Below, piece after piece: positions 1-64,000 of a DNA stretch of 64,000 nt (position 1 is its first letter; every line of letters begins with the position of its first letter). Source of the stretch: Pedobacter ginsenosidimutans. Lineage in GTDB: Bacteria; Bacteroidota; Bacteroidia; Sphingobacteriales; Sphingobacteriaceae. The stretch lies in the NCBI RefSeq assembly GCF_001442625.1, contig NZ_LMZQ01000007.1, positions 186,001 through 250,000 of the forward strand, in the 5' to 3' direction. The notes below the pieces were generated by a model. That model ran no database searches. It had not been told where the DNA came from and worked only from the letters and a program-made list of their open reading frames with translations. A program made the position numbers and the translations under genes.

Positions 1-1
1 T

Positions 2-370
2 TTATCTAAATTTATTATTCCAATACATATTACACTTGGTTTTTTAATATTATTATTTTGCCTTCTTATAGAAAAGTATCAGCCTTATATTTTTGTAAAC
101 AAGGTTCTCTGCAAAATTGGAGAAGCTAGCTTTGGTATCTACTTATTTCATTATGCAACATTCTATCTACTACGTAAAATATTCATTGACCTTACTTTTT
201 TTCAAAACAGTTATATAAACTACATAATTGTTTTATTCATATGCCTAGCTATTACATACTTAACATCTAAAATATTAAGTATCCTTATCGAAGAGCCATT
301 CATTAAAATAGGTAAAAAACTCATTATCAAAAAGGAGTCTAAAGTAGTGTGCAAATTTCGTAATATCTAA
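2..370 (+). CDS. acyltransferase family 3, C-terminal part (5' end outside window)
   Basis: An open frame runs from the window edge to a TAA at 368-370 and gives about 122 residues with no start, so only the C-terminus is present. It shows two hydrophobic segments around the motif GEASFGIYLFHY and ends with an IEEPFIKIGKKL-like segment followed by a lysine-rich tail. This is the usual ending of membrane O-acyltransferases of the acyltransferase-3 (OafA/NodX-like) family, which acetylate cell-surface sugars in the inner membrane. It lies two bases upstream of the glycosyltransferase gene at 373 on the same strand, so it probably belongs to the same operon and decorates the same polysaccharide. 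The family call rests on the C-terminal motif only. Confidence 0.7.
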   Translation, partial: LSKFIIPIHITLGFLILLFCLLIEKYQPYIFVNKVLCKIGEASFGIYLFHYATFYLLRKIFIDLTFFQNSYINYIIVLFICLAITYLTSKILSILIEEPFIKIGKKLIIKKESKVVCKFRNI

Positions 371-372
371 TA

Positions 373-1581
373 ATGAACATTGGATTGTTGACCCCATATT
401 TTCCAGACCAGAAAACGAAAAACAGTGGTATAGCGAACCATGTCGACATCTTATCAAGAGAATTGGCAGATATGGGTGAAAATATCATTGTTATACACGT
501 TAGGCCAAAATATGATAACGAATTTGACAAATTTGAAAAACAAACTTCCGGTAGAATTACAGTTTTAACATATAAGGTCTGTTTATCGAGTTGGATTATA
601 AAATTATTAAAAAATCATTGGGCTGTTTTGGATTTATTATTAAAGCTCAAAATGATTTTAACTATTGGAGTGAAACTAAATTCAATCAAAAATATTTATC
701 GAATAGATATTTTAGAAACAAGCAGTTATTTTTCTTTATCTATCATACAAGGACTTTTATTTTCATCTCTCCCTATTGTCGTTAGGGTTAGTACAACCTA
801 TCTACAAATGCTAAAGGATCATTATCATTTTAAGTCTAGATTGTTATTTTTTTTTGGAAAACTAGAAATTCTAATGATAAATCGCGCTAAAAACCTAGTT
901 ACACACGCTTACAATCATGCATTGGAAATAGAAAAGAATTATGGAATATCTGCTAAAAGGTTTACAATAATTCCACATGGAGTTAATTCACCAAAGGAGC
1001 GAATTAGTAAAATAGATGAAGAAAAATTAAAAATACTTTATGTTGGAAGGTTAGAGTATAGAAAGGGGTCTGACTTACTTATGGATGCAATTCCAATAAT
1101 ATTGCTAACATGCGATGAAGTTGTTTTTGAGATAGTAGGCTTAGATCCAAACGGTGCCTACGAAGAAACATTTAGGCTAAAAAACAAAAAATGGATCAAT
1201 GATCGGGTCGTCTTTAGAGGTGAATTAGAAAATGAATCCGTCCAAAAGGCTTATGCTGAATGTGATATATTTGTTGCTCCTTCAAGATATGAATCATTTG
1301 GACTTATATATATTGAGGCAATGAGCTTCGGCAAACCAGTTATAGGCTGCAACGTAGGTGGAGTATCAGAAATTATTGTGGACGGATTTAACGGTCTTTT
1401 TGCAGAAACTAATGATTCAAAAAGTCTAGCTGAAAAAAATATTAGGTTAATAAAAAATAATTTACTCCGCGAAACAATGGGAAAAAACGCCGAAGAAACT
1501 TTTAAAAGAAAATTTAGCAGTAAAAAATTGGCTATAGACTCAATCACATATTACAAAAGCATATTAAAAAATCAGCATTGA
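373..1581 (+). CDS. glycosyltransferase family 4 (GT4, GT-B fold)
   Basis: This 402-residue protein has the two-domain GT-B layout. The N-terminus (LLTPYFP, then NSGIANHVDIL) is the acceptor-side Rossmann domain. The C-terminal half carries YVGRLEYRKG near residue 220 and APSRYESFGLIYIEAM near residue 300, followed by GKPVIGCNVGG and DGFNGLF. The E-x7-E element in ESFGLIYIE is the retaining GT4 nucleotide-sugar site. It is probably a cytoplasmic or membrane-peripheral enzyme adding one sugar to a lipid-linked repeat unit. Its stop overlaps the TTG start of the next gene (TTGA), suggesting translational coupling. The donor sugar cannot be read from sequence. Base composition is strongly AT-rich like the next nine genes. 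Confidence 0.9.
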   Translation: MNIGLLTPYFPDQKTKNSGIANHVDILSRELADMGENIIVIHVRPKYDNEFDKFEKQTSGRITVLTYKVCLSSWIIKLLKNHWAVLDLLLKLKMILTIGVKLNSIKNIYRIDILETSSYFSLSIIQGLLFSSLPIVVRVSTTYLQMLKDHYHFKSRLLFFFGKLEILMINRAKNLVTHAYNHALEIEKNYGISAKRFTIIPHGVNSPKERISKIDEEKLKILYVGRLEYRKGSDLLMDAIPIILLTCDEVVFEIVGLDPNGAYEETFRLKNKKWINDRVVFRGELENESVQKAYAECDIFVAPSRYESFGLIYIEAMSFGKPVIGCNVGGVSEIIVDGFNGLFAETNDSKSLAEKNIRLIKNNLLRETMGKNAEETFKRKFSSKKLAIDSITYYKSILKNQH

Positions 1582-2495
1582 TAGCCGTCATAATCCCTAC
1601 TTATAATCCAAAGGATGAGTTTTTAAATGAAACTTTAAACTCTTTAAAGAAACAAAGCCTACATACTTCTTTTTGGGAACTCATAATAGTTGACAACAAT
1701 TCCTCGCCTAAGGTTGAGGCAGATTTATCATGGCACCCTAATTCCTGTATAGTAAGTGAAGAGAAACAAGGACTCACCCATGCAAGGTTAAAAGGCTTCA
1801 GTCAAACAAATTGTGAAATAATAGTCATGGTAGATGATGATAATATTTTAGATGAAAATTATTTAGAAAATTGTCTTTCTATCTTTAACGAATTTCCAAA
1901 AATGGGTGCCATTGGTGGTAACATTGAGGGCAAATTTGAAATTATCCCTCCGTATTGGACTAAAGATTTCTTTAGCTTATTAGCGATCCGAAATCTCGGC
2001 AAAGAAATTTTGATTGCTAATATTCAGTTAAGAAACAATAATAAAATAGACTATCCACTTTTCTCACCTGTTGGTGCAGGTATGGCCATAAGAAGAATTG
2101 CTCTCAATAAATATCTAGAGGAGATACAACGCGACACACAGCTAATTGCTGATAGATCAGGCGACAGCTTAACTTCAAGTGGCGACAATGAAATTGTAAT
2201 GCAAATTTTTTTAAATGGATTTGATATTGGCTTTTTTCCTAAATTAAGTATGAAACACATTATCCCAACAGAACGGCTAAACAAAATTTATTTAGGAAAA
2301 CTTAATAAAGCGATTATGCATTCATGGACGCTTTTTCTTATAAAATATAATCAATGTCCATGGAACCGCTTCAACAAAATCACTTTACAGCTTAGAGTAA
2401 TTAAAGCGTTAATAAAGTATGCTCCATGGAAATCACCCAGTAATTATATAAAATTTAATGGAGTTATTGGACAATTAGAAGCACTTAGTAGTTAA
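1578..2495 (+). CDS. glycosyltransferase family 2
   Basis: A 305-residue GT-A type glycosyltransferase. The N-terminus AVIIPTYNPKDEF, the nucleotide-binding stretch WELIIVDNNSS, EKQGLTHARLKG and the metal-binding VDDDNI near residue 90 are the classic order of GT2 motifs. The C-terminal part is basic and amphipathic and probably associates with the membrane. The start is TTG at 1578, overlapping the upstream stop; no ATG lies before the conserved beta strand, so TTG is required. It should transfer a sugar from a nucleotide donor during repeat-unit assembly. Its donor and acceptor are unknown. The frame is intact. Confidence 0.9.
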   Translation: MIAVIIPTYNPKDEFLNETLNSLKKQSLHTSFWELIIVDNNSSPKVEADLSWHPNSCIVSEEKQGLTHARLKGFSQTNCEIIVMVDDDNILDENYLENCLSIFNEFPKMGAIGGNIEGKFEIIPPYWTKDFFSLLAIRNLGKEILIANIQLRNNNKIDYPLFSPVGAGMAIRRIALNKYLEEIQRDTQLIADRSGDSLTSSGDNEIVMQIFLNGFDIGFFPKLSMKHIIPTERLNKIYLGKLNKAIMHSWTLFLIKYNQCPWNRFNKITLQLRVIKALIKYAPWKSPSNYIKFNGVIGQLEALSS

Positions 2496-2509
2496 GACTT
2501 AAATTCTTG

Positions 2510-3433
2510 ATGTTCCAAAAAATAATTAATATTTTATATCGAAATCCTAAATCGTTATTTAAGACATGGGATCATTTTGGCGGACGGTCAGAATATAATC
2601 GCATGTTGAATGCAGAAAGGGAAATGATTAAAGCTTCAAGAAAGCTTGTTATAAAAAAATCATTAACGGATCTAACGACACTTAACGTATCATTTCTAAC
2701 TGGCACCAAATATTGGCATCAAACCATTTATTGTGCGTACTCATTACAAAAGAATTGTAGTCATCCTATATACTTCACTTTTTATGACGACGGAACTCTC
2801 ACAGAAAGAGCAATCCAAGATTATAAAAAACAAATACCTAATAGTGAATTTGTATCAATAAGTCAGATTGAACAACAAATCCAAAATATTTTGCCAATAG
2901 AAAAATATCCTTATCTAAATCATAAACGAAAAGTATATAAGCATATCAGAAAACTTGTAGATATACACTCTTGGAATAAGGGCTGGCAACTTGTACTTGA
3001 CTCGGACATGTTATTTTGGAACGAACCAACGGCCCTAATCAGCTGGTTAAAAAACCCAACTAAGCCTTTCTATATTTTAGATGTTCAAAATTCTTATGGC
3101 TTCCCAAAAGAGGCAATGGAAAGCTTAGTAGATAAAAATATTGCCGATCGAATAAACGTCGGAATAATTGGCCTTGACAGTCATTCTATAGATTTTGAGA
3201 AAATAGAAATATGGGCAAAGAAGTTGGAAGATGATTTTGGAAATAGTTATTATCTAGAGCAGGCACTATCAGCTATGATTATCAATACAGAAACCTCTTC
3301 AATTGGATCAGAAGGAGACTACATTGTATACCCAACAGAACAGCAGGTTGATAATCAAGAGGGTATTTTGCATCATTATGTAGATATCTCGAAGAAATGG
3401 TATTTCACCAAAGCGTGGAAATATATTAAATAA
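2510..3433 (+). CDS. putative GT-A-like glycosyltransferase of unrecognised family
   Basis: A 307-residue protein that I cannot place in a named family. What can be seen: a beta-strand-like segment LNVSFLTGTKYWHQT near residue 65, a YCAYSLQKN helix and a central QLVLDSDMLFWNEP, where DSD is a DxD metal-binding motif. Later come INVGIIGLDS and ILHHYVDISKKWYF at the end. This order resembles GT8-like or other nucleotide-diphospho-sugar transferases. An in-frame TTG sits just upstream at 2507, but ATG at 2510 is the better start. It sits 14 bases after a GT2 gene and 2 bases before a methyltransferase gene, within the polysaccharide operon, so a sugar-transfer role is inferred from DxD plus context. 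Confidence 0.6.
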   Translation: MFQKIINILYRNPKSLFKTWDHFGGRSEYNRMLNAEREMIKASRKLVIKKSLTDLTTLNVSFLTGTKYWHQTIYCAYSLQKNCSHPIYFTFYDDGTLTERAIQDYKKQIPNSEFVSISQIEQQIQNILPIEKYPYLNHKRKVYKHIRKLVDIHSWNKGWQLVLDSDMLFWNEPTALISWLKNPTKPFYILDVQNSYGFPKEAMESLVDKNIADRINVGIIGLDSHSIDFEKIEIWAKKLEDDFGNSYYLEQALSAMIINTETSSIGSEGDYIVYPTEQQVDNQEGILHHYVDISKKWYFTKAWKYIK

Positions 3434-3435
3434 CA

Positions 3436-4158
3436 ATGAACTTATTCAAAATTTTAGGAAAGCTTGTTCCTTTCGCTACCAAACTAGATATCCAGCATAA
3501 ACTTGGGGTTCCTCATATGTTTTGGAGTATTAGAAATATACAACGCTTAGGTTTTAATCCAAAATACATTATAGATGCCGGGGCTTATAATGGAGAATGG
3601 ACTAAGGATTGTCTTAAAATTTTCCCAAGAGCTAAAATTCTTATGATCGAAGGCCAGGAATCAAAAAAAGAACAACTAAGTAAATATACTAACAAGAACA
3701 TCAGCTTAGAGATTGGACTCGTTGGTAAAGAAATTGGGAAGAAGGTAAAATTTATAAATAATGAATCTAATAGCAATATATTTTCTAAATCATCTCCATC
3801 AGAATACAATCGTGAGTTAACCACAATTAATTTTCTCGCACAGAAAAATCAATTCCCTCAAATAGACTTTATAAAGCTCGATATACAGGGCTATGAATTA
3901 GAAGCGCTTAAAGGAGCTTCAATGTACTTACCCAATATTGAGGTTATTTTAATAGAAGTTTCGTTGATAGATATTGGCAATTCAGGCGTACCACTTATCA
4001 AAGAAGTTATTGATTATATGTTCGAGAATAATTTTGTCACATATGATATTTGCAATACCAGAATAAGAAGACCCCTAGATCATGCACTTTGGCAAACAGA
4101 TCTTATTTTTGTAAGTAAGGATAGTAATCTCTTAAAATCAACAGCCTATAGTAATTAA
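3436..4158 (+). CDS. FkbM family SAM-dependent methyltransferase
   Basis: A 240-residue protein with the FkbM methyltransferase layout. It has the SAM-binding loop YIIDAGAYNGEWT at about residues 40-52, ILMIEGQ as motif II with an acidic residue for the ribose, and DFIKLDIQGYELEALKGA near residue 140, which is the family signature. FkbM enzymes make O-methyl groups on polyketides and sugars; within a polysaccharide operon the target is probably a hydroxyl of a repeat-unit sugar. ATG at 3436 follows the upstream stop by two bases, so it is co-transcribed. The role is well supported at family level; the position methylated is unknown. Confidence 0.88.
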   Translation: MNLFKILGKLVPFATKLDIQHKLGVPHMFWSIRNIQRLGFNPKYIIDAGAYNGEWTKDCLKIFPRAKILMIEGQESKKEQLSKYTNKNISLEIGLVGKEIGKKVKFINNESNSNIFSKSSPSEYNRELTTINFLAQKNQFPQIDFIKLDIQGYELEALKGASMYLPNIEVILIEVSLIDIGNSGVPLIKEVIDYMFENNFVTYDICNTRIRRPLDHALWQTDLIFVSKDSNLLKSTAYSN

Positions 4159-4183
4159 CTTCTATGAATTTAAAGGCAAAAAT

Positions 4184-5146
4184 TTGGCTATAAAAAACAC
4201 ACCTGCTATTTCCATTATTATCCCACTTTACAATGCTGAAAGCTATATCGCTGAGGCAATCAACAGTGTAATTAATCAATCCCTTGAGGATTGGGAATTA
4301 ATAATTATTGATGATGGAAGTATTGACAACAGTTTATCAATCGCTCAATGTTTCAAATCAGACAAAATTAAAACTTATTCGATAAAAAATTCTGGAGCCT
4401 CTGCAGCACGCAACTATGGCTTTAATAAATCGAAAGGTAAATTTATTAAATTCTTCGACGCAGATGATTTGATGTGTGAAAATATGTTAGAATCACAACT
4501 TAGTCTTGCCCTTCAATACCCCGATAGTATCATTAGCGCTTCTTGGGGACGTTTTTATGAAAATGATATCCGAACATTTCGATTAAACCAGGAGGAATGT
4601 TGGAAAGATATGACATCGGTAGATTGGATCTGTAGCAGTTGGCGAGAGGCACAGACGATGACACAGCCTGGCATTTTCCTCATTCCACGGCAAATTATTG
4701 ATAAAGTCGGCCTTTGGAACGAGAAGCTCAGCTTAGTGGATGACATGGAATTTTTCACTAAAATCATATTGGGTGCAAAGGGGGTGAAATTTTCATCCAA
4801 AGCAATTCTATATTATAGGTCGGGAATGGGAGCCAACGCTCTTTCAGGACATGCGACCAGAAAAGCAATTGAATCCTACTTTCTCGCATTACAATTAAGC
4901 ACCGGTTATTTACTTGAGTTGAAAGAAGATGTTACAACAAGAATATGTGCTGCGAACATGTGGAAAGGTTTTGTTTATGAATACTACGGTCTTGCAAAAG
5001 ACCTATCAATAGAGGCAGAATTAAACATCAGTCGCCTTGGAGGCAGCAATCTAAGCTTTCCTTGCGGCGGGACAACTAAAATACTGAACGCTCTATTGGG
5101 TTGGAAATTGACAGTATTAATTAAGAAATATTGTGATAGGATCTAA
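4184..5146 (+). CDS. glycosyltransferase family 2
   Basis: A 320-residue GT2 enzyme. The N-terminus shows ISIIIPLYNAESYI, WELIIIDDGSIDNS, NSGASAARNYG and the DxD region FFDADDLM near residue 95, in the standard order for an inverting GT-A enzyme. GLWNEKLSLVDDMEFFTKI in the middle supplies the usual ED-like acidic residues near the catalytic base. The start is TTG at 4184, placed about ten residues before the first beta strand; I see no in-frame ATG. It lies 25 bases after the FkbM gene in the same direction. Acceptor and donor are unknown. Confidence 0.9.
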   Translation: MAIKNTPAISIIIPLYNAESYIAEAINSVINQSLEDWELIIIDDGSIDNSLSIAQCFKSDKIKTYSIKNSGASAARNYGFNKSKGKFIKFFDADDLMCENMLESQLSLALQYPDSIISASWGRFYENDIRTFRLNQEECWKDMTSVDWICSSWREAQTMTQPGIFLIPRQIIDKVGLWNEKLSLVDDMEFFTKIILGAKGVKFSSKAILYYRSGMGANALSGHATRKAIESYFLALQLSTGYLLELKEDVTTRICAANMWKGFVYEYYGLAKDLSIEAELNISRLGGSNLSFPCGGTTKILNALLGWKLTVLIKKYCDRI

Positions 5147-5221
5147 TAAAAAAACTTTCAGGCAAGTAACAATATTAACATTTAAAATTAGCAAACACAA
5201 CATTGGAACATCCAAAAAAAT

Positions 5222-5842
5222 ATGCAAACTAGAACTACCTTTACAACACATAACGGCAACCGCGCACCATTACTAAGCTATTTAAGGTTTATTTATGTTT
5301 TCTATTTAGCAATAAAAAGAAAATATTTCAATCGATATCCAGAAATGCCCTGGATACCTTTTTCAGCTATAAACAAACTGAATGCTGTTATTAAATCTGA
5401 TTGGAAAGTTTTAGAAATCGGCGCAGGTATGTCAACTATTTGGCTATCAGAAAGGGCAGAAAAAGTGGTCAGCATTGAAGCTGACCTAAATTGGTATAAT
5501 AAGTTAGGCGCTATAATTTTAGATAGAAAAATTAACAATATAGATTTACAGTATAAATGGGTTGGGAAAGAGATGGCAGACTTTAGTGATTTCCCGGACA
5601 ACTATTTCGATCTTATATATATTGACGGAGGCCCACGCGAATGGTGCTGTATTAGTGCAAAAACAAAGGTTAAGAAAGGTGGTTACATATATTTGGATAA
5701 TTCAGACAATAAAAGTTTATCAGAAAACGGTGCAGCAGTGTTAAAAAATTTCGTCAAAAACGATCAGAATAAAATCGATTTATTTGTAGATTTTGTTCCA
5801 GGAAACATAATGGTCAATGAAGGCCTTCTAGTTTGTATTTAA
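5222..5842 (+). CDS. class I SAM-dependent methyltransferase
   Basis: A 206-residue protein with a Rossmann-type methyltransferase core: WKVLEIGAGMSTIWLSERA at about residues 60-78 is the glycine-rich SAM loop, VVSIEAD gives the acidic ribose-binding residue, and FDLIYIDGGPREWC is motif III/IV. GGYIYLDNSDN follows. About 55 hydrophobic and basic residues precede the core and may form an amphipathic anchor. It is preceded by a 75-base gap, the longest in this run of genes, with no promoter that I can identify. The neighbours suggest methylation of a sugar or lipid carrier intermediate. The exact substrate is not visible. Confidence 0.82.
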   Translation: MQTRTTFTTHNGNRAPLLSYLRFIYVFYLAIKRKYFNRYPEMPWIPFSAINKLNAVIKSDWKVLEIGAGMSTIWLSERAEKVVSIEADLNWYNKLGAIILDRKINNIDLQYKWVGKEMADFSDFPDNYFDLIYIDGGPREWCCISAKTKVKKGGYIYLDNSDNKSLSENGAAVLKNFVKNDQNKIDLFVDFVPGNIMVNEGLLVCI

Positions 5843-5847
5843 TCACG

Positions 5848-6777
5848 ATGATCACGCTCCAAATTTCATTAGCACCTTCCGATTATCCTCATGCAGTACA
5901 CCTACTAACGCACCAAATCAAAGTTTTTGAAAAACAAGTAGATGAAATACTACTAACTTATGACACTCATAAAAGTAAAGGCCATTTTTCCAACAATTGG
6001 GAATTGAATATTGATAAAATGTGGGATTTTTTGGTTGATTTTTCGAAAAGCAACATCAAGATCAGATTAATTAAAATTGATTATTCAAAATCTAAAAATA
6101 GAGAAATTTCCCAAAGGTATTTTAGCCGGAACAATATCCCTGCCAAAGACTGGAGAGGAGGGCCTTTTTACACCTATTTCTTCGGCATTAATGAAGCAAA
6201 AAACGATTACGTTTTTCATATTGATTCAGATCTTTTTTTTGGTGGGATGAGCAAAAATTGGCTTGAACAGGCTTTGAAACTGTATAATGATGATAAACAA
6301 ATTTTATTTATTAATCCATTAGCTGGTCCTCCGAAAGCAGACGGAGAGTTGATTGGTCAAATATATTCCAAATATAAAAACAAGCCATTTTATTTTGCTT
6401 TTAAATCAATGAGCACCCGTTTGTTCCTTGTAAACAAGGAGAGACTGGTAAATTTTAAACTCGACAATATCCGGACCAGAAATATTGTTCATTTTCTTAA
6501 AGCCATATTTAGAGGAAATCCCCCCTTCAAACTCCCTGAAGAGATTCTAAGCTCAAAACTGGAATCGAATCAAATGCTAAGGGTTGACTTTAAGGGTGAT
6601 GAGCCTGGACTGTGGTCTCTTCATCCTCCTTATCGAACATCTGGGTTTTATGACAATTTACCAGAAATAATTAATAGAATAGAACTTAATGATTTTCCTG
6701 AATCTCAAAAAGGTTTCTACGATATTGTCGATGAATTTGTTGATTGGACCGAGGCAAAATCAAAACTAAAAATGTGA
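5848..6777 (+). CDS. putative GT-A-like protein with DSD motif, unrecognised family
   Basis: A 309-residue protein starting at ATG 5848, five bases after the upstream stop; an in-frame TTG at 5833 would overlap the upstream gene and is less likely. It shows ITLQISLAPSDYPHA at the N-terminus, KDWRGGPFYTYFFGINEA, then YVFHIDSDLFFGG, where DSD fits a metal-binding DxD. A later stretch FINPLAGPPKADG and SLHPPYRTSGFY follow. No name comes to mind; the arrangement resembles nucleotide-sugar transferases that open with a short Rossmann fold. Its stop overlaps the GTG start of the next GT4 gene. A sugar-transfer function is inferred from DxD and operon position only. Confidence 0.55.
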   Translation: MITLQISLAPSDYPHAVHLLTHQIKVFEKQVDEILLTYDTHKSKGHFSNNWELNIDKMWDFLVDFSKSNIKIRLIKIDYSKSKNREISQRYFSRNNIPAKDWRGGPFYTYFFGINEAKNDYVFHIDSDLFFGGMSKNWLEQALKLYNDDKQILFINPLAGPPKADGELIGQIYSKYKNKPFYFAFKSMSTRLFLVNKERLVNFKLDNIRTRNIVHFLKAIFRGNPPFKLPEEILSSKLESNQMLRVDFKGDEPGLWSLHPPYRTSGFYDNLPEIINRIELNDFPESQKGFYDIVDEFVDWTEAKSKLKM

Positions 6778-7973
6778 AAAAAATACTTTTAGTTTCACCA
6801 TTTCCGCCTGCTCAAAATCCTCGGTTACTGAAAGAGTACACTACTTTGAAATCCTTTGGTTATGATGTATCCGTAATTTATGGAGAAAAGGATAAATGGT
6901 CTTCAGATTTGATCAATAAAAACGATAAAAATTTTATTCGAGTTGGTGGAAAGCATGGTTCTGTATTCCATTTTGTGACGCGTATTATTCATAAACTACT
7001 GAAATTGACCAGCCCTATAGATTGGCATTATAATAGAGTAAATTGGTTACTTTATCTTAGAGCACGAAACATCAAAGTAGATTTGTATATCGGCCATAAT
7101 CTCGCGGCACTTCCTGTAGTAGCTAAACTTGCAAAAAAAAATCAGGCAAAGTATGGATTCGATGCGGAAGATTTCCATAGACAGGTAGATAATGATAATT
7201 TAACTAGCACAACATATAAATACGCAAAATATCTTGAAGATAAATATCTAAGAGATGCTAGTTATATTACTGCTGCAAGTCCACTAATTTCTGAACAATA
7301 TAATTTTTTATACCCAGCCTTGAAACCTAAAGTGATCAATAACGTTTTTTCTAACTCTTATAACATTATACGATCTGCTGAACCAAAACAAAAAAAACAA
7401 CAGGTTAAATTATTTTGGTTCTCCCAAACAATTGGAAAAGATCGCGGAATCCAGACGGTTATTAAAGCTCTGGGGTTATTACGCAATAAAGATATTTCGT
7501 TAACACTTTTGGGATCAGTTAATACTGACACTAAGGGATATTTGGAAAATTTAGTTAGAGATCAACAATTAGCCCCTGAACAACTGATTTTTATAGCTCC
7601 TATCGAGCCAGATGAAATATTTAAGATAGCTACTGGATTTGATATAGGGCTAGCATTAGAGCCTGGTTTCTGCCTAAATAACAATATTGCGCTTTCTAAT
7701 AAGTTATTTACATACATTGCCGCTGGTTTAGCCGTTATCGCGACCGAAACTGCAGCGCAGGGGGCATTTATGGTAAATTATCCGTCGATTGGAAAAACAT
7801 TTCCAATCAACGGATATAAGGAATTAGCCAACATTCTTGAATATTATTACCAAAGTCCTGATTTATTAAACGAAGCTAAAACTAGTTCTCGCATTATAGC
7901 TGCTAAAGAATTAAATTGGGAAAACGAAGGTCGAAAATTCCTAGCCGTCATAAATAAAACCTTTAGTCATTGA
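6774..7973 (+). CDS. glycosyltransferase, GT4-like (GT-B fold)
   Basis: About 399 residues. I start it at GTG 6774, which overlaps the previous stop (GTGA) and puts KKILLVSPFPPAQNPR at the very N-terminus; an earlier TTG at 6744 would add ten residues of unrelated sequence. The N-terminal half has YGFDAEDFHR, the middle has LFWFSQTIGKDRGIQT, and the C-terminus has GFDIGLALEPG followed by NNIALSNKLFTYIAAGLAVIAT. This is the GT-B fold with a degenerate E-x7-E (PG...SNKLF), seen in some group-1 transferases. The gene couples to the following GT gene through a TTGA overlap. Specificity is unknown. Confidence 0.82.
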   Translation: MKKILLVSPFPPAQNPRLLKEYTTLKSFGYDVSVIYGEKDKWSSDLINKNDKNFIRVGGKHGSVFHFVTRIIHKLLKLTSPIDWHYNRVNWLLYLRARNIKVDLYIGHNLAALPVVAKLAKKNQAKYGFDAEDFHRQVDNDNLTSTTYKYAKYLEDKYLRDASYITAASPLISEQYNFLYPALKPKVINNVFSNSYNIIRSAEPKQKKQQVKLFWFSQTIGKDRGIQTVIKALGLLRNKDISLTLLGSVNTDTKGYLENLVRDQQLAPEQLIFIAPIEPDEIFKIATGFDIGLALEPGFCLNNNIALSNKLFTYIAAGLAVIATETAAQGAFMVNYPSIGKTFPINGYKELANILEYYYQSPDLLNEAKTSSRIIAAKELNWENEGRKFLAVINKTFSH

Positions 7974-9274
7974 AAAAACTCCTGATCATCTCCCCTTACT
8001 TTGCTCCATCTAATGCAGCCGATATGCAGCGTGTTAGGATGAGTTTACCTTTTTACAAAGATTTTGATTGGGAAGTTGAGCTTGTTTGCGTTGTAGAAAA
8101 ACATACTGATGCCGTTTTCGATTATCTATTGAATGATTCTATCCCAGAAAACATCAAAATCCATCGTATAAATGCATTACCTAAAAAATTCACCTATAAA
8201 TTTGGATTGGGTAGTATTGCATTGAGATCACTTTGGTTTTATAAAAGTTATGTTAACCGTCTTTTAAAAGGAAAAAAATTTGATCTTATTTTTTTTTCTA
8301 CTACGCAATTTCCTGTTTGTATCCTAGGCCCTTACTGGAAAAAGAAATTTAAAATTCCGTATATCATTGATATGCAAGACCCCTGGTTTACCAATTATTA
8401 CGAAGATAAACCAAAATATAAACGTCCTAAAAAATATTGGTTCTCCTATCGGTTAGATAAATATTTAGAGCCCTTGGCTATGAAGGATGTGGATGGCTTA
8501 ATTTCTGTATCTGATGCCTATACACATGATTTAACGTTGCGATATCCACATTTAACTGAAAAACCATCTGCTACCATAACTTTTGGGGGCTTTAAACAGG
8601 ATCTTGAAATTGCAGCGAATCATAAACACGATTTAAAGCTTGCTTACAATAATGATCCTAACAATAAACATATTGTATATGTAGGCAGAGGTGGTTTCGA
8701 TATGCAAAAAGCCGTGATGCTCCTATTAAAAGGTTTCAAGATTGGGTTAAAAAGGGATCTAAAGCATTTTGAAAAGCTAAGATTTCATTTTGTAGGTACA
8801 AGTTATGCACCGCTTGGAAGCGGTGAAAAAACTTTATTTGGTGTTGCTGAAAAATTAGGTGTTGCCAATTATGTAACAGAACAGACCGATCGAATATCTT
8901 TTTATGAAAGTATCTTTAACTTGCAAAATGCAGATGCTCTCTTTATACCGGGGCATGAAAAACCAGCATACACCGCTTCTAAGATTTACCCTTATATCAT
9001 GACAGAAAAGCCTATTTTGGCTATTTTTAATTTAGAAAGTAGCGCTGCACAGTCTTTGATTAATTGCAATGCTGGATATGTAGCTGATATCCTAAATTTC
9101 AAACCTGCTATGGAAACCATTTATGCTTTCTTAAAGGGAGTTGCCGAATGCAACTTACCAAAACTGGAAATCAATTGGACTGAATTTGAACAGTATAGAG
9201 CGAAAGCAACGACTAAAAAGCAGTGCGATCTATTTGATCTGGTTCTGCAAAAATATCTTGAACCTAAATCCTAA
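7970..9274 (+). CDS. glycosyltransferase, GT4-like (GT-B fold)
   Basis: A 434-residue GT-B type transferase. KKLLIISPYFAPSNAADMQR at the N-terminus is typical of WbuB-like group-1 enzymes, IPYIIDMQDPWFTNYY follows near residue 130, and the C-terminal domain has HIVYVGRGG and ALFIPGHEKPAYTASKIYPY near residue 335, where the donor-binding loop lies. Start TTG 7970 overlaps the upstream TGA. The length is at the upper end for the family because of an insert after DPWF. It belongs to the polysaccharide operon and probably adds one residue of the repeat unit; donor identity cannot be read. Confidence 0.82.
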   Translation: MKKLLIISPYFAPSNAADMQRVRMSLPFYKDFDWEVELVCVVEKHTDAVFDYLLNDSIPENIKIHRINALPKKFTYKFGLGSIALRSLWFYKSYVNRLLKGKKFDLIFFSTTQFPVCILGPYWKKKFKIPYIIDMQDPWFTNYYEDKPKYKRPKKYWFSYRLDKYLEPLAMKDVDGLISVSDAYTHDLTLRYPHLTEKPSATITFGGFKQDLEIAANHKHDLKLAYNNDPNNKHIVYVGRGGFDMQKAVMLLLKGFKIGLKRDLKHFEKLRFHFVGTSYAPLGSGEKTLFGVAEKLGVANYVTEQTDRISFYESIFNLQNADALFIPGHEKPAYTASKIYPYIMTEKPILAIFNLESSAAQSLINCNAGYVADILNFKPAMETIYAFLKGVAECNLPKLEINWTEFEQYRAKATTKKQCDLFDLVLQKYLEPKS

Positions 9275-9308
9275 TCATATCTGTGAAACTCCATCTCCAA
9301 AGTATTTA

Positions 9309-10475
9309 ATGATAAAAGAAAAAAGACTAGCTGTTGTATTAACGCATCCTGTACAATATTATAGTATTTTATTTCAACAACTGGCTAAATCCTGTGTGCT
9401 GGAGGTTTTCTATACGGCGGGAAAAGAAGCATCTGAAATAAAATACGACAAGGGTTTCCAAAAAGAATTTAAGTGGGATATTCCACTCCTTGATGGTTAC
9501 AATCACTCTTTTTTACAAAATAAGGCAGTAACCCCAGATCATAGCGCGTTCTTTGGGGTAAAAAATATTGATCTTATTTCGTCGCTTGAGCATTTTTCGC
9601 CAAACGCCATTCTTTTTTTTGGTTGGTCCTATCATAGCCACCTAAAAGCAATGCGATATTTTACAGGAAAAATTCCAGTCTGGTTCCGTGGTGATTCTAC
9701 ATTACTTGATCATCAAAACTGGTTCAAAAAAAGTTTAAGATGGTTTTTGCTCACCTGGATTTATAGTCATGTTGATAAAGCATTTTATGTGGGTACTGCA
9801 AATAAGGCTTATTTTAAGAGGTATGGACTAAAAGATGACCAACTCGTTTATGCGCCTCACGCAATTGACAACGAACGTTTTGGAGCTAATCATCAAATTG
9901 AAGCTTCAAATTTACGAGCAGAATTAGGCATCAAAAGAACTGACATATTGATTCTATTCGCAGGGAAATTTGAGCCCAAGAAAAATCCTCTATTATTATT
10001 AAGAGCATTCTTAGTGCTAAGTCAACAAAACACACATCTCCTTTTTGTTGGGAATGGTTACTTAGAAAAACAGTTAAAAGAAGAAAGTCAAAATTCGACT
10101 CATTCAGATAGGATACATTTTTTAAACTTCCAAAATCAGAGTCAAATGCCCATCATTTATCAAATGTCTGATATATTTTGTCTACCTTCTGAAGGACCAA
10201 ATGAAACCTGGGGGTTAGCTATAAACGAGGCTATGGCAGCAGGTCGCTCTGTAATTGCTTCGAATGCTGTTGGTTGTTCCACTGATTTGATCAGAGATAA
10301 TTATAATGGCTTTTGCTTTAGATCAACTGATTTATTTGATCTAAAACAAAAGTTAACACTTTTAACTGAAAATTTTATTTATAAAAAATTCGGTAAAAGA
10401 TCTAAAAATATTATTGCTGATTGGAATTACAATCAACAAGTTCTCGTAATACTAAATGAACTTAATCAAAAATGA
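9309..10475 (+). CDS. glycosyltransferase family 4
   Basis: 388 residues from ATG 9309. The open frame extends upstream to 9141 but that part overlaps the previous gene and encodes nothing family-like; RLAVVLTHPVQYYSILFQQL fits the true N-terminus. The C-terminal nucleotide-sugar domain has ILFAGKFEPKKNP near residue 220, DIFCLPSEGPNETWGLAINE near residue 297 and AMAAGRSVIASNAVGC. The E-x7-E element is present in ETWGLAINE. It is a retaining GT4 enzyme, most likely cytoplasmic. Its last bases overlap the ATG of the following GT2 gene (ATGA), so both are probably made in fixed proportion. Confidence 0.88.
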   Translation: MIKEKRLAVVLTHPVQYYSILFQQLAKSCVLEVFYTAGKEASEIKYDKGFQKEFKWDIPLLDGYNHSFLQNKAVTPDHSAFFGVKNIDLISSLEHFSPNAILFFGWSYHSHLKAMRYFTGKIPVWFRGDSTLLDHQNWFKKSLRWFLLTWIYSHVDKAFYVGTANKAYFKRYGLKDDQLVYAPHAIDNERFGANHQIEASNLRAELGIKRTDILILFAGKFEPKKNPLLLLRAFLVLSQQNTHLLFVGNGYLEKQLKEESQNSTHSDRIHFLNFQNQSQMPIIYQMSDIFCLPSEGPNETWGLAINEAMAAGRSVIASNAVGCSTDLIRDNYNGFCFRSTDLFDLKQKLTLLTENFIYKKFGKRSKNIIADWNYNQQVLVILNELNQK

Positions 10476-11455
10476 AGGAAGAAAAGTCATTTTTTAAAAA
10501 AATTGCAGTTATCCTTCCTGTTTTCAATGGTGGAGAGTTTCTATCGGATTCTGTTAAATCTGTCTTAGAACAAGAGAATAACGATTATGAGTTTATCGCA
10601 TGTGATGATGCATCTACCGATTTAAGCTTAGCAAAGCTGTTAGAACTAAAATCTCTTTTCCCTGAAAACTTTACAGTAATATCTAATGCAAAGAATGAAG
10701 GTTTATTCAGGACATTAAATAAATTAATTGGTAGTTCAAAAGCTCCCCTTATTCACCTTTGGTCTCAAGATGATATCATGAAGCCTAATTGTTTAACTGA
10801 ATGTATTAAATTCCATGAAAATCATGATAACATAAGCATGAGTTATCATGACACAGAATATATTGATGAAAAAGGGGAAATAATCCCAAACGATAAGCAA
10901 GATGGAACTCCGACCATTATTACTACTTCTAGGTATGCCAATATATCGGTTCGTTGGGGATGTATAGCCGGAAATATTGCAAATGTAACACTTAAAAGAA
11001 GCTATCTTAATAAAGCTGGCCTGTTTAATGAAGATTTGGTTGTTAGTGGCGATTTTGAATTGTGGACAAGGCTTGCTTCTATTTCAAACATTGGGCGGAA
11101 CCCGGAAAAATTGATTTATCTTAGGAGACATGCGGGTCAATTTAGTAGAAATTACAAAAGCATTTTCCAACGTATACAGGAAGACATTGCCATTCACAAA
11201 AAAATAATCGGATTACTGCCAAATAAAGAGCAAAAAATTGCCTTACGATGGTGGCGATGGAAAACATTAACGTCGTATTTTAATGACCTTTTATTTTTAC
11301 TATTAAGAAAAGAATATGTTGAATTCAGCAAACTACTGAAGTTATTGAAGGAAAAAAACAACATATTTAAAATAAGTATGAGATGGTTTTTAATACGAAT
11401 TATGAGATTAATAAAATTGGATATTTATTTTTATAAAAAAGTACTCGACCGTTAG
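10472..11455 (+). CDS. glycosyltransferase family 2
   Basis: A 327-residue GT2 enzyme with KIAVILPVFNGGEFLSDSV, YEFIACDDASTDLS, NEGLFRTLNKLI and the metal-site region HLWSQDDIMKPN near residue 100, where QDD replaces the usual DxD; SQDD occurs in many rhamnosyltransferase-like GT2 proteins. GDFELWTRLA near residue 192 supplies the catalytic acidic pair. The C-terminal 100 residues are very basic and partly hydrophobic, suggesting membrane contact. It starts within the stop of the previous gene and ends one base before the Wzy-like gene. Confidence 0.88.
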   Translation: MKEEKSFFKKIAVILPVFNGGEFLSDSVKSVLEQENNDYEFIACDDASTDLSLAKLLELKSLFPENFTVISNAKNEGLFRTLNKLIGSSKAPLIHLWSQDDIMKPNCLTECIKFHENHDNISMSYHDTEYIDEKGEIIPNDKQDGTPTIITTSRYANISVRWGCIAGNIANVTLKRSYLNKAGLFNEDLVVSGDFELWTRLASISNIGRNPEKLIYLRRHAGQFSRNYKSIFQRIQEDIAIHKKIIGLLPNKEQKIALRWWRWKTLTSYFNDLLFLLLRKEYVEFSKLLKLLKEKNNIFKISMRWFLIRIMRLIKLDIYFYKKVLDR

Positions 11456-11456
11456 G

Positions 11457-12851
11457 ATGAATAATTTTCAAAAAATTGGTCCAACAGGCAAAATACTTCT
11501 ATCTCTGTTATTAGTTTACGCTATCACAAGTAAAAATCCAAGTGAAACCATAATTGCTATTCTTATCCCTTTTTTATTAATCCCCTTACTATGGAAGAAA
11601 AATGAATCGCCATTTCTTTTCATGGGTTTAATGTTGCAATGGCTATCAATAAATATTAAAGTTTTTTATGCAAATTTTGAGAGACTAAAGTTTGAAGACA
11701 CCTTTGAAAATTATAGAGATATAGAGAAAGCATTTTATTTTAGTAATATAGGATTGCTATCAATAGCTTTAGGTATATTTTTAATCATACGCAAGTTTAG
11801 AATATCTGACATTGAATATTCCAAACTGGCTTTAACCTATGATTCTAGGAAAATTGTACCGATTTATCTTATCGTAGCTATCATCTACCCTATTATTTCT
11901 GAAGGATCTTTTCGTTTTGGGGGGCTACAACAACCTATTTCTAAACTCGCAGATTTTAAGTGGATGGTATTTTTTATATTCATGCTCAGTTGCCTCTATA
12001 CTAAACAATTCAAACTTTTTGCGATCATAGCTATTGCTGAGGTAGTAATGAGTTTAACTGGATTCTTCTCTAGTTTCAAAGATTATTTCTTGGTTATTTT
12101 TGGGGGTATTCTAATCATCTATGGAAGGAGCCTGAAATTCAAACAGATCCTGCCACTGACAGCACTTACTGCAATACTTATTTATATGATTATCATCTGG
12201 CAATATGTGAAGCCAGAATACCGTCAATACCTGAATGGTGGTGCAATGACCCAGAATAATATCCGCACAACAGGAGAGTCACTTTCAAAACTTGGTGAGA
12301 TAGTAAGTAAGGTTGACCAGCAGTCAGTTAACTCAGGTTTCAAGCAAACAGTAGACCGCCTCTCATATATTGATTTCTTTTCGGCCACAATCGATTATGT
12401 ACCAAGAGTAATCCCCCATACTCATGGTCGTTTATGGAGCGATGCGGTTGGACGCGTATTACAGCCTCGTATTCTTTTTCCAAACAAAAAGGCAATTGAT
12501 GATTCAGAAACCACCCGCCAATATTCTGGTATGATGGTAGCCGGAACAGAACAAGGCACTTCGATCAGTTTAGGTTACATGACCGAAAATTATATTGATT
12601 TCGGAATGCCCGGCATGTTTTTCAGTTTATTTGGCTATGGTTTATTGATTGGTTTGGTTTATAAATATGTAATGACCAGCAGCCCCGATAAGTTGATTGG
12701 AACGGCAATGGTTATACCCTTATTTATTTTAATTTACCTTTTCGAATCTGCGCTTAATAAACTGATCGGTGGTTTGCTGATGTACCTTTTGATTTATGAA
12801 CTTATCCGTCGTTTCGCACTTAAAACTTTTTTAAAACAGATTAAAATTTAA
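11457..12851 (+). CDS. Wzy-like polysaccharide polymerase/ligase, exosortase-Y-associated type
   Basis: A 464-residue integral membrane protein with roughly ten to eleven hydrophobic segments and one large soluble loop at about residues 255-370 (from TQNNIRTTGES through YIDFFSATIDYVPR and HTHGRLWSDAVGRVLQPR to GTEQGTSISLGY). That topology fits O-antigen polymerases (Wzy), which join repeat units at the periplasmic face. An exosortase gene lies 2.2 kb downstream, matching the family I know as exosortase-Y-associated Wzy-like proteins. Codons for the first half are AT-rich like the upstream genes, while from about 12100 on the sequence is clearly richer in G+C, so the gene may be a recombination joint. 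Confidence 0.75.
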   Translation: MNNFQKIGPTGKILLSLLLVYAITSKNPSETIIAILIPFLLIPLLWKKNESPFLFMGLMLQWLSINIKVFYANFERLKFEDTFENYRDIEKAFYFSNIGLLSIALGIFLIIRKFRISDIEYSKLALTYDSRKIVPIYLIVAIIYPIISEGSFRFGGLQQPISKLADFKWMVFFIFMLSCLYTKQFKLFAIIAIAEVVMSLTGFFSSFKDYFLVIFGGILIIYGRSLKFKQILPLTALTAILIYMIIIWQYVKPEYRQYLNGGAMTQNNIRTTGESLSKLGEIVSKVDQQSVNSGFKQTVDRLSYIDFFSATIDYVPRVIPHTHGRLWSDAVGRVLQPRILFPNKKAIDDSETTRQYSGMMVAGTEQGTSISLGYMTENYIDFGMPGMFFSLFGYGLLIGLVYKYVMTSSPDKLIGTAMVIPLFILIYLFESALNKLIGGLLMYLLIYELIRRFALKTFLKQIKI

Positions 12852-14069
12852 TTGAAAATCATTCAAGTTTCTGCTTCTTACAAACCGGCGTATATTTACG
12901 GCGGGCCTATACAGAGCGTTGCGAAACTGTGCGAAGCAATGGCAGCGCTAAGCGACAGGCGGGAGGCGAAAAGCGAAGTTGACTTACAGGTTTTAACGAC
13001 TACAGCAAACGGAACATCTGAACTAGACGTAACCATAGGGAAAACTACTTTAGTCGACGGAGTAAAAGTTAGCTATTTTAAACGCTGGACTAAAGATCAT
13101 AGTCATTTTTCGCCTGGATTGTTGTGGAATTTACGGAAAAAGATCCTTCGTTACACTCAGGATGACAAGCTAAGTATTCAGGATGACAAATTGATTATTC
13201 ACATTCATGCCTGGTGGAACCTCGTTTCGGTCTTAAGCTGTTTGGTGGCAAAGTGGTATGGGATGCAGGTAGTGCTTTCGCCAAGGGGTATGCTTACAGT
13301 TTATTCGCAGCATAACCGAAGTTCATTTTCCAAAAAGCTTCTGCACAAGCTGATCGGAAAAAAGCTTTTGCAATATTGCCATGTCCACGCCACCAGTATT
13401 CAGGAAAAGCGCGATATCCTTGAGATCATTACGCCAAGAAGCATTACAGTAATCCCGAATTTAGTCAATTTAACTTCAGAAGTACCGAGCATAAAGTATC
13501 AAGTATCAAGTCGGAATAACCTTAATTCACCAAGTTTCAAACTTATTTTTCTTTCACGTATTGAAAAAAAAAAAGGACTTGAGCTGTTGTTCGATGCCCT
13601 ATCCTTACTCGATATAGATTGGCAGCTTACCATTGCAGGTTCGGGCAAAAAGGAATATGTTGCAGACTTACAGGTAAAAGCGCAAAGGTTAAAACTAGAT
13701 CATCGCATCAATTGGATTGGACAGGTTTCAGATCAGAACAAATATGGGTTAATGGCCAAACACGATTTATTGGTACTGACCTCCTATAACGAAAATTTTG
13801 CAAACGTGGTCATTGAAAGTTTAAGTGTCGGAACACCCGTTTTAATATCTGATCGAGTGGGTTTATCAGATTATGTATGCGAGCAGCAATTGGGCTGGGT
13901 ATGCGCACTGGAAGCCAACGATATTAAAGAAAAATTAATAACCTCGTATCGCGCTCAAGAAGCCAGAGAAAAGATGAAGCAATCTGCACCAGAAATCATC
14001 AGGAGAGATTTTAATGATCAAGCTTTGGCTAAACGATACCTAGCGTTGTATAGAAGATTGGCCCAATGA
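12852..14069 (+). CDS. glycosyltransferase family 4 (XrtY-locus type) with in-frame repeat insertions
   Basis: A 405-residue GT4 enzyme starting at TTG 12852, directly after the Wzy-like stop. IIQVSASYKPAYIYGGPIQS at the N-terminus, VVLSPRGMLTVYS in the middle, FLSRIEKKKGLELLFDAL and VLTSYNENFANVVIESLSVG give the complete family pattern, with E-x7-E in ENFANVVIE. I recall a named glycosyltransferase family tied to XrtY loci that starts similarly, but cannot confirm it. Three segments look foreign to the fold: LSDRREAKSEVD near residue 35, RYTQDDKLSIQDDKL near residue 105 and PSIKYQVSSRNN near residue 217. Their DNA contains short tandem or REP-like sequence. The frame stays open across all three. 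Confidence 0.85.
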   Translation: MKIIQVSASYKPAYIYGGPIQSVAKLCEAMAALSDRREAKSEVDLQVLTTTANGTSELDVTIGKTTLVDGVKVSYFKRWTKDHSHFSPGLLWNLRKKILRYTQDDKLSIQDDKLIIHIHAWWNLVSVLSCLVAKWYGMQVVLSPRGMLTVYSQHNRSSFSKKLLHKLIGKKLLQYCHVHATSIQEKRDILEIITPRSITVIPNLVNLTSEVPSIKYQVSSRNNLNSPSFKLIFLSRIEKKKGLELLFDALSLLDIDWQLTIAGSGKKEYVADLQVKAQRLKLDHRINWIGQVSDQNKYGLMAKHDLLVLTSYNENFANVVIESLSVGTPVLISDRVGLSDYVCEQQLGWVCALEANDIKEKLITSYRAQEAREKMKQSAPEIIRRDFNDQALAKRYLALYRRLAQ

Positions 14070-14920
14070 ACCAGGAATTCAGCTTTATCATTTTAACTTT
14101 TAACGAAGAGGTCCATCTTCCCCGTTTATTAGCCTCCATCAAAGATCTACAGGCCAATACCTTCATTCTGGATAGCGGAAGTACTGATGGAACGTTAAAT
14201 ATTGCTAAAACATATGGTGTAGAAGTAAAAAACCATGCTTTTATCAATCATCCTAAACAATGGGATTTTGCGCTGAAAAATTTTAATATTAAAACGCCAT
14301 GGACAATCGGACTAGATGCCGATCAATTAGTTACGCCAGAACTTTTCAACCAACTTCAAAAATTTAGGCACACAGATTTCGAAGGTATAAACGGGATTTA
14401 TTTTAACAGAAAAAACTATTTCCAAGGGAGCTGGATCCGCTATGGGGGCTACTACCCTATTTATCTGTTGAAGATGTTCAGAACCGGAATCGGTTATTCT
14501 GATTTGAATGAGAATATGGATCACCGCTTTATTGTTCCAGGCAAAACCGTCATCTGGACGAAGGGGCACTTGGTGGAAGAAAATCTTAAAGAGAATAATA
14601 TCGATTTCTGGTTTAAAAAACATGAAAAATATAGCGACCTGATTGCTGAGGAAGAAATAGAGCGGACGAAAAAGCTACGTTTTCAAACATTAAAACCAAA
14701 TATATGGGGCAATCCTGACGAAAAAAAAGCCTGGCTAAAAAGGCTTTGGTGGAAATTGCCGCTGGGATTGCGCCCCTATTTGTATTATGGCTACCGCATG
14801 GTAGTTCAATTCGGTATCCTTGACAATAAAACCGCCAGAAAATTCCATTATCTACAGGGGCTCTGGTTTAGAAAACTGATAGATAGAAAAATTCTGGCCT
14901 TGCGAAAGCAAAATGAATAA
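14066..14920 (+). CDS. glycosyltransferase family 2
   Basis: A 284-residue GT2 enzyme. FSFIILTFNEEVHLPRLL, FILDSGSTDGTLNIA, QWDFALKNF and WTIGLDADQLVTPEL (DAD as the metal site near residue 92) give the layout of the WaaE/KdtX-like subgroup of beta-glycosyltransferases. HLVEENLKENNIDFWFKKH and the KLPLGLRPYLYYGYRM segment near the C-terminus are also typical of that subgroup. It overlaps the previous gene by ATGA. In this position, before the exosortase gene, it probably belongs to the conserved backbone of the locus rather than the variable cassette. Base composition matches the downstream genes. Confidence 0.87.
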   Translation: MNQEFSFIILTFNEEVHLPRLLASIKDLQANTFILDSGSTDGTLNIAKTYGVEVKNHAFINHPKQWDFALKNFNIKTPWTIGLDADQLVTPELFNQLQKFRHTDFEGINGIYFNRKNYFQGSWIRYGGYYPIYLLKMFRTGIGYSDLNENMDHRFIVPGKTVIWTKGHLVEENLKENNIDFWFKKHEKYSDLIAEEEIERTKKLRFQTLKPNIWGNPDEKKAWLKRLWWKLPLGLRPYLYYGYRMVVQFGILDNKTARKFHYLQGLWFRKLIDRKILALRKQNE

Positions 14921-14999
14921 TGATCTATACCCTCACACCCATCATAATTAATCGTACAATCAGTATATTACAACCATCCCGCTTTAAATCAGAAAAACT

Positions 15000-15007
15000 T
15001 ACCTTTG
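15000..15007 (+). promoter_or_regulatory. candidate -7 promoter box before the exosortase gene
   Basis: TACCTTTG matches the Bacteroidota -7 consensus TAnnTTTG and lies 16 bases before the ATG at 15024, inside the only sizeable gap (103 bases) in the second half of the polysaccharide locus. I see no clear -33 TTG element, so it is a match to one box only. If real, the exosortase and downstream genes have their own short-leader transcript. Confidence 0.4.
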
Positions 15008-15023
15008 TACATCCGAAGAAGAT

Positions 15024-15644
15024 ATGAACGAAATCCAGGCCAAAGAAGCTAGAAAACAAGCAAATAGAAAAGCAATAAAATTTATAGTAGCGCTTTTTAT
15101 ATTATATATCTTATTCAGCCAGGCAAACCTGTTTATGAACAGTGTAACTAGCCCAGACGCAAAATATTATAACGCAACAATCAGTACACATTTCAATTAT
15201 ATACAAGGATTAAGAACAGCATTAATCGTTCCTGCTGTATGGATCATCAAAGCCTTTGGTTTTTACGCCATCTATAACGAAACGGATGTGATGGTTGTGG
15301 CAGGCCCGTACCTCCGCGTTAATTATTCTTGTTTGGGGCTTGGAGTGATGAGTTTTTTGGCTGCCTTTGTACTGGCATTCCCAGCACCGTGGAAATCGAC
15401 CTTTAAGATGCTGGCTATTGGGATTTTAACCATCTATATTTTAAATGTCTGCCGGATTGCTGGTTTAGGTGTTTTACTTGGTTTTTTTGAATCCCAACGA
15501 CAAAACTTTACCTACCACCACGAAATCTTTAATATTATTGTTTATATCTGCATTTTCACTCTATTGTATTTCTGGATCAAGAAAAATACCAGGAAAACGG
15601 ACAAAATAGAAGTTGGAGAGAACGATCAACCAAAAGAAGATTAA
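15024..15644 (+). CDS. xrtY: exosortase (XrtY type)
   Basis: A 206-residue multi-pass membrane protein of exosortase/archaeosortase type. The catalytic set is visible: Cys103 in NYSCLGLG, Arg144 in NVCRIAGLG and His165/His166 in YHHEIFN. These follow the C...R...H order of the family, which cleaves a C-terminal sorting signal and moves the protein to a surface anchor. Hydrophobic segments lie at about 18-37, 63-82, 105-125, 128-142 and 168-185. Short Bacteroidota exosortases of this size are linked with polysaccharide loci, and here it sits after a Wzy-like gene. No target protein with a recognisable sorting tail is visible in this window. Confidence 0.82.
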   Translation: MNEIQAKEARKQANRKAIKFIVALFILYILFSQANLFMNSVTSPDAKYYNATISTHFNYIQGLRTALIVPAVWIIKAFGFYAIYNETDVMVVAGPYLRVNYSCLGLGVMSFLAAFVLAFPAPWKSTFKMLAIGILTIYILNVCRIAGLGVLLGFFESQRQNFTYHHEIFNIIVYICIFTLLYFWIKKNTRKTDKIEVGENDQPKED

Positions 15645-15651
15645 TATTCCA

Positions 15652-16203
15652 TTGAATAAAACTCAGCTCTATAAAAACTTTAATACCGGCGATTTTAAGA
15701 TCGGCGCATCACTATTGAAACAGTTTTTATGGTACTTTACCGATGTATTCTTTTTTAAAAGCAGACTTATACCGAGCAGTTCGGTACTTGTGTTCTTATT
15801 GAGGTTATACGGAGCGAAGATCGGAAAAGAAGTTCGTATTAAACCCGGCATTCATATCAAATATCCATGGAAGCTTATTATAGGTGATTACAGCTGGCTT
15901 GCCGATTGTTATATCGAGAATTTAGATCTTGTGCGCATTGGTGCAAACTGCTGTATCTCGCAGAATGCCATGCTAATGACGGGAAATCATAATTATGCCA
16001 AAACCAGTTTCGATCTGATTACTAAACCAATTTTAATCGAAGATGGCGTATGGATCGGTGCTGAAGCCAAAGTTGCTCCTGGCCTTCATTTATTCAGTCA
16101 TGCTGTACTTTCCATGGGTAGTGTTGCAACCAACGATCTTGAAGCCTATTCCATCTATCAGGGCAACCCCGCCATAAAAACAAGAAAAAGGGAAATCCAC
16201 TAG
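15652..16203 (+). CDS. WcaF-like sugar O-acetyltransferase (left-handed beta helix)
   Basis: About 183 residues from TTG 15652; an earlier in-frame TTG at 15613 would overlap the exosortase gene by 32 bases. Homology should begin at NKTQLYKNFNTGDF, which supports the later start. The core has hexapeptide turns (IKPGIHIKYP, IIGDYSWLADC, VRIGANCCIS, IEDGVWIGAEAKVAPG, SMGSVATND) that form a left-handed beta helix. TGNHNY holds the conserved histidine used for acetyl transfer. Such enzymes, known from colanic acid synthesis, acetylate sugar hydroxyls from acetyl-CoA as trimers in the cytoplasm. It ends three bases before the deacetylase start. Confidence 0.85.
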   Translation: MNKTQLYKNFNTGDFKIGASLLKQFLWYFTDVFFFKSRLIPSSSVLVFLLRLYGAKIGKEVRIKPGIHIKYPWKLIIGDYSWLADCYIENLDLVRIGANCCISQNAMLMTGNHNYAKTSFDLITKPILIEDGVWIGAEAKVAPGLHLFSHAVLSMGSVATNDLEAYSIYQGNPAIKTRKREIH

Positions 16204-16205
16204 TC

Positions 16206-16949
16206 TTGAACATTCCAATTATCATGCTCCACCATATCAATAATCTTCCCGGTCCAGGCCTGGAAAATTGGAGCATCAGTGAAGAAAAGTTCATCCTCTT
16301 GCTCGACACCATTGAAAAGCATGGGTTTACTACCACTACTTTTGAACTGTTAAAAGATCATAATCACCAAAGGCGGCAGAAGGAAGTGATCCTGAGTTTT
16401 GATGATTGCCCGGCTGCACTTTTTGAATTCGCTATTCCAGAACTACTGAAACGAAATATGAAAGCTGTATTTTTTATCCCAACGGGCGAAATTGCTGGTT
16501 TTAACAGGTGGGATGTATCGGAACAGGGCTTTTCAAGGTTCAGTTTAATGAATGCCGAGCAGCTCATTTATCTTTCTAATCTCGGCATGGAGATTGCGAG
16601 CCATGGCAAACATCACCTAAGGGCAAATAAAATCAGTGAAGAAGTATTTTATCAGGAAATTTTGGCTGCCAAAAATGAACTCGAAGCGCTTCTGCAGAAA
16701 GATATAGTTGCCCTTGCCTATCCCTATGGCGAGGTTCCCAAAAATTACAAAACACTGGTCAGCCAGGCAGGCTATACTTTTGGACTTTCGATCTATCAGC
16801 GGAGATCGAATCAGTTTGCACTGCGTAGGATAGGCATCCACACGCGCGATACCGAGAGCTCCATATCTTTTAAACTGAGTAAGTCCTATCAGTTTATGCG
16901 TACATTCTTCGATCCAATTCTCTGGATAAAAAAGGCTACTAGGGTCTAA
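16206..16949 (+). CDS. polysaccharide deacetylase (CE4, NodB homology)
   Basis: A 247-residue protein with the NodB fold. ILSFDDCPAA at 63-72 gives the Asp66-Asp67 pair (base and metal ligand), SHGKHH at 132-137 gives the two metal-binding histidines His133 and His137, and AYPYGEVPKN at 171-180 is motif 3. A signal peptide is absent, so it probably acts in the cytoplasm on a lipid-linked sugar rather than outside the cell. It starts at TTG 16206 and ends with a small tail-to-tail overlap with the methyltransferase on the opposite strand. Removal of an N-acetyl group from a GlcNAc-like residue is the likely reaction; the family also includes chitin and peptidoglycan deacetylases. Confidence 0.85.
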   Translation: MNIPIIMLHHINNLPGPGLENWSISEEKFILLLDTIEKHGFTTTTFELLKDHNHQRRQKEVILSFDDCPAALFEFAIPELLKRNMKAVFFIPTGEIAGFNRWDVSEQGFSRFSLMNAEQLIYLSNLGMEIASHGKHHLRANKISEEVFYQEILAAKNELEALLQKDIVALAYPYGEVPKNYKTLVSQAGYTFGLSIYQRRSNQFALRRIGIHTRDTESSISFKLSKSYQFMRTFFDPILWIKKATRV

Positions 16950-17562
16950 ATACCACCACTTTCCATTTTTGATTGTTTTCATTAAGTATCTCTTGAAAAG
17001 AGATAAAATTGAAGTGCTTTTTGAGTTTCTCCCAGATCACATCATGGCCTAAAAAATCGCACATGGAAATAATGAAATACCCACCCTTATTTAAGTTCTG
17101 GTTTATACATTTCTGAATGGTATTTAACGGCCTGTTGAAATAATACAAGGTTTCATTGAAGATGATTACATCAAACTTCCCTTCCAACTTTTGATAGTCG
17201 AAATCTAACTGCTTAAAATTAGCCTTCGAAAATGAAGCTTTTGCTTTTTCAACTGCATTGCCGGATATATCGATTCCTAGGTAATTTAATGGTTCTGCTG
17301 CCGCTTTAAGGTAATGATAAAGGACCCCCTGTCCGCAGCCCACATCTAAAATCTTACCCGATCCATACTTTTTAAACAGATCTACAATAGCTAAATAATG
17401 ATCTTTTTCAGCTTCAGCGTAAAGATAATCCCAATCCTTACCACAAAACTGTTTTTCCCATATACTTTTTGATACTCTATTACCAAAGCCAAATCGTGAT
17501 AAAACAAAGATGTAGACCTGATGTCTGATTTTATTTTTGACCTTATCGAAAAGAAGCTCCAT
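16939..17562 (-). CDS. class I SAM-dependent methyltransferase
   Basis: A 207-residue methyltransferase read on the minus strand. ILDVGCGQGVLYHYL near residue 75 is the SAM-binding loop, YLGIDISGNAVEKA supplies the acidic ribose-binding residue, FDVIIFNETLYYF is motif IV, and GGYFIISMCD follows. Its 3' end overlaps the end of the deacetylase gene by 11 bases. It is the only gene of the polysaccharide region on this strand, so it marks the right border of the locus. It could modify a polysaccharide precursor or a small molecule; the sequence does not decide. Confidence 0.82.
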   Translation of the reverse strand: MELLFDKVKNKIRHQVYIFVLSRFGFGNRVSKSIWEKQFCGKDWDYLYAEAEKDHYLAIVDLFKKYGSGKILDVGCGQGVLYHYLKAAAEPLNYLGIDISGNAVEKAKASFSKANFKQLDFDYQKLEGKFDVIIFNETLYYFNRPLNTIQKCINQNLNKGGYFIISMCDFLGHDVIWEKLKKHFNFISFQEILNENNQKWKVVVFRP

Positions 17563-17741
17563 GTTAAAAATCGGGATTGATAGACGAATAATTCTCCAGA
17601 AAGATGATTCTTTTGAGGATCATAAATATTTGTAAACAAATATAATTTTCCTAGTGGAGAGATGAACAATAAAAAATATTTTATTCTCGTTTTAAAAATC
17701 GAACTGAATTTCTATTTAAACCCAAAAGTCTGTTCATTTTT

Positions 17742-17749
17742 TAACTTTG
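17742..17749 (+). promoter_or_regulatory. candidate -7 promoter box before pepE
   Basis: TAACTTTG fits the Bacteroidota TAnnTTTG -7 consensus and lies 41 bases before the ATG of the dipeptidase gene, in the divergent gap between it and the methyltransferase. No convincing -33 box is seen at the expected distance. Confidence 0.38.
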
Positions 17750-17789
17750 CAAAACAAGCTTTTAAAAACTGGAAAATAAATTTACCAAA

Positions 17790-18485
17790 ATGAATGTTAT
17801 CCTGGCCTCTACTTCTACGCTGTTTGGCGGTAATTATCTGGAATACCTAAAAGATGAGCTCATCACGCTCTTTGCCGGAATAGATGAAATTATATTTATC
17901 CCTTATGCAAGGCCAGGAGGCATTTCGCATGAAGAATATACTGCCAAAGCCCGAGATTTTTTCTCACAGCTAAATATCAGCGTTAAAGGCCTGCACGAAT
18001 TTAACAACCCCATTGAGGCGATCCACGCAGCCCAAGGATTTTTTACCGGGGGAGGCAATACTTTTCTGCTGGTAAAAACACTTCATGAACTCGGACTAAT
18101 GAAGCATCTAAGTGAAAACATCAAACTTGGTAAAGCTTATCTGGGCTGTAGCGCCGGAAGCAATATCGGTGGCATAAACATGAAAACCACCAATGATATG
18201 CCTATTGTGTATCCGCCCTCTTTTGATTGCATGGAACTGGTTCCTTTTAACCTTAATCCTCATTATCTTGACCCAAATCCGGAATTAAAACATAACGGAG
18301 AAACAAGGGAAACCAGGATCATGGAGTTTCTAACGCAGAATAGCATAAAGGTAGTGGGGCTGCGCGAAGGCAATTGGATCAGGATACTAGGCGATGAAAT
18401 CACTACACAGGGAAGTGAAAACACAAGGATTTTTGAAGCAGGCAAAGCGCCATATGAGCTATCGCCAGGTAGTTCTTTGTTATAA
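17790..18485 (+). CDS. pepE: dipeptidase E (peptidase family S51)
   Basis: A 231-residue protein matching PepE in length and motifs. GCSAGSN at 119-125 holds the nucleophile Ser121, Asp136 lies in NDMPIV and His158 in NPHYLD; these sit one residue away from the known E. coli triad Ser120/Asp135/His157. TGGGNTFLLV at 86-95 is the conserved oxyanion-side loop. The enzyme hydrolyses dipeptides with an N-terminal aspartate in the cytoplasm, in peptide recycling. It stands alone, with a strong hairpin after it. Confidence in the family is high because the active-site spacing is preserved. Confidence 0.93.
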   Translation: MNVILASTSTLFGGNYLEYLKDELITLFAGIDEIIFIPYARPGGISHEEYTAKARDFFSQLNISVKGLHEFNNPIEAIHAAQGFFTGGGNTFLLVKTLHELGLMKHLSENIKLGKAYLGCSAGSNIGGINMKTTNDMPIVYPPSFDCMELVPFNLNPHYLDPNPELKHNGETRETRIMEFLTQNSIKVVGLREGNWIRILGDEITTQGSENTRIFEAGKAPYELSPGSSLL

Positions 18486-18529
18486 TTAATTTATTGAGGA
18501 ACAATACAGTGATCAAAAAATAAACCCCA

Positions 18530-18577
18530 AATATCTACAAGTTATGATGGATTTAGCATCATAAACTTGTAGATATT
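18530..18577. terminator. long near-perfect hairpin between convergent genes
   Basis: Two arms of about 20 bases (AATATCTACAAGTT... and its complement, with one bulged base) enclose a 7-base loop. It lies between the converging ends of pepE and the MFS transporter gene, so a bidirectional transcription terminator is the likely role. There is no long T-run right next to the stem on either side. Confidence 0.5.
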
Positions 18578-18626
18578 ATTCTTTGCATGTATTTGATGAA
18601 TAATGTATTAAGTGATTATCTTTTAG

Positions 18627-19898
18627 TTACAAAGCTACAGACCTGCTCTTTTTTCGTGAACGCAGGTAGATAACTAATCCGCCGAACGCCACAATCAATA
18701 TGATAGGGATAATCAATGTAGCCTGCAGAATTTCAGGACCCGCCAGATTTTTGGCATTGGCAAGCGCTTGCGCTGATGCTGAATTTTCAGGAGCTTTTAA
18801 ATAAACACTTAACGAGGCACCAGCAGGTAAATGTTTAACAATCAGGTTATCGTAAAAGTTCCCCATAAACATGGTATAAATAGAAACAGCAAACATCCCC
18901 GCACCCCCCATCAGGTTTAGGCCTAGTGCTCCTGATTTAGGGACATTCTCGGCCACAAAACCGATCATGGTCGGCCAGAAATAACAAACGCCTATGCCGA
19001 AAATGATTGCAGCGAAAAAAATAGAATTTCCGGTAAAAGTGCTCAGCATGTAAAGTCCGGCTGCAGCAAATATTGCAGACAAGAGCAGTACGCCCTGAGG
19101 GGCAAGACGGTGAACCACAGGTTCGGCAAAACCGCGGCCGATTACCATAATCCCGGTAGTCAGGGTGAGCAATAAAATGGCATTATCCGTTACGTTTTTC
19201 AACAGTAAACCTATCCATTGACCTGTAAATAATTCGGTAATGGCCGTACCGAACATACAGATGAACATAAAGATAAACAATGGAGAAAGTACTGCTTTAT
19301 ACATATCCGAACTAGAATAACCAGATGATACCCTTTCGGTAACCGGAAAATCTAACTTTGAAAACAGGTATCCATAAATTAAAGTAGGAATAATCATCAT
19401 GGCCACCTGCACCTTCCACCCCAGTCCAAGCTGAACAAACAAGGTAACCAGCAAGGTACCAATCACAATGCCCCCTGGAAACCATAGGTGAAAATGATTT
19501 AAACGGGTGGTTTTATTTTCGGGGTATAAAGCGGCTACCAATGGGTTACATGCGGCCTCTACTGTACCGTTGGCAATCCCGATTAACAGCGTAGATAAAA
19601 ACAGGCTCCAGTAGCCCTGAGCAAAAATGGTAAGCACAATTCCGGCCAGATGGAAGATAAAGGCCATTACCAGCAAACGTTTCATGCCGATCATATCGAC
19701 CACAAATCCTCCGACCACAATAGCCAGCGGAAATCCCCAGAAAGCAGCTGCCGTAATAGTGCCCAATTGGGAGGTACTCAATTGAAAATCGATCCCGAGC
19801 TGGTTCATGATCCCGGCCCGGATGCCGAAGGAAAGCGAAGTAACCAATAACGCCAGGCAGCTTGCCCAGAATAGTTTGGTGTTTTGAATGTTAAGCAT
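18627..19898 (-). CDS. MFS transporter, probably sugar uptake
   Basis: A 423-residue protein with about twelve hydrophobic segments in two six-helix halves. GGFVVDMIGMKRLLVMAF at 63-80 is the motif-A region between helices 2 and 3 (G-x3-D-x2-G-x-K-R), typical of the major facilitator superfamily. GTVEAACNPLVAALYPENKT resembles the same position in the fucose/glucose permease group, where a conserved sequence follows helix 4. The C-terminus ends with a basic RSRKKSR. It stands alone and is divergent from the gene at 20137. Sugar uptake is the best guess from similarity to FucP-like proteins common in this phylum, but other substrates cannot be excluded. Confidence 0.8.
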   Translation of the reverse strand: MLNIQNTKLFWASCLALLVTSLSFGIRAGIMNQLGIDFQLSTSQLGTITAAAFWGFPLAIVVGGFVVDMIGMKRLLVMAFIFHLAGIVLTIFAQGYWSLFLSTLLIGIANGTVEAACNPLVAALYPENKTTRLNHFHLWFPGGIVIGTLLVTLFVQLGLGWKVQVAMMIIPTLIYGYLFSKLDFPVTERVSSGYSSSDMYKAVLSPLFIFMFICMFGTAITELFTGQWIGLLLKNVTDNAILLLTLTTGIMVIGRGFAEPVVHRLAPQGVLLLSAIFAAAGLYMLSTFTGNSIFFAAIIFGIGVCYFWPTMIGFVAENVPKSGALGLNLMGGAGMFAVSIYTMFMGNFYDNLIVKHLPAGASLSVYLKAPENSASAQALANAKNLAGPEILQATLIIPIILIVAFGGLVIYLRSRKKSRSVAL

Positions 19899-20136
19899 AT
19901 GTTTGGTTTATATTGGTTTAATTTTGAAATAAAAAAAAGGGTTTTGTCTAAATTTAGAAATATTTTTGTGATAAATAGTTGTTCTTTCTTCACTAGTGCG
20001 ATCTGATGTATTCAAGCGGCTACGCCTACTGTAGGTAATTGATTAATATGGATCGTGTTACTGAACGATAAATTTGATTTTCTCCGTTTCATTCTATAAA
20101 TTGAGACGGAATCTTATCCAGGCTCCATTAACCATT

Positions 20137-20886
20137 ATGAAAAGATATCTTTTTATTCTCTTTTTAGCAATCTCTTTTTCTGTACAGGCACAGTCTAATA
20201 CTGCCAATTACAAATACATCATTGTGCCGGAGAAATTTAGTTTTCTCAAACAGATTAATCAATATGGCTTAAATACCCTTACCAAGGCCTTTTTTGAGGA
20301 AAAGGGTTTTACGGTGTATTTTGATAATTCTGAAATACCAGAAGAAATTGCAACAGATAGATGCAAGGCCCTGGTAGTAGAATTGCAGGAAAATAACAGC
20401 ATGTTCGTTACCAATCTTACCCTTTTACTTAAGGATTGTAAGGGCGCTGTAGTGATAAAGAGCAAGGCAGGTAAAAGCAGGGAGAAAGAATACGAGACTT
20501 CTTATAATTTAGCACTGAAAGACGCATTTACGTCCTTTAACGATTTTAAGTATGTAGCGGGCAACCCAACTACGGTTACCACTTCAACACCTGCCCCGGC
20601 AAACGTAGCGGCTAAAGCAGCACCTGCACCGGTTAATCAGCCAATCGTCGCCAAAACAGAACAACAAGAGGGGCTACTATATGCCCAACCCATAAGCAAT
20701 GGCTACCAACTGATAGATGCAACGCCTAAAATTGTAATGACCTTACTCAAAACCTCTGTAGAAGATTGTTACATTTCCAACAACGGAAACGGGAACGGCG
20801 TAGTTTTAAAAAAGAATGGAACCTGGTTCTTCGAGTACTACAAAAACAATGTTCTTGTTTCCGAAAAACTATCGATTAAATTTTAG
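20137..20886 (+). CDS. exported protein of unknown function
   Basis: 249 residues starting at ATG 20137. The open frame extends to 20074, but MKRYLFILFLAISFSVQAQ is a clean signal peptide ending in AQ, so the later start is right. The mature protein begins with YKYIIVPEKFSFLKQINQYG and contains DRCKALVVELQENNS and TLLLKDCKGAVV, a pattern I do not recognise beyond similar exported Bacteroidota proteins. A proline/alanine/threonine-rich linker (about 165-190) separates this domain from a small C-terminal domain with GVVLKKNGTWFFEYYKNN. It is probably periplasmic or outer-membrane associated. No operon partner is visible. Confidence 0.7.
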   Translation: MKRYLFILFLAISFSVQAQSNTANYKYIIVPEKFSFLKQINQYGLNTLTKAFFEEKGFTVYFDNSEIPEEIATDRCKALVVELQENNSMFVTNLTLLLKDCKGAVVIKSKAGKSREKEYETSYNLALKDAFTSFNDFKYVAGNPTTVTTSTPAPANVAAKAAPAPVNQPIVAKTEQQEGLLYAQPISNGYQLIDATPKIVMTLLKTSVEDCYISNNGNGNGVVLKKNGTWFFEYYKNNVLVSEKLSIKF

Positions 20887-21411
20887 CCATTATAGCGAAC
20901 CCGAAAGGGCAGAATATCAAACATCTGCCCACTCAAACCCAAGTTCTGAGCTTGGGTAATATTGATTTAACCCACCTTTCTGGATTATCAACATAGGCCA
21001 TTTTTTTTCAGGCAGGTAAGTAATTCCGCCAATCTATCTGTTTGGAGTATTACAGGCTCGTAGCTGTTTAACCAGCCTTACTTTTTTCTTTCATTTTTTT
21101 CATCTGTACGGTCTTTCTCATGACCTCAATTTATTGGAACTTACCGCAAAAGGTTAACAGGCCTTTAAAGCAAATGTTTAGCTTTTGTTAATTCTAAGCC
21201 AACAAGATTAAAGTTGTACATAGAATTAAGCGGCAGGTATGGAAGTATTCGTAAAAATGAACTCCTTTTCGCCCGATTTTTAAACCTGTTCGTCGAGAAT
21301 TAAGCTGTGTTGGTATAATTGAGCATTTTCTGCTGCAACGTTTCGGCCATGGTGGCGTCTTATCTACAAAACAATCATAAAATATTAATTAAAAATATAA
21401 ACAACAGCATT
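20887..21411. other. intergenic region without recognised genes
   Basis: No convincing ORF lies here. Two small hairpins follow the upstream gene: GGGCAGA/TCTGCCC at 20907-20930 and ACCCAAG/CTTGGGT at 20937-20957. Neither has a T-run immediately after it, so they may be weak terminators or mRNA-end structures. The rest shows AT-rich spacer with no repeat that I can match inside the window. The upstream extension of the 21412 frame (to 21319) is part of this spacer, not coding. Confidence 0.45.
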
Positions 21412-22011
21412 ATGAAAACCTCAATCAAAACCCTAACAAAATCAGTATTAGCAGCTATCGTTTTAACTTCTGCTATTTTCTCAACAAGTGTAATGGCAGG
21501 CGAGAAACAGCCAATCAAAATGTCGGCACCTAAAAACATCAGCCAGGTTATTGTAAGCGGAAATGTAGAAATTACGTTGATACAAGGAGAAAAAGAAAGT
21601 GTAAGCTACAATGACGACAACACTGGTAAAGTAAAAGTGATCCAGGATGGACATGCATTAAAAATCAGTTCAGTAGATAGAAATATGGCGAAGATTACCG
21701 TTTATGTAAACAACATCTATAGAGTACAGGCTTCTGAAAATGCCGTAGTTAAAACAGCGGGCAAATTGGATGCTAAATATCTTCAGTTATTCTTAAAAGG
21801 AAATGCAGTTGCCGAAATCGATTCAGATACAGAAAGTTTATATACAGTAATTGAAGGCCGTGCAGATTTAAAATTAAGCGGAGCCACCGGAGAGCATATC
21901 TTAGTAATGGGAAGCACGCCAAAATTGAATCTAGACAGATTTGCAGCAATGAAAACACAAATAAGCTCACCAGTAACCAGTACAGAACAAACTGCTTCAT
22001 TAGCGAAATAA
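21412..22011 (+). CDS. GIN-domain (DUF2807) exported protein
   Basis: 199 residues from ATG 21412. MKTSIKTLTKSVLAAIVLTS begins a signal peptide with cleavage near VMAG/EKQ. The mature part starts with ISQVIVSGNVEITLIQGEKE and continues with repeated short beta strands (KISSVDRNMAKITVYV, VQASENAVVKTAG, LQLFLKGNAVAEID), ending with LKLSGATGEHILVMG. This strand-turn pattern is the GIN or DUF2807 domain, called a putative autotransporter-head-like beta-helix in Bacteroidota. Length is at the short end of the family because the second half of the helix is reduced. An excellent terminator follows. Role: cell-surface or periplasmic, function unknown. Confidence 0.8.
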   Translation: MKTSIKTLTKSVLAAIVLTSAIFSTSVMAGEKQPIKMSAPKNISQVIVSGNVEITLIQGEKESVSYNDDNTGKVKVIQDGHALKISSVDRNMAKITVYVNNIYRVQASENAVVKTAGKLDAKYLQLFLKGNAVAEIDSDTESLYTVIEGRADLKLSGATGEHILVMGSTPKLNLDRFAAMKTQISSPVTSTEQTASLAK

Positions 22012-22342
22012 TAAATAGAAATTTAACAATCGAAGAGCGATGAAATCTATTCATCGCTCTTTTTTGTTGATACACCACTCACGCTTAAGCCGTAACCTAA
22101 TTTTTTGGCACCAGGCATTGTAATTTTACTCGGGTAAAATACAACATGCTAAATAGGAAAGAACTTTTTCTGCTGTTGATTTTTTGATAAACTGATCCTT
22201 TCCATTAGATTTGATAAATCGTTTTACTATTTAAGTAGGTTAAAAAATTTACATCATTAATGATACAGTCGGCAATTCATCAGCGGGCTGAATATCGTTT
22301 TTGAAAGTACTATGTTTATCACATCTAATCGAAATCCATTAC
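22012..22342. other. intergenic region before the GH92 gene
   Basis: Apart from the terminator at 22033-22066, this 331-base stretch holds no gene that I can support. The frame before 22343 that opens at 22301 has no family-like sequence and is taken as leader. I see no clear -33/-7 promoter pair. Confidence 0.4.
22033..22066 (+). terminator. rho-independent terminator after the GIN-domain gene
   Basis: AAGAGCGATGAA and TTCATCGCTCTT form a perfect 12-bp stem with a five-base loop and are followed by a T-run. It starts 22 bases after the stop codon. Confidence 0.85.
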
Positions 22343-24616
22343 ATGAAAAAATATACATATTCTTTATTGAGCGCAATGTTTTTGCTAATAGCTTGTATCA
22401 ATTTTGCACATGCACAAGCTAAAAAACAACCCGTAGACTATGTTAACCCATACATTGGTAACATTAGCCATTTACTTGTACCCACTTATCCTACTGTTCA
22501 TTTACCTAACAGCTTATTGCGGGTTTATCCTGAGCGTGATAATTTTACCAGTAATACTATAGATGGTTTGCCTGTTGTGGTTACCAGCCACCGGGGCAGC
22601 TCAGCCTTTAATTTGAGTCCGTTTCAGGGCGACCTCAAAAATGTGGGTAAGGTAATTTCTTATGGCTACGACAATGAGGTGATTAAGCCTTATTATTATG
22701 AAGTTGATCTGGATGATTTTGGGATAAATGTACAATTTGCGCCATCGCACCAATCGGGGATATATGCGCTCAATTTTTCGCAGACAAATGTTCCGGCTTA
22801 TCTGGTTTTAAACACGAGGAACGGGGCGCTAAAGGTGAGCCAGAATGTGGTAAGTGGTTTTCAGAAACTAGACAATAATACCAAGGTTTACCTCTATTTC
22901 GAAACTGATTTAACACCCGTTGAATCAGGCAGGCATCAAGAAACTCAAATTGATTCTAGGGAACAGTCTGCTTCCGGCCGTGATGCTCATCTTATTTTAA
23001 AATTTCCTGCTCAAACCAAGCAGATTAAGGCACGTTATGGCATATCATTTATCAGTGAAGAACAGGCAAAACACAATCTCCGTCGAGAAATCAAGGATTA
23101 TAACCTGAACCAGGTGGCGCAGACAGGAAAGAATATCTGGAATGCCACGCTTGGAAAGATCATGGTAACAGGCACTGATGAAACAGCCAAAACCATATTT
23201 TACACTTCCCTTTATCGCACTTACGAAAGAATGATCAGCTTATCTGAAGATGGAAGGTATTTTAGTGCCTTCGACGGAAAAGTGCACAATGACAATGGCA
23301 TGCCATTTTTTACTGACGACTGGATTTGGGATACCTACCGGGCAACACACCCACTCCGTGTGATTATTGAGCCAAAAATGGAAAGCGATATGATTAATTC
23401 TTATCTGCGAATGGCACAACAGATGAAGGACCATTGGATGCCAACTTTTCCGGAGGTAACTGGTGATAGCCGGAGGATGAACAGCAATCATGGTGTGGCC
23501 ACCGTAATTGATGCTTATAACAAGGGTTTGAGGAATTTTAATCTTGATGAAGCTTATCAGTATTGTAAAGCAGCCATTACCGAAAAAACCCTGGCCCCGT
23601 GGTCGTCAAAAAAGGCAGGTGTTTTAGATCAGTTTTTTAAAGATAATGGCTATTTTCCTGCTTTACCTGAAGGCGAAAAAGAAACTGCAGCAGAAGTTCA
23701 TGGTTTTGAAAAACGTCAACCGATAGCCGTTACCCTCGGTACGGTTTATGATGAATGGTGCCTGGGCAATATTGCTCAGCAATTGGGTAAAACCGACGAA
23801 GCCAAATACTTTTTAGATAAAAGTAGCAGCTACCATACGGTGTTTAATCCCGACACCCGATTTTTTCATCCGAAAGATGCGGAAGGTAAATTTATTAAAC
23901 CGCTGGATTACCGCTTTTCGGGCGGACTTGGTGCCAGAGAAACTTACGACGAAAACAATGGCTGGCTTTACCGATGGGATGTGTTGCACAACCTGGGCGA
24001 TTTGGTAAATATGATTGGCGGCAAACAGGCTTTTGTTGATGAACTGGAGAAAATGTATAATACACCGCTTGGCAAAAGCAGATTTGATTTTTATTCGCAG
24101 TTGCCTGATCATACGGGTAATGTTGGGCAGTTTTCTATGGGTAATGAACCTGCTATGCATATTCCTTATTTGTACAATTATGCGGGACAGCCCTGGCGCA
24201 CGCAAAAAAGAGTAAGGAGTTTATTAAGTCAGTGGTTCCGCAACGATTTAATGGGTATCCCAGGCGATGAAGATGGCGGTGGCCTTACTTCTTTTGTAGT
24301 ATTTTCGCAGATGGGTTTTTACCCGATAACCCCAGGCTTGCCCATGTATGTAATTGGCAGCCCCACTTTTGCCAACGTAAAACTTGATCTGGGAAATGGC
24401 AAAAAGTTTGAGCTGAACTGTATAAACTATTCTCCTGAAAATAAATACATTCAATCGGCTAAACTGAACGGGCAAGCATGGAATAAATCGTGGTTTGCTC
24501 ACGAGGATTTAATGAAAGGGGGCAAATTGGAGCTGGTAATGGGCAAACGTCCTAATAAATTATGGGCGGCGGATGAAGCGTCACTTCCCCCTTCGTTTAA
24601 AATGCCTGCTAAATAA
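22343..24616 (+). CDS. glycoside hydrolase family 92 (alpha-mannosidase)
   Basis: 757 residues from ATG 22343, chosen because MKKYTYSLLSAMFLL begins a signal peptide; LLIAC could also be a lipobox. The mature protein opens with DYVNPYIGN, a GH92 hallmark. The (alpha/alpha)6 barrel contains DDWIWDTYRATHPL, the catalytic-acid motif MGNEPAMHIPYLYN and the base region GIPGDEDGGGLTSF followed by SQMGFYPITPG. GH92 enzymes are calcium-dependent exo-alpha-mannosidases acting on N-glycans or mannans by inversion. It stands alone, outside the PUL further downstream. Linkage preference (1,2/1,3/1,4/1,6) cannot be read reliably from sequence. Confidence 0.9.
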   Translation: MKKYTYSLLSAMFLLIACINFAHAQAKKQPVDYVNPYIGNISHLLVPTYPTVHLPNSLLRVYPERDNFTSNTIDGLPVVVTSHRGSSAFNLSPFQGDLKNVGKVISYGYDNEVIKPYYYEVDLDDFGINVQFAPSHQSGIYALNFSQTNVPAYLVLNTRNGALKVSQNVVSGFQKLDNNTKVYLYFETDLTPVESGRHQETQIDSREQSASGRDAHLILKFPAQTKQIKARYGISFISEEQAKHNLRREIKDYNLNQVAQTGKNIWNATLGKIMVTGTDETAKTIFYTSLYRTYERMISLSEDGRYFSAFDGKVHNDNGMPFFTDDWIWDTYRATHPLRVIIEPKMESDMINSYLRMAQQMKDHWMPTFPEVTGDSRRMNSNHGVATVIDAYNKGLRNFNLDEAYQYCKAAITEKTLAPWSSKKAGVLDQFFKDNGYFPALPEGEKETAAEVHGFEKRQPIAVTLGTVYDEWCLGNIAQQLGKTDEAKYFLDKSSSYHTVFNPDTRFFHPKDAEGKFIKPLDYRFSGGLGARETYDENNGWLYRWDVLHNLGDLVNMIGGKQAFVDELEKMYNTPLGKSRFDFYSQLPDHTGNVGQFSMGNEPAMHIPYLYNYAGQPWRTQKRVRSLLSQWFRNDLMGIPGDEDGGGLTSFVVFSQMGFYPITPGLPMYVIGSPTFANVKLDLGNGKKFELNCINYSPENKYIQSAKLNGQAWNKSWFAHEDLMKGGKLELVMGKRPNKLWAADEASLPPSFKMPAK

Positions 24617-24717
24617 AAAGGACTGGAGATTTTGGGAGATTAATATTGTTTCAGGTATTATCTCCCCAGCATACCATTAGTTATTACTGGAGCTAAATGA
24701 TAGGTAATTTACACCCA

Positions 24718-25008
24718 TCATGATAAAAAACGCTGTACCAATTCTTCCCACTCCTGCTCTAATGATAATTGTGGCCTTTTCTCTCCGGCTTTACCATACC
24801 AATAATCGGCATTCCAGATATCGCCTTCTTTGCGGTGCAGATAGGCGTGGATGCGGGCAGCGGCAATATCGCCTAAATGGTCGACCTGGTTATGGGCCGT
24901 ATGCCAATCTCCTTTTGCATCGTACCAAAGTGCGCGCAATTGAACTGACATGTTACTATCAGGCCTATCTTCTTTTAATGACATTCTAAATTCAGCTATA
25001 TTCTTCAT
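24718..25008 (-). CDS. conserved small protein of unknown function
   Basis: 96 residues, minus strand. FRMSLKEDRPDSNMSVQLRA is followed by WYDAKGDWHTAHNQVDHL, AARIHAYLHRKEGDIWNADY and YWYGKAGEKRP. It is rich in Trp, His and Asp, and has no signal peptide or membrane segment, so it is probably cytoplasmic. I have the impression that short proteins with the DHLGD...HAYLHRKEGD pattern recur in Bacteroidota and other bacteria, but I cannot name the family. The composition and intact frame suggest a real gene. Opposite-strand overlaps are shadows. Confidence 0.65.
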   Translation of the reverse strand: MKNIAEFRMSLKEDRPDSNMSVQLRALWYDAKGDWHTAHNQVDHLGDIAAARIHAYLHRKEGDIWNADYWYGKAGEKRPQLSLEQEWEELVQRFLS

Positions 25009-25254
25009 TAACTTCTGATTCTATTTTAACGATTATACAAAATAATCGTTAAACAGCATGATTGCCGCCTGATAAAAAAAATTATTTCGATTAATATTTT
25101 TGTTGTTTCCCACACCTTTCACTGTCAACACAAAACACTAGATCACAAATATTTACCGTTAATTAACTCCTTTACGATATTTATTTTAGCCGCCTAATTT
25201 GTGTACCCTGGCGTCTTAGCATAAAAACCATCTCCTGAAAAACTTGTTGTAAAA

Positions 25255-25803
25255 ATGGGCATCGTTATTAACGGCCCCTTAAAAAAAGCGATTATGGATT
25301 CAGGAACTATTGTATACAGCAATTTAGAAGAGCTCTCAAAAAGTAGTTATCAATTAACAGACGGCGAGGCAAACATTAAAGGTTGGCCAGTAAGAAATGA
25401 AGCTGGCGATCCGGTTGGAAAAGTGCGCGACCTCCTGTTTGATCCCGAGCAAAATGCAATACGCTACGTTATTGTAGAGCTTGTCGATATGGGCGAAGAT
25501 TTGGAGGAAAAGGCTGTGCTGATACCGATCGGGCTCGCAAATTTAGGCGAAGATAAAAAAGAAGTTATTTTACCCGATATCCACCAAGATCAGTTCAGGG
25601 CAATGCCGAGATATATTATTGGTGAGGTTACCCCTGAATTGGAGAACCAGATCCGAAGCGTAATTGGAAGTCCGGCGGCGTTGCGGATGGAAGATGAAAT
25701 TGTAGAGATTGACCGTGCAAACTTTTATCGTCACCATCATTTCGATAAGAATAGTTTTCCAGAGCACAATCCCCGCAATCAGGATTCCGACCTGTTAATT
25801 TAA
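25255..25803 (+). CDS. PRC-barrel domain protein
   Basis: 182 residues. INGPLKKAIM leads to a PRC-barrel-like core: ANIKGWPVRNEAGDPVGKVR, DLLFDPEQNAIRYVIVEL and EKAVLIPIGLANLGED at about 45-105, repeated in weaker form later (IPIGLANL, LPDIHQDQFRAMPRY). PRC barrels are small beta-barrel modules found in RimM and photosynthetic reaction-centre H subunits. Bacterial stand-alone versions are often linked with stress or envelope function. There is no signal peptide. An earlier ATG than 25255 is not available in frame. A hairpin that may act as terminator follows the stop. Confidence 0.78.
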   Translation: MGIVINGPLKKAIMDSGTIVYSNLEELSKSSYQLTDGEANIKGWPVRNEAGDPVGKVRDLLFDPEQNAIRYVIVELVDMGEDLEEKAVLIPIGLANLGEDKKEVILPDIHQDQFRAMPRYIIGEVTPELENQIRSVIGSPAALRMEDEIVEIDRANFYRHHHFDKNSFPEHNPRNQDSDLLI

Positions 25804-25861
25804 TGGATACGTTAAATTTGTAAATGATGCACATGCATCGTTAGTATAATTTATATTCAAA

Positions 25862-25920
25862 AAAACGAGGTTGTACCATAGAGGCGATTTCAACTTTATG
25901 ATACGTCCTCGTTTTATTTT
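25862..25920 (+). terminator. composite hairpin, probable terminator after the PRC-barrel gene
   Basis: Outer arms AAAACGAGG and CCTCGTTTT plus inner arms GTACCATA and TATGATAC form a two-part stem, followed by a T-rich tract. The internal sequence (TTGTACCATAGAGGCGATTTC) recurs near 33793 with small changes, so this is also a repeat copy. Confidence 0.6.
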
Positions 25921-26044
25921 TAAACTGATTCACTAAACTCCCTTGTTGCTAAAAGCATTTTGAGGTAATCGTGAAATTGCAATAAAACGCTGCTGGGAAA
26001 CTCCCATTTATGATACTTATTTTTTTAATTTCAGCAGATTCGAA

Positions 26045-26713
26045 TCAATTAAATATTTGCCCCTCGCGATAATCGTGGTCTATACTTTCCAGCTTACCTG
26101 CCTTGAAATGAAGGGTTACTGTTGAAGATCCGCTGATGTTTGCACTTACAAAGTTTGAAAAGCCAAACTGCCAGTCATCGTGATTATTCATATCCGGATC
26201 GTACGGTTTGTTTAATGGTTTATCGGAAAGTACAAATCCATAAGCTGCATAGGCTGGTAACTGATGGATTTTGATCAGCTTTGCTGTTAAACCTGAAACA
26301 GGGTCATCAACTTTTATTGCGGTATCATCAGCCACATTTTCCGGCCATTTGCTTACTGGTGTGCTGAGGCCACCGCCTGTGGCAATCTGCTGTACTTTAT
26401 CTCCGCTAAAAAACAGCACTACACGGTCTAAAGTCCCGGTATTGTTATAAATAGTGAGCGCATAATAATAAGGAAGAAGCTGGCCAAGGCTTTCTGGCGA
26501 ACTGTAAGGCTTGTGGCCAAAAATTGCCACATGCTGAAAGTCGAGGCTTGGTCCTGCCTTTTGCAGTTGGGTGTATACTTCAGCATGTGAACTGCCGATC
26601 TTTATTCCCCATTTTTCGCCCTTTGTTATGGTTTCAGAATAATTTCCCTGTTTTTCCTTTTTACATCCGGCGATGCAAAATAATACCATTAAAATTGGCA
26701 AGATTTTTTTCAT
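26045..26713 (-). CDS. lipoprotein of unknown function
   Basis: 222 residues. MKKILPILMVLFCIAGCKKE is a lipoprotein signal with lipobox IAGC, so the mature protein is anchored in a membrane at Cys17. The mature part contains GEKWGIKIGSSHAEVYTQLQ, YYYALTIYNNTGTLDRVVLFF and ASGSS-like turns, with a C-terminal TVTLHFKAGKLESIDHDYREG. I do not recognise the family; the ending looks like small beta-rich proteins that measure slope-like features. It is divergent from the next lipoprotein gene by 179 bases. Charged KKE after the lipobox is typical of the phylum. Function not assignable. Confidence 0.7.
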   Translation of the reverse strand: MKKILPILMVLFCIAGCKKEKQGNYSETITKGEKWGIKIGSSHAEVYTQLQKAGPSLDFQHVAIFGHKPYSSPESLGQLLPYYYALTIYNNTGTLDRVVLFFSGDKVQQIATGGGLSTPVSKWPENVADDTAIKVDDPVSGLTAKLIKIHQLPAYAAYGFVLSDKPLNKPYDPDMNNHDDWQFGFSNFVSANISGSSTVTLHFKAGKLESIDHDYREGQIFN

Positions 26714-26838
26714 TGATGCTTAGTGTTAATTTAAGGTATAAACGTGTATATAGCGTTACTTGCTACAAGCCGGGGTAAATAAATTTAAATGTGCCAATTC
26801 AGCTATCAAACTACAGATAGCCGGGTTAGCGTATATAT

Positions 26839-26846
26839 TAGATTTG
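26839..26846 (+). promoter_or_regulatory. candidate -7 promoter box before the 26893 lipoprotein gene
   Basis: TAGATTTG fits TAnnTTTG and lies 46 bases before the ATG, in the divergent gap between two lipoprotein genes. A -33 box is not clear. Confidence 0.38.
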
Positions 26847-26892
26847 CGAATTCCTTTTGATTTATTTAACTTCAATTATCTAAAGGCCAGGT

Positions 26893-27345
26893 ATGAAACG
26901 TATTTTATTGCTGTTATATATCATCATTAATATATCGGGTTGCAAAAAAGACACCGATAATACCACGAATGAAACCCTGAATGGCAAATGGTCGACGGGT
27001 GGGTATGACCTTGAGCTTTATAATTCTTCAGGAGTCAAAGTTAGCCATATCGTGGCAGATGCCGTAAAATCGTATTGGACATTTGATGATAAACAGGTAA
27101 AAGTTTCTACTGATGTTAATACATCGGTAAAGTTTTCAGATTATATCCTGAGACGAAATGCAGATAACCGTATCCTCACTTTTAGCAATCCTAATTTTGC
27201 CGCACAGACCACTTGGAGCATTGTAGCACAGACCGATCAGTACATGCGGATTAGTACTGAAGTAACGGATAAACAATGGCTTATTTATGGAACTAACCAA
27301 ACTGCGGCAAGGGCTGTGATGACTATTTACCTCACAAAGGAATAA
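26893..27345 (+). CDS. small lipoprotein (lipocalin-like size) of unknown function
   Basis: 150 residues. MKRILLLLYIIINISGCKKD gives a lipobox ISGC and a KKD start of the mature protein. The body has LNGKWSTGGYDLELYNSSG, an N-terminal beta strand with KW typical of lipocalin-like domains, then SYWTFDDKQVKV and MRISTEVTDKQWLIYG. The strand-rich pattern and the GKW start agree with lipocalin-like lipoproteins common in this phylum, but sequence identity is too weak to be certain. It is probably attached to the outer membrane facing the periplasm. Confidence 0.7.
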   Translation: MKRILLLLYIIINISGCKKDTDNTTNETLNGKWSTGGYDLELYNSSGVKVSHIVADAVKSYWTFDDKQVKVSTDVNTSVKFSDYILRRNADNRILTFSNPNFAAQTTWSIVAQTDQYMRISTEVTDKQWLIYGTNQTAARAVMTIYLTKE

Positions 27346-27441
27346 AACTAATCATCATCTGTTTAAAATTTAAACGAAGGGCCTGTATTTCAAGCTAATA
27401 GCTTTTAAAAACAAGGCTCCTTGCCTGGCGATGTTTTGCCA

Positions 27442-28221
27442 TTATTCTGAGAAAACCGTTGTCGGATCAATCTCTTTAAAAAGATAAGGCGGGTGTTGTG
27501 GCAAAGTACCATGGCTAACTGCAGCAGGCATATCCTCTTTCATGGTATTAATATCTTCAATCGTTACCTTTTGGTTTAAAACATCATAGGTCACCTTGGT
27601 TTGCTGGCCTGCACCCGCGTTAAACGTTTCCATATAAGTAAAAACAAGTTCGTTGTCTATAAAACGGTACCTGGTTTCGCGATTACCTACAGGACCGCTG
27701 CTGTAAGTTGATATAATTAAATTTCTTTTTTGATCTATGCTGATGTCTTCACTGTCATATTGCTGGTAATCGCCATTAATATAGGCAGCGCCAATGGCCA
27801 GCCAGGAGCTGGCGTATAAACGGTACCCACCTTCCGGCTGTTTCAACAAAATTAAAGTAGGGCGCAAATCTGTACTGTCTGTCTTATTCTGGAGCACTAA
27901 AACTACATCTTCCAGTTCGTCATTATTTAAACGGCCTTTGGTATCCATTGCAATTTTATACGATCCGGGAACAAAATCTTCAATAGTGTTTCCGCTTTGT
28001 GAAAATTCGACCTGCTTCGCTTCTTTCGGAATTTCAGTTTTAGGGTTAAGTGTTACTGCTTGTGTATCGCGCACAACCGCAACAACAAGGTCAGAGTTAC
28101 TGCTTGCAGCATGCTGAGGTTTCATACCTGCGCCAAACCAATGCAGTTTATACATCAACGAAATGGCTACCAACATGATGCACGTTAAAACCCCGAGGAT
28201 AATTTTATTCTGTTTCTTCAT
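27442..28221 (-). CDS. membrane-anchored exported protein of unknown function
   Basis: 259 residues. MKKQNKIILGVLTCIMLVAI is an uncleaved-looking N-terminal hydrophobic anchor followed by KLHWFGAG. The extracytoplasmic part contains GSYKIAMDTKGRLNNDELED and VVLVLQNKTDSTDLRPTL, where the DxxxxxNxDxxxD pattern resembles the calcium-binding-like loops found in proteins that evaluate a ratio of a value and a dated limit. LILLKQPEGGYRLYASSWLA follows. I do not recognise a family name. It is a solitary gene; a 393-base gap lies upstream. Confidence is high that it is coding, low for function. Confidence 0.68.
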   Translation of the reverse strand: MKKQNKIILGVLTCIMLVAISLMYKLHWFGAGMKPQHAASSNSDLVVAVVRDTQAVTLNPKTEIPKEAKQVEFSQSGNTIEDFVPGSYKIAMDTKGRLNNDELEDVVLVLQNKTDSTDLRPTLILLKQPEGGYRLYASSWLAIGAAYINGDYQQYDSEDISIDQKRNLIISTYSSGPVGNRETRYRFIDNELVFTYMETFNAGAGQQTKVTYDVLNQKVTIEDINTMKEDMPAAVSHGTLPQHPPYLFKEIDPTTVFSE

Positions 28222-28614
28222 CGATTGTTTATGGTTAATCTCCTGCAGCTTTTATTTATTTTTCAGGTCGGAATCAAAATCTTTCACAATCCGCCATGTG
28301 GCCTGTGCGGTTACCGTAATAGAAAAGCCTGATAAAAACAAAGCAAAACTGTATTTCGTTAAAAATTATTCACAATAGATCATTTTTATGCTTTTAAGCT
28401 TGAAAATAGCAAATGCTGAATTGAAATTATTTAATTTTTACCGAACAACAGTATAAATTTGCATTAAATTCGTTCTGGCATTAATGCGCTCGCATTTTTA
28501 ACATTCATTGTAAATGAAATAGCCAAAACCACCAGCTGTAAAATCAATTCTAATCCTTATTTTTGGCAACATATATCCTTAAAAGGGATATTTCCCAATA
28601 CTTCTTTAAATCCA
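28222..28614. other. intergenic region before the MscS-type gene
   Basis: This 393-base gap has no gene that I can defend. A box TAAATTTG at 28454-28461 fits the phylum's -7 promoter consensus and could serve the downstream channel gene with a leader of about 150 bases. A minus-strand open stretch of 29 codons (28252-28341) starts only at TTG and is listed among the rejected items. Confidence 0.4.
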
Positions 28615-30975
28615 ATGATAACAATAAATAATTTCCCTATACTATTCCGAAATCTATTACTCCTGCTTTTTACCATTATTATTATGGGTAGTGCATTTGC
28701 ACAAAAGGGCAGGTTATCAGATAAGGGACAGGACGTATCTATTCTTTCGGATTCTGCTACATTGACCAAAGGCGATTATTTGGCACACCTGGAAAAAGTA
28801 TTTGAAACCGTTAATAAAGTTCCGGTTACCGTTGGCTCCTTTAAGAAACTTAAGCCAATAGAAGCACATTTAACTCAGGATGAAGCTGCACTGGCACTGC
28901 TTAAAAGCCGGTTAATGCAAAGCGACAGATCACCCAACCTGCAAAACCTGCAGATGGATCAAACCCTGCTGGAAGAATTACAGAGCAATAATAAAGATTG
29001 TTTGTCAGACCTTGATGAATATGAAAAGGAGTTACGGGCTTTAAAAACAGAAATTCTTAACCTGCGTAAAGATACCGTACTGATTAAAGTATTTACGGTA
29101 CCTGCCATACAGGTTATGTTTAAAGAGCAGTTTGCAGAGTTAAAGAAGAAACGTATAGTGATGGATAGTCTACTAAAAACGACTACCTTATCCATCAACA
29201 ACCTGCAGGCCAGAACCTCTTCTAACCTCATCAATATTAAAGAGTTGATGTATCTTACCGATAGTCAGCTCGATGCCGTAAGCATTAAAGCTTTTGGTAA
29301 AGAGCGCCGTTATTTGTGGGAAACGGTAAACAGACGGGCCAATAAAAGCATGGGCTTCCGTAGGTTTATAAAAGGAGAACAAGAAATATCGGGCTATTAT
29401 TTTGTGTACACCAGGAGCAGCCGGTTATTATTACTTTTTACCTGTACCATATTCTTCTTTTGGGTATTCTTCAATTTTAGAAGCGTAAAACAGCGGGGCC
29501 GTTTAGAAACCCTTGATGGTTTTTCACTGGTTAGTCCACAGCCCTATTTAATTACTTTTATCATGCTCTTTGCATTGGCCCCAATATTTGATCTGAGGGC
29601 GCCCGCACTTTACATAGAAGCTGTTGAGCTTATTCTAGCCATTTTGCTCACTGTATTTTTCCGCAAAAAGCTAGACTCAAAGTTGTTTTACTATTGGTGC
29701 ATATTTGTGGTACTTCTTCTTGCTCCGGTTTTTTTACGCCTTTTGGGTATGCCACCAAGATACCAGCGCTGGCTGCTGCTGTTCTTAACCACCAGCTCCG
29801 TTGCCTATGGCATTATGGTATGGAAAATGCTCGATGAGAAAACCAAAAGATACAGGATGATCCTCACTACGGGTTTTATTTACGTTGGCTTTTCTATCAT
29901 TGCCACCTTTTGTAATCTATTTGGCCGCTTTACCCTCACGCAGATTTTTTATTCAACCGGGGTAAGCTCGCTTTTAAATGCCATATCGCTAACCATCCTG
30001 GCCAAAGTATTGGTAGAGGCCTTTTTGTTACAGATGAAAAGCAGCAGGATCCGTAAAGGATTTCCAGAGTATTTTGATTGGCAGCCTGTAATTACCGGAC
30101 TTAAAAGGCTAACCGGCATTGGGGCTACCCTAATCTGGTTTGTAATATTTACCACCAACCTGAATATTTTTAATGGACTATACGAATCGGTAATGGAAAT
30201 CCTCACCGAAAAAAGAACCATTGGCAACTTCTCTTTTACCTTTGGCGGTATCGTATTGTTTTTGGGCATTATCTGGGTTGCCAACTTTTTGCAGAAATAC
30301 ATTGCCTATTTCTTTGGCGATACAGGCGATGACAGTTTTGACGATAACAAAGGAGAGCGATCTAAATTACTCGTAACCCGTTTGGTATTATTAATTGGCG
30401 GTTTTTTAATCGCCGTTGCCGCTTCCGGACTGCCAATTGATAAAATCACGGTTATCCTGGGCGCCTTAGGCGTGGGAATTGGGTTGGGCTTACAGAATAT
30501 TGTAAGCAATTTCGTATCGGGGATTATCCTTATTTTTGATAAAACCATCCGAATAGGCGACATTGTAGAGCTGAGCAATAAAAAAGGAAGGGTAAAGGAA
30601 ATCGGCGTACGCTCCAGTACCTTACTTAGCGATGAAGGCGCCGAAATTATTATCCCCAACGGTTCTATTTTATCAAATAACATCATCAACTGGACACTGA
30701 GCAACAACCAGATGCGGGTAGATATTTCTTTATTGATTGCGAAACCCTTTAATTCTACTGAAGTGGTAAACCTGATCAGAGAAATTATTGTAGAGAACAA
30801 CAATGTTTTTATCAGCAAAGAGCCTATTATTATGATCAGCCCAGTGAGTAAGCTCAACAGTACCATCAATATTTATTTCTGGTGCAAGGATATATCGAAA
30901 GCCGATTTGACCAGAAGCATGATCAATGCGCAGATATTTGAGGCATTTGAGCAGAAGAACATTGAAATTTTATAA
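28615..30975 (+). CDS. large MscS-family mechanosensitive channel
   Basis: 786 residues with an N-terminal signal-like segment (ITINNFPILFRNLLLLLFTI), a long soluble region rich in Leu, Lys and Glu (about 60-245) likely to be coiled coil in the periplasm, and about ten hydrophobic segments. The C-terminal module is a typical MscS unit: AVAASGLPIDKITVILGALG, GVGIGLGLQNIVSNFVSGII as the pore helix, IRIGDIVELSNKKGRVKEIG and EIIIPNGSILSNNIINW. Such MscK/YbiO-like proteins release solutes upon hypo-osmotic shock through the inner membrane. Full length, no frame damage. The start at 28615 is the first ATG and precedes the hydrophobic signal. Confidence 0.88.
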   Translation: MITINNFPILFRNLLLLLFTIIIMGSAFAQKGRLSDKGQDVSILSDSATLTKGDYLAHLEKVFETVNKVPVTVGSFKKLKPIEAHLTQDEAALALLKSRLMQSDRSPNLQNLQMDQTLLEELQSNNKDCLSDLDEYEKELRALKTEILNLRKDTVLIKVFTVPAIQVMFKEQFAELKKKRIVMDSLLKTTTLSINNLQARTSSNLINIKELMYLTDSQLDAVSIKAFGKERRYLWETVNRRANKSMGFRRFIKGEQEISGYYFVYTRSSRLLLLFTCTIFFFWVFFNFRSVKQRGRLETLDGFSLVSPQPYLITFIMLFALAPIFDLRAPALYIEAVELILAILLTVFFRKKLDSKLFYYWCIFVVLLLAPVFLRLLGMPPRYQRWLLLFLTTSSVAYGIMVWKMLDEKTKRYRMILTTGFIYVGFSIIATFCNLFGRFTLTQIFYSTGVSSLLNAISLTILAKVLVEAFLLQMKSSRIRKGFPEYFDWQPVITGLKRLTGIGATLIWFVIFTTNLNIFNGLYESVMEILTEKRTIGNFSFTFGGIVLFLGIIWVANFLQKYIAYFFGDTGDDSFDDNKGERSKLLVTRLVLLIGGFLIAVAASGLPIDKITVILGALGVGIGLGLQNIVSNFVSGIILIFDKTIRIGDIVELSNKKGRVKEIGVRSSTLLSDEGAEIIIPNGSILSNNIINWTLSNNQMRVDISLLIAKPFNSTEVVNLIREIIVENNNVFISKEPIIMISPVSKLNSTINIYFWCKDISKADLTRSMINAQIFEAFEQKNIEIL

Positions 30976-30986
30976 TTGCAGATAAC

Positions 30987-31808
30987 ATGAGCAAATTTAT
31001 CCTTTCCGAAATCAATATTTATCCCATCAAATCGTTGGGAGGCATAAGTCTCCGAGAAGCACAGCTTGAAGAAAAAGGCCTGCAATATGATAGAAGATGG
31101 ATGCTTGTTGATGAGGAAGGTATATTTATTACCCAACGGAAATATTTTGAACTGGCACTGCTTCAGGTAAATATTGGGGATGGTAAATTAAGCGTTTCTC
31201 ATAAAACTTTACCCGAGCAAAGTATATCCTTTTCTTTGGATGAAGATACCGGAGAAGAGCTATCTGTTGTAATCTGGAACGATACCGCCACTGCACTTGA
31301 AGTAAATAAAACAGTAAGCGATTGGTTTTCTGACTTCCTGAAGTTTAAGGTTAGATTGGTAAAAATGCCTTTAACTGAAAAAAGATTGGTAGACCGGGAT
31401 TATGCTTCGAATGATGAAGTGGTTAGTTTTGCCGATGGTTATCCTTGCCTGCTTATCGGCCAATCGTCGCTTAACGGGCTTAATGAAAAGCTTGATGATT
31501 CAATACGAATGGACCGTTTCCGCCCAAATTTTGTTTTTACAGGCGGGGAACCACATGTTGAGGATAGTTTTAAAACTTTTCACATTGGTGAGGTATTGTT
31601 TTCGGCAGTAAAACCATGTGCCAGATGCGTGCTCATTACCATCGATCAGCAAACTGGCGAAAAAGGGCAGGAACCATTAAGAACATTGGCCAGCTACCGT
31701 ACGGTAGGTAAAAAAATCATGTTCGGCCAGAACCTGCTTCATCAACAATTGGGGATTATCCGTGTTGGCGATGAGGTAAAGGTTGTAGATTGGAAAGACG
31801 AATACTAA
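30987..31808 (+). CDS. MOSC domain protein
   Basis: 273 residues. The N-terminal beta-barrel domain (LSEINIYPIKSLGGISLREA, YDRRWMLVDEEGIFITQR) and C-terminal MOSC domain (DGYPCLLIGQSSL, RMDRFRPNFVFTGGEPHVED) match the arrangement of YiiM/MOCOS-like proteins. KPCARCVLITIDQQTGEKG holds conserved cysteines, as in MOSC proteins that bind molybdenum cofactor or transfer sulfur, and PLRTLASYR follows. It starts 11 bases after the channel gene stop and may be co-transcribed with it, which would be a chance pairing. Probable role: an oxidoreductase or sulfur-transfer activity with molybdenum cofactor; substrate unknown. Confidence 0.88.
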   Translation: MSKFILSEINIYPIKSLGGISLREAQLEEKGLQYDRRWMLVDEEGIFITQRKYFELALLQVNIGDGKLSVSHKTLPEQSISFSLDEDTGEELSVVIWNDTATALEVNKTVSDWFSDFLKFKVRLVKMPLTEKRLVDRDYASNDEVVSFADGYPCLLIGQSSLNGLNEKLDDSIRMDRFRPNFVFTGGEPHVEDSFKTFHIGEVLFSAVKPCARCVLITIDQQTGEKGQEPLRTLASYRTVGKKIMFGQNLLHQQLGIIRVGDEVKVVDWKDEY

Positions 31809-31840
31809 CCTCTTATCGCATAAGTTTTTTAATCGGGAAC

Positions 31841-32839
31841 ATGACTGGAACTATTATTTCTAAAATATTGATGGCTATTGTAGTTGGCAGTGCATTTGGG
31901 CTGTTTTATACGCTCCTGCTAAATCTGCATGGTTTTACCAGGGTGAAGTATAAACACGTAGCCATCTCCATCGCTTTAGTTCTATTTCTATTAGGCCTGT
32001 ACAGTTTTGAGGCTGCCGGCATAGCCTGTTTTATTATTGGGATAGGGATTTTTATCCTCGCCATAGCGCTCATAGTAAGAGGTACGGCCGATTCGCTCAA
32101 AGCGCTTTCAGCCAAATTCTCATCTGGTGACAACAAAACACAAAGCAATGAAGATCTGCGGCTTAATAACACAGTTTTAAGCAGTTATGCAGGCGTGGTA
32201 TTTCACTTTGTGATTATTGTTCTTATCTGCCTGTCGATATTTACCTACGCTGATGATACTGTATTGGACCAGGCCAAAATGGACAGATTGATCAGTGATG
32301 CTGTTTTTCAGTTTTCGAGTACCATTATGCTCATGCTGCTAGGCGTATTTAATCCCTTTGTCCCCGCTTCGCTAAGGTTATTAAGCATTGCCGACCATAT
32401 TGACAGCCTTAAATACCCTAAATTCTACCTGATGCTTTCGGGCAAAAAATTCTGGACAGTTTTAAAAAGCCTGATCTGCCTGGGTATTATCGGATACTTC
32501 ATTTCTAAAGGCTATTTTGGTCTTTTGGTGTGGGATAGTACAGCGCCTTATATGAATGCATATATTTTCATTATCGGTCTTTTTATCTTTATTAATCTGG
32601 TAGAAATGATCCGTAGGCCTGAAGTTTTTTTTCAAAAAAACCTGTTTAGGATAACGATGTTACTGCGATCGGCTTTTGTGAGCATTTTCGTAAGTGCCAT
32701 CCTGGTTTTCTCTACCTTGGTTATTTCTACAGCTGTTGGTGCAGATATTAATAAACTTAAAGTAAGTTCAGAGGCGATACTTTTTCTTGGCTTTAATATT
32801 GTAATGTGTTATAATGAGTTTAGGCTGGCAAGGGTCTAG
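31841..32839 (+). CDS. multi-pass membrane protein of unknown function
   Basis: 332 residues from ATG 31841; the open frame reaches back to 31790 inside the MOSC gene but adds no sensible sequence. Nine or so hydrophobic segments are visible, including ILMAIVVGSAFGLFYTLLL, HVAISIALVLFLLGLYSF, IACFIIGIGIFILAIALIV and SAFVSIFVSAILVFSTLVIS. Between the first two and the next group lies a hydrophilic stretch SSGDNKTQSNEDLRLNN. I do not recognise a family. It follows the MOSC gene by 32 bases and is probably in the same transcript. Function is open. Confidence 0.68.
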   Translation: MTGTIISKILMAIVVGSAFGLFYTLLLNLHGFTRVKYKHVAISIALVLFLLGLYSFEAAGIACFIIGIGIFILAIALIVRGTADSLKALSAKFSSGDNKTQSNEDLRLNNTVLSSYAGVVFHFVIIVLICLSIFTYADDTVLDQAKMDRLISDAVFQFSSTIMLMLLGVFNPFVPASLRLLSIADHIDSLKYPKFYLMLSGKKFWTVLKSLICLGIIGYFISKGYFGLLVWDSTAPYMNAYIFIIGLFIFINLVEMIRRPEVFFQKNLFRITMLLRSAFVSIFVSAILVFSTLVISTAVGADINKLKVSSEAILFLGFNIVMCYNEFRLARV

Positions 32840-32857
32840 ATTGTTATGATCTTCCTT

Positions 32858-33409
32858 TTATTGTTTTGGATAACCAGTAAGGATAAATGTGAGCATGCCC
32901 GGAACATTTACATGCGTATTTTGATAATCGCTTGAGGCAATTTCAAACCCCATTTTTTCGAGTAGTTTTACAGAAGGCGGGTTGTCGCTGGATGGGCAAG
33001 CAACGATCGTTTTAATGCCCATTACCTCAAATGCATATTGGAGTATACGAGTAATAATCTCTACCATGATGCCTTTACCCTGAAACTCCGGGAGCAACTC
33101 ATATCCCAATTCTACGGTCTCATTCCGGAGATCAAAATTCCATAGGCAGGCTGCTCCTATCATAGCGTTATCGCCTTTATAAGAAGCAACCCAGTATATA
33201 GATTCATCATTATTGATCAGATGATCAATTTTATTGATGTATGCAATGGCTTCATCAATATGAATGAAAGGCGCCTTGCCCGTCAGTGCAGCCACTTCAA
33301 CATCCGAACGCAATTGATAAATTACAGGAGCATCTTCCAACGAAAGCCTGCGAAGGATCAATCTATCTGTTTCGAGTACAGGGAAAGTGGAAAAATCGAG
33401 TTGTTTCAT
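32858..33409 (-). CDS. GNAT N-acetyltransferase (RimJ/RimL type)
   Basis: 183 residues. FPVLETDRLILRRLSLEDAP is the start of RimJ/RimL-like GNATs, ETVELGYELLPEFQGKGIMV contains the acetyl-CoA binding motif A (Q/R-x-x-G-x-G/A as QGKGIM), and ACPSSDNPPSVKLLEKMGFE is motif B. Such enzymes acetylate the N-terminus of ribosomal proteins, amino-glycosides or small amines in the cytoplasm. The gene stands alone and converges with the membrane protein gene. The true target cannot be predicted. Length is typical. Confidence 0.85.
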   Translation of the reverse strand: MKQLDFSTFPVLETDRLILRRLSLEDAPVIYQLRSDVEVAALTGKAPFIHIDEAIAYINKIDHLINNDESIYWVASYKGDNAMIGAACLWNFDLRNETVELGYELLPEFQGKGIMVEIITRILQYAFEVMGIKTIVACPSSDNPPSVKLLEKMGFEIASSDYQNTHVNVPGMLTFILTGYPKQ

Positions 33410-33607
33410 CTGGTTAAATTAAGGAAGAATTGCTGCAGTCAAGATTATTATCTAGCGGAAGATAATGATTTTTTCATATGAATTAAAGTTTCCCGATCAG
33501 TACAAAGCGAATATAACTAATTACCACTTAAAGGTACTTGCTGGCGGGCAGCATCGGCCCCGACTCACCCAAAAAAGGCCAAAAGCAGCGCCTGGCTTTA
33601 CCTTTTA

Positions 33608-33706
33608 GGTAACCAGGAGGTAAAGAAAAGGTAACCCAGGGGTTAACCTGGGGTTAACTTGGTATAGAGAAAGGGTAAACAACAGGTAATAAAGGGGTAA
33701 ACAAAT
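33608..33706 (+). repeat. helically phased 11-bp GGTAA repeat array
   Basis: GGTAA or GGTTAA begins at 33608, 33619, 33630, 33641, 33652, 33674, 33685 and 33696, that is every 11 bases, with one degenerate slot at 33663. The remaining six bases per unit vary. The period is close to one turn of DNA, so the motifs lie on the same face. No CRISPR features are present, and 11 is not a multiple of 3, so it is not a coding repeat. I do not recognise it as a known element. Confidence 0.8.
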
Positions 33707-33825
33707 ATTAGCATATTTCCTTGCCCAACACAAGGTACCCTTTCGGTTGCTGACAAATAAAAAAACTCATTTACAATAATAAAATCATTGAAGTTGTATC
33801 ATAAAGGCGATTTCAGCCCAGATGC

Positions 33826-33915
33826 TGTCATGTTGAGCCTGTCGAAACACCTTAAAGCGTATTCAAACAGGTCCTTCGACAAGCTCTCCACAGGAATCCT
33901 TTGGACAGGATGACA
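33826..33915. repeat. REP-like imperfect palindrome, copy A
   Basis: Begins TGTCATGTTGAGCCTGTCGA and ends GGACAGGATGACA, so the outer 5-8 bases are inverted. Similar termini (TGTCAT/ATGACA or CGTCAT/ATGACG) occur at 35961, 39494, 39597 and 50207, always between genes. Central sequence (CCTTCGACAAGCTCTCCACAGG) suggests a cruciform-forming bacterial repeat. Confidence 0.6.
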
Positions 33916-33962
33916 AATCTATATTAGGATACAACCTCTTCTTTGAAATATAAAATGTGAGA

Positions 33963-35816
33963 TTATTTCCGCACTGGTATATTTATGTTGTACAGCTTAT
34001 CGTTCAAAGCTTTCATCTGTGCTTCCGAAAATTTGATATCTTTTCTGTCATAGGTCATCAAGCCATTGGTTTCTACTTCAACATCGGTAGTTTGGGTATA
34101 CACTCCGGCAGAAAGCCCTAATGGAATTAATTCTGCTAAACGTTTGGTAAACTGGGCGTATTTATTAAACAGATCGGTTTTGTTTTTAAAACTCTGGTAA
34201 CCCCAGTTATTTTTCTGTTGCCATACATGGCCATCAATGGGCAGGCCAAGCCCACCAAATTCACCCAGTACAAGGGCATAGTCTTTTCCAAAATAATCAG
34301 GACTCGGCATAGCCGGATGCGGGTAATTGTGCAGGTCGATAATATCGCCAACCGGATAGAAATTACCTCCACTGGCCGTATTCACCAATCTTGAAGGATC
34401 TTTCTCTTTTGTCCATTTGGCAATTTCTACTGTTTTAAACTGCCCCCAGGCCTCATTGAAAGGTGTCCATACCACAATAGAAGGCACATTGTAAAGTGCA
34501 TCGATAATAGCATTCCATTCTTTTTTGTAATATCCTTCAGATTCGGCACTTCTGTTTTGGTCTGATCCATGATCTAAAACACCAGGTCGGTTCTCCCAGC
34601 CGTTACCAAGGTCGCCGCTTGGCATATCCTGCCAAACCAGCATACCTGCTTTATCGCAGTAGTAGTACCAACGTGCAGGCTCTACCTTAATGTGCTTTCT
34701 GATCATATTAAAACCCATTTCTTTGGTTTTATCTACATCGAACTTTAAAGCCGCATCTGTTGGTGCGGTGTAAAGTCCATCTGGCCACCAGCCCTGATCT
34801 AAGGGGCCATACTGAAAAACAAATTCATTATTTAACAGCATACGCTGAATGCCGTTCTGATCTTTGCCTATTGAGGTTTTGCGCATGGCAAAATAACTTT
34901 TCACCTCATCAACCTTTTTATTTTTAGCGATCAGCTCCACTTTCAGGTCGTATAAAAATGGATTTTTAGTATTCCAAAGTTTGGGGTTCGCAATTTTTAA
35001 ACTGATTGCGCCCGTGCCATCAGCGGTCTGCTCAGCCACTTTGGTCGTACCATCCCATACTGAAACCTTAACCCGATCGCCTGTGCTGGCGCCAGTTAAA
35101 AACGGGGTAACCGATACCGTTTGCTGATCGATATCGGGCGTTACTTTAATGTGATCGATATGTACTTTATTTACTGCCTCAATCCACACCGTTTGCCAGA
35201 TACCGGTTACCGGGGTATACCAGATGCCTTCCGGTTTTTTCACCTGTTTTCCCCTTGGTTGAGGGCCTTCATCTGTCGGGTCCCAAACTTCTACGGTTAA
35301 AGTCTGGTTTCCACTCTTGTTTAAAAACGGCGTAATATTAAAACTGAAAGGATCGAAACCGCCTTCATGTTTACCTACCGCTTTACCGTTGATACTCACG
35401 GTACTTCTCCAGTCAACCGCACCGAAATGAATCAAAATTTCTTTGCCTTTCATGTTTGCAGGCACAGTAAAGCTGGTTTTGTACCACAGCAAGCTATCTT
35501 TACCTACTGTTTTGCCAACACCCGAAAGTGAAGACTCTACCGCGAAAGGCACAAGGATTTTACCCTGGTTGATTGCAGGCTGTTGTGATTTTGCAGAAAT
35601 GGCATAATCCCAAAGCCCATTGAGGTTTTTCCAGTTACCGGTACGCTCAAACTGTGGGCGGGGATATTCTGGCAATACATTTTTAGGATTAACTTCCTGG
35701 GCCCATGGTGAAGAGATTTTCCCTTTTACCATCGACCACGATTTGTCTTGCTGCTGCGCAGAAAGGGAAAGCGAGAGCCCCAGCAGTGAGAAAAGGATGG
35801 TTACTTTTTTGTTCAT
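33963..35816 (-). CDS. glycoside hydrolase family 2 (beta-galactosidase/glucuronidase-like)
   Basis: 617 residues from the ATG at 35816; an open frame extends upstream to 35870 but MNKKVTILFSLLGLSLSLSA is a clean signal peptide. The exported enzyme has the usual order: jelly-roll domain (NLNGLWDYAIS, VDWRSTVSINGKAVGKHEGG, VWDPTDEGPQPRGKQ), an immunoglobulin-like domain, then a TIM barrel. NEAWGQF is the acid/base region and LVLGEFGGLG holds the nucleophile. HIKVEPARWYYYCDKAGMLV is also conserved. Retaining exo-enzyme acting on beta-linked sugars; the exact sugar is unknown. It is the distal gene of a minus-strand PUL. Confidence 0.88.
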   Translation of the reverse strand: MNKKVTILFSLLGLSLSLSAQQQDKSWSMVKGKISSPWAQEVNPKNVLPEYPRPQFERTGNWKNLNGLWDYAISAKSQQPAINQGKILVPFAVESSLSGVGKTVGKDSLLWYKTSFTVPANMKGKEILIHFGAVDWRSTVSINGKAVGKHEGGFDPFSFNITPFLNKSGNQTLTVEVWDPTDEGPQPRGKQVKKPEGIWYTPVTGIWQTVWIEAVNKVHIDHIKVTPDIDQQTVSVTPFLTGASTGDRVKVSVWDGTTKVAEQTADGTGAISLKIANPKLWNTKNPFLYDLKVELIAKNKKVDEVKSYFAMRKTSIGKDQNGIQRMLLNNEFVFQYGPLDQGWWPDGLYTAPTDAALKFDVDKTKEMGFNMIRKHIKVEPARWYYYCDKAGMLVWQDMPSGDLGNGWENRPGVLDHGSDQNRSAESEGYYKKEWNAIIDALYNVPSIVVWTPFNEAWGQFKTVEIAKWTKEKDPSRLVNTASGGNFYPVGDIIDLHNYPHPAMPSPDYFGKDYALVLGEFGGLGLPIDGHVWQQKNNWGYQSFKNKTDLFNKYAQFTKRLAELIPLGLSAGVYTQTTDVEVETNGLMTYDRKDIKFSEAQMKALNDKLYNINIPVRK

Positions 35817-36208
35817 TGGTTTAAATTTGTGTGTTAAAGTTAGGTTTGGCAATGTTATTAATTTAAGCAAAGAATAGTTTCATCCTAAGGGCTTATTTGT
35901 TTCATAAAAGTCAATATGAATGACAGCAATTAATTTACGCTTAAAAACCCCCAGAGTTACCGTCATTTCGAGCGGAGTGCAACGCAGTCGAGAACCATGA
36001 AGTGCTCAGCGGAGCTAAATCTGTCTAGATAGATCTCTCTCCCGAACGTTCGGGACTGCGCTACATCCGATAGCTATCGGATCGAGATGACGACTATTCT
36101 ATTGGAGTCTGTCAATGATAGCCTGTAGAAAGACAAATATTTCTATTTTCACCTAAGGGTCTTCGCCTCCGCTCTCTGTAGGAGTCCTTTGGACAGACTG
36201 ACCATAAT
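35817..36208. other. intergenic region with REP-like elements
   Basis: This 392-base stretch between two PUL genes is mostly the REP-like copy B (35961-36092), followed by a short partial copy near 36177-36200 (AGGAGTCCTTTGGACAG, also present at copy A). No gene is supported. Confidence 0.55.
35961..36092. repeat. REP-like palindromic element, copy B, with nested palindromes
   Basis: Ends are CGTCATTTCGAGCGGAG and CGAGATGACG. Two perfect inner palindromes are present: TCCCGAACGTTCGGGA at 36040-36055 and ATCCGATAGCTATCGGAT at 36065-36082. Copy F at 50207 has the same termini but the GATAGCTATC module sits in its left arm instead. Confidence 0.7.
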
Positions 36209-37288
36209 TTATTTGTTATTGAGTTTTTTAATCAGGTTAACCTCATCCAGGCGGTATGGGGTGCCATCGGGCTGAAAAATTTCGTGAAACCACTCAATCG
36301 GATCAGATCCATCGGCAAGCGGGGTATCCCAGGCATATTTGGTGTTGGTTTTACCCGCAGCAAAACCCCAGTTAATGGCACCCACATTTTCGCTTTTTAG
36401 CATGGGCAAAATGTTAGCGAAACGGCTGTTGCGCGATCTGGCCATATATTCGGTGCAGATTAGCGGCCGGCCGCTGGCTTTTAACAGATCGATGGTTCTT
36501 TGGTGCCAGTCTGGTGCCTCATAGTTATGATAGGTTACAATATCTGAGTTGGCCAGCTGTATTTCGTTAAGCTTTTCGAAACCCCAGCTCCACAATCCGA
36601 TAGAAATCGGCTGATCGGGATTAACCGACCTTGCCCAGCTAATGGTTTTGGTTAACAAAGGTATGGTGGCTTCTAACTTTCCGCTATTTCCGGGTTCATT
36701 GTACAAATCCCATAACAGAATCCTTTTATCATGTGCAAAATGGGTAAGTACATCCTTTACATATTTTTCGAGTTCAGGGAAATTGGCTTCTTCTTTAAAA
36801 GCAGGATCTCCGGGATCTTGCAACCAGCCCGAATTGTGAATACCCGTTTTAGGCTCGGGCTGTTTACCAATGGCCGAAGTTTTATTCCAGCAATCGTCGA
36901 AAAAAACAAACATTGGTTTAATACCATGTTTTTGAGTAATGGTTAAAAATTGATCCATTCTCTTTTTAAAACCTTCAGGATCCTGACTCCAGGCTTTGCT
37001 GAACAAGAATACGCGCAGCGTGTTAAAACCGATTCCTTCAGCCCAGCCCAGTTCTTTATCGATCAGATCGGGTGAAAAAGTATCGGCCTGCCACATTTCC
37101 AACTGATTAATGGCATTGGAAGGAATGTAGTTGGCACCTGTTAACCATTTATGTTCTTGGTACCAGGCATTGGCTTTTTCTATCGACCAAACCTTTGCAG
37201 GCTCAGTGCTTTTTTTTGTTTTTTGCGCAAAACCCAGGCTAATGTTAAAGCTCAAGACAGCAAGTAGCGCGTAGTTTTTTAAATTCAT
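36209..37288 (-). CDS. GH5-like clan-A glycoside hydrolase
   Basis: 359 residues with signal peptide NYALLAVLSFNISLGFAQ (cleavage near 21). The mature enzyme is a TIM barrel: HKWLTGANYIPSNAI, GFNTLRVFLF, HGIKPMFVFFDDCW, then ILLWDLYNEPG with Glu198 as acid/base and LICTEYMA with Glu280 as nucleophile. SDIVTYHNYEAPDWHQ lies between them. This layout fits retaining clan-A enzymes such as GH5-like cellulase or mannanase; databases often call these Bacteroidota proteins xylanase, without proof. It is part of the minus-strand PUL. Substrate remains open: beta-mannan, xylan or a similar hemicellulose. Confidence 0.82.
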   Translation of the reverse strand: MNLKNYALLAVLSFNISLGFAQKTKKSTEPAKVWSIEKANAWYQEHKWLTGANYIPSNAINQLEMWQADTFSPDLIDKELGWAEGIGFNTLRVFLFSKAWSQDPEGFKKRMDQFLTITQKHGIKPMFVFFDDCWNKTSAIGKQPEPKTGIHNSGWLQDPGDPAFKEEANFPELEKYVKDVLTHFAHDKRILLWDLYNEPGNSGKLEATIPLLTKTISWARSVNPDQPISIGLWSWGFEKLNEIQLANSDIVTYHNYEAPDWHQRTIDLLKASGRPLICTEYMARSRNSRFANILPMLKSENVGAINWGFAAGKTNTKYAWDTPLADGSDPIEWFHEIFQPDGTPYRLDEVNLIKKLNNK

Positions 37289-37305
37289 ATCGGTATATAT
37301 CTGAT

Positions 37306-38346
37306 TTAGTTTTTATTTTGGTTTGATGGTGATGTTAAGTTCAGCCCTGCTTTTACCGGGGTTCCAAAATTTGGTGTCCCATCGTTATTCCAGCTGAACT
37401 TTTGGGCCCGGGGCGAGCGGAAACCTCCGCAGCCCTGGCCCGGTTTATCATTGGCGTGATATAGGATCCAATCTTCTTTTCCATCCGGCGATTTAAAAAA
37501 TGAGTTATGGCCTGGCGCATAAACGCCGTCTTTTGGCGATTGCTGAAAAACAGGTTGATCGGATTTTGTCCAGGAAGCAGGGTCGAGCAGATTGCTTTTA
37601 GCCGAAGCTGAAAGCATACCCAGGGCATAAAAATCTGTCCAACAGCCACTCGCCGAATAAATGACAAATATTTTATCGCCATGCGGCAAAAACTGAGGCC
37701 CTTCGTTTACATCCACGTGTGCTCCTCCACCAAGGTCCCCGATTTTTTCCCAGCTAAATTTGGGTGTAGAAATCTTTACCCGTTTACCCTCCACTGTCCA
37801 GGGGTTTTTAAGTTTGGCAATGAAAATTTCCTGCCTGCCGTTTTCATCTCCCTCCCATCCAGACCAGATCATATACAACTGGCCTTTAAAATCGATCACA
37901 TCTCCATCAATGGCCCATTTATCAGTCGGATCGGTAATTTTGCCTTTAAATACCCATTCGCCTTTCATCGGATCGGCAGAAGCATTTTCTAAAACATACA
38001 TGCGATGGTTTTCGTTTTTCCCATCATCGGCTGCAAAATAAGCGTACCATTTGCCCCTTAAAAACATCACTTCCGGCGCCCAGATTTCTTTGCTGCACTT
38101 GGTTCCTGCAGGTGCACGCCAAATGGTTTTCCGCTCGGCATCTTTTAAACCATCCAGGGTTTTGGTTTTCCAAAGATCTACACGGTTTCCGGTAGTATGG
38201 GTATAGTAATAATAACCATCTTTATAAAAGCTATATGGATCGGCACCCGATGGCAATAAAGGATTGGTAAATGTTTGTGCATATAAACCTGTTACGTGTA
38301 ACAGGCACAATGCGACAAACAGATATCTTATTTTCAACGCATTCAT
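37306..38346 (-). CDS. glycoside hydrolase family 43
   Basis: 346 residues with signal peptide IRYLFVALCLLHVTGLYAQ. The five-bladed propeller fold has its catalytic triad visible: Asp36 in SGADPYSF (base), Asp147 in WAIDGDVID (pKa modulator) and Glu215 in VNEGPQF (acid). KEIWAPEVMFLRGKWYAYF is the characteristic strand. GH43 enzymes are inverting alpha-L-arabinofuranosidases, arabinanases or beta-xylosidases. The gene lies 17 bases upstream of the GH5-like gene and in the same transcript direction. Together with the second GH43 it suggests an arabinose-containing plant polysaccharide. Confidence 0.88.
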   Translation of the reverse strand: MNALKIRYLFVALCLLHVTGLYAQTFTNPLLPSGADPYSFYKDGYYYYTHTTGNRVDLWKTKTLDGLKDAERKTIWRAPAGTKCSKEIWAPEVMFLRGKWYAYFAADDGKNENHRMYVLENASADPMKGEWVFKGKITDPTDKWAIDGDVIDFKGQLYMIWSGWEGDENGRQEIFIAKLKNPWTVEGKRVKISTPKFSWEKIGDLGGGAHVDVNEGPQFLPHGDKIFVIYSASGCWTDFYALGMLSASAKSNLLDPASWTKSDQPVFQQSPKDGVYAPGHNSFFKSPDGKEDWILYHANDKPGQGCGGFRSPRAQKFSWNNDGTPNFGTPVKAGLNLTSPSNQNKN

Positions 38347-38463
38347 TTTTAAATATTTACGTATTTTTATGTTTTTTGATCAACGGTATTCGTTAATCTT
38401 TAAAAAAAGCAATTTCTTTTTTTAAACCGGCCTATTTTTATCTCAATATTTCTACAAATGCAA

Positions 38464-39441
38464 TCAATTAATCCTTGCTGCACTTTGCATTAAAAACCGA
38501 AAACTTTCAGCGTCGATCTGCATGCGAAAATGCCCATTTTTGTCTTTTATAAAGGCCGCTTTGATTATAGCCGTAGCTCTTGGCGATACTTTATGATTTG
38601 AATGATGGGTATGGAAAACATATTGTAATGCTCCGTTTTTATCCATAAAGAAATCGCCATGCCCGGTGCCGTTTATTTTCAATACCTTTTTACTGATAAT
38701 CGGGTTGCCCTGATACTTTATCCATGGTCCGGTAGCTGAGCTTGAAGTAGCATAACCCACGGCATAATCAGGATTTCTGAAATCATTAGCCGAATAAAAA
38801 AGATAGTAAAGATTTTCTTTTTTGATTACCGTTGGTCCTTCGGTTACCGGCCAATCGGTTTTCGCTGTATTTTCCCAGGGTGCTGTTCCCGATAAACAAA
38901 ATTTTGTTGTTTCAGGGATTACATCAGAAAAATCATCTTTCAGTTCTGTTACAAAAATCCTGTTGCCATGATCGAGCTTTACATGGTAGAGGTAGTTTTT
39001 TCCATCTGTATCGGTAAATACAAAGGGATCGATCTGCTTGCCTGTGCCTGATATTGCTTTTAATTCTTCCTGCACAAAGGGCCCTGCCGGGCTATTACTA
39101 TGCGCAATGGCAATCTGCTCATCTGCAGTATAGGCCATAAAATAGGTTTTGCCTCTTTTAAATATCTGCGGTGCCCAAAAACCCTTGTTCCCAAAGGCAT
39201 CGCCTTTTTTTAATGCAAATCCCTTATTCTTTCCGGTCGGCTTAGTCCAGTTTTTAAGGTCGCTGGAAGTATAAACCAGAAAACCTTCATCGCCACTGGT
39301 ACCATATAAATAATAGACACCGCCATCTAAAAAAATCGTTGGATCGGCCAGGTAAATGGTATCGTTTAATTGCTTAGCAAATGCGTTTTTACCAATAGAA
39401 AATACGAAGAAGCATAAAAAAAAGGCAAAAAGATATTTCAT
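38464..39441 (-). CDS. glycoside hydrolase family 43 (second copy)
   Basis: 325 residues with an N-terminal signal segment (YLFAFFLCFFVFSIGKNAFA). Catalytic residues in propeller order: Asp33 in YLADPTIF, Asp138 in KQIDPFVF and Glu201 in VTEGPTV. GFWAPQIFKRGKTYFMAY is the usual inner strand. It is not a close copy of the other GH43 (different loops and length), so it probably has another linkage specificity. It sits between that gene and the DUF3823 gene, with REP-like copies C and D just upstream. Likely an arabinofuranosidase or xylosidase in the periplasm. Confidence 0.88.
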   Translation of the reverse strand: MKYLFAFFLCFFVFSIGKNAFAKQLNDTIYLADPTIFLDGGVYYLYGTSGDEGFLVYTSSDLKNWTKPTGKNKGFALKKGDAFGNKGFWAPQIFKRGKTYFMAYTADEQIAIAHSNSPAGPFVQEELKAISGTGKQIDPFVFTDTDGKNYLYHVKLDHGNRIFVTELKDDFSDVIPETTKFCLSGTAPWENTAKTDWPVTEGPTVIKKENLYYLFYSANDFRNPDYAVGYATSSSATGPWIKYQGNPIISKKVLKINGTGHGDFFMDKNGALQYVFHTHHSNHKVSPRATAIIKAAFIKDKNGHFRMQIDAESFRFLMQSAARIN

Positions 39442-39493
39442 ATAATGATGATTTGCTAAGGGTAATACTTTAGGATGTGTAATGTGTTAAGAT

Positions 39494-39582
39494 CGTCATT
39501 TCGACCGTAGTGGAGAAATCTTTTATGCAATAAACACAGTTCAAAGATTTCTCCATTTCACTGCGTTCCAGTCGAAATGACG
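39494..39582. repeat. REP-like palindromic element, copy C
   Basis: Outer termini CGTCATTTCGACCG and GTCGAAATGACG are inverted. Inner arms GGAGAAATCTTT and AAAGATTTCTCC form a second stem, giving a long near-complete hairpin. It lies between the GH43 and DUF3823 genes. Confidence 0.7.
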
Positions 39583-39596
39583 CGTGATTTTAAAGC

Positions 39597-39635
39597 TGTC
39601 ATCCTGTCCAAAGGACTCCTGTGGACAACGTGACA
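39597..39635. repeat. REP-like element, short copy D
   Basis: TGTCATCCTGTCC at one end and TGACA at the other frame CCAAAGGACTCCTGTGG, the same words as the right part of copy A but on the other strand. It begins 15 bases after copy C. Confidence 0.55.
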
Positions 39636-39674
39636 AATTCCATTTAGATTTACCTTCTAAAACACCTTCCCTGG

Positions 39675-40376
39675 TTAAAAACTTATTTTAGTAACAGGCG
39701 TAAAAATCAGGTCGTCTACGCCTGCAATTTTAACCCCTATCCTGGCAAAAACATAATTTTGTGCAGGTACAATTGTAGGGATACTTACACTCATATTTAA
39801 GTTATTCAGGTCGGCAAGGGCTGCACCTCTAAGTTCTTGTACCCCGATATTATTACCTCCATCTATAAACTGTGTTTTGTTGATGTAGAGTGATACACTT
39901 TCTATATCTTTTGCATTGGCATCAGTAATGATTTTTTCCAGTTTGCAGAATCCGTTCACTTTTCCAGATGCAGCGGTTAAACTAGCGTTGCGGATCATAT
40001 AATATGGCATTACCTCAATGTCCATCACCTTGTTACCGCTAATATTTACCGCTATGGTATCTTGTTTACCGGCGGCATTCTTTTTCCACAAAAACGGACC
40101 CTGGTTTGGGGAGAAAACCAGTTTATAGTTGCCATCAAATAACTTAGCCGAATAATTGCCATCCTGGTTAACGTTTACATTTAGTGCGGAGTAATTGCCA
40201 AAGCCAGATTGCCAGAGCTCGAAATTTACCTGGCCGTACTGTACATTGATTGCTTCGCCCTTATATACGATCCTTCCTGTAAAATCGGCTGCAGGTGCTT
40301 CGTAGTTATCCTTTTTACAAGCGGAGAATAACACGGCTATAATTGCCCCTATGATGAAATAAAATCTATTTTTCAT
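39675..40376 (-). CDS. DUF3823 lipoprotein (SusE-position surface glycan-binding candidate)
   Basis: 233 residues. FIIGAIIAVLFSACKKDNY contains the lipobox FSAC. Mature sequence FTGRIVYKGEAINVQYGQVN followed by FELWQSGFG and DGNYKLVFSPNQGPFLW is the DUF3823 signature, a carboxypeptidase-regulatory-like fold plus a beta domain. These proteins sit directly after SusD in many Bacteroidota PULs and are thought to bind glycan at the surface. Here too the gene follows SusD by 12 bases on the minus strand. Role by position: outer-membrane surface component helping capture of the substrate. Confidence 0.85.
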   Translation of the reverse strand: MKNRFYFIIGAIIAVLFSACKKDNYEAPAADFTGRIVYKGEAINVQYGQVNFELWQSGFGNYSALNVNVNQDGNYSAKLFDGNYKLVFSPNQGPFLWKKNAAGKQDTIAVNISGNKVMDIEVMPYYMIRNASLTAASGKVNGFCKLEKIITDANAKDIESVSLYINKTQFIDGGNNIGVQELRGAALADLNNLNMSVSIPTIVPAQNYVFARIGVKIAGVDDLIFTPVTKISF

Positions 40377-40388
40377 GTCTGTATCTGA

Positions 40389-42311
40389 TTATTGATTAGG
40401 GTTTCTGATAATTTTCGGGTTGCCATTAAGTACGTCCTGCCCGATTGAAGAGTAGTAATTGCCGATACGGAAGCGGTGCGCTGCAGTTACACGGCTGGGT
40501 TTAATCACTTTAAAAATATACTTCAGGTGATTGGCATTACCCGGGTTATAGTATTTATATGGCCACAAACCAAACACCTGTGTACTGGTACGTGTTGCGC
40601 TACCGATATTGCTGGCATTGGTAAAATCAGCAACCGACATATTGTTGCCATTCCATACTTTATCGGCCAGTCTCCAACGTTTCATATCCCAAAGCTGATG
40701 TCCTTCAAAGGCAAATTCTACTTTACGTTCGTGTACGATACGATCGAAAGTAATATTGGCCGGGCTCAGTGCTGTGGTTAATCCTGCACGGTCTCTTACC
40801 GGTTTAATATAGTTGGCTGCAGCAGCTGCATCGCCCAATTCAAAAGCGGCTTCGGCAGCATTTAACAATACCTCGGCATAACGGTAACGGATCCACCATA
40901 CATCACTTCGGGTACCAATCTGGCCTGAACCTGTAGCAGGATCTAAATATTTACGAACATAAAAACCAGATTGTGCGCTGAATTCAAGCCCATCAACAGG
41001 ACCATCACCACCCACTACCTGCACCGAACCTGGGTTACCGGGAAGTACATTGCTTTTACTCTGCGCAAAATTGTCGCCCGTTACAATTGTACCATTGGCT
41101 AATTGATAGCCCGCCCATATATCAACTGTTTTACCTTTAAACTGTGTTCCGGGAAGAATTACAGTACCGGCTAAACGCGCATCACGGTCAGCAAAAATAT
41201 CGGTGATATTGGTATAATAAACCGGGTTTCCGCTGCCATCAACCGAAGCTAAGGAGGCATAGGTATTATCTAGCTTTTCGAAAGACTGCACAAGATTTAA
41301 CGAAGGGTTTAACCTTCCACCCTGTGCTTCCTCGGCAGAAGAGCGCGGTTGGTTATCGATTGTAAAACCATGCACTTTATTGGTTTTCAATTTAAAATCT
41401 TTAGCAAATATCACTTCCGGGTTGCTGCCTTTATCGGTAAAAAGGGCTGCAAAATTATCAGATAGATTGGGGTTCTTTTTGTAAAGCGAATATTTACCGC
41501 CATCGATAATTTCTTTTGCGGCATTTAAAGCTTTGGTAAAATAACCGTTAGCCATTGCAGCAGAAATGCCTACCTCTCCACCCGGAAGGGTTAATTGGGC
41601 ATTGCTATATTTTGCAATAGAACCTGCATAAAGTGCCGCTCTCGATTCCATGGCCAGGGCCGCAGCTTTTGTAGCCCTGCTCTGTATGGTTGCATTATCC
41701 GGAAGTATGGTTTTAACGGCTTCCAGTTCAGCAATCACAAAATCGTAAACTTCAGATTCCTTTGCCCTTGGGTATTGCAGGTAACTTGGATCTCCGCTAT
41801 AATCATAAGCCAAGGGAACAGTAATCAGCGGAACACCGCCCATTCTTTTTACCATCTCGAAGTATACACCAGCCCTGATAAAACGCGCCTCAGCTAAAAA
41901 ACGGTCGCGGTCTTCGGCTTTTAAAGCTGTCGCTTCCTGCCCGCGTTTAATAAACAGGTTCAGGTCGTTTACCAGCCTGTAAACACCTATATCCCAGTAT
42001 CTCCATGCATCGTATCCGTATTCTAAATTCTGGTGGCGAAAATAATCACCGCTGGCGGAGGCAAAACCCTCATCAAAATCGGCAAATAACCACCATGATT
42101 CGATACGTTGAAAATCAGGGAAACGATCGTACAGATCGCCAACCACGGTAAGTACCAGGTTAGGGTCTTTCCACACTGCATCAATCGGCAGGGTACTGGT
42201 AGGTTGTTTATCCAAAAACTCGGAATCTTTTTTACACGACTGCGCAAAACTTAAACATGCAATGGCAGCAAATGTGTATATGTATTTTTTCATTTGATTA
42301 GTCTTTTTCAT
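40389..42311 (-). CDS. SusD/RagB family nutrient-binding outer membrane lipoprotein
   Basis: About 640 residues from ATG 42311 (an alternative ATG lies at 42293). IYTFAAIACLSFAQSCKKD gives the lipobox AQSC. SusD features: EFLDKQPTSTLPIDAVW at the start, AEARFIRAGVYFEMVKRMGG near residue 155, and the C-terminal RYAEVLLNAAEAAFELGD and ERKVEFAFEGHQLWDMKRW. The start overlaps the SusC stop region, so both are translated together. It forms the lid on the SusC barrel and binds oligosaccharides. Long for the family (usual 500-600), owing to inserted loops. Substrate is unknown but fits the adjacent hydrolases. Confidence 0.93.
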   Translation of the reverse strand: MKKTNQMKKYIYTFAAIACLSFAQSCKKDSEFLDKQPTSTLPIDAVWKDPNLVLTVVGDLYDRFPDFQRIESWWLFADFDEGFASASGDYFRHQNLEYGYDAWRYWDIGVYRLVNDLNLFIKRGQEATALKAEDRDRFLAEARFIRAGVYFEMVKRMGGVPLITVPLAYDYSGDPSYLQYPRAKESEVYDFVIAELEAVKTILPDNATIQSRATKAAALAMESRAALYAGSIAKYSNAQLTLPGGEVGISAAMANGYFTKALNAAKEIIDGGKYSLYKKNPNLSDNFAALFTDKGSNPEVIFAKDFKLKTNKVHGFTIDNQPRSSAEEAQGGRLNPSLNLVQSFEKLDNTYASLASVDGSGNPVYYTNITDIFADRDARLAGTVILPGTQFKGKTVDIWAGYQLANGTIVTGDNFAQSKSNVLPGNPGSVQVVGGDGPVDGLEFSAQSGFYVRKYLDPATGSGQIGTRSDVWWIRYRYAEVLLNAAEAAFELGDAAAAANYIKPVRDRAGLTTALSPANITFDRIVHERKVEFAFEGHQLWDMKRWRLADKVWNGNNMSVADFTNASNIGSATRTSTQVFGLWPYKYYNPGNANHLKYIFKVIKPSRVTAAHRFRIGNYYSSIGQDVLNGNPKIIRNPNQ

Positions 42312-42312
42312 G

Positions 42313-45300
42313 TTATAGCGATAATTTAAGACCGATGTTAAAGAACTTATTCTGTGGATATTGCAGTCCATTATCGTCTGCAATTTCTGGGTCTACACCA
42401 TATTCTTTCAGGTTATCGATGGAGAACAGGTTATATCCGTTTACATATACCCTTGCATTCTGGATCTTGATTTTTTCTGCCCATCTTTTTGGCAAGGTAT
42501 AACCAATTTCAAGTGTACGTGCCCTTAAGTACCTAACGTTGTGCAACCAGAAAGTCGAGTTTCTGGTATTGTTGCTATGGTCGCGATCGTTAAAACGGAT
42601 TGCAGGATATTTACCGGCCACCCATGGGCTGTTCAGGTCGTAAAGATTAGTACGGTGCCAACTGTCATCCGCAAAATTCTGTAGCAAGGCACCTCCGTTC
42701 TGGAATGCCCAGCGCTGCTCCCAGTTCTGGTTCCATGAATACATGGCACCACCAGAAAAATCGGCGGTAAAATCGAAGTTTTTATAAGAGCCCCCGATGG
42801 TGAAACCAAAGCCGACGTTCGGCTGCCCCGCCGTGGTATAACCAATGGGCCTTTCATCTAAACCATCAATAATACCATCGCCATTCTGATCTTTGTAAAT
42901 TAAATCGCCAGGCAATAAAGAGCGGTTTCCTTTTCCATCGATGTTCACTTTGTAATTATTGATTTCATCGATACTCTGAAACTGACCGGTTACTTCATAA
43001 CCCCAAAAAATATCGGCATATCTATCCGTACCATTACTTCTGTAATTCTCCCATGAGTTGCCAAAACGTGGCTTATATCTTTCTAAAAGCTTCTTTCTGC
43101 TAATGGAAATGTTTCCACCAACATTGTAGTTAAACTCACCGATTTTATCTCTGTAGTTTAAAGAGAATTCACCTCCAAACTGTGCATCGCTCTCCAGGTT
43201 TTCAACATTTAAAGGATATCCTAGTTCAATCGGAACAATTACGTCGTTTTTAATGGCCGGTAAACCAGAACGTTTTCTATAAAAATAATCTGCCGTTCCC
43301 GAGAGTTTACTGCCGAACATCGTAAAATCAAGACCGATATCGGTAATTTTGCTTTTAAACCAGCTCAGGTTATTGATAATAGGACCTTTATCCCTCGAAG
43401 TAGTAATATTTTTTCCATCCAATATCACACTGCCCTGATTGTAGTTATAACCCGGGATATAGGCAAAAGGATCGATACCCACATCATCATCCCCTAATAC
43501 CCCATAAGAAGCACGAAGTTTCAGATCATTTAAAACATTGCTTTCACCCAAAAGCGACTTCATAAATTTCTCTTGCGTAATTCTCCATCCAATAGATGCC
43601 GAAGGGAAATAACCTACACGTCTATCTGGCGCAAATTTCCAAGAGGCATCTCTACGACCGGAAAGCTCCAGGTAATATTTATTGTCGTAGTTATAATTTA
43701 ACCTACCCACATAACCGATACGGGCCTGCTCTTCCTGTATATCAGCAAAATCCTGCCCATCCATATCGGCAAACTGCAGCACAGGTAAAATATTAGTTTG
43801 TGGTACAGCGTGTTGAAAGGTATAAGTTCTAAAACGATCCAAGCGCTCGGCTACCAATACCCCACCAACGGTATGTTTGCCAAAAGTGCGGTTATAATTG
43901 GCCTGAAGCTGATAGGTATTGGTGTATACTTTTTCGTTTCTACGCTCTCTATATGGATTTGAACTGCCTACTTTTTGTTCGTAAATACCCGTTTCCGGAT
44001 GGTAGGTATATACATTGTATGTATACTCATGCCCGTTGATTACATTATCGGCAATGTAATAAGAATATAAGCCTTTTATTTCCAAACCTTTGATAGGCGT
44101 TTCGTAAGAGGCTGATAAATTGGTCTGTAAAACCCTCCAGTCTGATTTCCAGTAACCGCTTAAAGCTTTACTCTGCACAGCGAACTGCTCTGTATTGTGC
44201 CCGATATCGTTCGGGTAATTCGGATTGCCATTGGCATAAGCCTGTTCGGTAGGCCTGTTTCTCAATAAGGCAAAACGGGCAGCCCAGTAATCATCTCCCC
44301 CCGGTACGCCTGGCTGATCGCGGCTTTCTATACGGCCATTGATGAGCATCCCCACTTTAAAACGGTCGGTTATTTTAGCTTCAATATTACTCTGAATATT
44401 GGTCCGGTTAAAATCGAATTCTCTTGCTTTTCCATATACGCCCTTCTGATCTAAACGGGTAGCAGAAAAGTAATAGTTTACCCGGTCACTTCCACCCGAA
44501 GCACTTAGGTTAACTGAAGTTTGGGGTGCATTAGGCGCAATGATAATGTCTTTCCAGTTCTGGCTTTGGTAGCCATATTCTGTTCCTGCTTTCCATTTAT
44601 CGAGTTCGGCCTGGGTAATACTGGTTGCGCCGTTCTGGTTCATTTCTGCAGTAGCCTGCCCCACTTTCCATTGGTAAGCATCGGTAGTTTCCGGGAAACG
44701 CACCCAGTTCTGCCAGCCCGTGTAAGCATCAACGCTAAAGGTATTGCGGGTACTGTTTTTTCCTCTTTTAGTGGTAACCAAAATTACACCGTTTGATGCC
44801 CTGCTACCATAAATAGCAGCCGATGCATCTTTAAGCACACTGATACTTTCGATATCGTTAGGTGAAATATTATTAAACTGGCCAGCATCCTGTTGAATAC
44901 CATCTATAACATAAAGCGGGTTCCCCATGTTACGGATCTGGATATTCGCGCTCGCACCAGGCCTTCCGTCAGGCATTCTGAAAGATACACCTGGTAGCTT
45001 TCCGGCCAGGCCTGTACTTACCGTAGAACCACCGTGCACTTTTTCGAGGTCTTTGCTGCTGATTGATGAAATGGCGCCCGTAATGGCTTCCTTTTTCTGC
45101 GTGTTGTAGCCCACCACAATAACCTCTGACAGATCGTTATTAGAAGGCTTAAGGCTAACATTTATTTGCGTACGACCAGCCAATGCAACTTCCTGATTGG
45201 CGTATCCCACATAAATAAAGATCAGGGTAGCATTTTTATCGCTTACCTGAATTTTGAATTTTCCATTGCCATCTGTAGTTACTCCTGTGTTGGTACCCTT

Positions 45301-45516
45301 AACTTTAATACTGGCACCAACTACCGTTTCTCCTTTTTCGTCGGTTACTGTTCCGGTAACAGCTGTTTGCTCCTGGGCACTGAGCTGAAAGGAAAGTAAG
45401 ATTAAGGTGATGGAAGTAAAAATAGCGGAGAGGACTTTACGCTTCAGAAACATTTTTTGAAGCGGGTACCAATCCAGGCAGACAAAACCGCCATAAGAGA
45501 ATAAACTTCTTTTCAT
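42313..45516 (-). CDS. SusC/RagA family TonB-dependent receptor
   Basis: 1067 residues. The N-terminus contains a signal segment (AIFTSITLILLSFQLSAQEQ), a CarboxypepD-regulatory-like domain (VTGTVTDEKGETVVGASIKV), then the TonB plug (IVVGYNTQKKEAITGAISSI, GVSFRMPDGRPGASANIQIR, NPLYVIDGIQQDAG, SVLKDASAAIYGSRASNGVI). The rest is a 22-strand barrel that ends in KFFNIGLKLSL. It imports oligosaccharides across the outer membrane with energy from TonB/ExbBD. Start: the first ATG (45516) is used; an internal ATG at 45453 is equally possible. It is the first gene of the minus-strand PUL and faces the divergent sensor kinase. Confidence 0.94.
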   Translation of the reverse strand: MKRSLFSYGGFVCLDWYPLQKMFLKRKVLSAIFTSITLILLSFQLSAQEQTAVTGTVTDEKGETVVGASIKVKGTNTGVTTDGNGKFKIQVSDKNATLIFIYVGYANQEVALAGRTQINVSLKPSNNDLSEVIVVGYNTQKKEAITGAISSISSKDLEKVHGGSTVSTGLAGKLPGVSFRMPDGRPGASANIQIRNMGNPLYVIDGIQQDAGQFNNISPNDIESISVLKDASAAIYGSRASNGVILVTTKRGKNSTRNTFSVDAYTGWQNWVRFPETTDAYQWKVGQATAEMNQNGATSITQAELDKWKAGTEYGYQSQNWKDIIIAPNAPQTSVNLSASGGSDRVNYYFSATRLDQKGVYGKAREFDFNRTNIQSNIEAKITDRFKVGMLINGRIESRDQPGVPGGDDYWAARFALLRNRPTEQAYANGNPNYPNDIGHNTEQFAVQSKALSGYWKSDWRVLQTNLSASYETPIKGLEIKGLYSYYIADNVINGHEYTYNVYTYHPETGIYEQKVGSSNPYRERRNEKVYTNTYQLQANYNRTFGKHTVGGVLVAERLDRFRTYTFQHAVPQTNILPVLQFADMDGQDFADIQEEQARIGYVGRLNYNYDNKYYLELSGRRDASWKFAPDRRVGYFPSASIGWRITQEKFMKSLLGESNVLNDLKLRASYGVLGDDDVGIDPFAYIPGYNYNQGSVILDGKNITTSRDKGPIINNLSWFKSKITDIGLDFTMFGSKLSGTADYFYRKRSGLPAIKNDVIVPIELGYPLNVENLESDAQFGGEFSLNYRDKIGEFNYNVGGNISISRKKLLERYKPRFGNSWENYRSNGTDRYADIFWGYEVTGQFQSIDEINNYKVNIDGKGNRSLLPGDLIYKDQNGDGIIDGLDERPIGYTTAGQPNVGFGFTIGGSYKNFDFTADFSGGAMYSWNQNWEQRWAFQNGGALLQNFADDSWHRTNLYDLNSPWVAGKYPAIRFNDRDHSNNTRNSTFWLHNVRYLRARTLEIGYTLPKRWAEKIKIQNARVYVNGYNLFSIDNLKEYGVDPEIADDNGLQYPQNKFFNIGLKLSL

Positions 45517-46179
45517 ATTAGGTTAGGGATTTGGTTAGTTAAAGAGCTAAATGGATTTAGTTCTATTTAATTCTTATCCAAAGATTCGGTTTTTAGCTTT
45601 TCGGAGGGATACGCATTTGTATCAATCTTTCTTCATTTTGTCTCGATTTGTGTTTAAGGAGTCTGTTTAGCCACGGAGACTCAGAAACACAGAAAATGCC
45701 GTTCAATGCGTCATCCTGAGTTCAGCTCAGGATCTTAAGCAACAGTTTTTTGGAAATGAGGGGCTGGCACATTTCGGTTAGGAAAGCCCTGCTATCTCTT
45801 CAAGTCCTCACTCATGCTTCGCTCCGGGCTTTACGTTCTATCAGGTTTATTTAACAAAGGCCTGTAGCGCTATTGAAATCAGCCTCGCCGGTTTTTTGCG
45901 TTAGGGATTGTAAGGGTTCAGTACCGATCCTTCATCGGTACCGGAGCGAAGCGCAGCCCTGAAAAGCCCGACCTTTGCGCAGCTTAGGTAACGCCCAGAT
46001 TAGTTTGCAATTGGCAGTTAACAGTTTTCAGGTTTATAAAATTTGAGTTTCTTAAATCTTTAAGGCTTTCCCAAATAAAATGGAATCTGTCTCAATCTTT
46101 CTACGTATCCGCTCAAATTCAATTTAGCCTGAAAGCAAAACATTTCTTTAATATATTTGATGCAGCTGACCAAGATATC
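45517..46179. other. intergenic regulatory region between PUL and sensor kinase
   Basis: 663 bases without a supportable gene. A short inverted pair CGTCATCCTGAG/CTCAGGATC lies near 45709-45735, matching the REP-family words. Two opposite words, GCTTCGCTCCGGGCT near 45827 and GGAGCGAAGCGCAGCCC near 45942, form an inverted pair over about 130 bases. It should contain the promoters of both divergent transcripts; only one -7 box is recognisable, at 46152. Confidence 0.5.
46152..46159 (+). promoter_or_regulatory. candidate -7 promoter box before the sensor kinase
   Basis: TATATTTG fits TAnnTTTG and lies 21 bases before the TTG start at 46180. No -33 element is clear. If used, the leader is short. 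Confidence 0.38.
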
Positions 46180-49100
46180 TTGAAAAAATTCTTCATCCTT
46201 TTATGCCTGTTGTTTTCGGTCCACATGCTGTGGGCTCAACCTTATTATTTCAGGCATTACCAGGTAGAAAACGGACTTTCTAACAATACCGCCTTTTGCA
46301 GTGTGCAGGATGGAAACGGTTTTATGTGGTTTGGCACAAAAGATGGTTTAAACCGCTTTGATGGTTATTCTTTTAAAACCTATCGCCACGACCCAGACCA
46401 GGGCGGCAGTTTAGGCAACGATTTAATCTATGCGCTCCACCACGATCTGGATCAAACACTTTGGGTAGGCACGAACAGCGGCGTGTACCAATACAATCCG
46501 GCAAAAGAAAGCTTCACCATCATCAAAGAAACTAAAGGAATGCGGATTATAGATCTGGCCAGCGATCAGCGTGGAAATTTATGGATCTTATCTTCATTCA
46601 AAATATACCTTTATCAAAAGCGCACAAAAAAAGTACAGGCTTTTACCCATAATGCACCTTTCGATGCCTCGCTGGTAACGGTTTTAAAAGATGGCAGCGT
46701 ATGGATCAGTACCGGAAGGGGAACCGTTGAAAAATACAATCCCAAAGCGAATAATTTTCAGCGATTTAATATCAATGGTAAAAATGCCAAAACCGAATAC
46801 GGCTGGGTATCCAGAATTGCAGAAACAGAAAATGGAAATTTACTGGTAGGCACTACCAATCAGGGTGTTAAGCTCTTCAATCCTATTACTTTAGCATCGA
46901 AAAATATACTCCGGTTAAACGACGACCAAACGCCAATTTTTGTACGGGATATCAAAAAAACAGGTCCTCATGAGTTTTGGATTGCCACCGAATCGGGCAT
47001 TTACATTTATAATGATGAAAGTGGAGCGATTATCCACATCAAAAAACAATACAATAACGATTATTCTTTAAGCGATAATGCGGTTTACACCATCTGCCTT
47101 GACCGCGAAGGAGGCGTTTGGACGGGCACTTATTTTGGAGGCGTAAATTACTATTCGAGCCATACTTCACTGTTTACCAAATACTTTCCTCAAAAAGGCA
47201 CTAATTCGATCAGTGGAAGCGATGTAAGGGAAATTACCAAGGATGGAAACGGAAATTTCTGGATCGGTACGGAAGATGCCGGGCTGAACAAACTCGATGT
47301 AAAAACAGGAATATTTAAACATTTCTTACCGGATGGAAAACCTGGAAGCATTGCCTATTCCAATATTCATGGTCTGCTTGTTGACGGCAACAAACTCTGG
47401 ATTGGCACTTTCGAACATGGACTGGATGTTTTAGATCTGAAAACAGAAAAGGTAATTAAACATTACCAGGCAGGTGTTGGAAATGCCTTACGCACCAACT
47501 TTATCGTTACTTTTTGTAAAACACGGTCTGGTGAAATTTTAGTTGGAACCATTAACGGGATTTACCGTTATAACCGAAAACGCGATGATTTTGAACCTGT
47601 TGCCGGCCTCCCCTTTATTTTTTACTATTCGGTTATCGAAGACAGTAAGGGTAATATCTGGGCAGGTAGCTTTAACGATGGTTTATTTCAGTTTAACTTA
47701 TCAAAATCAGGCTATGTGAACTATCGAAATATTCCGACAGATGCGAAAAGTTTAAGTCATAACACCGTAAATAATGTTTTTGAAGATAGTAAACAACGGA
47801 TTTGGGTAACCACTGACGGTGGTGGACTTTGCAGGATTGACCAGAAAACACATCAGTTTAAGCGTTATGGCATAAAAAATGGTTTTCCCAGCAATTACCT
47901 TTTCCGCATTGAAGAAGATGCTGCAAACAAGTTCTGGATTAGCAGTACCAGGGGGCTTATCCATTTTGACCCCAACACAGGCCTCAGCAAAACCTATTCT
48001 AAAGCCAACGGATTGCTTACCGATCAGTTCAACTACAGTTCTGCCTATCAGGATGAGGATGGCCGAACCTATTTTGGGAGCGTAAAAGGGCTGGTCAGCT
48101 TCAATCCGGCTAATTTAAAAGCAACATCTTACCAAACGCCTGTATTTTTAACCGGGTTTCAGATCAACAGTTCAGAAATCGGTTTAAATGGGAAAGATTC
48201 TGTTTCTAACAAATCGATCGTTTATGCCGATACCATCGAACTTAACTACAACCAATCTTCTTTTAGTATCGATTTTGCGGCATTAAGTTATCTATCGCCA
48301 GAAATGACGGAGTATGCCTACAAAATGACAGGGCTTTATAAAAACTGGGAATATTTAAAAACCAACAGGAAGGTTTATTTTACCAAACTTGCCCCTGGGA
48401 ATTATATTTTTGAAGTGAAAGCATTGGTTGAAGGAAGTAGTACCTGGAGCACCAAAAATGCGAAGTTACTGATCAAAATCCGTCCTCCTTTTTACCTCAG
48501 TCCCCTTGCTTATCTGCTTTATCTGATCGCCGCAGGAGGAATTATTTTCTTCCTGGTACGGAGATACCACCGAAAAATTGCGTTAAAAAACAGCAGAAGA
48601 ATGGAAGTTTTTGAGCATGAAAAACAAAAAGAAGTGTATCAGGCGAAAATCGAATTCTTCACCAATGTTGCCCACGAAATCAGGACACCGCTCACACTGA
48701 TTATCGGCCCGATGGAGAAACTGATTAAACAGGCCGATGCCATACCTGCAATAGAAAAGAATTTACGGATTATGGGGCGGAACACCGATAGGTTACTCAA
48801 ATTGACCAATCAGTTACTGGATTTCAGGAAAACCGAAACCAGTGAATTTTCATTAAACTTCGTAAAGGCTGATATTTCAGAAATCCTAAAAGATGTATTT
48901 CTTCAGTTTCAACCTGCTGCAGAACAGCAAGACATTAAGTATAACCTTGATTTACCTGAGAAAAAACTCTATGCTTATATCGACGTTGAGGCTTTTTACA
49001 AAATGATCAGCAATTTGGTAGACAATGCCATTAAATACGGAAAAACCACGGTACACATCAACTTATCATTACAGGCAGGCGACAAGTTTGCTGTGAGGGT

Positions 49101-49350
49101 AAAAAACGACGGACATAGTATCCCCATTGAAATTAAAGACAAGATATTTGAACCTTTTTTTAGGGGCAAAGAAACAGAAATAAAGGCAGGAACGGGAATA
49201 GGTTTATCGATTTCAAAATCGCTTGCTCAACTGCACAGCGGGGAGCTTTATTTAGATTTTAATGATCGTGATTTTAATATATTTGTATTAGAATTGCCTA
49301 TCCATCAACTTATAGAATTTAACCTGAACGGAAAATGGAAGAAATTATAG
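46180..49350 (+). CDS. PUL sensor histidine kinase with two propeller domains (HTCS N-part)
   Basis: 1056 residues starting at TTG. KKFFILLCLLFSVHMLWAQ is the signal peptide. It is followed by two seven-bladed propellers made of repeats such as YQVENGLSNNTAFCSVQDGN, GFMWFGTKDGLNRFDGYSF, GNGNFWIGTEDAGLNKLD and SKQRIWVTTDGGGLCRI, up to about residue 670. Then comes a YYY domain (YAYKMTGLYKNWEYLKTNRK), a membrane helix (YLLYLIAAGGIIFFLV), HisKA with NVAHEIRTPLTLI, and HATPase with DNAIKYG and GTGIGLSISKSL. It senses the imported oligosaccharide in the periplasm. Unlike typical hybrid systems of this phylum it lacks a fused receiver and AraC part; these are in the next gene. Confidence 0.93.
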   Translation: MKKFFILLCLLFSVHMLWAQPYYFRHYQVENGLSNNTAFCSVQDGNGFMWFGTKDGLNRFDGYSFKTYRHDPDQGGSLGNDLIYALHHDLDQTLWVGTNSGVYQYNPAKESFTIIKETKGMRIIDLASDQRGNLWILSSFKIYLYQKRTKKVQAFTHNAPFDASLVTVLKDGSVWISTGRGTVEKYNPKANNFQRFNINGKNAKTEYGWVSRIAETENGNLLVGTTNQGVKLFNPITLASKNILRLNDDQTPIFVRDIKKTGPHEFWIATESGIYIYNDESGAIIHIKKQYNNDYSLSDNAVYTICLDREGGVWTGTYFGGVNYYSSHTSLFTKYFPQKGTNSISGSDVREITKDGNGNFWIGTEDAGLNKLDVKTGIFKHFLPDGKPGSIAYSNIHGLLVDGNKLWIGTFEHGLDVLDLKTEKVIKHYQAGVGNALRTNFIVTFCKTRSGEILVGTINGIYRYNRKRDDFEPVAGLPFIFYYSVIEDSKGNIWAGSFNDGLFQFNLSKSGYVNYRNIPTDAKSLSHNTVNNVFEDSKQRIWVTTDGGGLCRIDQKTHQFKRYGIKNGFPSNYLFRIEEDAANKFWISSTRGLIHFDPNTGLSKTYSKANGLLTDQFNYSSAYQDEDGRTYFGSVKGLVSFNPANLKATSYQTPVFLTGFQINSSEIGLNGKDSVSNKSIVYADTIELNYNQSSFSIDFAALSYLSPEMTEYAYKMTGLYKNWEYLKTNRKVYFTKLAPGNYIFEVKALVEGSSTWSTKNAKLLIKIRPPFYLSPLAYLLYLIAAGGIIFFLVRRYHRKIALKNSRRMEVFEHEKQKEVYQAKIEFFTNVAHEIRTPLTLIIGPMEKLIKQADAIPAIEKNLRIMGRNTDRLLKLTNQLLDFRKTETSEFSLNFVKADISEILKDVFLQFQPAAEQQDIKYNLDLPEKKLYAYIDVEAFYKMISNLVDNAIKYGKTTVHINLSLQAGDKFAVRVKNDGHSIPIEIKDKIFEPFFRGKETEIKAGTGIGLSISKSLAQLHSGELYLDFNDRDFNIFVLELPIHQLIEFNLNGKWKKL

Positions 49351-50159
49351 GCACGCTGACCATAAAAGATACTGAAGATATGGAAAGATCTGTAGTGTTA
49401 CTGGTTGATGATAATGAAGATATCCTTGATTTCATTTCAGATGATCTCGAAGAAAAATACCATGTATTACAGGCCAGAAACGGCATAGAAGCATTAGAAA
49501 TATTACAGCGTGAAATTGTTCAACTCATCATTAGCGATGTAATGATGCCAGAAATGGACGGTTTCGAATTTTGTGCGAAAGTAAAATCTACCTTAGAATT
49601 CAGCCACATCCCCGTTATACTGCTTACCGCAAAAAATTCATTGCAATCTAAAATTGAAGGATTGGAACTGGGTGCAGATGCCTATGTAGAAAAGCCCTTT
49701 TCTCCCGAGTTTTTACAGGTACAGATTTCAAGCCTGATTAAAAACAGGAACAAGATCAAGGAATATTTCGCGAGCTCCCCCCTGCTCCACCTTAAAAGTA
49801 TTGCTTATTCAAAGGCAGACGAACTGTTTTTAGAAAAATTACAGGATACCATTAACAAGAATATCAGCAATCAGGAGCTGGATGTAGAGCATCTGGCAGA
49901 AAAGATGAACATGAGCCGGCCAACCTTATACCGGAAAATTAAATCTATTTCTAACCTTAGCCCCAATGAACTGATTAATTTGGCAAGGCTAAAAAAAGCG
50001 GCCGAACTTTTAAATGAAGGGGTACTAAAAATTTACGAAATCTCAGAAATGGTTGGTTATAGCTCTCAATCTCACTTTGGCAGAAACTTTGCCAAACAAT
50101 TCGGCATGTCGCCCACTGATTACGTAAACAATAAAATAGCGGATAAGAAGAAAGGGTAA
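49335..50159 (+). CDS. response regulator with AraC-type DNA-binding domain
   Basis: 274 residues. Receiver: VVLLVDDNEDILDF with Asp25/Asp26, phospho-accepting Asp68 in IISDVMMPEMDG, and VEKPF for the conserved lysine. A linker leads to an AraC helix-turn-helix pair: MSRPTLYRKIKSISNLSPNE and EISEMVGYSSQSHFGRNFAK, ending FGMSPTDYV. It starts at ATG 49335 inside the kinase gene with a 16-base overlap in another frame; ATG 49380 is an alternative. It is the natural partner of the kinase and should activate the SusC-led operon. In most Bacteroidota these parts are one protein. Confidence 0.9.
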   Translation: MEEIIGTLTIKDTEDMERSVVLLVDDNEDILDFISDDLEEKYHVLQARNGIEALEILQREIVQLIISDVMMPEMDGFEFCAKVKSTLEFSHIPVILLTAKNSLQSKIEGLELGADAYVEKPFSPEFLQVQISSLIKNRNKIKEYFASSPLLHLKSIAYSKADELFLEKLQDTINKNISNQELDVEHLAEKMNMSRPTLYRKIKSISNLSPNELINLARLKKAAELLNEGVLKIYEISEMVGYSSQSHFGRNFAKQFGMSPTDYVNNKIADKKKG

Positions 50160-50518
50160 TTTTAAAGGGTTACCAAGGATTGAAGCGTATATAAACTAAG
50201 ATAAATCGTCATTTCGAGCGGACCCGATAGCTATCGGGTGCAGCGTAGCCGAGAAATCTACGTATATAGATCTCTCTCCCGAAAGTTCGGGACTGCGCTT
50301 CAGTCGAGATGACGACTCTTTTTATTGAAGTCTAATGGTATCGGAGTCGAAAGATATTACCGTACATTTCCGGCCATTCAATTGGGTGTAGATAATTAGT
50401 AAATTAACCACATCAAGAATTGAAGCGTGTTATTTTCCATCTCAAAATCAAACAATTAGCTAGCCATTGTTATTTTCTTAATTTTTCCGTAAATTGTCAT
50501 AACCAAAATATAGAAGTT
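50160..50518. other. intergenic region with REP-like element
   Basis: Most of this 359-base gap is the REP-like copy F (50207-50314). I see no gene; the upstream extension of the 50519 frame to 50420 is not family-like. No clear promoter pair. Confidence 0.5.
50207..50314. repeat. REP-like palindromic element, copy F, with nested palindromes
   Basis: Termini CGTCATTTCGAGCGG and GTCGAGATGACG match copy B at 35961. Inner palindromes are ACCCGATAGCTATCGGGT at 50222-50239 (left arm) and TCCCGAAAGTTCGGGA at 50277-50292 (one mismatch at its centre). The left-arm position of the first differs from copy B. Confidence 0.7.
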
Positions 50519-50965
50519 ATGAACATGCTTAAGAAAATCCAGATCTGGGGCGATCACCATCACCCAAAATGGTTAGACTATTTTAGAATCTTATTAGGCC
50601 TTATTTTAATTTGGAAGGGAATTGATTTTTACATCAATATGCAAGCCTTTAGTAATTTAATGAGGGGCGCTTTCTTAGGCACCGCTGTGAGCATTAGCTT
50701 ACTGGCACACCTGATTATTATGTTGCACATTATTGGGGGCTTAGCCATTACCCTTGGCACACATACCCGTGTATTCTGCCTGGTTAATTTACCAATACTG
50801 ATTGGGGCGGTATTCTTTGTGAATATTTCTGGTGGTATTTTTAAACCCTATTCAGAATTTTGGTTTTCGGTCTCGGTATTAATCGGACTCGTTTGTTTTG
50901 CAATTGAGGGAAATGGTATTTTATCGGTAGACCGGGAAAAAATTTACCCTAAACAGGCGCTTTAG
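50519..50965 (+). CDS. DoxX family membrane protein
   Basis: 148 residues from ATG 50519. After a polar start (IQIWGDHHHPKWLDYFRILL) it has four hydrophobic segments, with ISLLAHLIIMLHIIGGLAIT and CLVNLPILIGAVFFV, and conserved LGLILIWKGIDFY near the first helix. This pattern fits DoxX-like (SURF4-related) proteins, inner membrane proteins linked to redox or quinone processes, function unclear. The gene stands alone before tRNA-Ser. A fused extension to 50420 lacks similarity and is not used. Confidence 0.75.
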   Translation: MNMLKKIQIWGDHHHPKWLDYFRILLGLILIWKGIDFYINMQAFSNLMRGAFLGTAVSISLLAHLIIMLHIIGGLAITLGTHTRVFCLVNLPILIGAVFFVNISGGIFKPYSEFWFSVSVLIGLVCFAIEGNGILSVDREKIYPKQAL

Positions 50966-51137
50966 TTTAAACCTAAAGCCCAAAATTGCAGCTAAAATGG
51001 CCTTTATTGGTCCTTTATTTGTTTTTTTGAAGGTTTTTATGCGAGCTAACTAAATGATTAGCAACGCTTAAAATATTTATGCAAATATTTGAATGGAAAT
51101 CATTTGGAGATTTGCGCCAAGTTCGTACTTTTGCAGC

Positions 51138-51222
51138 GGAGAGCTGGCAGAGTGGTCGAATGCGGCAGTCTTGAAAACTGTTGACTGTAACAGGTCCGGG
51201 GGTTCGAATCCCTCGCTCTCCG
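51138..51222 (+). tRNA. tRNA-Ser (anticodon UGA)
   Basis: An 85-base cloverleaf: acceptor arms GGAGAGC and GCTCTCC, D-arm region with TGGCAGAGTGGTCGAATG, anticodon stem GCAGT/ACTGT with loop CTTGAAA, so the anticodon is TGA, a long variable arm as expected for serine, and T-arm GGGGGTTCGAATCCCTC. Discriminator base is G at 51222 and CCA is not encoded (CAC follows). Its 3' end from 51200 is inside the direct repeat that bounds the genomic island. The intact copy lies on the left side of the island. Confidence 0.96.
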
Positions 51223-51375
51223 CACAAATGGCATTAAAGTCCTTAAAAAGCCCGCAAATCGTATGATAGCGGGCTTTTTGCGTTCCTAGGGGTATCATTC
51301 GATTCCTTCACTAACATACCCAAAGTGAAAGATTCGGTGAGTCACCATGAAAAATTCAAATGACCCACCGAAGAC
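51200..51375. repeat. attL-like 176-bp direct repeat (left border of island)
   Basis: This stretch (from GGGTTCGAATCCCTCGC in the tRNA T-arm through the terminator to ACCCACCGA) recurs at 61754-61929 with only two visible differences (51358 A/T and 51373 G/A). It includes the last 23 bases of tRNA-Ser, the downstream terminator and the inverted motif TCGGTGAGTCA ... TGACCCACCGA at 51334-51371. The offset of the copies is 10554 bases. Confidence 0.9.
51245..51279. terminator. rho-independent terminator after tRNA-Ser
   Basis: AAAAAGCCCGC and GCGGGCTTTTT make a perfect 11-bp stem with a 13-base loop, starting 23 bases after the tRNA. The A-rich 5' arm means that it could also act on the opposite strand. 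Confidence 0.85.
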
Positions 51376-51470
51376 GACTTAAACCGTTAGATATCAAGCT
51401 GTTTAGCGATTAAACATCTTGATTTGATTTGCCTGCAAAGTTAGATTTGTTAACCATTAAGGTGAGTACT

Positions 51471-51905
51471 ATGAAAACTAATTTTAGCTTGCTCTTTTAT
51501 TTAAAGAGGCAAAAAAACTATCAATTTGGACCTGTAGCTATCTACATGCGGATTATTGTCAACGGAAAACGGGTGGAAATGACATCCGGAAGATCCTGTG
51601 AACCCAGTCAATGGAATACTGTAAATGGGCCGGAGCAGTGGAAAGAAAGAAGATTCAAAATCCCTCAATGCCTACCTGGATGATCTTCAATTAAGATCCA
51701 TGAGCCCCATCGTCAATTAACACTTCATAATGAAGAAGTCACAGCAATCTCTATCAGAGATAGATTTCTTGGAAAATAAGGAAGCCATCATACTATAATA
51801 GGCGTATTCAAGGAACACAACAGAAAGTTGGAGATCCTCATCGGGTCAGAATATACGAAGGGGACCGCTGAGCGATATCGCACATCATTAAAGCATACTA
51901 TAGAC
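51471..51905 (+). pseudogene. decayed tyrosine integrase of the island
   Basis: Starts with MKTNFSLLFYLKRQKNYQ and continues AIYMRIIVNGKRVEMTSGRS, which is the arm-binding N-terminus of Bacteroidota tyrosine recombinases; an open frame from 51429 to 51683 covers it. Further integrase sequence is found in other frames: SGKKEDSKSLNAYLDDLQL, then HRQLTLHNEEVTAISIRDRF and VFKEHNRKLEILIGSEYTKG, with AERYRTSLKHTIDF at the end. At least two frameshifts and a stop break it. The catalytic domain with the R-H-R-Y residues is missing altogether. It sits right next to attL, the usual place for an island integrase. The 3' border of the remnant is approximate. Confidence 0.75.
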
Positions 51906-52052
51906 TTTAAAACGGCTACCGAATTATTTCTCCGCAATTCTATTTTAAATCCGAACTGCTTGTAAGCGCAACCAAGGATATTTGTGGAGCTTCTCTACAA
52001 GGTTGTGTATTAGACAACTTATTAGTGAACGTTTACTTATAAATCTCTTCTA

Positions 52053-52733
52053 TTATTTGATTACTATTGAAATTTCCTTAAAAGTGTCAACCGTCACCGT
52101 CTGCAATTCACTCACCAGTTTTACTTTGCCGTCTTCACTTTTGAACATTGCCTTAATATGGACTTTTTGAGGTAATTGCATTGCTAGTGACAAGCCTACG
52201 TTATTCGAGGTAAGCGTACATATTGACCCATATCCCACAAGGTCGGGGTCTAATTTTGCCAGTTCTTCACTTGAATAAAAGATCACCTTTGCCCCAGAAA
52301 TAGCCCCGGAGCCCTTGTCTGTGACATTAAGTAATACCCCTTTCATGTTTTTGGTATCCAAATTGGCCATGAATGTGTAACTATTGAGGTCGGCAGAACT
52401 ACCTGTAAAAGTCTGTTCCCCTGCGTAAACTGCCCTGTATTGGTTTGCATCAGTAAATTCTTGCCGATAGCTCAATTTGTACTGGCCACTACCTTCAAGT
52501 CCAGGAAAGCTGAAAACCCCTAATTTATCTGTTAACAAATTAAACTTACTTCCCCTACTGAGATCATTTAGTTCAATTTTTTGATCAGGTAATACCTTAG
52601 GTGGTTCATTTGGAACCAAAATAGATTGAATTTTCGCAACTGCAGTTAGGTCAATCCTCGCTGGAAAATCTTTCTTGCAACTACTAAAAGTTGTAGCCAG
52701 GATGATCAGTATAATGTAATGTTTCAGATCCAT
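52053..52733 (-). CDS. island lipoprotein of unknown function (fourth gene of protease operon)
   Basis: 226 residues with lipobox FSSC in ILIILATTFSSCKKDFPARI, so it is a lipoprotein. The body shows KFNLLTDKLGVFSFPGLEGS, GQYKLSYRQEFTDANQYRAV and ISGAKVIFYSSEELAKLDP, which look like two beta-sandwich (carboxypeptidase-regulatory-like) domains, ending with a basic VKLVSELQTVTVDTFKE. I do not recognise a named family. It lies three bases downstream of the 742-residue gene, the last of a four-gene minus-strand operon. As lipoprotein it could tie the complex to the inner leaflet of the outer membrane. Function is unknown. Confidence 0.75.
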   Translation of the reverse strand: MDLKHYIILIILATTFSSCKKDFPARIDLTAVAKIQSILVPNEPPKVLPDQKIELNDLSRGSKFNLLTDKLGVFSFPGLEGSGQYKLSYRQEFTDANQYRAVYAGEQTFTGSSADLNSYTFMANLDTKNMKGVLLNVTDKGSGAISGAKVIFYSSEELAKLDPDLVGYGSICTLTSNNVGLSLAMQLPQKVHIKAMFKSEDGKVKLVSELQTVTVDTFKEISIVIK

Positions 52734-52736
52734 TGT

Positions 52737-54965
52737 CTATTGTTTTGATTTTGAGGATGATTTTTTGTTCGTTTCAGACTTTAATATTGCGTACGAAAGA
52801 GATATAAAGGCACCTGGACGAAATTGTTTTCTATATTCCAAGGTAGGCTGGGTAGCATATAAATTGCTGCCATAAAGCTCGCTTTTTACTGTACGTAACT
52901 GAGACGCGGCAATCCCGAAAGATATGAGTATGCGGTTATCTATTCCAAAGGACGGCGTCAACCCGAGCATAAACGTAGGCAGTGGTTTTTCTTCTATAGA
53001 GGCGCCAACCCCGAAAGTAAGAGATAATCCGAAGTCGCCACCAAACCGGCGCCCAACGTTAGCGAAAGCACCAAGGCCATAGGGAACGGCTGGGCTCCCA
53101 TTTTCGACCAACCTATAACTGGCATTAGCATCCACTAAATTGCCAGAAGAAGGAACGCTTATCCAGTCATAAGATTTTAAGCTGTTGTTTGCAAACACAT
53201 TCACGAATGGTCCAGAAGAAAAGCTAAAGGTTGTTTTGCTCCTAATAGAGAAATTCAAATTAAATTTATCGTGATAGGTCGGCAGAAAGCCCATTTTAGT
53301 TGCAATGTCAGTATCCCTAGCATTGATATCAATCGTCAACGCTAATTTTTCGCCTTCAGGATAAATCGGTGGTAAGCGGTAGAAGAAGTTTTCTCTGGCA
53401 ATATTTTTATCAAATAGGTAAAGTTTTCTAAGGTCATCTATCGTTGGTAACGCCCCCCTCACTTTATCCATTGCCTGTCTAAAGGGCAGTGAATTTCTTA
53501 GCGTAAGCAGCTCTTCAGAAAGTTTTGTCTTAGCGGCTTTATCACAGGCGAGGCCAAGCTTGCTGAGCTCAGTTTTGAGCGGCGTCAAAATTTTATTGAG
53601 ACTGTCGATTTTGTCCTTTTCTGATTCCTTTAATTTTGAAATATCTTTTGTCAATACCTCAATCTTATCTGCCAGCGCACATGCCGTTTCCATTTTATCA
53701 TAGGTAGCCTGTTTGGCGGTAATTTTTTCATTGAGTTCTACACCACCAGGAACTCCTTTAAGGGTTGTGAGTTCCAGCTGAAGTAATTTATAGTTTATAT
53801 TGGTAAGCTGTTTGGAGTAGTAACTGAACTCCTCAGTAGGCAGGGCTTCGCCACAACATTTTGCCGTTGGACATAACAGGTAAGCTTTAAGCTGATATTC
53901 TAACAATTTATTATAATCGTCCTCAAATTTTTGAAGTTCGTTTATCAATTCACTTGGATCCTCATTTTCATCTTCTCCACCAACTTGATGTTTATCTACT
54001 GTTTTGAGTTTATCGGCAAGGACCCCCGCCAAATTACCTGTCCCGCCAAAATAGCTGCTCCACAATGCTGGTGTTTCTGATTTAAAGGTAATATCATCCA
54101 CTGTAACCTCTACATCATATAAATACCTGTTTATCCCAGCGATTTTGAAACGCAGTAAACGGCGGTCTTTGGCTTTTATGTCCCTGAGATCATTTACAAC
54201 ATAGTAGTCAATTTGTCCCTTTCCCTCATTTCCGACAACAAGTCTTGCCTGGACTAAGAGTTTACATTTGAAATCGTAGATCAGATCCCCGTCTCTATCT
54301 TCGCAGGCCGGGCAGTCTTGATAATCTGCATTATTTAATCTGTCTGCTCGCATCGCCGCCAACAGTTTAGCCTGCTGTTTTTTTTCTTTATTGGTTAATG
54401 GTAGCTTCCCGATAGCGCCAACACGCTGTGACAAGTCATTTAAGTTCGCATTAGTTTTAGAAATTTTACCTTCAAAATCAGCTCGAACTTGGCCGATCTT
54501 TGAGTCAACTTGCGCAGTAGCCATTGCATTAGTTATTGACTCTGCCTTTTCTTCCTTGACGGTTATAGCAATCAAAAAAGGAGTTATATTTCCATAGTTT
54601 ACGGTAAACGAAACTTGATCGCCTGCTGAAAGCTTGCCAGTAATATCCGTTAACGAAAATGAGTTAGTAGACTCCAAAACCCCAGTTTTTTCTTTCAACG
54701 TTATAGACTTGACATTACTAGCCTTGTCCATTATTTGAAGAGTACTTTTATCCAAAAATTGTTTACGTTCACTGATAGAAGGTAATTTATCAAATTTAAT
54801 GTTGATTGGCTGGTTTTCTGAAACCTCACGCTTTACAGGGGCAGTTGCCTCTCCCCAGTTAAGATTTATGGTGGCAGCTTTCTGAGCGTCTGCGTTTAAC
54901 ACACCCAGAAAAAGTGCTAGTATCAGAAAAAAGATGATTTTAGATTTGGCTTTAGCGTTATTCAT
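52737..54965 (-). CDS. large exported coiled-coil/beta-rich protein of the island operon
   Basis: 742 residues. IIFFLILALFLGVLNADA is a signal peptide cleaved near residue 26. Then follows a beta-rich N-part (ATINLNWGEATAPVKREVSE, FSLTDITGKLSAGDQVSFTV), a cysteine-bearing segment with CPACEDRDGD near residue 219, a second cysteine group (CPTAKCCGEA near 368), a long helical region with heptad-like Leu/Ile/Lys (about 390-500), and a C-terminal half of repeated aromatic beta strands (FNLNFSIRSKTTFSFSSGPF, FGLSLTFGVGASIEEKPLPT) that could form a small outer-membrane barrel. I know no family of this composition. It is co-transcribed with the protease gene (2-base gap). Confidence 0.75.
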   Translation of the reverse strand: MNNAKAKSKIIFFLILALFLGVLNADAQKAATINLNWGEATAPVKREVSENQPINIKFDKLPSISERKQFLDKSTLQIMDKASNVKSITLKEKTGVLESTNSFSLTDITGKLSAGDQVSFTVNYGNITPFLIAITVKEEKAESITNAMATAQVDSKIGQVRADFEGKISKTNANLNDLSQRVGAIGKLPLTNKEKKQQAKLLAAMRADRLNNADYQDCPACEDRDGDLIYDFKCKLLVQARLVVGNEGKGQIDYYVVNDLRDIKAKDRRLLRFKIAGINRYLYDVEVTVDDITFKSETPALWSSYFGGTGNLAGVLADKLKTVDKHQVGGEDENEDPSELINELQKFEDDYNKLLEYQLKAYLLCPTAKCCGEALPTEEFSYYSKQLTNINYKLLQLELTTLKGVPGGVELNEKITAKQATYDKMETACALADKIEVLTKDISKLKESEKDKIDSLNKILTPLKTELSKLGLACDKAAKTKLSEELLTLRNSLPFRQAMDKVRGALPTIDDLRKLYLFDKNIARENFFYRLPPIYPEGEKLALTIDINARDTDIATKMGFLPTYHDKFNLNFSIRSKTTFSFSSGPFVNVFANNSLKSYDWISVPSSGNLVDANASYRLVENGSPAVPYGLGAFANVGRRFGGDFGLSLTFGVGASIEEKPLPTFMLGLTPSFGIDNRILISFGIAASQLRTVKSELYGSNLYATQPTLEYRKQFRPGAFISLSYAILKSETNKKSSSKSKQ

Positions 54966-54967
54966 TT

Positions 54968-56185
54968 TTATGTATGGGGTTTTATGGAAAATTTAAATTC
55001 AAGCGCGGCGAAGGGTAGAATAAAAGAGCACCTTTCAATTTCCTTTCCCTTGGTTATGCCTGCGATAATATAACCCACAAGAAAATTATTTTCGGGGTCA
55101 ATTACAGGGGCACCGGAATCACCTTTGTCTGACATGCAACTTGTTTCAATTAAGCCCGACATCACAATGCCTTTACCTAGGTCCCGCCCGGTGGTATGCA
55201 ATGTTCTAAAAGTTCCTACCGAATCCAATGTCTTGGCACCGTATTTTCTTAACACTTTATCTTTATTGAATTTGGTCTTTAGCTCTTTCATTGTATAATA
55301 ACCCGCGAAATTTACTTTGTCAGGTAGTCTATTTGAAAGTTTCGCCTGTCCTATATCTATCAATGCATAATCATAACCAGGACCGTAACCACCCTCCACA
55401 ACAGTTCCACTCAGCAAGCTGGAAACCTCTTGCTTTGTTCTCAAAGGGGATGGAAAGCTCACCTTGCGATTTTGATTATCTAGCGTAAATATCCCGCTTT
55501 TAAATAGCGCGTTACAGGCCACGTGGAAGCAGGCAAGCAGTAAGAGTTGTTCGCCATATTTATCACGCCTTGTAACCAAGCTTGCCCGCGAGCCAAAGCC
55601 TTGGGCAACCCCACCAATCATCTCTGAAAGGCTACCGCCCATCGTGTAATTCGGTCCCTCGTCCGCCTCTATGGCATCGGTTGATTCATGCAATATGATA
55701 TCCCGCATTTTTCTTACATCGGTGGTTAGTGCAAGACCCCGGTGGTTGATTTTTGCCGGGATCGGCCACACTGTATTATCGTCTTTTTCTGACACATAAA
55801 AAACAAGGGAAAGTTCATCTGTGAAAATCTCATTCAAACTTTTATAGCCAACTGCGAGTCCTTTAAATCCCTTACCTCCCTTGGCTGCAAAATCCGCACT
55901 AAGCTCGTTTGCCGCAGTTATGTAAATGTCCAATTGCTGTTCCTGAGTAAACGATGATATCGAAATCGCTGGCTGGAGCAATTCCACTGTCTGCATGATT
56001 CCGCCGCTCCAGTAGAAATTGCCATCTTCGGAACATCGATACCAGATAGCGTTACCTTCAATCATGGTGCCTGTTAAAACATGAGAGATTTCCAAGGTAT
56101 CGCCCGGCTTTCTGTATAAGGGACATTCAGCAGCTATCTGTGCGCTTTTACGGGCGTTGAGGTATTTGCAAACGGTTACTTTCAT
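54968..56185 (-). CDS. trypsin-like serine protease with N-terminal SH3-like domain, no signal peptide
   Basis: 405 residues. N-terminal SH3-like part: LNARKSAQIAAECPLYRKPG, GTMIEGNAIWYRCSEDGNFY, WSGGIMQTV (about 8-66). A trypsin-like fold follows, with His221 in LACFHVACN, Asp272 in GYDYALID and Ser357 in KGDSGAPVID, that is a complete His-Asp-Ser triad with the family GDSG motif. FLVGYIIAG comes after, as in S1 proteases. The N-terminus has no hydrophobic segment, so the protein is predicted cytoplasmic, although its downstream neighbours are exported. It overlaps the upstream membrane-protein gene by four bases. No propeptide was recognised. A stress or defence protease is plausible, but not shown. 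Confidence 0.85.
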   Translation of the reverse strand: MKVTVCKYLNARKSAQIAAECPLYRKPGDTLEISHVLTGTMIEGNAIWYRCSEDGNFYWSGGIMQTVELLQPAISISSFTQEQQLDIYITAANELSADFAAKGGKGFKGLAVGYKSLNEIFTDELSLVFYVSEKDDNTVWPIPAKINHRGLALTTDVRKMRDIILHESTDAIEADEGPNYTMGGSLSEMIGGVAQGFGSRASLVTRRDKYGEQLLLLACFHVACNALFKSGIFTLDNQNRKVSFPSPLRTKQEVSSLLSGTVVEGGYGPGYDYALIDIGQAKLSNRLPDKVNFAGYYTMKELKTKFNKDKVLRKYGAKTLDSVGTFRTLHTTGRDLGKGIVMSGLIETSCMSDKGDSGAPVIDPENNFLVGYIIAGITKGKEIERCSFILPFAALEFKFSIKPHT

Positions 56186-57375
56186 CCTACTCTAGATATA
56201 ATTTCCTCCGAAGGATTTGACGGTGGATTCGAAGCCGCTTCTTTCACTCCTGCTGCCCTCAGGTTGATGAACTTATTGAGTAAGTCAAACCAGAATGCCG
56301 CGCCGAGCGAGATGGCCAGTCCTGTTATAAGCCATCCCAAAAATCTAATCATTGGTTTACTTTCTTGCGGCAATTGAACTATGATGGAGCACCCCGACGA
56401 CTGTTTCTGGAGCATTTGAATTGTTCTCTGATCTAATTTTTTTGCTTTGGAAAACTTAGCAAGGGTATCAAGGATGCCTTGCTTGCAATTGTTTTTGACC
56501 TTATCAAAATCGTAACCTAGGCCGAGTATGAGATTTACCGCTTTGGCATCTGTTTTAAGTGCTCTAATTTCCTTTTGGGTTATGGTATCATTTTTCGAAG
56601 CATTTTCTTCTTGCTGGCTAGCAACGTTACCTTGTACCATTCCCCCATACACCGAAGCCCTGGAGGTGGCAAAATCTGCTAACTGCTCGCGAGCTGTTTT
56701 GCTGTTGATCAGAATTTTACTGATTGCAATCGAATCGATATTGAATATGACAGCTAATGCGAAACCGAGACAGAAAAGGATTTTTTGTGTCTGTTTTTTA
56801 TACCATCCGATGCTCCGATCCATAACAGAATTGAACCAAGTCTCTAAGAAAATTTGAAATTTATTAATATCGCCATTTGAGTTAATGTAGAGCTGTTTGA
56901 GATACCTAATTGTACTTGGCGAAAGGACTACACTGCCTATTTTTCCGTTAAGTAGATTTTCTCGAATTCTATTCATCGGATTTGCTGTATGATCAAAGCC
57001 ATCTCCCCTTAATATATTAATCATTACTTGTGAAAAATCCTTGGGACTTATGTAGGAAGGACGTGCGTTGCTTCGGTTTTCGCCTAGAGTGTTGATCAAA
57101 GGGTCGTCGTAAAAAGCTTTCATCAACGAGCCTTCGGACATCGGACTAAAATAATTACTAAGTCCGGTTAAGCAATCCCAGGGTATGTTAACTAACGAAA
57201 AAGAATTCCTTGGTTTTTTACCGTCCAACATCCCCCTGATGGTTTTCATCAGGTTTCTGCTACGAAGAGAAAACCATTGTGAAACCATTTCTTGCAGAAT
57301 AGTTGCCAATAAACTGTACAGCAAAAATATAAATATAAGCCCTAGGCTAACATCTATAGCAGCATTATCGAACAC
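56182..57375 (-). CDS. three-helix membrane protein of the island operon
   Basis: 397 residues. Helix 1 at about 8-28 (VSLGLIFIFLLYSLLATILQ), a long soluble part, helix 2 at 199-217 (ILFCLGFALAVIFNIDSIA), another soluble part rich in Lys/Glu, then helix 3 at 343-363 (IRFLGWLITGLAISLGAAFW). ETWFNSVMDRSIGWYKKQTQ at 179-198 is a pattern I have seen in a broad family of uncharacterised bacterial membrane proteins. Positive charges after helix 1 (SLRSRN) suggest that residues 30-198 and the C-tail are cytoplasmic and 217-342 periplasmic. First gene of the operon; it overlaps the protease gene by four bases. Role unknown, possibly a membrane platform for the protease. Confidence 0.78.
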   Translation of the reverse strand: MFDNAAIDVSLGLIFIFLLYSLLATILQEMVSQWFSLRSRNLMKTIRGMLDGKKPRNSFSLVNIPWDCLTGLSNYFSPMSEGSLMKAFYDDPLINTLGENRSNARPSYISPKDFSQVMINILRGDGFDHTANPMNRIRENLLNGKIGSVVLSPSTIRYLKQLYINSNGDINKFQIFLETWFNSVMDRSIGWYKKQTQKILFCLGFALAVIFNIDSIAISKILINSKTAREQLADFATSRASVYGGMVQGNVASQQEENASKNDTITQKEIRALKTDAKAVNLILGLGYDFDKVKNNCKQGILDTLAKFSKAKKLDQRTIQMLQKQSSGCSIIVQLPQESKPMIRFLGWLITGLAISLGAAFWFDLLNKFINLRAAGVKEAASNPPSNPSEEIISRVG

Positions 57376-57833
57376 GTGAGTTGTCTGCCTAAATTTGGGT
57401 AAAAACTGTCTTTAAGTGCTGGTTAACTCTGCGGAAAGCAGCTGAGCCTCGATGTAAATGTCTAAGATCGGAAATGGCGGGTTTAATAATGGTATCCATG
57501 AGCGCTTGTTTGGTTTGTTTCGTTAAATCACCGCTTGCAGCCTTTGTAAGCCGCTGGGAACATCATCACATATCTAACTCTAATATAGCCATTTACAAAC
57601 GGCTCACAATACCTATTTTTTGGTATTTTTAATATTTCGCTTAGAGATTTTGAGGTGGACTCTATGTGGGACATAAAAGATACCTGGTTGTTAAGATTAC
57701 CGCTTGCGGAGACAGATTGTTAAAATTCAGTTAAATTTCAAGTGTTGAGTATTACTACACCCTATAACATTTTTTTCAATTCTTAGTCCATACTAAGAAC
57801 AAAAAACTGAAATTTTATGCTTTTTGCACTACT
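57376..57833. other. divergent intergenic region of the island
   Basis: This 458-base gap separates the protease operon (minus) from the regulator (plus). It contains the palindromic operator candidate at 57780-57799 close to the regulator gene. Promoters for both directions must lie here, but I cannot mark a clear pair for either. No gene is supported. Confidence 0.5.
57780..57799. promoter_or_regulatory. palindromic operator candidate before the XRE regulator
   Basis: TTCTTAGT-CCAT-ACTAAGAA is a perfect 8+8 inverted repeat with a four-base spacer, 35 bases before the start of the regulator gene. Its form resembles controller-protein boxes (ACT-AGT type) of restriction-modification loci. 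The likely binder is the encoded XRE protein. Confidence 0.55.
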
Positions 57834-58073
57834 ATGGGAATGAAATCAAACTTTGAGCTTGCCATTGTGGAGAATGTGAAGAGAATCCGTAATCAGCATA
57901 AAAAATATCAGCCCTATATCGCTATGGTGCTGGAAGTTACGGATGGATACATCGGACAAATTGAAAGTGTTCGCTCCGCTAGTATGTATTCCTTTGACCA
58001 GCTTAACAAAATCGCGCAGGAGTTTAATTGTAGTCCCAAGGACTTCATGCCCGCAGAATCCGTCCAAGAATAA
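57834..58073 (+). CDS. XRE-family (Cro/C1-type HTH) regulator
   Basis: 79 residues. NFELAIVENVKRIRNQHKKY, QPYIAMVLEVTDGYIGQIES and SFDQLNKIAQEFNCSPKDFM give the five-helix Cro/C1 layout with the recognition helix near residues 38-46 (DGYIGQIES). No other domain is attached. Small single-domain regulators of this size often act as controller proteins for restriction or toxin-type operons. The palindromic site upstream fits autoregulation. The following genes run in the same direction, so it may control the putative DNA-targeting module. Start ATG 57834 is the first of two close methionines; a start at 57840 is also possible. Confidence 0.82.
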   Translation: MGMKSNFELAIVENVKRIRNQHKKYQPYIAMVLEVTDGYIGQIESVRSASMYSFDQLNKIAQEFNCSPKDFMPAESVQE

Positions 58074-58554
58074 ACCAAATTAGACATGAACCACGCCCTC
58101 CCTCTCTCTTTTTCCATTTTATATAAGCCTTCATTCATTCGGTACTGGCAGATTTATGCCGCGGCAAAAATAAGGCATCGAGAGGAAATCAGCTTTTAAT
58201 GAAATTTTAGATTATATGTTCAAATATATATTTGATAAGTTAAGTATTGCTTCAAAAGAAGCAGTCATCGATGGCAACCATGCCAACATCGATAACTTCA
58301 AGGATTACCTGCATGTTGACCGTGAAGTAGATGCACTATTAGAAAATATTGATTAACATCAATCCAGAGCAAAAACACTGTTCTCCGCTTAATGGCCTGC
58401 TCCTGTACCCGAATTTTATGTGTTGTTTTCCTAAGCTCGGCAGTTTATATTAGCGAAGCAATTGTACCGGTGAGTATGGGTTTTATAATGGGTTAATATT
58501 TTTTTGCCGTTAGGGTTTCGCAATTGGAATAATGAAAATCAAATCGCCTAGATC
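58074..58554. other. spacer between regulator and nuclease-like gene, with a small ORF remnant
   Basis: A 481-base gap holding one short ORF at 58216-58356 and no other supportable gene. It may be where a gene was lost from the module. No repeats were matched. Confidence 0.4.
58216..58356 (+). CDS. small ORF of 46 residues, possible gene remnant
   Basis: ATG at 58216 to TAA at 58354-58356. The peptide starts MFKYIFDKLSIASKEAVID and ends REVDALLENID; it is soluble, mixed acidic, with no signal peptide. It looks like the N-terminus of a larger protein that ends too early, though I cannot name it. In the context of the island it could be the remnant of a lost gene or a short real one. Coding status is uncertain. 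Confidence 0.3.
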   Translation: MFKYIFDKLSIASKEAVIDGNHANIDNFKDYLHVDREVDALLENID

Positions 58555-59466
58555 ATGAGTAATGAACACTACCTAAGGGGCCGCGAAGTTGTGGGCCCCT
58601 GTGAGCTGCTGAGGGCAGTCGAACAGGATACCTGGGCACGTATTGGCTTTACCAGGGAAACCCCTGGTCTTCGGATCATGGAGACTACGATTACCCAAAA
58701 TATCGTTTATGAGCTCCGGCTGCTCAAACATCGATTTGGCCATATTGGATACACCCTTTTTGAGTCTAGAAACGAGAAGGCGAATGGCCACGACTTGCTG
58801 CTGCGCATCCTATCGAGCAAAAACGAGGTCTACACTTATGCTCTGCAGGCCAAGATTATCTACCATAACCTGGGCGATGTTAAAAAGGGAACCCACTTGG
58901 ATGACGGTACCTATCCGCAGTTCAAGCACATGGTGGGCAAAGGTCCCGAGGCGGATTCACAGGTGAACATCCTGTTGGACTATGCAAAAAAAAGGGGTTA
59001 CATCCCGATGTACCTGATGTACAATTATGTACGAAAAAAACGCCCAAAATCTAAAGGCTTAGGTTGCACCGTGGTGGGTGCCCAAAAGATGAAAGACCGT
59101 TTCCCAGACACCTCAGGTAAGGACCTAAGTGATAAGGTCAGGTATAGCCAACTCCATTTTAAACATGCTTTCCCACTTTCTGATCTGGCTTGTATTTTTT
59201 CGGGTCTTGATGACGAATTGATTTTGGAGGCTTCAGGTTTACCGCCGGATTACGCGCTTACAAAAGCGCCTCGCTCTGCTTTGAGAATAGACGAGGAATG
59301 GTTAAAAATGGAGGATGAAAACCGGGTCATGGAATTTATCCAACCTCGGCCCCTATCCACTAACCGGCAGGGATCAAATGAGCTAAATGATACGGTAGCT
59401 ATTCCATCTTCTGGCTTTAACCCAAGATTTCATCTGGAACTGGATCTAAGGAATCGTCATTATTAA
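58555..59466 (+). CDS. putative PD-(D/E)XK-like nuclease (DUF6615-like)
   Basis: 303 residues with no signal peptide or membrane segment. ETTITQNIVYELRLL near 43-57 is followed by YTLFESRNEKANGHDLLLRI (67-86) and YTYALQAKIIYHN (93-105). The order Glu70 ... Asp80 ... Gln98-x-Lys100 matches the E...D...QxK metal-site pattern of PD-(D/E)XK nucleases. QVNILLDYAKKRGYIPMYLM and YNYVRKKRPKSKG come next, with basic residues that could contact DNA. I associate this pattern with the family named DUF6615, from memory and unverified. It is located between the regulator and two DNA glycosylase-like genes, which supports a nucleic-acid role. Confidence 0.6.
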   Translation: MSNEHYLRGREVVGPCELLRAVEQDTWARIGFTRETPGLRIMETTITQNIVYELRLLKHRFGHIGYTLFESRNEKANGHDLLLRILSSKNEVYTYALQAKIIYHNLGDVKKGTHLDDGTYPQFKHMVGKGPEADSQVNILLDYAKKRGYIPMYLMYNYVRKKRPKSKGLGCTVVGAQKMKDRFPDTSGKDLSDKVRYSQLHFKHAFPLSDLACIFSGLDDELILEASGLPPDYALTKAPRSALRIDEEWLKMEDENRVMEFIQPRPLSTNRQGSNELNDTVAIPSSGFNPRFHLELDLRNRHY

Positions 59467-59593
59467 CAAATGAAGGGATAAAGGTTAGTGATACGCAGTA
59501 ACTTTGAGTGTAGTCGATGGCAAGCAGACCAGATGCGGTTTGGGTATTTGGCGCATTATTTTTTAGCTGCGCTAAACCATAAAAAATTTACGA

Positions 59594-60376
59594 ATGAAAT
59601 TACATGAAGCCATTGAGAAGCTTATTCAGCAGGCCGGACAACCTATGGATGCCGGCAAGATCAGCGAAGCATTAAACGCTAATAAGTGGTACCGAAAAGC
59701 AGACGGCACTGTCATTTCAGCCGCCCAAATTAACGCAAGGGTCAAGAATTATCCGCTTATGTTCACGGTTAACCGGTCCGTAAAGCCGATGCTAATTGAT
59801 GTTGTTAGTGAGGCCGTGTCGATCAATCCACGCAGCAAGGTATCCGCTAATCCAAAGATTGAAACATCACATTTAACTGTGCCGACTTCAAGGGTCAAAA
59901 CTTCCTTTGCGCCACTTTTTGATGAGCGGATTCAAATTTTGATACTGGGCACTTTACCCGGTGATGAGTCTCTACGAAAAATGGAATATTATGGACATGC
60001 GCGCAACCGATTCTGGAAAGTGGTCGCGGGCTTAAGCCTGCGGGCGGAGTTAACGGATTATGCGTCTAAGAAGAGCGCACTATTTGGTCTGGGCATCGGG
60101 CTTTGGGACGTGGTACACAGTTCTGAGCGCAAAGGCAGTTTGGATAGTGCGATTCGGGAAGAACAGGTGAATGACCTGGAGAGCTTTATGCACCGGCAAT
60201 CTGATATTTCTCTCATTGCTTTTAACGGAAATAAGGCGCAGGTACTGTATGACAAATATTTTAAGCGCAGGGCAAACATCAGGTATGTGACCTTGCCGAG
60301 CACCAGCCCAGCCAACGCCTCCTGGAATCTGGAACGGTTGTTAAACCAGTGGAGATCCGCCCTAGGAATGATCTGA
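59594..60376 (+). CDS. HARE-HTH / DNA-deoxyinosine glycosylase-like fusion
   Basis: 260 residues. N-terminal HARE-HTH: LHEAIEKLIQQAGQPMDAGK, ISEALNANKWYRKADGTVIS, AAQINARVKNYPLMFTVNRS (about 3-62). After a linker, residues 103-258 form a UDG-superfamily domain: ILILGTLPGDESLRKMEYYG (115-134) with HARNRFW, GIGLWDVVHSSERKGSLDSA, and LPSTSPANA (234-242) as the second motif. The PGDE/NRFW set fits family-6 hypoxanthine-DNA glycosylases that remove deamination products such as deoxyinosine. HARE domains are known with enzymes that act on modified DNA. The fusion suggests recognition of particular bases in DNA. Start at ATG 59594. Confidence 0.85.
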   Translation: MKLHEAIEKLIQQAGQPMDAGKISEALNANKWYRKADGTVISAAQINARVKNYPLMFTVNRSVKPMLIDVVSEAVSINPRSKVSANPKIETSHLTVPTSRVKTSFAPLFDERIQILILGTLPGDESLRKMEYYGHARNRFWKVVAGLSLRAELTDYASKKSALFGLGIGLWDVVHSSERKGSLDSAIREEQVNDLESFMHRQSDISLIAFNGNKAQVLYDKYFKRRANIRYVTLPSTSPANASWNLERLLNQWRSALGMI

Positions 60377-60498
60377 AGCCTTACTTCATTCAAATATGGG
60401 CCGTGATTTATAGGTTAGGGAAGCGAAAGGGTATTTTGAAAAAGATTTTTTTCTTCAGAATTATTTCACTATAATTAAGTAAATCCAAAAATGACGCT

Positions 60499-61515
60499 AT
60501 GCCCTGCCCTCACCGATACCTTGGTTTGCATATTGATGGCCAGCTCTTTCCAGACTGGGAAATCGACTATCTGTTCATTGGGACATTTAATCCGCTATGG
60601 GACCGTCCCGATTTGGTTAATGCAGCCTACTTCTATGGCCGAAGTGCCTACTTTTGGGACGCAGTGAGTATTTTCTTTAAGGATAGACCCTACAGTTATG
60701 CCCGGGATGACCAGCAGGCGATGGTCGATTTTTGTAAACGCCACAAAATCGGTTTTACGGACCTGATTCTTGATATTGAGGATGCAGATTGGGCAAATCC
60801 GGAGCACCGCCAGAGAATTTATTCTGTGTTGGATACGGATCTGGAACAGTTCGATGAGATCGTTTGGAACACGACAGCGATCGAGGCTTTCCTTCAAGAC
60901 AATAAACCGGGGCACGTCTTCTTTACGCTGCTTTCAGGTAATAAAAAATCTATCTTTTCCGTGGAGATGCGAAAGATAGAGCAACAGGCGGCATCGCTAA
61001 AGATTAACTGCAAACGCCTGCACAGCCCAACCGGGGCAAATGTTGGAACGGGTGTTCCGCGTTTGCATCAATTGGTGGAGCGCTGGGATGCGGTCAAGGG
61101 CCTGCCCCAAATAGATTTGAGCCGATACCCTTATGTGCAGGATGAAAAACGGGCCAGGAAAAAGCCTAGCCAGAAAAAGCCCAGGATAAAAACTTATCTG
61201 GAAACCAGTGACAATCCTGAAATTTTGGTGATGGACAGGTATGTACTGTGCATTGAGGCAGGCAAAAAAGTGATCCTGATTGACCGAAGGAATAATATGA
61301 TGCTTAAAGCATTGACCGTTCTTCGGGATACCATTGTTCCGCACATCAAACTTGCCTATGGCATTGAAGTTGACCTCCACCATAGCAGCAAGGGCCGAGG
61401 TGAAAAAAACACGAGAGTTTTGGGGCAAGAGGTTTTTAGAATATTATCCGGTAAAAACCCCTTGGCGTTAGCCGAAGAAGGTTTGGAAGCGCTGCAGGTT
61501 AACACTGGATATTAA
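60499..61515 (+). CDS. second UDG-superfamily protein with unknown C-terminal domain
   Basis: 338 residues. The N-terminal 200 residues have UDG-like motifs: DYLFIGTFNPLWDRPDL (23-39), YFYGRSAYFWDAVS (44-57), KIGFTDLILDIE, EIVWNTTAIEAFL and RLHSPTGANVGTG (173-185). The active-site motifs differ from the previous gene (GTFNP versus GTLPG; LHSPTGAN versus LPSTSPAN), so it is a different branch of the superfamily. A basic linker (RARKKPSQKKPRIK at 218-231) joins a C-terminal domain (239-338) that I do not recognise, containing YVLCIEAGKKVILIDRRNNM. It might be a DNA- or protein-binding module. The gene follows the fusion gene by 122 bases. Confidence 0.7.
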   Translation: MPCPHRYLGLHIDGQLFPDWEIDYLFIGTFNPLWDRPDLVNAAYFYGRSAYFWDAVSIFFKDRPYSYARDDQQAMVDFCKRHKIGFTDLILDIEDADWANPEHRQRIYSVLDTDLEQFDEIVWNTTAIEAFLQDNKPGHVFFTLLSGNKKSIFSVEMRKIEQQAASLKINCKRLHSPTGANVGTGVPRLHQLVERWDAVKGLPQIDLSRYPYVQDEKRARKKPSQKKPRIKTYLETSDNPEILVMDRYVLCIEAGKKVILIDRRNNMMLKALTVLRDTIVPHIKLAYGIEVDLHHSSKGRGEKNTRVLGQEVFRILSGKNPLALAEEGLEALQVNTGY

Positions 61516-61753
61516 GCTGACTACATGGACGCCCAAGTCATTATCCAAACGGACCAAACCGGTAAAAAGCTGTATGAATCCAGCCTGGAGTTTTGTGAGG
61601 ATTTGAATCTCTTTATATTTATATTTTAAAAGGTACTAAAAATCTCGTATATATGGAAACATATACTTTGCGATCAAAGAAGGCGGTAAGTGATTCGGTG
61701 AGTCATAATTTTGAAACGACCTATAAAACATATTAAAGCGGAATTTTAGGCAT
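61516..61753. other. island end region with short ORF
   Basis: A 34-codon ORF at 61525-61629 (begins MDAQVIIQTDQTGKKLYESS) is too short and without a family, so it is treated as doubtful. A copy of the word GATTCGGTGAGTCA at 61692-61705 repeats the border motif. No other gene is supported. Confidence 0.4.
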
Positions 61754-61929
61754 GGGTTCGAATCCCTCGCTCTCCGCACAAATGGCATTAAAGTCCTTAA
61801 AAAGCCCGCAAATCGTATGATAGCGGGCTTTTTGCGTTCCTAGGGGTATCATTCGATTCCTTCACTAACATACCCAAAGTGAAAGATTCGGTGAGTCACC
61901 ATGAAAAATTCTAATGACCCACCGAAAAC
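61754..61929. repeat. attR-like 176-bp direct repeat (right border of island)
   Basis: Matches 51200-51375 except for T at 61912 (A on the left) and A at 61927 (G on the left). It begins with the last 23 bases of tRNA-Ser, without the rest of the tRNA, as expected where an element duplicated the 3' end of the gene. The inverted motif lies at 61888-61925. The terminator copy is at 61799-61833. Confidence 0.9.
61799..61833. terminator. second copy of the tRNA-Ser terminator
   Basis: Identical to 51245-51279: AAAAAGCCCGC/GCGGGCTTTTT stem. It is part of the direct repeat and could end transcripts from the last island gene. Confidence 0.8.
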
Positions 61930-62250
61930 AATGGCGCTTAAAAAAATGGTTAAAATGAGCTGGTTCCTCAAAGCCCAGGCAGTAGCTGATCTCAGGGATA
62001 TTCCAGTTGGTATGACACAGCATAACCTTCGGGGTAATCCGCTCAGCAATATGCTCACTAGTGGTTTTTCCAGTAGTCTGTTTAATAGCCCTGGGAAGAT
62101 GGTTTACATGAACAAATAGCTTATCTGCAAAGTCCTTTGCCGAACGCATAGAGAAGCGGTTATAGGGTGAGTCAATTGGAAACTGTCTTTCCAGCAATTC
62201 AGAGAATACGGTCATAATCCTGGCGCTTGCATCGTGACATCTTAAAAGCC
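61927..62250 (-). pseudogene. AraC-type regulator remnant, cut by the island border
   Basis: The minus strand encodes IMTVFSELLERQFPIDSPYN, FADKLFVHVNHLPRAIKQTT, GKTTSEHIAERIT, NWNIPEISYCLGFEEPAHFN and HFFKRH, which is the C-terminal helix-turn-helix part of an AraC regulator. The reading continues into the direct repeat as unrelated sequence, so the last helix is missing. Upstream of the methionine, in-frame sequence (ASARI) is still homologous, and the N-terminal domain is absent. A few residues before HTNW also appear to be lost. Non-functional. Confidence 0.75.
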
Positions 62251-62254
62251 AAGT

Positions 62255-62288
62255 AAAAAGGGCTGCTTTTTAACGAGCAACCCTTTAA
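62255..62288 (-). terminator. terminator of the TlpA/SusD operon
   Basis: Read on the minus strand, AAGGGTTGCT and AGCAGCCCTT form a 9-10 bp stem with one mismatch, followed by a T-run. It lies about 95 bases after the stop of the thioredoxin gene. Confidence 0.7.
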
Positions 62289-62383
62289 GGTTTTGGGCTT
62301 GGGCCCGGTTAGTACCGATCAGCGGGAACGAATTAGAGCTGCTGAAAAAAAATCCAATGTGCTTCAGCTCGTGTAACTGCTTT

Positions 62384-63517
62384 TTAATATTCGTCTTTCA
62401 GTATACGTTCAATTGTTTTTTCAATATCTTCCCCCCTTAGGTTTCTCGCGACAATTTTTCCCTCGGGATTTATTAAAAAGTTAGAAGGGATTGCTTTTAC
62501 ACCGTAAAGTGCCGCTGCACCGTTCTTATCAGCATTAGCGTCTATCAACTGCGTCCAAGGCATACCATCGTCTTTTATGGCTTTTAACCAAGCATTCCGC
62601 ATCTTTTCCTGGTCAATAGAAATACCCACTATACTAAACCCCTTGTCTTTGAAACGATTATACGCTTTGAGCAGCCTTGGATTTTCAGCACGACATGGAT
62701 GACACCAGGATGCCCAAAAATCTACCAAGACGTATTTACCTTTAAAATCAGTCAAATAAACGATTTTTCCGGCTGTATCTGGCTGACTGAAAACGGGAGC
62801 CATATTTCCTTTAGCTGTACGGGCTAAGCCATCAAGCATTGTTTTCATCTGTTTGCCGTCTGGTGAATTTTTTATCCGATCGGACAGACCAGCGAAAAGT
62901 TCCGCACCATTCTCCTGGTCCATGTATGGTCCGGCAACATCGCGGATAACAAATAAGCTAATGTAAGAATTCGGGTTATCGCGCACAAAATTCTTATAGA
63001 CCAGCTTTCGTCTTTCGGCCAGTTCTTTCATTTTAACCTGAACCGCCTGTTGTTGCTGTATAAGATCAGGTGCATGCTTAGGAATAGCCGAATATTGCTC
63101 TCTATACCTATTCAATTCCATTTTTAGAGGCTCATCCAAATTGTTTAGGTTGAGATAATCATCGTTAACCTTGGATCCCTTAATAGTTGCATGTTTCAAT
63201 GAATCATTTGCCACAATGGAAATCTGTCCAGGCTCTAAATATAAAATGATGGCGTCAGGTGATGTCTTTTTTGTAGCACGTTGTAGCCCGACAAATTGCA
63301 AATAACCACTTGTAACCGCAGGCATCGGCCCGCTCAGTTCGAAAACGCCTGAGGTAACCACAGCGCTATCAGCTCTGGTAAGGCCGCCTATTTTGTAGGT
63401 CAGGTATACCTTGCCCGTCCTTTTGGTATCATGAAAATTTCCTTTCACAACATATTGCTGTTGAGCATGGGCAAAAAGAGGTAATAACGCGACCAGTATG
63501 AAGATATTTTTTGTCAT
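62384..63517 (-). CDS. TlpA-type thioredoxin with DUF4369 domain
   Basis: 377 residues. IFILVALLPLFAHAQQ is the signal peptide. The N-terminal half (VVKGNFHDTKRTGKVYLTYK, ADSAVVTSGVFELSGPMPAV) fits the DUF4369 beta domain. The C-terminal half is a thioredoxin fold: FKGKYVLVDFWASWCHPCRA holds the WCHPC active-site pair, then GISIDQEKMRNAWLKAI and GVKAIPSNFLINPEGKIVAR with the cis-proline. It is a periplasmic thiol:disulfide reductant of the kind that often follows SusC/SusD pairs in Pedobacter-like genomes. It sits 12 bases after the SusD fragment, in the same operon. Confidence 0.9.
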   Translation of the reverse strand: MTKNIFILVALLPLFAHAQQQYVVKGNFHDTKRTGKVYLTYKIGGLTRADSAVVTSGVFELSGPMPAVTSGYLQFVGLQRATKKTSPDAIILYLEPGQISIVANDSLKHATIKGSKVNDDYLNLNNLDEPLKMELNRYREQYSAIPKHAPDLIQQQQAVQVKMKELAERRKLVYKNFVRDNPNSYISLFVIRDVAGPYMDQENGAELFAGLSDRIKNSPDGKQMKTMLDGLARTAKGNMAPVFSQPDTAGKIVYLTDFKGKYVLVDFWASWCHPCRAENPRLLKAYNRFKDKGFSIVGISIDQEKMRNAWLKAIKDDGMPWTQLIDANADKNGAAALYGVKAIPSNFLINPEGKIVARNLRGEDIEKTIERILKDEY

Positions 63518-63529
63518 GTCGAAGATATA

Positions 63530-64000
63530 TTAATAACCAGGGTTTTGAGTCAGGTTGGTGTTACTAGTTATTTGTACCGTTGGAATGGGATACAATTGGT
63601 CGGTTGACTGCCAATTTTGGCCTTTGATAGGACCAAGTACAGCTGTTGCCCTTCCAGTTCGCTTCAAGTCAAACCACCGATGTCCAAATTCCATGTTAAG
63701 CTCCACTTGGCGTTCATGCTCTACAGCCAATAGTAGGTTTGCCTTACCTGTAGATGGTGTTCCACGAAGCCCGGCACGAGTTCGAACTACATTAAGATCA
63801 CTTATTCCATCAGTAAGCTTATCTTGTTGTATCCTGGCTTCTGCCCTGATCAAATATTGTTCGGCTAAGCGTAGCACCACAGCAAACTCGGTATTGGCGC
63901 CTGCCGTACTAGACTGATATTTTACCGAGTAATAGCGCCCCCCTGGCGACCTTCGCAACCAGGCGGTAAACCGGTCATCTTCAAATTCAGGCCGTGTCAA
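63530..64000 (-). CDS. SusD/RagB family lipoprotein, C-terminal part (5' end outside window)
   Basis: 156 residues up to the window edge; the apparent start is the edge, not a real start. VVLRLAEQYLIRAEARIQQD, KLTDGISDLNVVRTRAGLRG, HERQVELNMEFGHRWFDLKR and DQLYPIPTVQITSNTNLTQN are the typical C-terminal SusD repeats and end. It would bind oligo-saccharides or peptides with a SusC partner outside the window. It is followed by the TlpA-like gene, a common arrangement in Pedobacter-like genomes. Confidence 0.92.
   Translation of the reverse strand: MTRPEFEDDRFTAWLRRSPGGRYYSVKYQSSTAGANTEFAVVLRLAEQYLIRAEARIQQDKLTDGISDLNVVRTRAGLRGTPSTGKANLLLAVEHERQVELNMEFGHRWFDLKRTGRATAVLGPIKGQNWQSTDQLYPIPTVQITSNTNLTQNPGY

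What the first reader, a model, noticed from the sequence alone, without database searches (positions are those of the whole stretch)
52053..57375. Four-gene envelope/protease operon on the tRNA-Ser island
Seen: four minus-strand genes with a 4-base overlap and gaps of 2 and 3 bases: a three-helix membrane protein, a trypsin-like protease with a full His221-Asp272-Ser357 triad and no signal peptide, a 742-residue exported coiled-coil/beta-rich protein with two cysteine clusters, and a lipoprotein. This puts a predicted cytoplasmic protease next to exported partners, with the membrane protein as the only visible link. I know of no described system with this set. A defence or stress-response role is inferred from the island location.
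Basis: partly seen in the sequence, partly recalled or inferred. Interest (0 to 1): 0.85.

Follow-up and report, generated by a model that had tools for sequence, protein, structure and literature searches.

The report
Membrane-docked hydrolase operon with swappable enzymes
This is a mobile bacterial gene set in which an inner-membrane protein appears to hold a digestive enzyme on the inside of the cell and is paired with exported proteins; relatives in other bacteria keep the membrane protein but swap in different enzymes, and I found no description of such a system.

Summary
The four genes are as described: coordinates, spacing, catalytic triad, signal-like start and lipobox check out, and dN/dS against a near-identical Pedobacter aquatilis operon is 0.12-0.25. 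None passes a Pfam or NCBIfam cut-off; PADLOC gave nothing significant.

The key element is the first gene, a three-helix inner-membrane protein ("A1") with no Pfam family. It is matched in 30 of 395 genomes of the phylum and in 12 plasmid records, mostly of Proteobacteria and Cyanobacteria. In over half of the sampled loci a hydrolase without a signal-like start lies in its operon, but the enzyme changes: trypsin, subtilase, papain, patatin, amidohydrolase, peptidoglycan amidase, lysozyme. In a second sample of new genomes 13 of 21 loci had one (13 of 57 adjacent genes versus 1 of 163 others).

In three genomes a trypsin-like domain is fused to the A1 C-terminus, predicted cytoplasmic. A fourth repeats the window operon: short A1-trypsin fusion, 742-like exported protein, lipoprotein-like protein.

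Best reading: a membrane dock holding an interchangeable cytosolic hydrolase, coupled to exported partners, probably triggered by envelope damage. The trigger and any defence role are inferred; neighbouring Dnd genes are the main hint, and defence context was not surveyed systematically.

The parts
56182..57375 (-). A1: three-helix inner-membrane protein, 397 aa, predicted N-out/C-in; family without Pfam entry
   Evidence: topology from positive-charge averages over 66 family sequences
54968..56185 (-). 405-aa trypsin-like protease, no signal peptide; N-terminal SH3-like module shared with subtilases and a GH25 lysozyme in A1 operons of relatives
55115..55525 (-). Stretch holding the triad codons of the protease: H221 (55523-55525), D272 (55370-55372), S357 (55115-55117)
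   Evidence: residues checked; aligned with four related proteases
55946..56185 (-). SH3-like N-terminal module of the protease (about residues 1-80)
   Evidence: alignment of 10 operon hydrolases: a W-rich motif like WY....G.(F/Y)WSGG in 9 of 10 by eye; no Pfam SH3 match for the window protein, so 'SH3-like' is inference
52737..54965 (-). 742-aa exported protein: signal-peptide-like start, helical/coiled-coil middle, two Cys clusters, beta-rich C-terminus (possible outer-membrane barrel)
   Evidence: C-terminal hydropathy alternation 9 segments versus 3.8 in shuffles, not reproduced in its homolog L091
52053..52733 (-). 226-aa lipoprotein (lipobox TTFSSC), weak CarboxypepD_reg match
   Evidence: E 3.3e-4, below cut-off
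57834..58073 (+). 79-aa HTH protein, divergent from the operon; may belong to the dnd genes rather than the operon
   Evidence: tested on the L004 copy: PADLOC HTH_VI 7e-7, Control_protein 1e-6
58216..58353 (+). Remnant of dndF: first 46 codons only, then divergence
   Evidence: 91% identity to residues 1-46 of the intact gene in L004; no other dndF match in the own genome
51907..58375 (.). Block shared colinearly with P. aquatilis (6,474 aligned positions, 97.3% identity); flanks do not match, so it probably moved as a unit
   Evidence: single blastn match between window and L004
51138..51223 (+). tRNA-Ser (tga), left edge of the island
51429..51683 (+). 84-aa integrase-like ORF (Arm-DNA-bind_5), probably a remnant
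   Evidence: E 1.2e-8

Best explanation
The operon encodes a trans-envelope 'docked hydrolase' module. (1) A1 is an inner-membrane dock with its N-terminus outside and C-terminus inside. (2) The protease sits on the cytoplasmic side of A1; in some relatives it is the A1 C-terminal domain, and in others the slot is filled by another hydrolase without a signal peptide. (3) The 742-aa protein and the lipoprotein are exported partners in the periplasm or outer membrane. (4) An envelope event (phage entry, envelope attack or rupture) sensed by the exported partners and the A1 periplasmic loop releases or switches on the docked hydrolase, which damages the cell's own proteins or, in other family members, its wall or lipids. 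Steps 1-2 are supported by topology averages, fusions, operon linkage and missing signal-like starts; step 3 rests on signal-like starts and beta-rich C-termini; step 4 is inference from partner swapping, mobility, sparse occurrence and the Dnd neighbours.
For: Fusions of A1 with a trypsin-like domain in L074, L175 and L193, each followed by an exported EXP3 gene. L091: short A1-trypsin fusion (trypsin profile E 9e-29; A2 profile with filters off E 2.6e-11 for that one sequence), then 8 bp, a homolog of the window's 742-aa protein (E 2e-55), then 12 bp, a lipoprotein-like protein: the window's order. Operon linkage of A1 to hydrolases: first sample 22 of 39 loci, 24 of 93 adjacent genes versus 2 of 402 others; second sample of new genomes 13 of 21 loci, 13 of 57 versus 1 of 163, Fisher p 8.7e-8. 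Partner swap between sister A1 proteins: L020 subtilase versus L021 patatin, SH-aLRT 100. Of 44 labelled hydrolases none has a hydrophobic start above 1.88, while 23 of 27 exported-family rows score 2.19 or more and the other four have doubtful starts or are fragments (a crude score, not a signal-peptide predictor). Catalytic residues are conserved by eye in the 8 subtilase and 3 papain partners aligned. Topology: K+R fractions 0.17 and 0.19 at the ends of loop 1, 0.135 and 0.086 at the ends of loop 2, 0.226 after TM3. dN/dS 0.12-0.25 for the four genes.
Against: 17 of 39 first-sample and 8 of 21 second-sample A1 loci have no seed-labelled hydrolase in the operon (of the 8, one has a patatin by Pfam, two carry the fused trypsin and three are cut by contig ends). 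The EXP3 partner has no A1 gene nearby in 8 of 15 genomes. The largest partner class, amidohydrolases, looks metabolic and is clustered in one clade, which fits a housekeeping role. Wall-lytic partners without a signal peptide would have to cross the membrane, which a pure cytosolic dock does not explain. Pfam does not see a trypsin domain in the L074 and L193 tails. Topology is from charge counts, not experiment, and no usable structure model was obtained.
Confidence: 0.45

Rival explanations
1. Dedicated export or lysis machine: A1 acts like a large holin or translocator, and with the exported barrel-like protein carries its dedicated hydrolase cargo, which lacks a signal peptide, across the envelope, as in lysis-cassette (type 10) secretion.
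For: Several partners are wall enzymes without signal-like starts: Amidase_2, GH25, CHAP with peptidoglycan-binding domains. One inner-membrane, one exported and one lipoprotein component resemble a holin/endolysin/spanin set (resemblance recalled). In two loci (L071, L073) A1 lies beside genes of a contractile injection system (Pfam run on the L071 genes only), a cargo that might need release by lysis.
Against: No match for the two A1 proteins tried in 50,697 phage records, no A1 relative in viral contigs, no holin family for 26 members in PHROGs. The long loop between TM1 and TM2 (about 160 aa) is unlike holins as I recall them. A trypsin-like domain is covalently fused to A1 in four genomes, so it cannot be released cargo there without cleavage. 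Amidohydrolase and patatin partners are odd export cargo.
Confidence: 0.22
2. Housekeeping or stress-signalling envelope protease: A1 senses envelope state and the tethered cytosolic protease cleaves a regulator, with no killing.
For: Tethered protease, exported partners and low dN/dS. A PAS-LuxR type regulator lies near the L020 operon (Pfam); similar-looking genes near L021 and L062 were not tested.
Against: Sparse distribution (30 of 395 genomes; 10 of 148 relatives), plasmid copies and exchange of the protease for lipases or wall hydrolases do not suit a conserved regulatory cascade.
Confidence: 0.2
3. Effector-immunity pair: the hydrolase is an antibacterial effector delivered to other cells and A1 is the membrane immunity protein.
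For: Amidases, patatins and proteases are typical antibacterial effector classes (recalled); tandem A1 copies occur in L101.
Against: Immunity proteins are not normally fused to active effectors (recalled; fusions). Delivery genes were seen only near L071 and L073, though not searched for systematically. Amidohydrolases are not typical effectors (recalled).
Confidence: 0.08

Closest known systems
Trypsin/NucA 'System 3' and vWA-MoxR (VMAP) conflict systems (Kaur et al. 2020, PMC7159879; 12 passages seen by term search)
   Same: [quoted passage not shown] interchangeable effectors
   Different: Their NucA nuclease, or vWA and MoxR proteins, are absent; here there is a specific three-helix family, exported partners, and wall and lipid hydrolases as alternatives
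Nuclease-protease pairs in antiviral systems (PMC12799240; start of abstract and 5 passages seen)
   Same: Trypsin-like protease recurrently acquired by mobile defence systems
   Different: No MBL-fold nuclease; here the protease partner is a membrane protein
Bacterial gasdermin operons (recalled; PMC9079055 seen as listing and start of abstract only)
   Same: Cytosolic protease encoded beside a membrane-acting partner
   Different: No gasdermin match; A1 is an integral three-helix protein
Type 10 secretion / lysis cassettes (PMC10847048 and PMC9527704; listing and start of abstract only)
   Same: Membrane protein plus hydrolase without signal peptide plus envelope partners
   Different: No holin match and no phage homologs found; the window enzyme is a protease, not a wall enzyme
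Dnd (DndFGH) phosphorothioation-dependent restriction
   Same: Neighbour of the operon in P. aquatilis; its 5' remnant lies in the window
   Different: The operon proteins match no Dnd model

Membership tests
Trypsin-like (S1-type) peptidases | His-Asp-Ser triad in HV / D.A / GDSG contexts | tested here: met
   Pfam Trypsin_2 itself weak (E 0.033); profile of four related proteases E 9.7e-7
Trypsin/NucA System 3 | NucA-type endonuclease in the operon | tested here: not met
   No nuclease family among the four proteins; definition from passages
vWA-MoxR ternary conflict systems | MoxR ATPase and vWA protein in the operon | tested here: not met
   No such family among the four proteins
Bacterial gasdermin systems | Gasdermin pore protein | tested here: not met
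   No gasdermin match for the four proteins in Pfam or PADLOC at E up to 1
Nuclease-protease pair (PMC12799240) | MBL-fold nuclease gene next to the protease gene | tested here: not met
   No MBL family among the four proteins
Type 10 secretion / lysis cassette | Holin | tested here: inconclusive
   No holin match among 26 A1 members in PHROGs; holins are too diverse for a clean negative
Type 10 secretion / lysis cassette | Peptidoglycan hydrolase without signal peptide | tested here: not met
   The window enzyme is a protease. Met in relatives: by Pfam in L024, L063, L067, L086, L190, by similarity or annotation in L088, L092, L093
Type 10 secretion / lysis cassette | Two-component spanin | not tested
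   The exported protein and lipoprotein resemble one only in predicted localisation
HtrA/DegS envelope proteases | Export signal or periplasmic catalytic domain, PDZ domain | tested here: not met
   No signal-like start; no PDZ in Pfam
Dnd restriction | Operon members match Dnd models | tested here: not met
   PADLOC; the neighbours DndF and DndG in L004 do match
Known anti-phage defence system | Protection of cells from phage | not testable with these tools
   Needs experiment

The most novel reading that the evidence does not exclude
A1 defines a new class of envelope self-destruct systems found in several phyla: one inner-membrane dock with a replaceable cytosolic warhead (protease, phospholipase, wall hydrolase or amidohydrolase), armed by exported sensors and fired when the envelope is breached, used against phage or rival attack. 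The window operon is its protease version, carried by a mobile island beside Dnd restriction.
Probability: 0.28. Interest if true: 0.88.

Novelty: categorically new. Interest (0 to 1): 0.74.

Why it matters
A membrane protein family found here in Bacteroidota, Proteobacteria and Cyanobacteria, without a Pfam entry, appears to be a common chassis for at least seven hydrolase classes. If one member is worked out, the role of many 'hypothetical' operons on plasmids and islands becomes predictable. The natural fusions make the central claim, a protease held on the inner face of the membrane and coupled to exported partners, directly testable.

Tried and rejected
Structure prediction of the protease and of the C-terminal 231 residues of the 742-aa protein, both without alignments, gave mean pLDDT 30; both were discarded and no fold search was run. 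Viral contigs, phage records, PHROGs and PDB sequences gave no useful relative; the protease had only a weak PDB match. Tblastn of the protease and of the 742-aa protein against plasmids: none. Hydropathy alternation as a barrel test was strong for the window's 742-aa protein (0 of 200 shuffles as high), marginal in five others (L021, L065, L067, L078, L193) and absent in the remaining nine exported proteins, including its homolog L091, so 'outer-membrane barrel' stays a suggestion. Literature searches returned nothing that I recognised as this gene set; the library is open-access only and I saw listings and passages, no whole paper. I considered effector/immunity and pure housekeeping readings (see rivals).

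Limits: genes in fetched genomes were called by a simple ORF script, so some starts are wrong (for example L064, L081, L095, L096), and neighbours under 90 aa were left out of the adjacency counts. Hydrolase labels came from seeds of the first sample plus L029 and the Caballeronia plasmid, so first-sample and plasmid counts are partly circular; the second sample (23 loci of 21 genomes new to the session) is the cleaner test, although I had looked at its neighbours before counting. The seed search missed the patatin in L173 (found by Pfam) and does not count the fused trypsins in L175 and L193. Dropped before counting for lack of an A1 hit at the script's threshold: L090, L091, L188, L195, L100; L029 and L030 were fetched for other reasons and not counted. 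L182, L191 and L194 were kept although cut by contig ends. Window and L004 are near-copies and count twice in the first sample; L021/L062, L071/L073, L081/L083 and L086/L088 are close relatives. The tree used 61 of 66 A1 sequences, near-copies removed, partner labels partly set by hand. PADLOC was run on chosen genes only, so no statement on defence-island enrichment is possible.
Full report
What is there. Four minus-strand ORFs lie at the stated coordinates with the stated overlap and gaps. The membrane protein has three hydropathy peaks, the protease carries H221, D272 and S357 in standard contexts, the 742-aa protein starts with a signal-peptide-like segment, and the 226-aa protein has a lipobox. 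No protein of the four passes a Pfam or NCBIfam cut-off, and the only PADLOC match has E 0.09. Between the two genomes the four genes show dN/dS 0.12-0.25 with no in-frame stops.

The island. One block, window 51907-58375, is 97.3% identical to P. aquatilis over 6,474 positions. It holds the operon, a divergent HTH gene and the start of dndF. In P. aquatilis dndF and dndG are intact (PADLOC DndF 2.5e-119, DndG 4.5e-92); in the window genome only 46 codons of dndF remain, with no other copy found. The flanks do not match in the 18 kb compared, so the block has probably moved as a unit. Other defence hints are weaker and were picked by eye: a gene about 1.1 kb upstream of L091 matches PADLOC's HEC-05, and type I restriction genes lie near the A1-less exported-protein loci L160 and L169. 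I did not survey defence context systematically.

Relatives of the separate genes. The protease is rare: 3 of 148 relatives including the own genome, the other two by partial matches. One of those two, L003/L020, shares only the N-terminal module, followed by a subtilase, and lies directly downstream of a relative of the window's membrane protein. That led to the membrane family, here called A1: 10 of 148 relatives, 30 of 395 genomes of the phylum with a profile, 29 of 345 of the class with a larger profile (8 of these genomes had been seen before; some matches are partial), and 12 plasmid records: Rhizobium, Agrobacterium, Caballeronia, Paracoccus, Vitreoscilla, Hymenobacter, Nostoc and Kovacikia. 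No Pfam family matched more than 1 of 10 members (best E 8e-4).

The swapping partner. Pfam names enzymes in A1 operons as: Peptidase_S8 (L020, L064, L065, L067, L077, L078, L177), Glyco_hydro_25 (L067), Amidase_2 (L024, L063, L086, L190), Peptidase_C1 (L028, L073, L074), Patatin (L021, L069, L173) and Amidohydro_2 (L025, L027, L079); the window's is trypsin-like. Further loci were labelled by similarity to such seeds. Plasmid annotation adds amidases in Caballeronia and Hymenobacter and a patatin ending 11 bases upstream in Rhizobium NXC14. In the first sample 22 of 39 A1 loci have a seed-labelled hydrolase in the operon (24 of 93 adjacent genes versus 2 of 402 others). In the second sample, fetched after the idea was formed, it is 13 of 21 loci (13 of 57 versus 1 of 163, Fisher p 8.7e-8); among 9 plasmid loci it is 2, with hydrolase-like neighbours by Pfam in L094 and L101 besides. 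On the A1 tree partners cluster (21 changes against 35.5 in shuffles, 0 of 200 as low), with an amidohydrolase clade and a second group in which partners change; L020 (subtilase) and L021 (patatin) are sisters at SH-aLRT 100. Of 58 inner branches 24 are open, and the window's own place has no starred support.

Where the enzyme sits. None of the 44 labelled hydrolases has a hydrophobic start above 1.88, whereas 23 of 27 exported-family rows score 2.19 or more. Over 66 A1 sequences, positive charges favour N-out/C-in. In L074, L175 and L193 the A1 tail continues into a trypsin-like domain, which by this topology lies in the cytoplasm. Pfam sees Trypsin_2 only weakly in L175 (E 0.014) and not in L074 or L193; the assignment rests on similarity (L074-L175 E 4e-14, L175-L193 E 5e-7) and the aligned triad.

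The same operon elsewhere. L091 holds a 489-aa protein with three A1 segments in the right order, the first of them insignificant alone (A2 profile with filters off, 2.6e-11 for that one sequence), and a C-terminal trypsin-like domain (E 9e-29), then a 685-aa homolog of the 742-aa protein (E 2e-55, Cys clusters conserved), then a 337-aa lipoprotein-like protein. This is the window's order with the first two genes fused. It is the only full-length relative of the 742-aa protein among 395 genomes apart from the own one; six others match weakly in the C-terminal part.

The exported partner in other loci. A different exported family (EXP3) takes the position after the hydrolase in the subtilase loci and after A1 in the fused loci. 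A profile comparison with the 742-aa family gave only 7% probability, over the C-terminal part, so kinship is not shown. It was found in 15 of 395 genomes; in 8 of these no A1 gene lies in the fetched stretch (one, the own genome, has A1 elsewhere), and one of the 8 has it next to a caspase-domain protein with a signal-like start (L162). So the exported component can occur apart from A1.

Interpretation. The fusions and operon linkage support a membrane dock for a cytosolic hydrolase. What triggers it is not shown. Exchange of the enzyme while the dock is kept, sparse and mobile distribution, exported partners and the Dnd neighbour suggest an envelope-triggered self-damage device; export of the enzyme and ordinary signalling remain open. 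The passages seen in PMC7159879, PMC12419801 and PMC12799240 describe trypsin-containing, effector-swapping or membrane-enzyme systems, but none with these components; literature searches showed me no description.

Noticed in passing
window 58216-58353; L004 1587-4750: dndF is cut after 46 codons in the window genome, while dndF and dndG are intact in P. aquatilis: decay of a phosphorothioation-dependent restriction module beside the operon.
   Followed up: partly
window 58555-61515: Three plus-strand genes: DUF6615 (Pfam E 1e-7), a DNA-deoxyinosine glycosylase (TIGR04274, E 6e-45), and a 338-aa protein without a significant match; possibly a DNA-modification-related set.
   Followed up: no
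L159 6833-10879 (own genome, contig C3); L163; L164: An EXP3-type exported protein (967 aa) followed by a lipoprotein-like 379-aa protein, without an A1 gene; similar-sized exported or lipoprotein-like neighbours lie beside EXP3 in L163 and L164 (relationship not tested).
   Followed up: no
L071 3131-8435; L073: A1 beside contractile-injection-system genes (Pvc16_N, sheath, gp19-like tube by Pfam in L071); in L073 a papain-like protease lies on the other side of A1.
   Followed up: no
L162 4239-8276: EXP3-type exported protein next to a caspase-domain (Peptidase_C14) protein with a signal-like N-terminus.
   Followed up: no
L021 9126-15956; L062; L187 10403-14617: Patatin version of the operon with an extra 96-aa protein, a 383-aa exported protein and a 1,339-aa multi-TM protein; a 1,404-aa protein in L187 looks similar at its N-terminus (by eye).
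   Followed up: no
L095, L096, L097: On Rhizobium, Agrobacterium and Paracoccus plasmids A1 lies downstream of a vanadium-dependent haloperoxidase gene and a similar set of upstream hypothetical genes.
   Followed up: no
L101 4330-8152: Two tandem A1 genes downstream of an Rv2525c-like glycoside-hydrolase-like gene in the cyanobacterium Kovacikia.
   Followed up: no
L004 15294-18185: 963-aa ATPase in the P. aquatilis locus matching several defence ATPase models (PADLOC NsnB 4e-40), about 4.4 kb beyond the operon.
   Followed up: no
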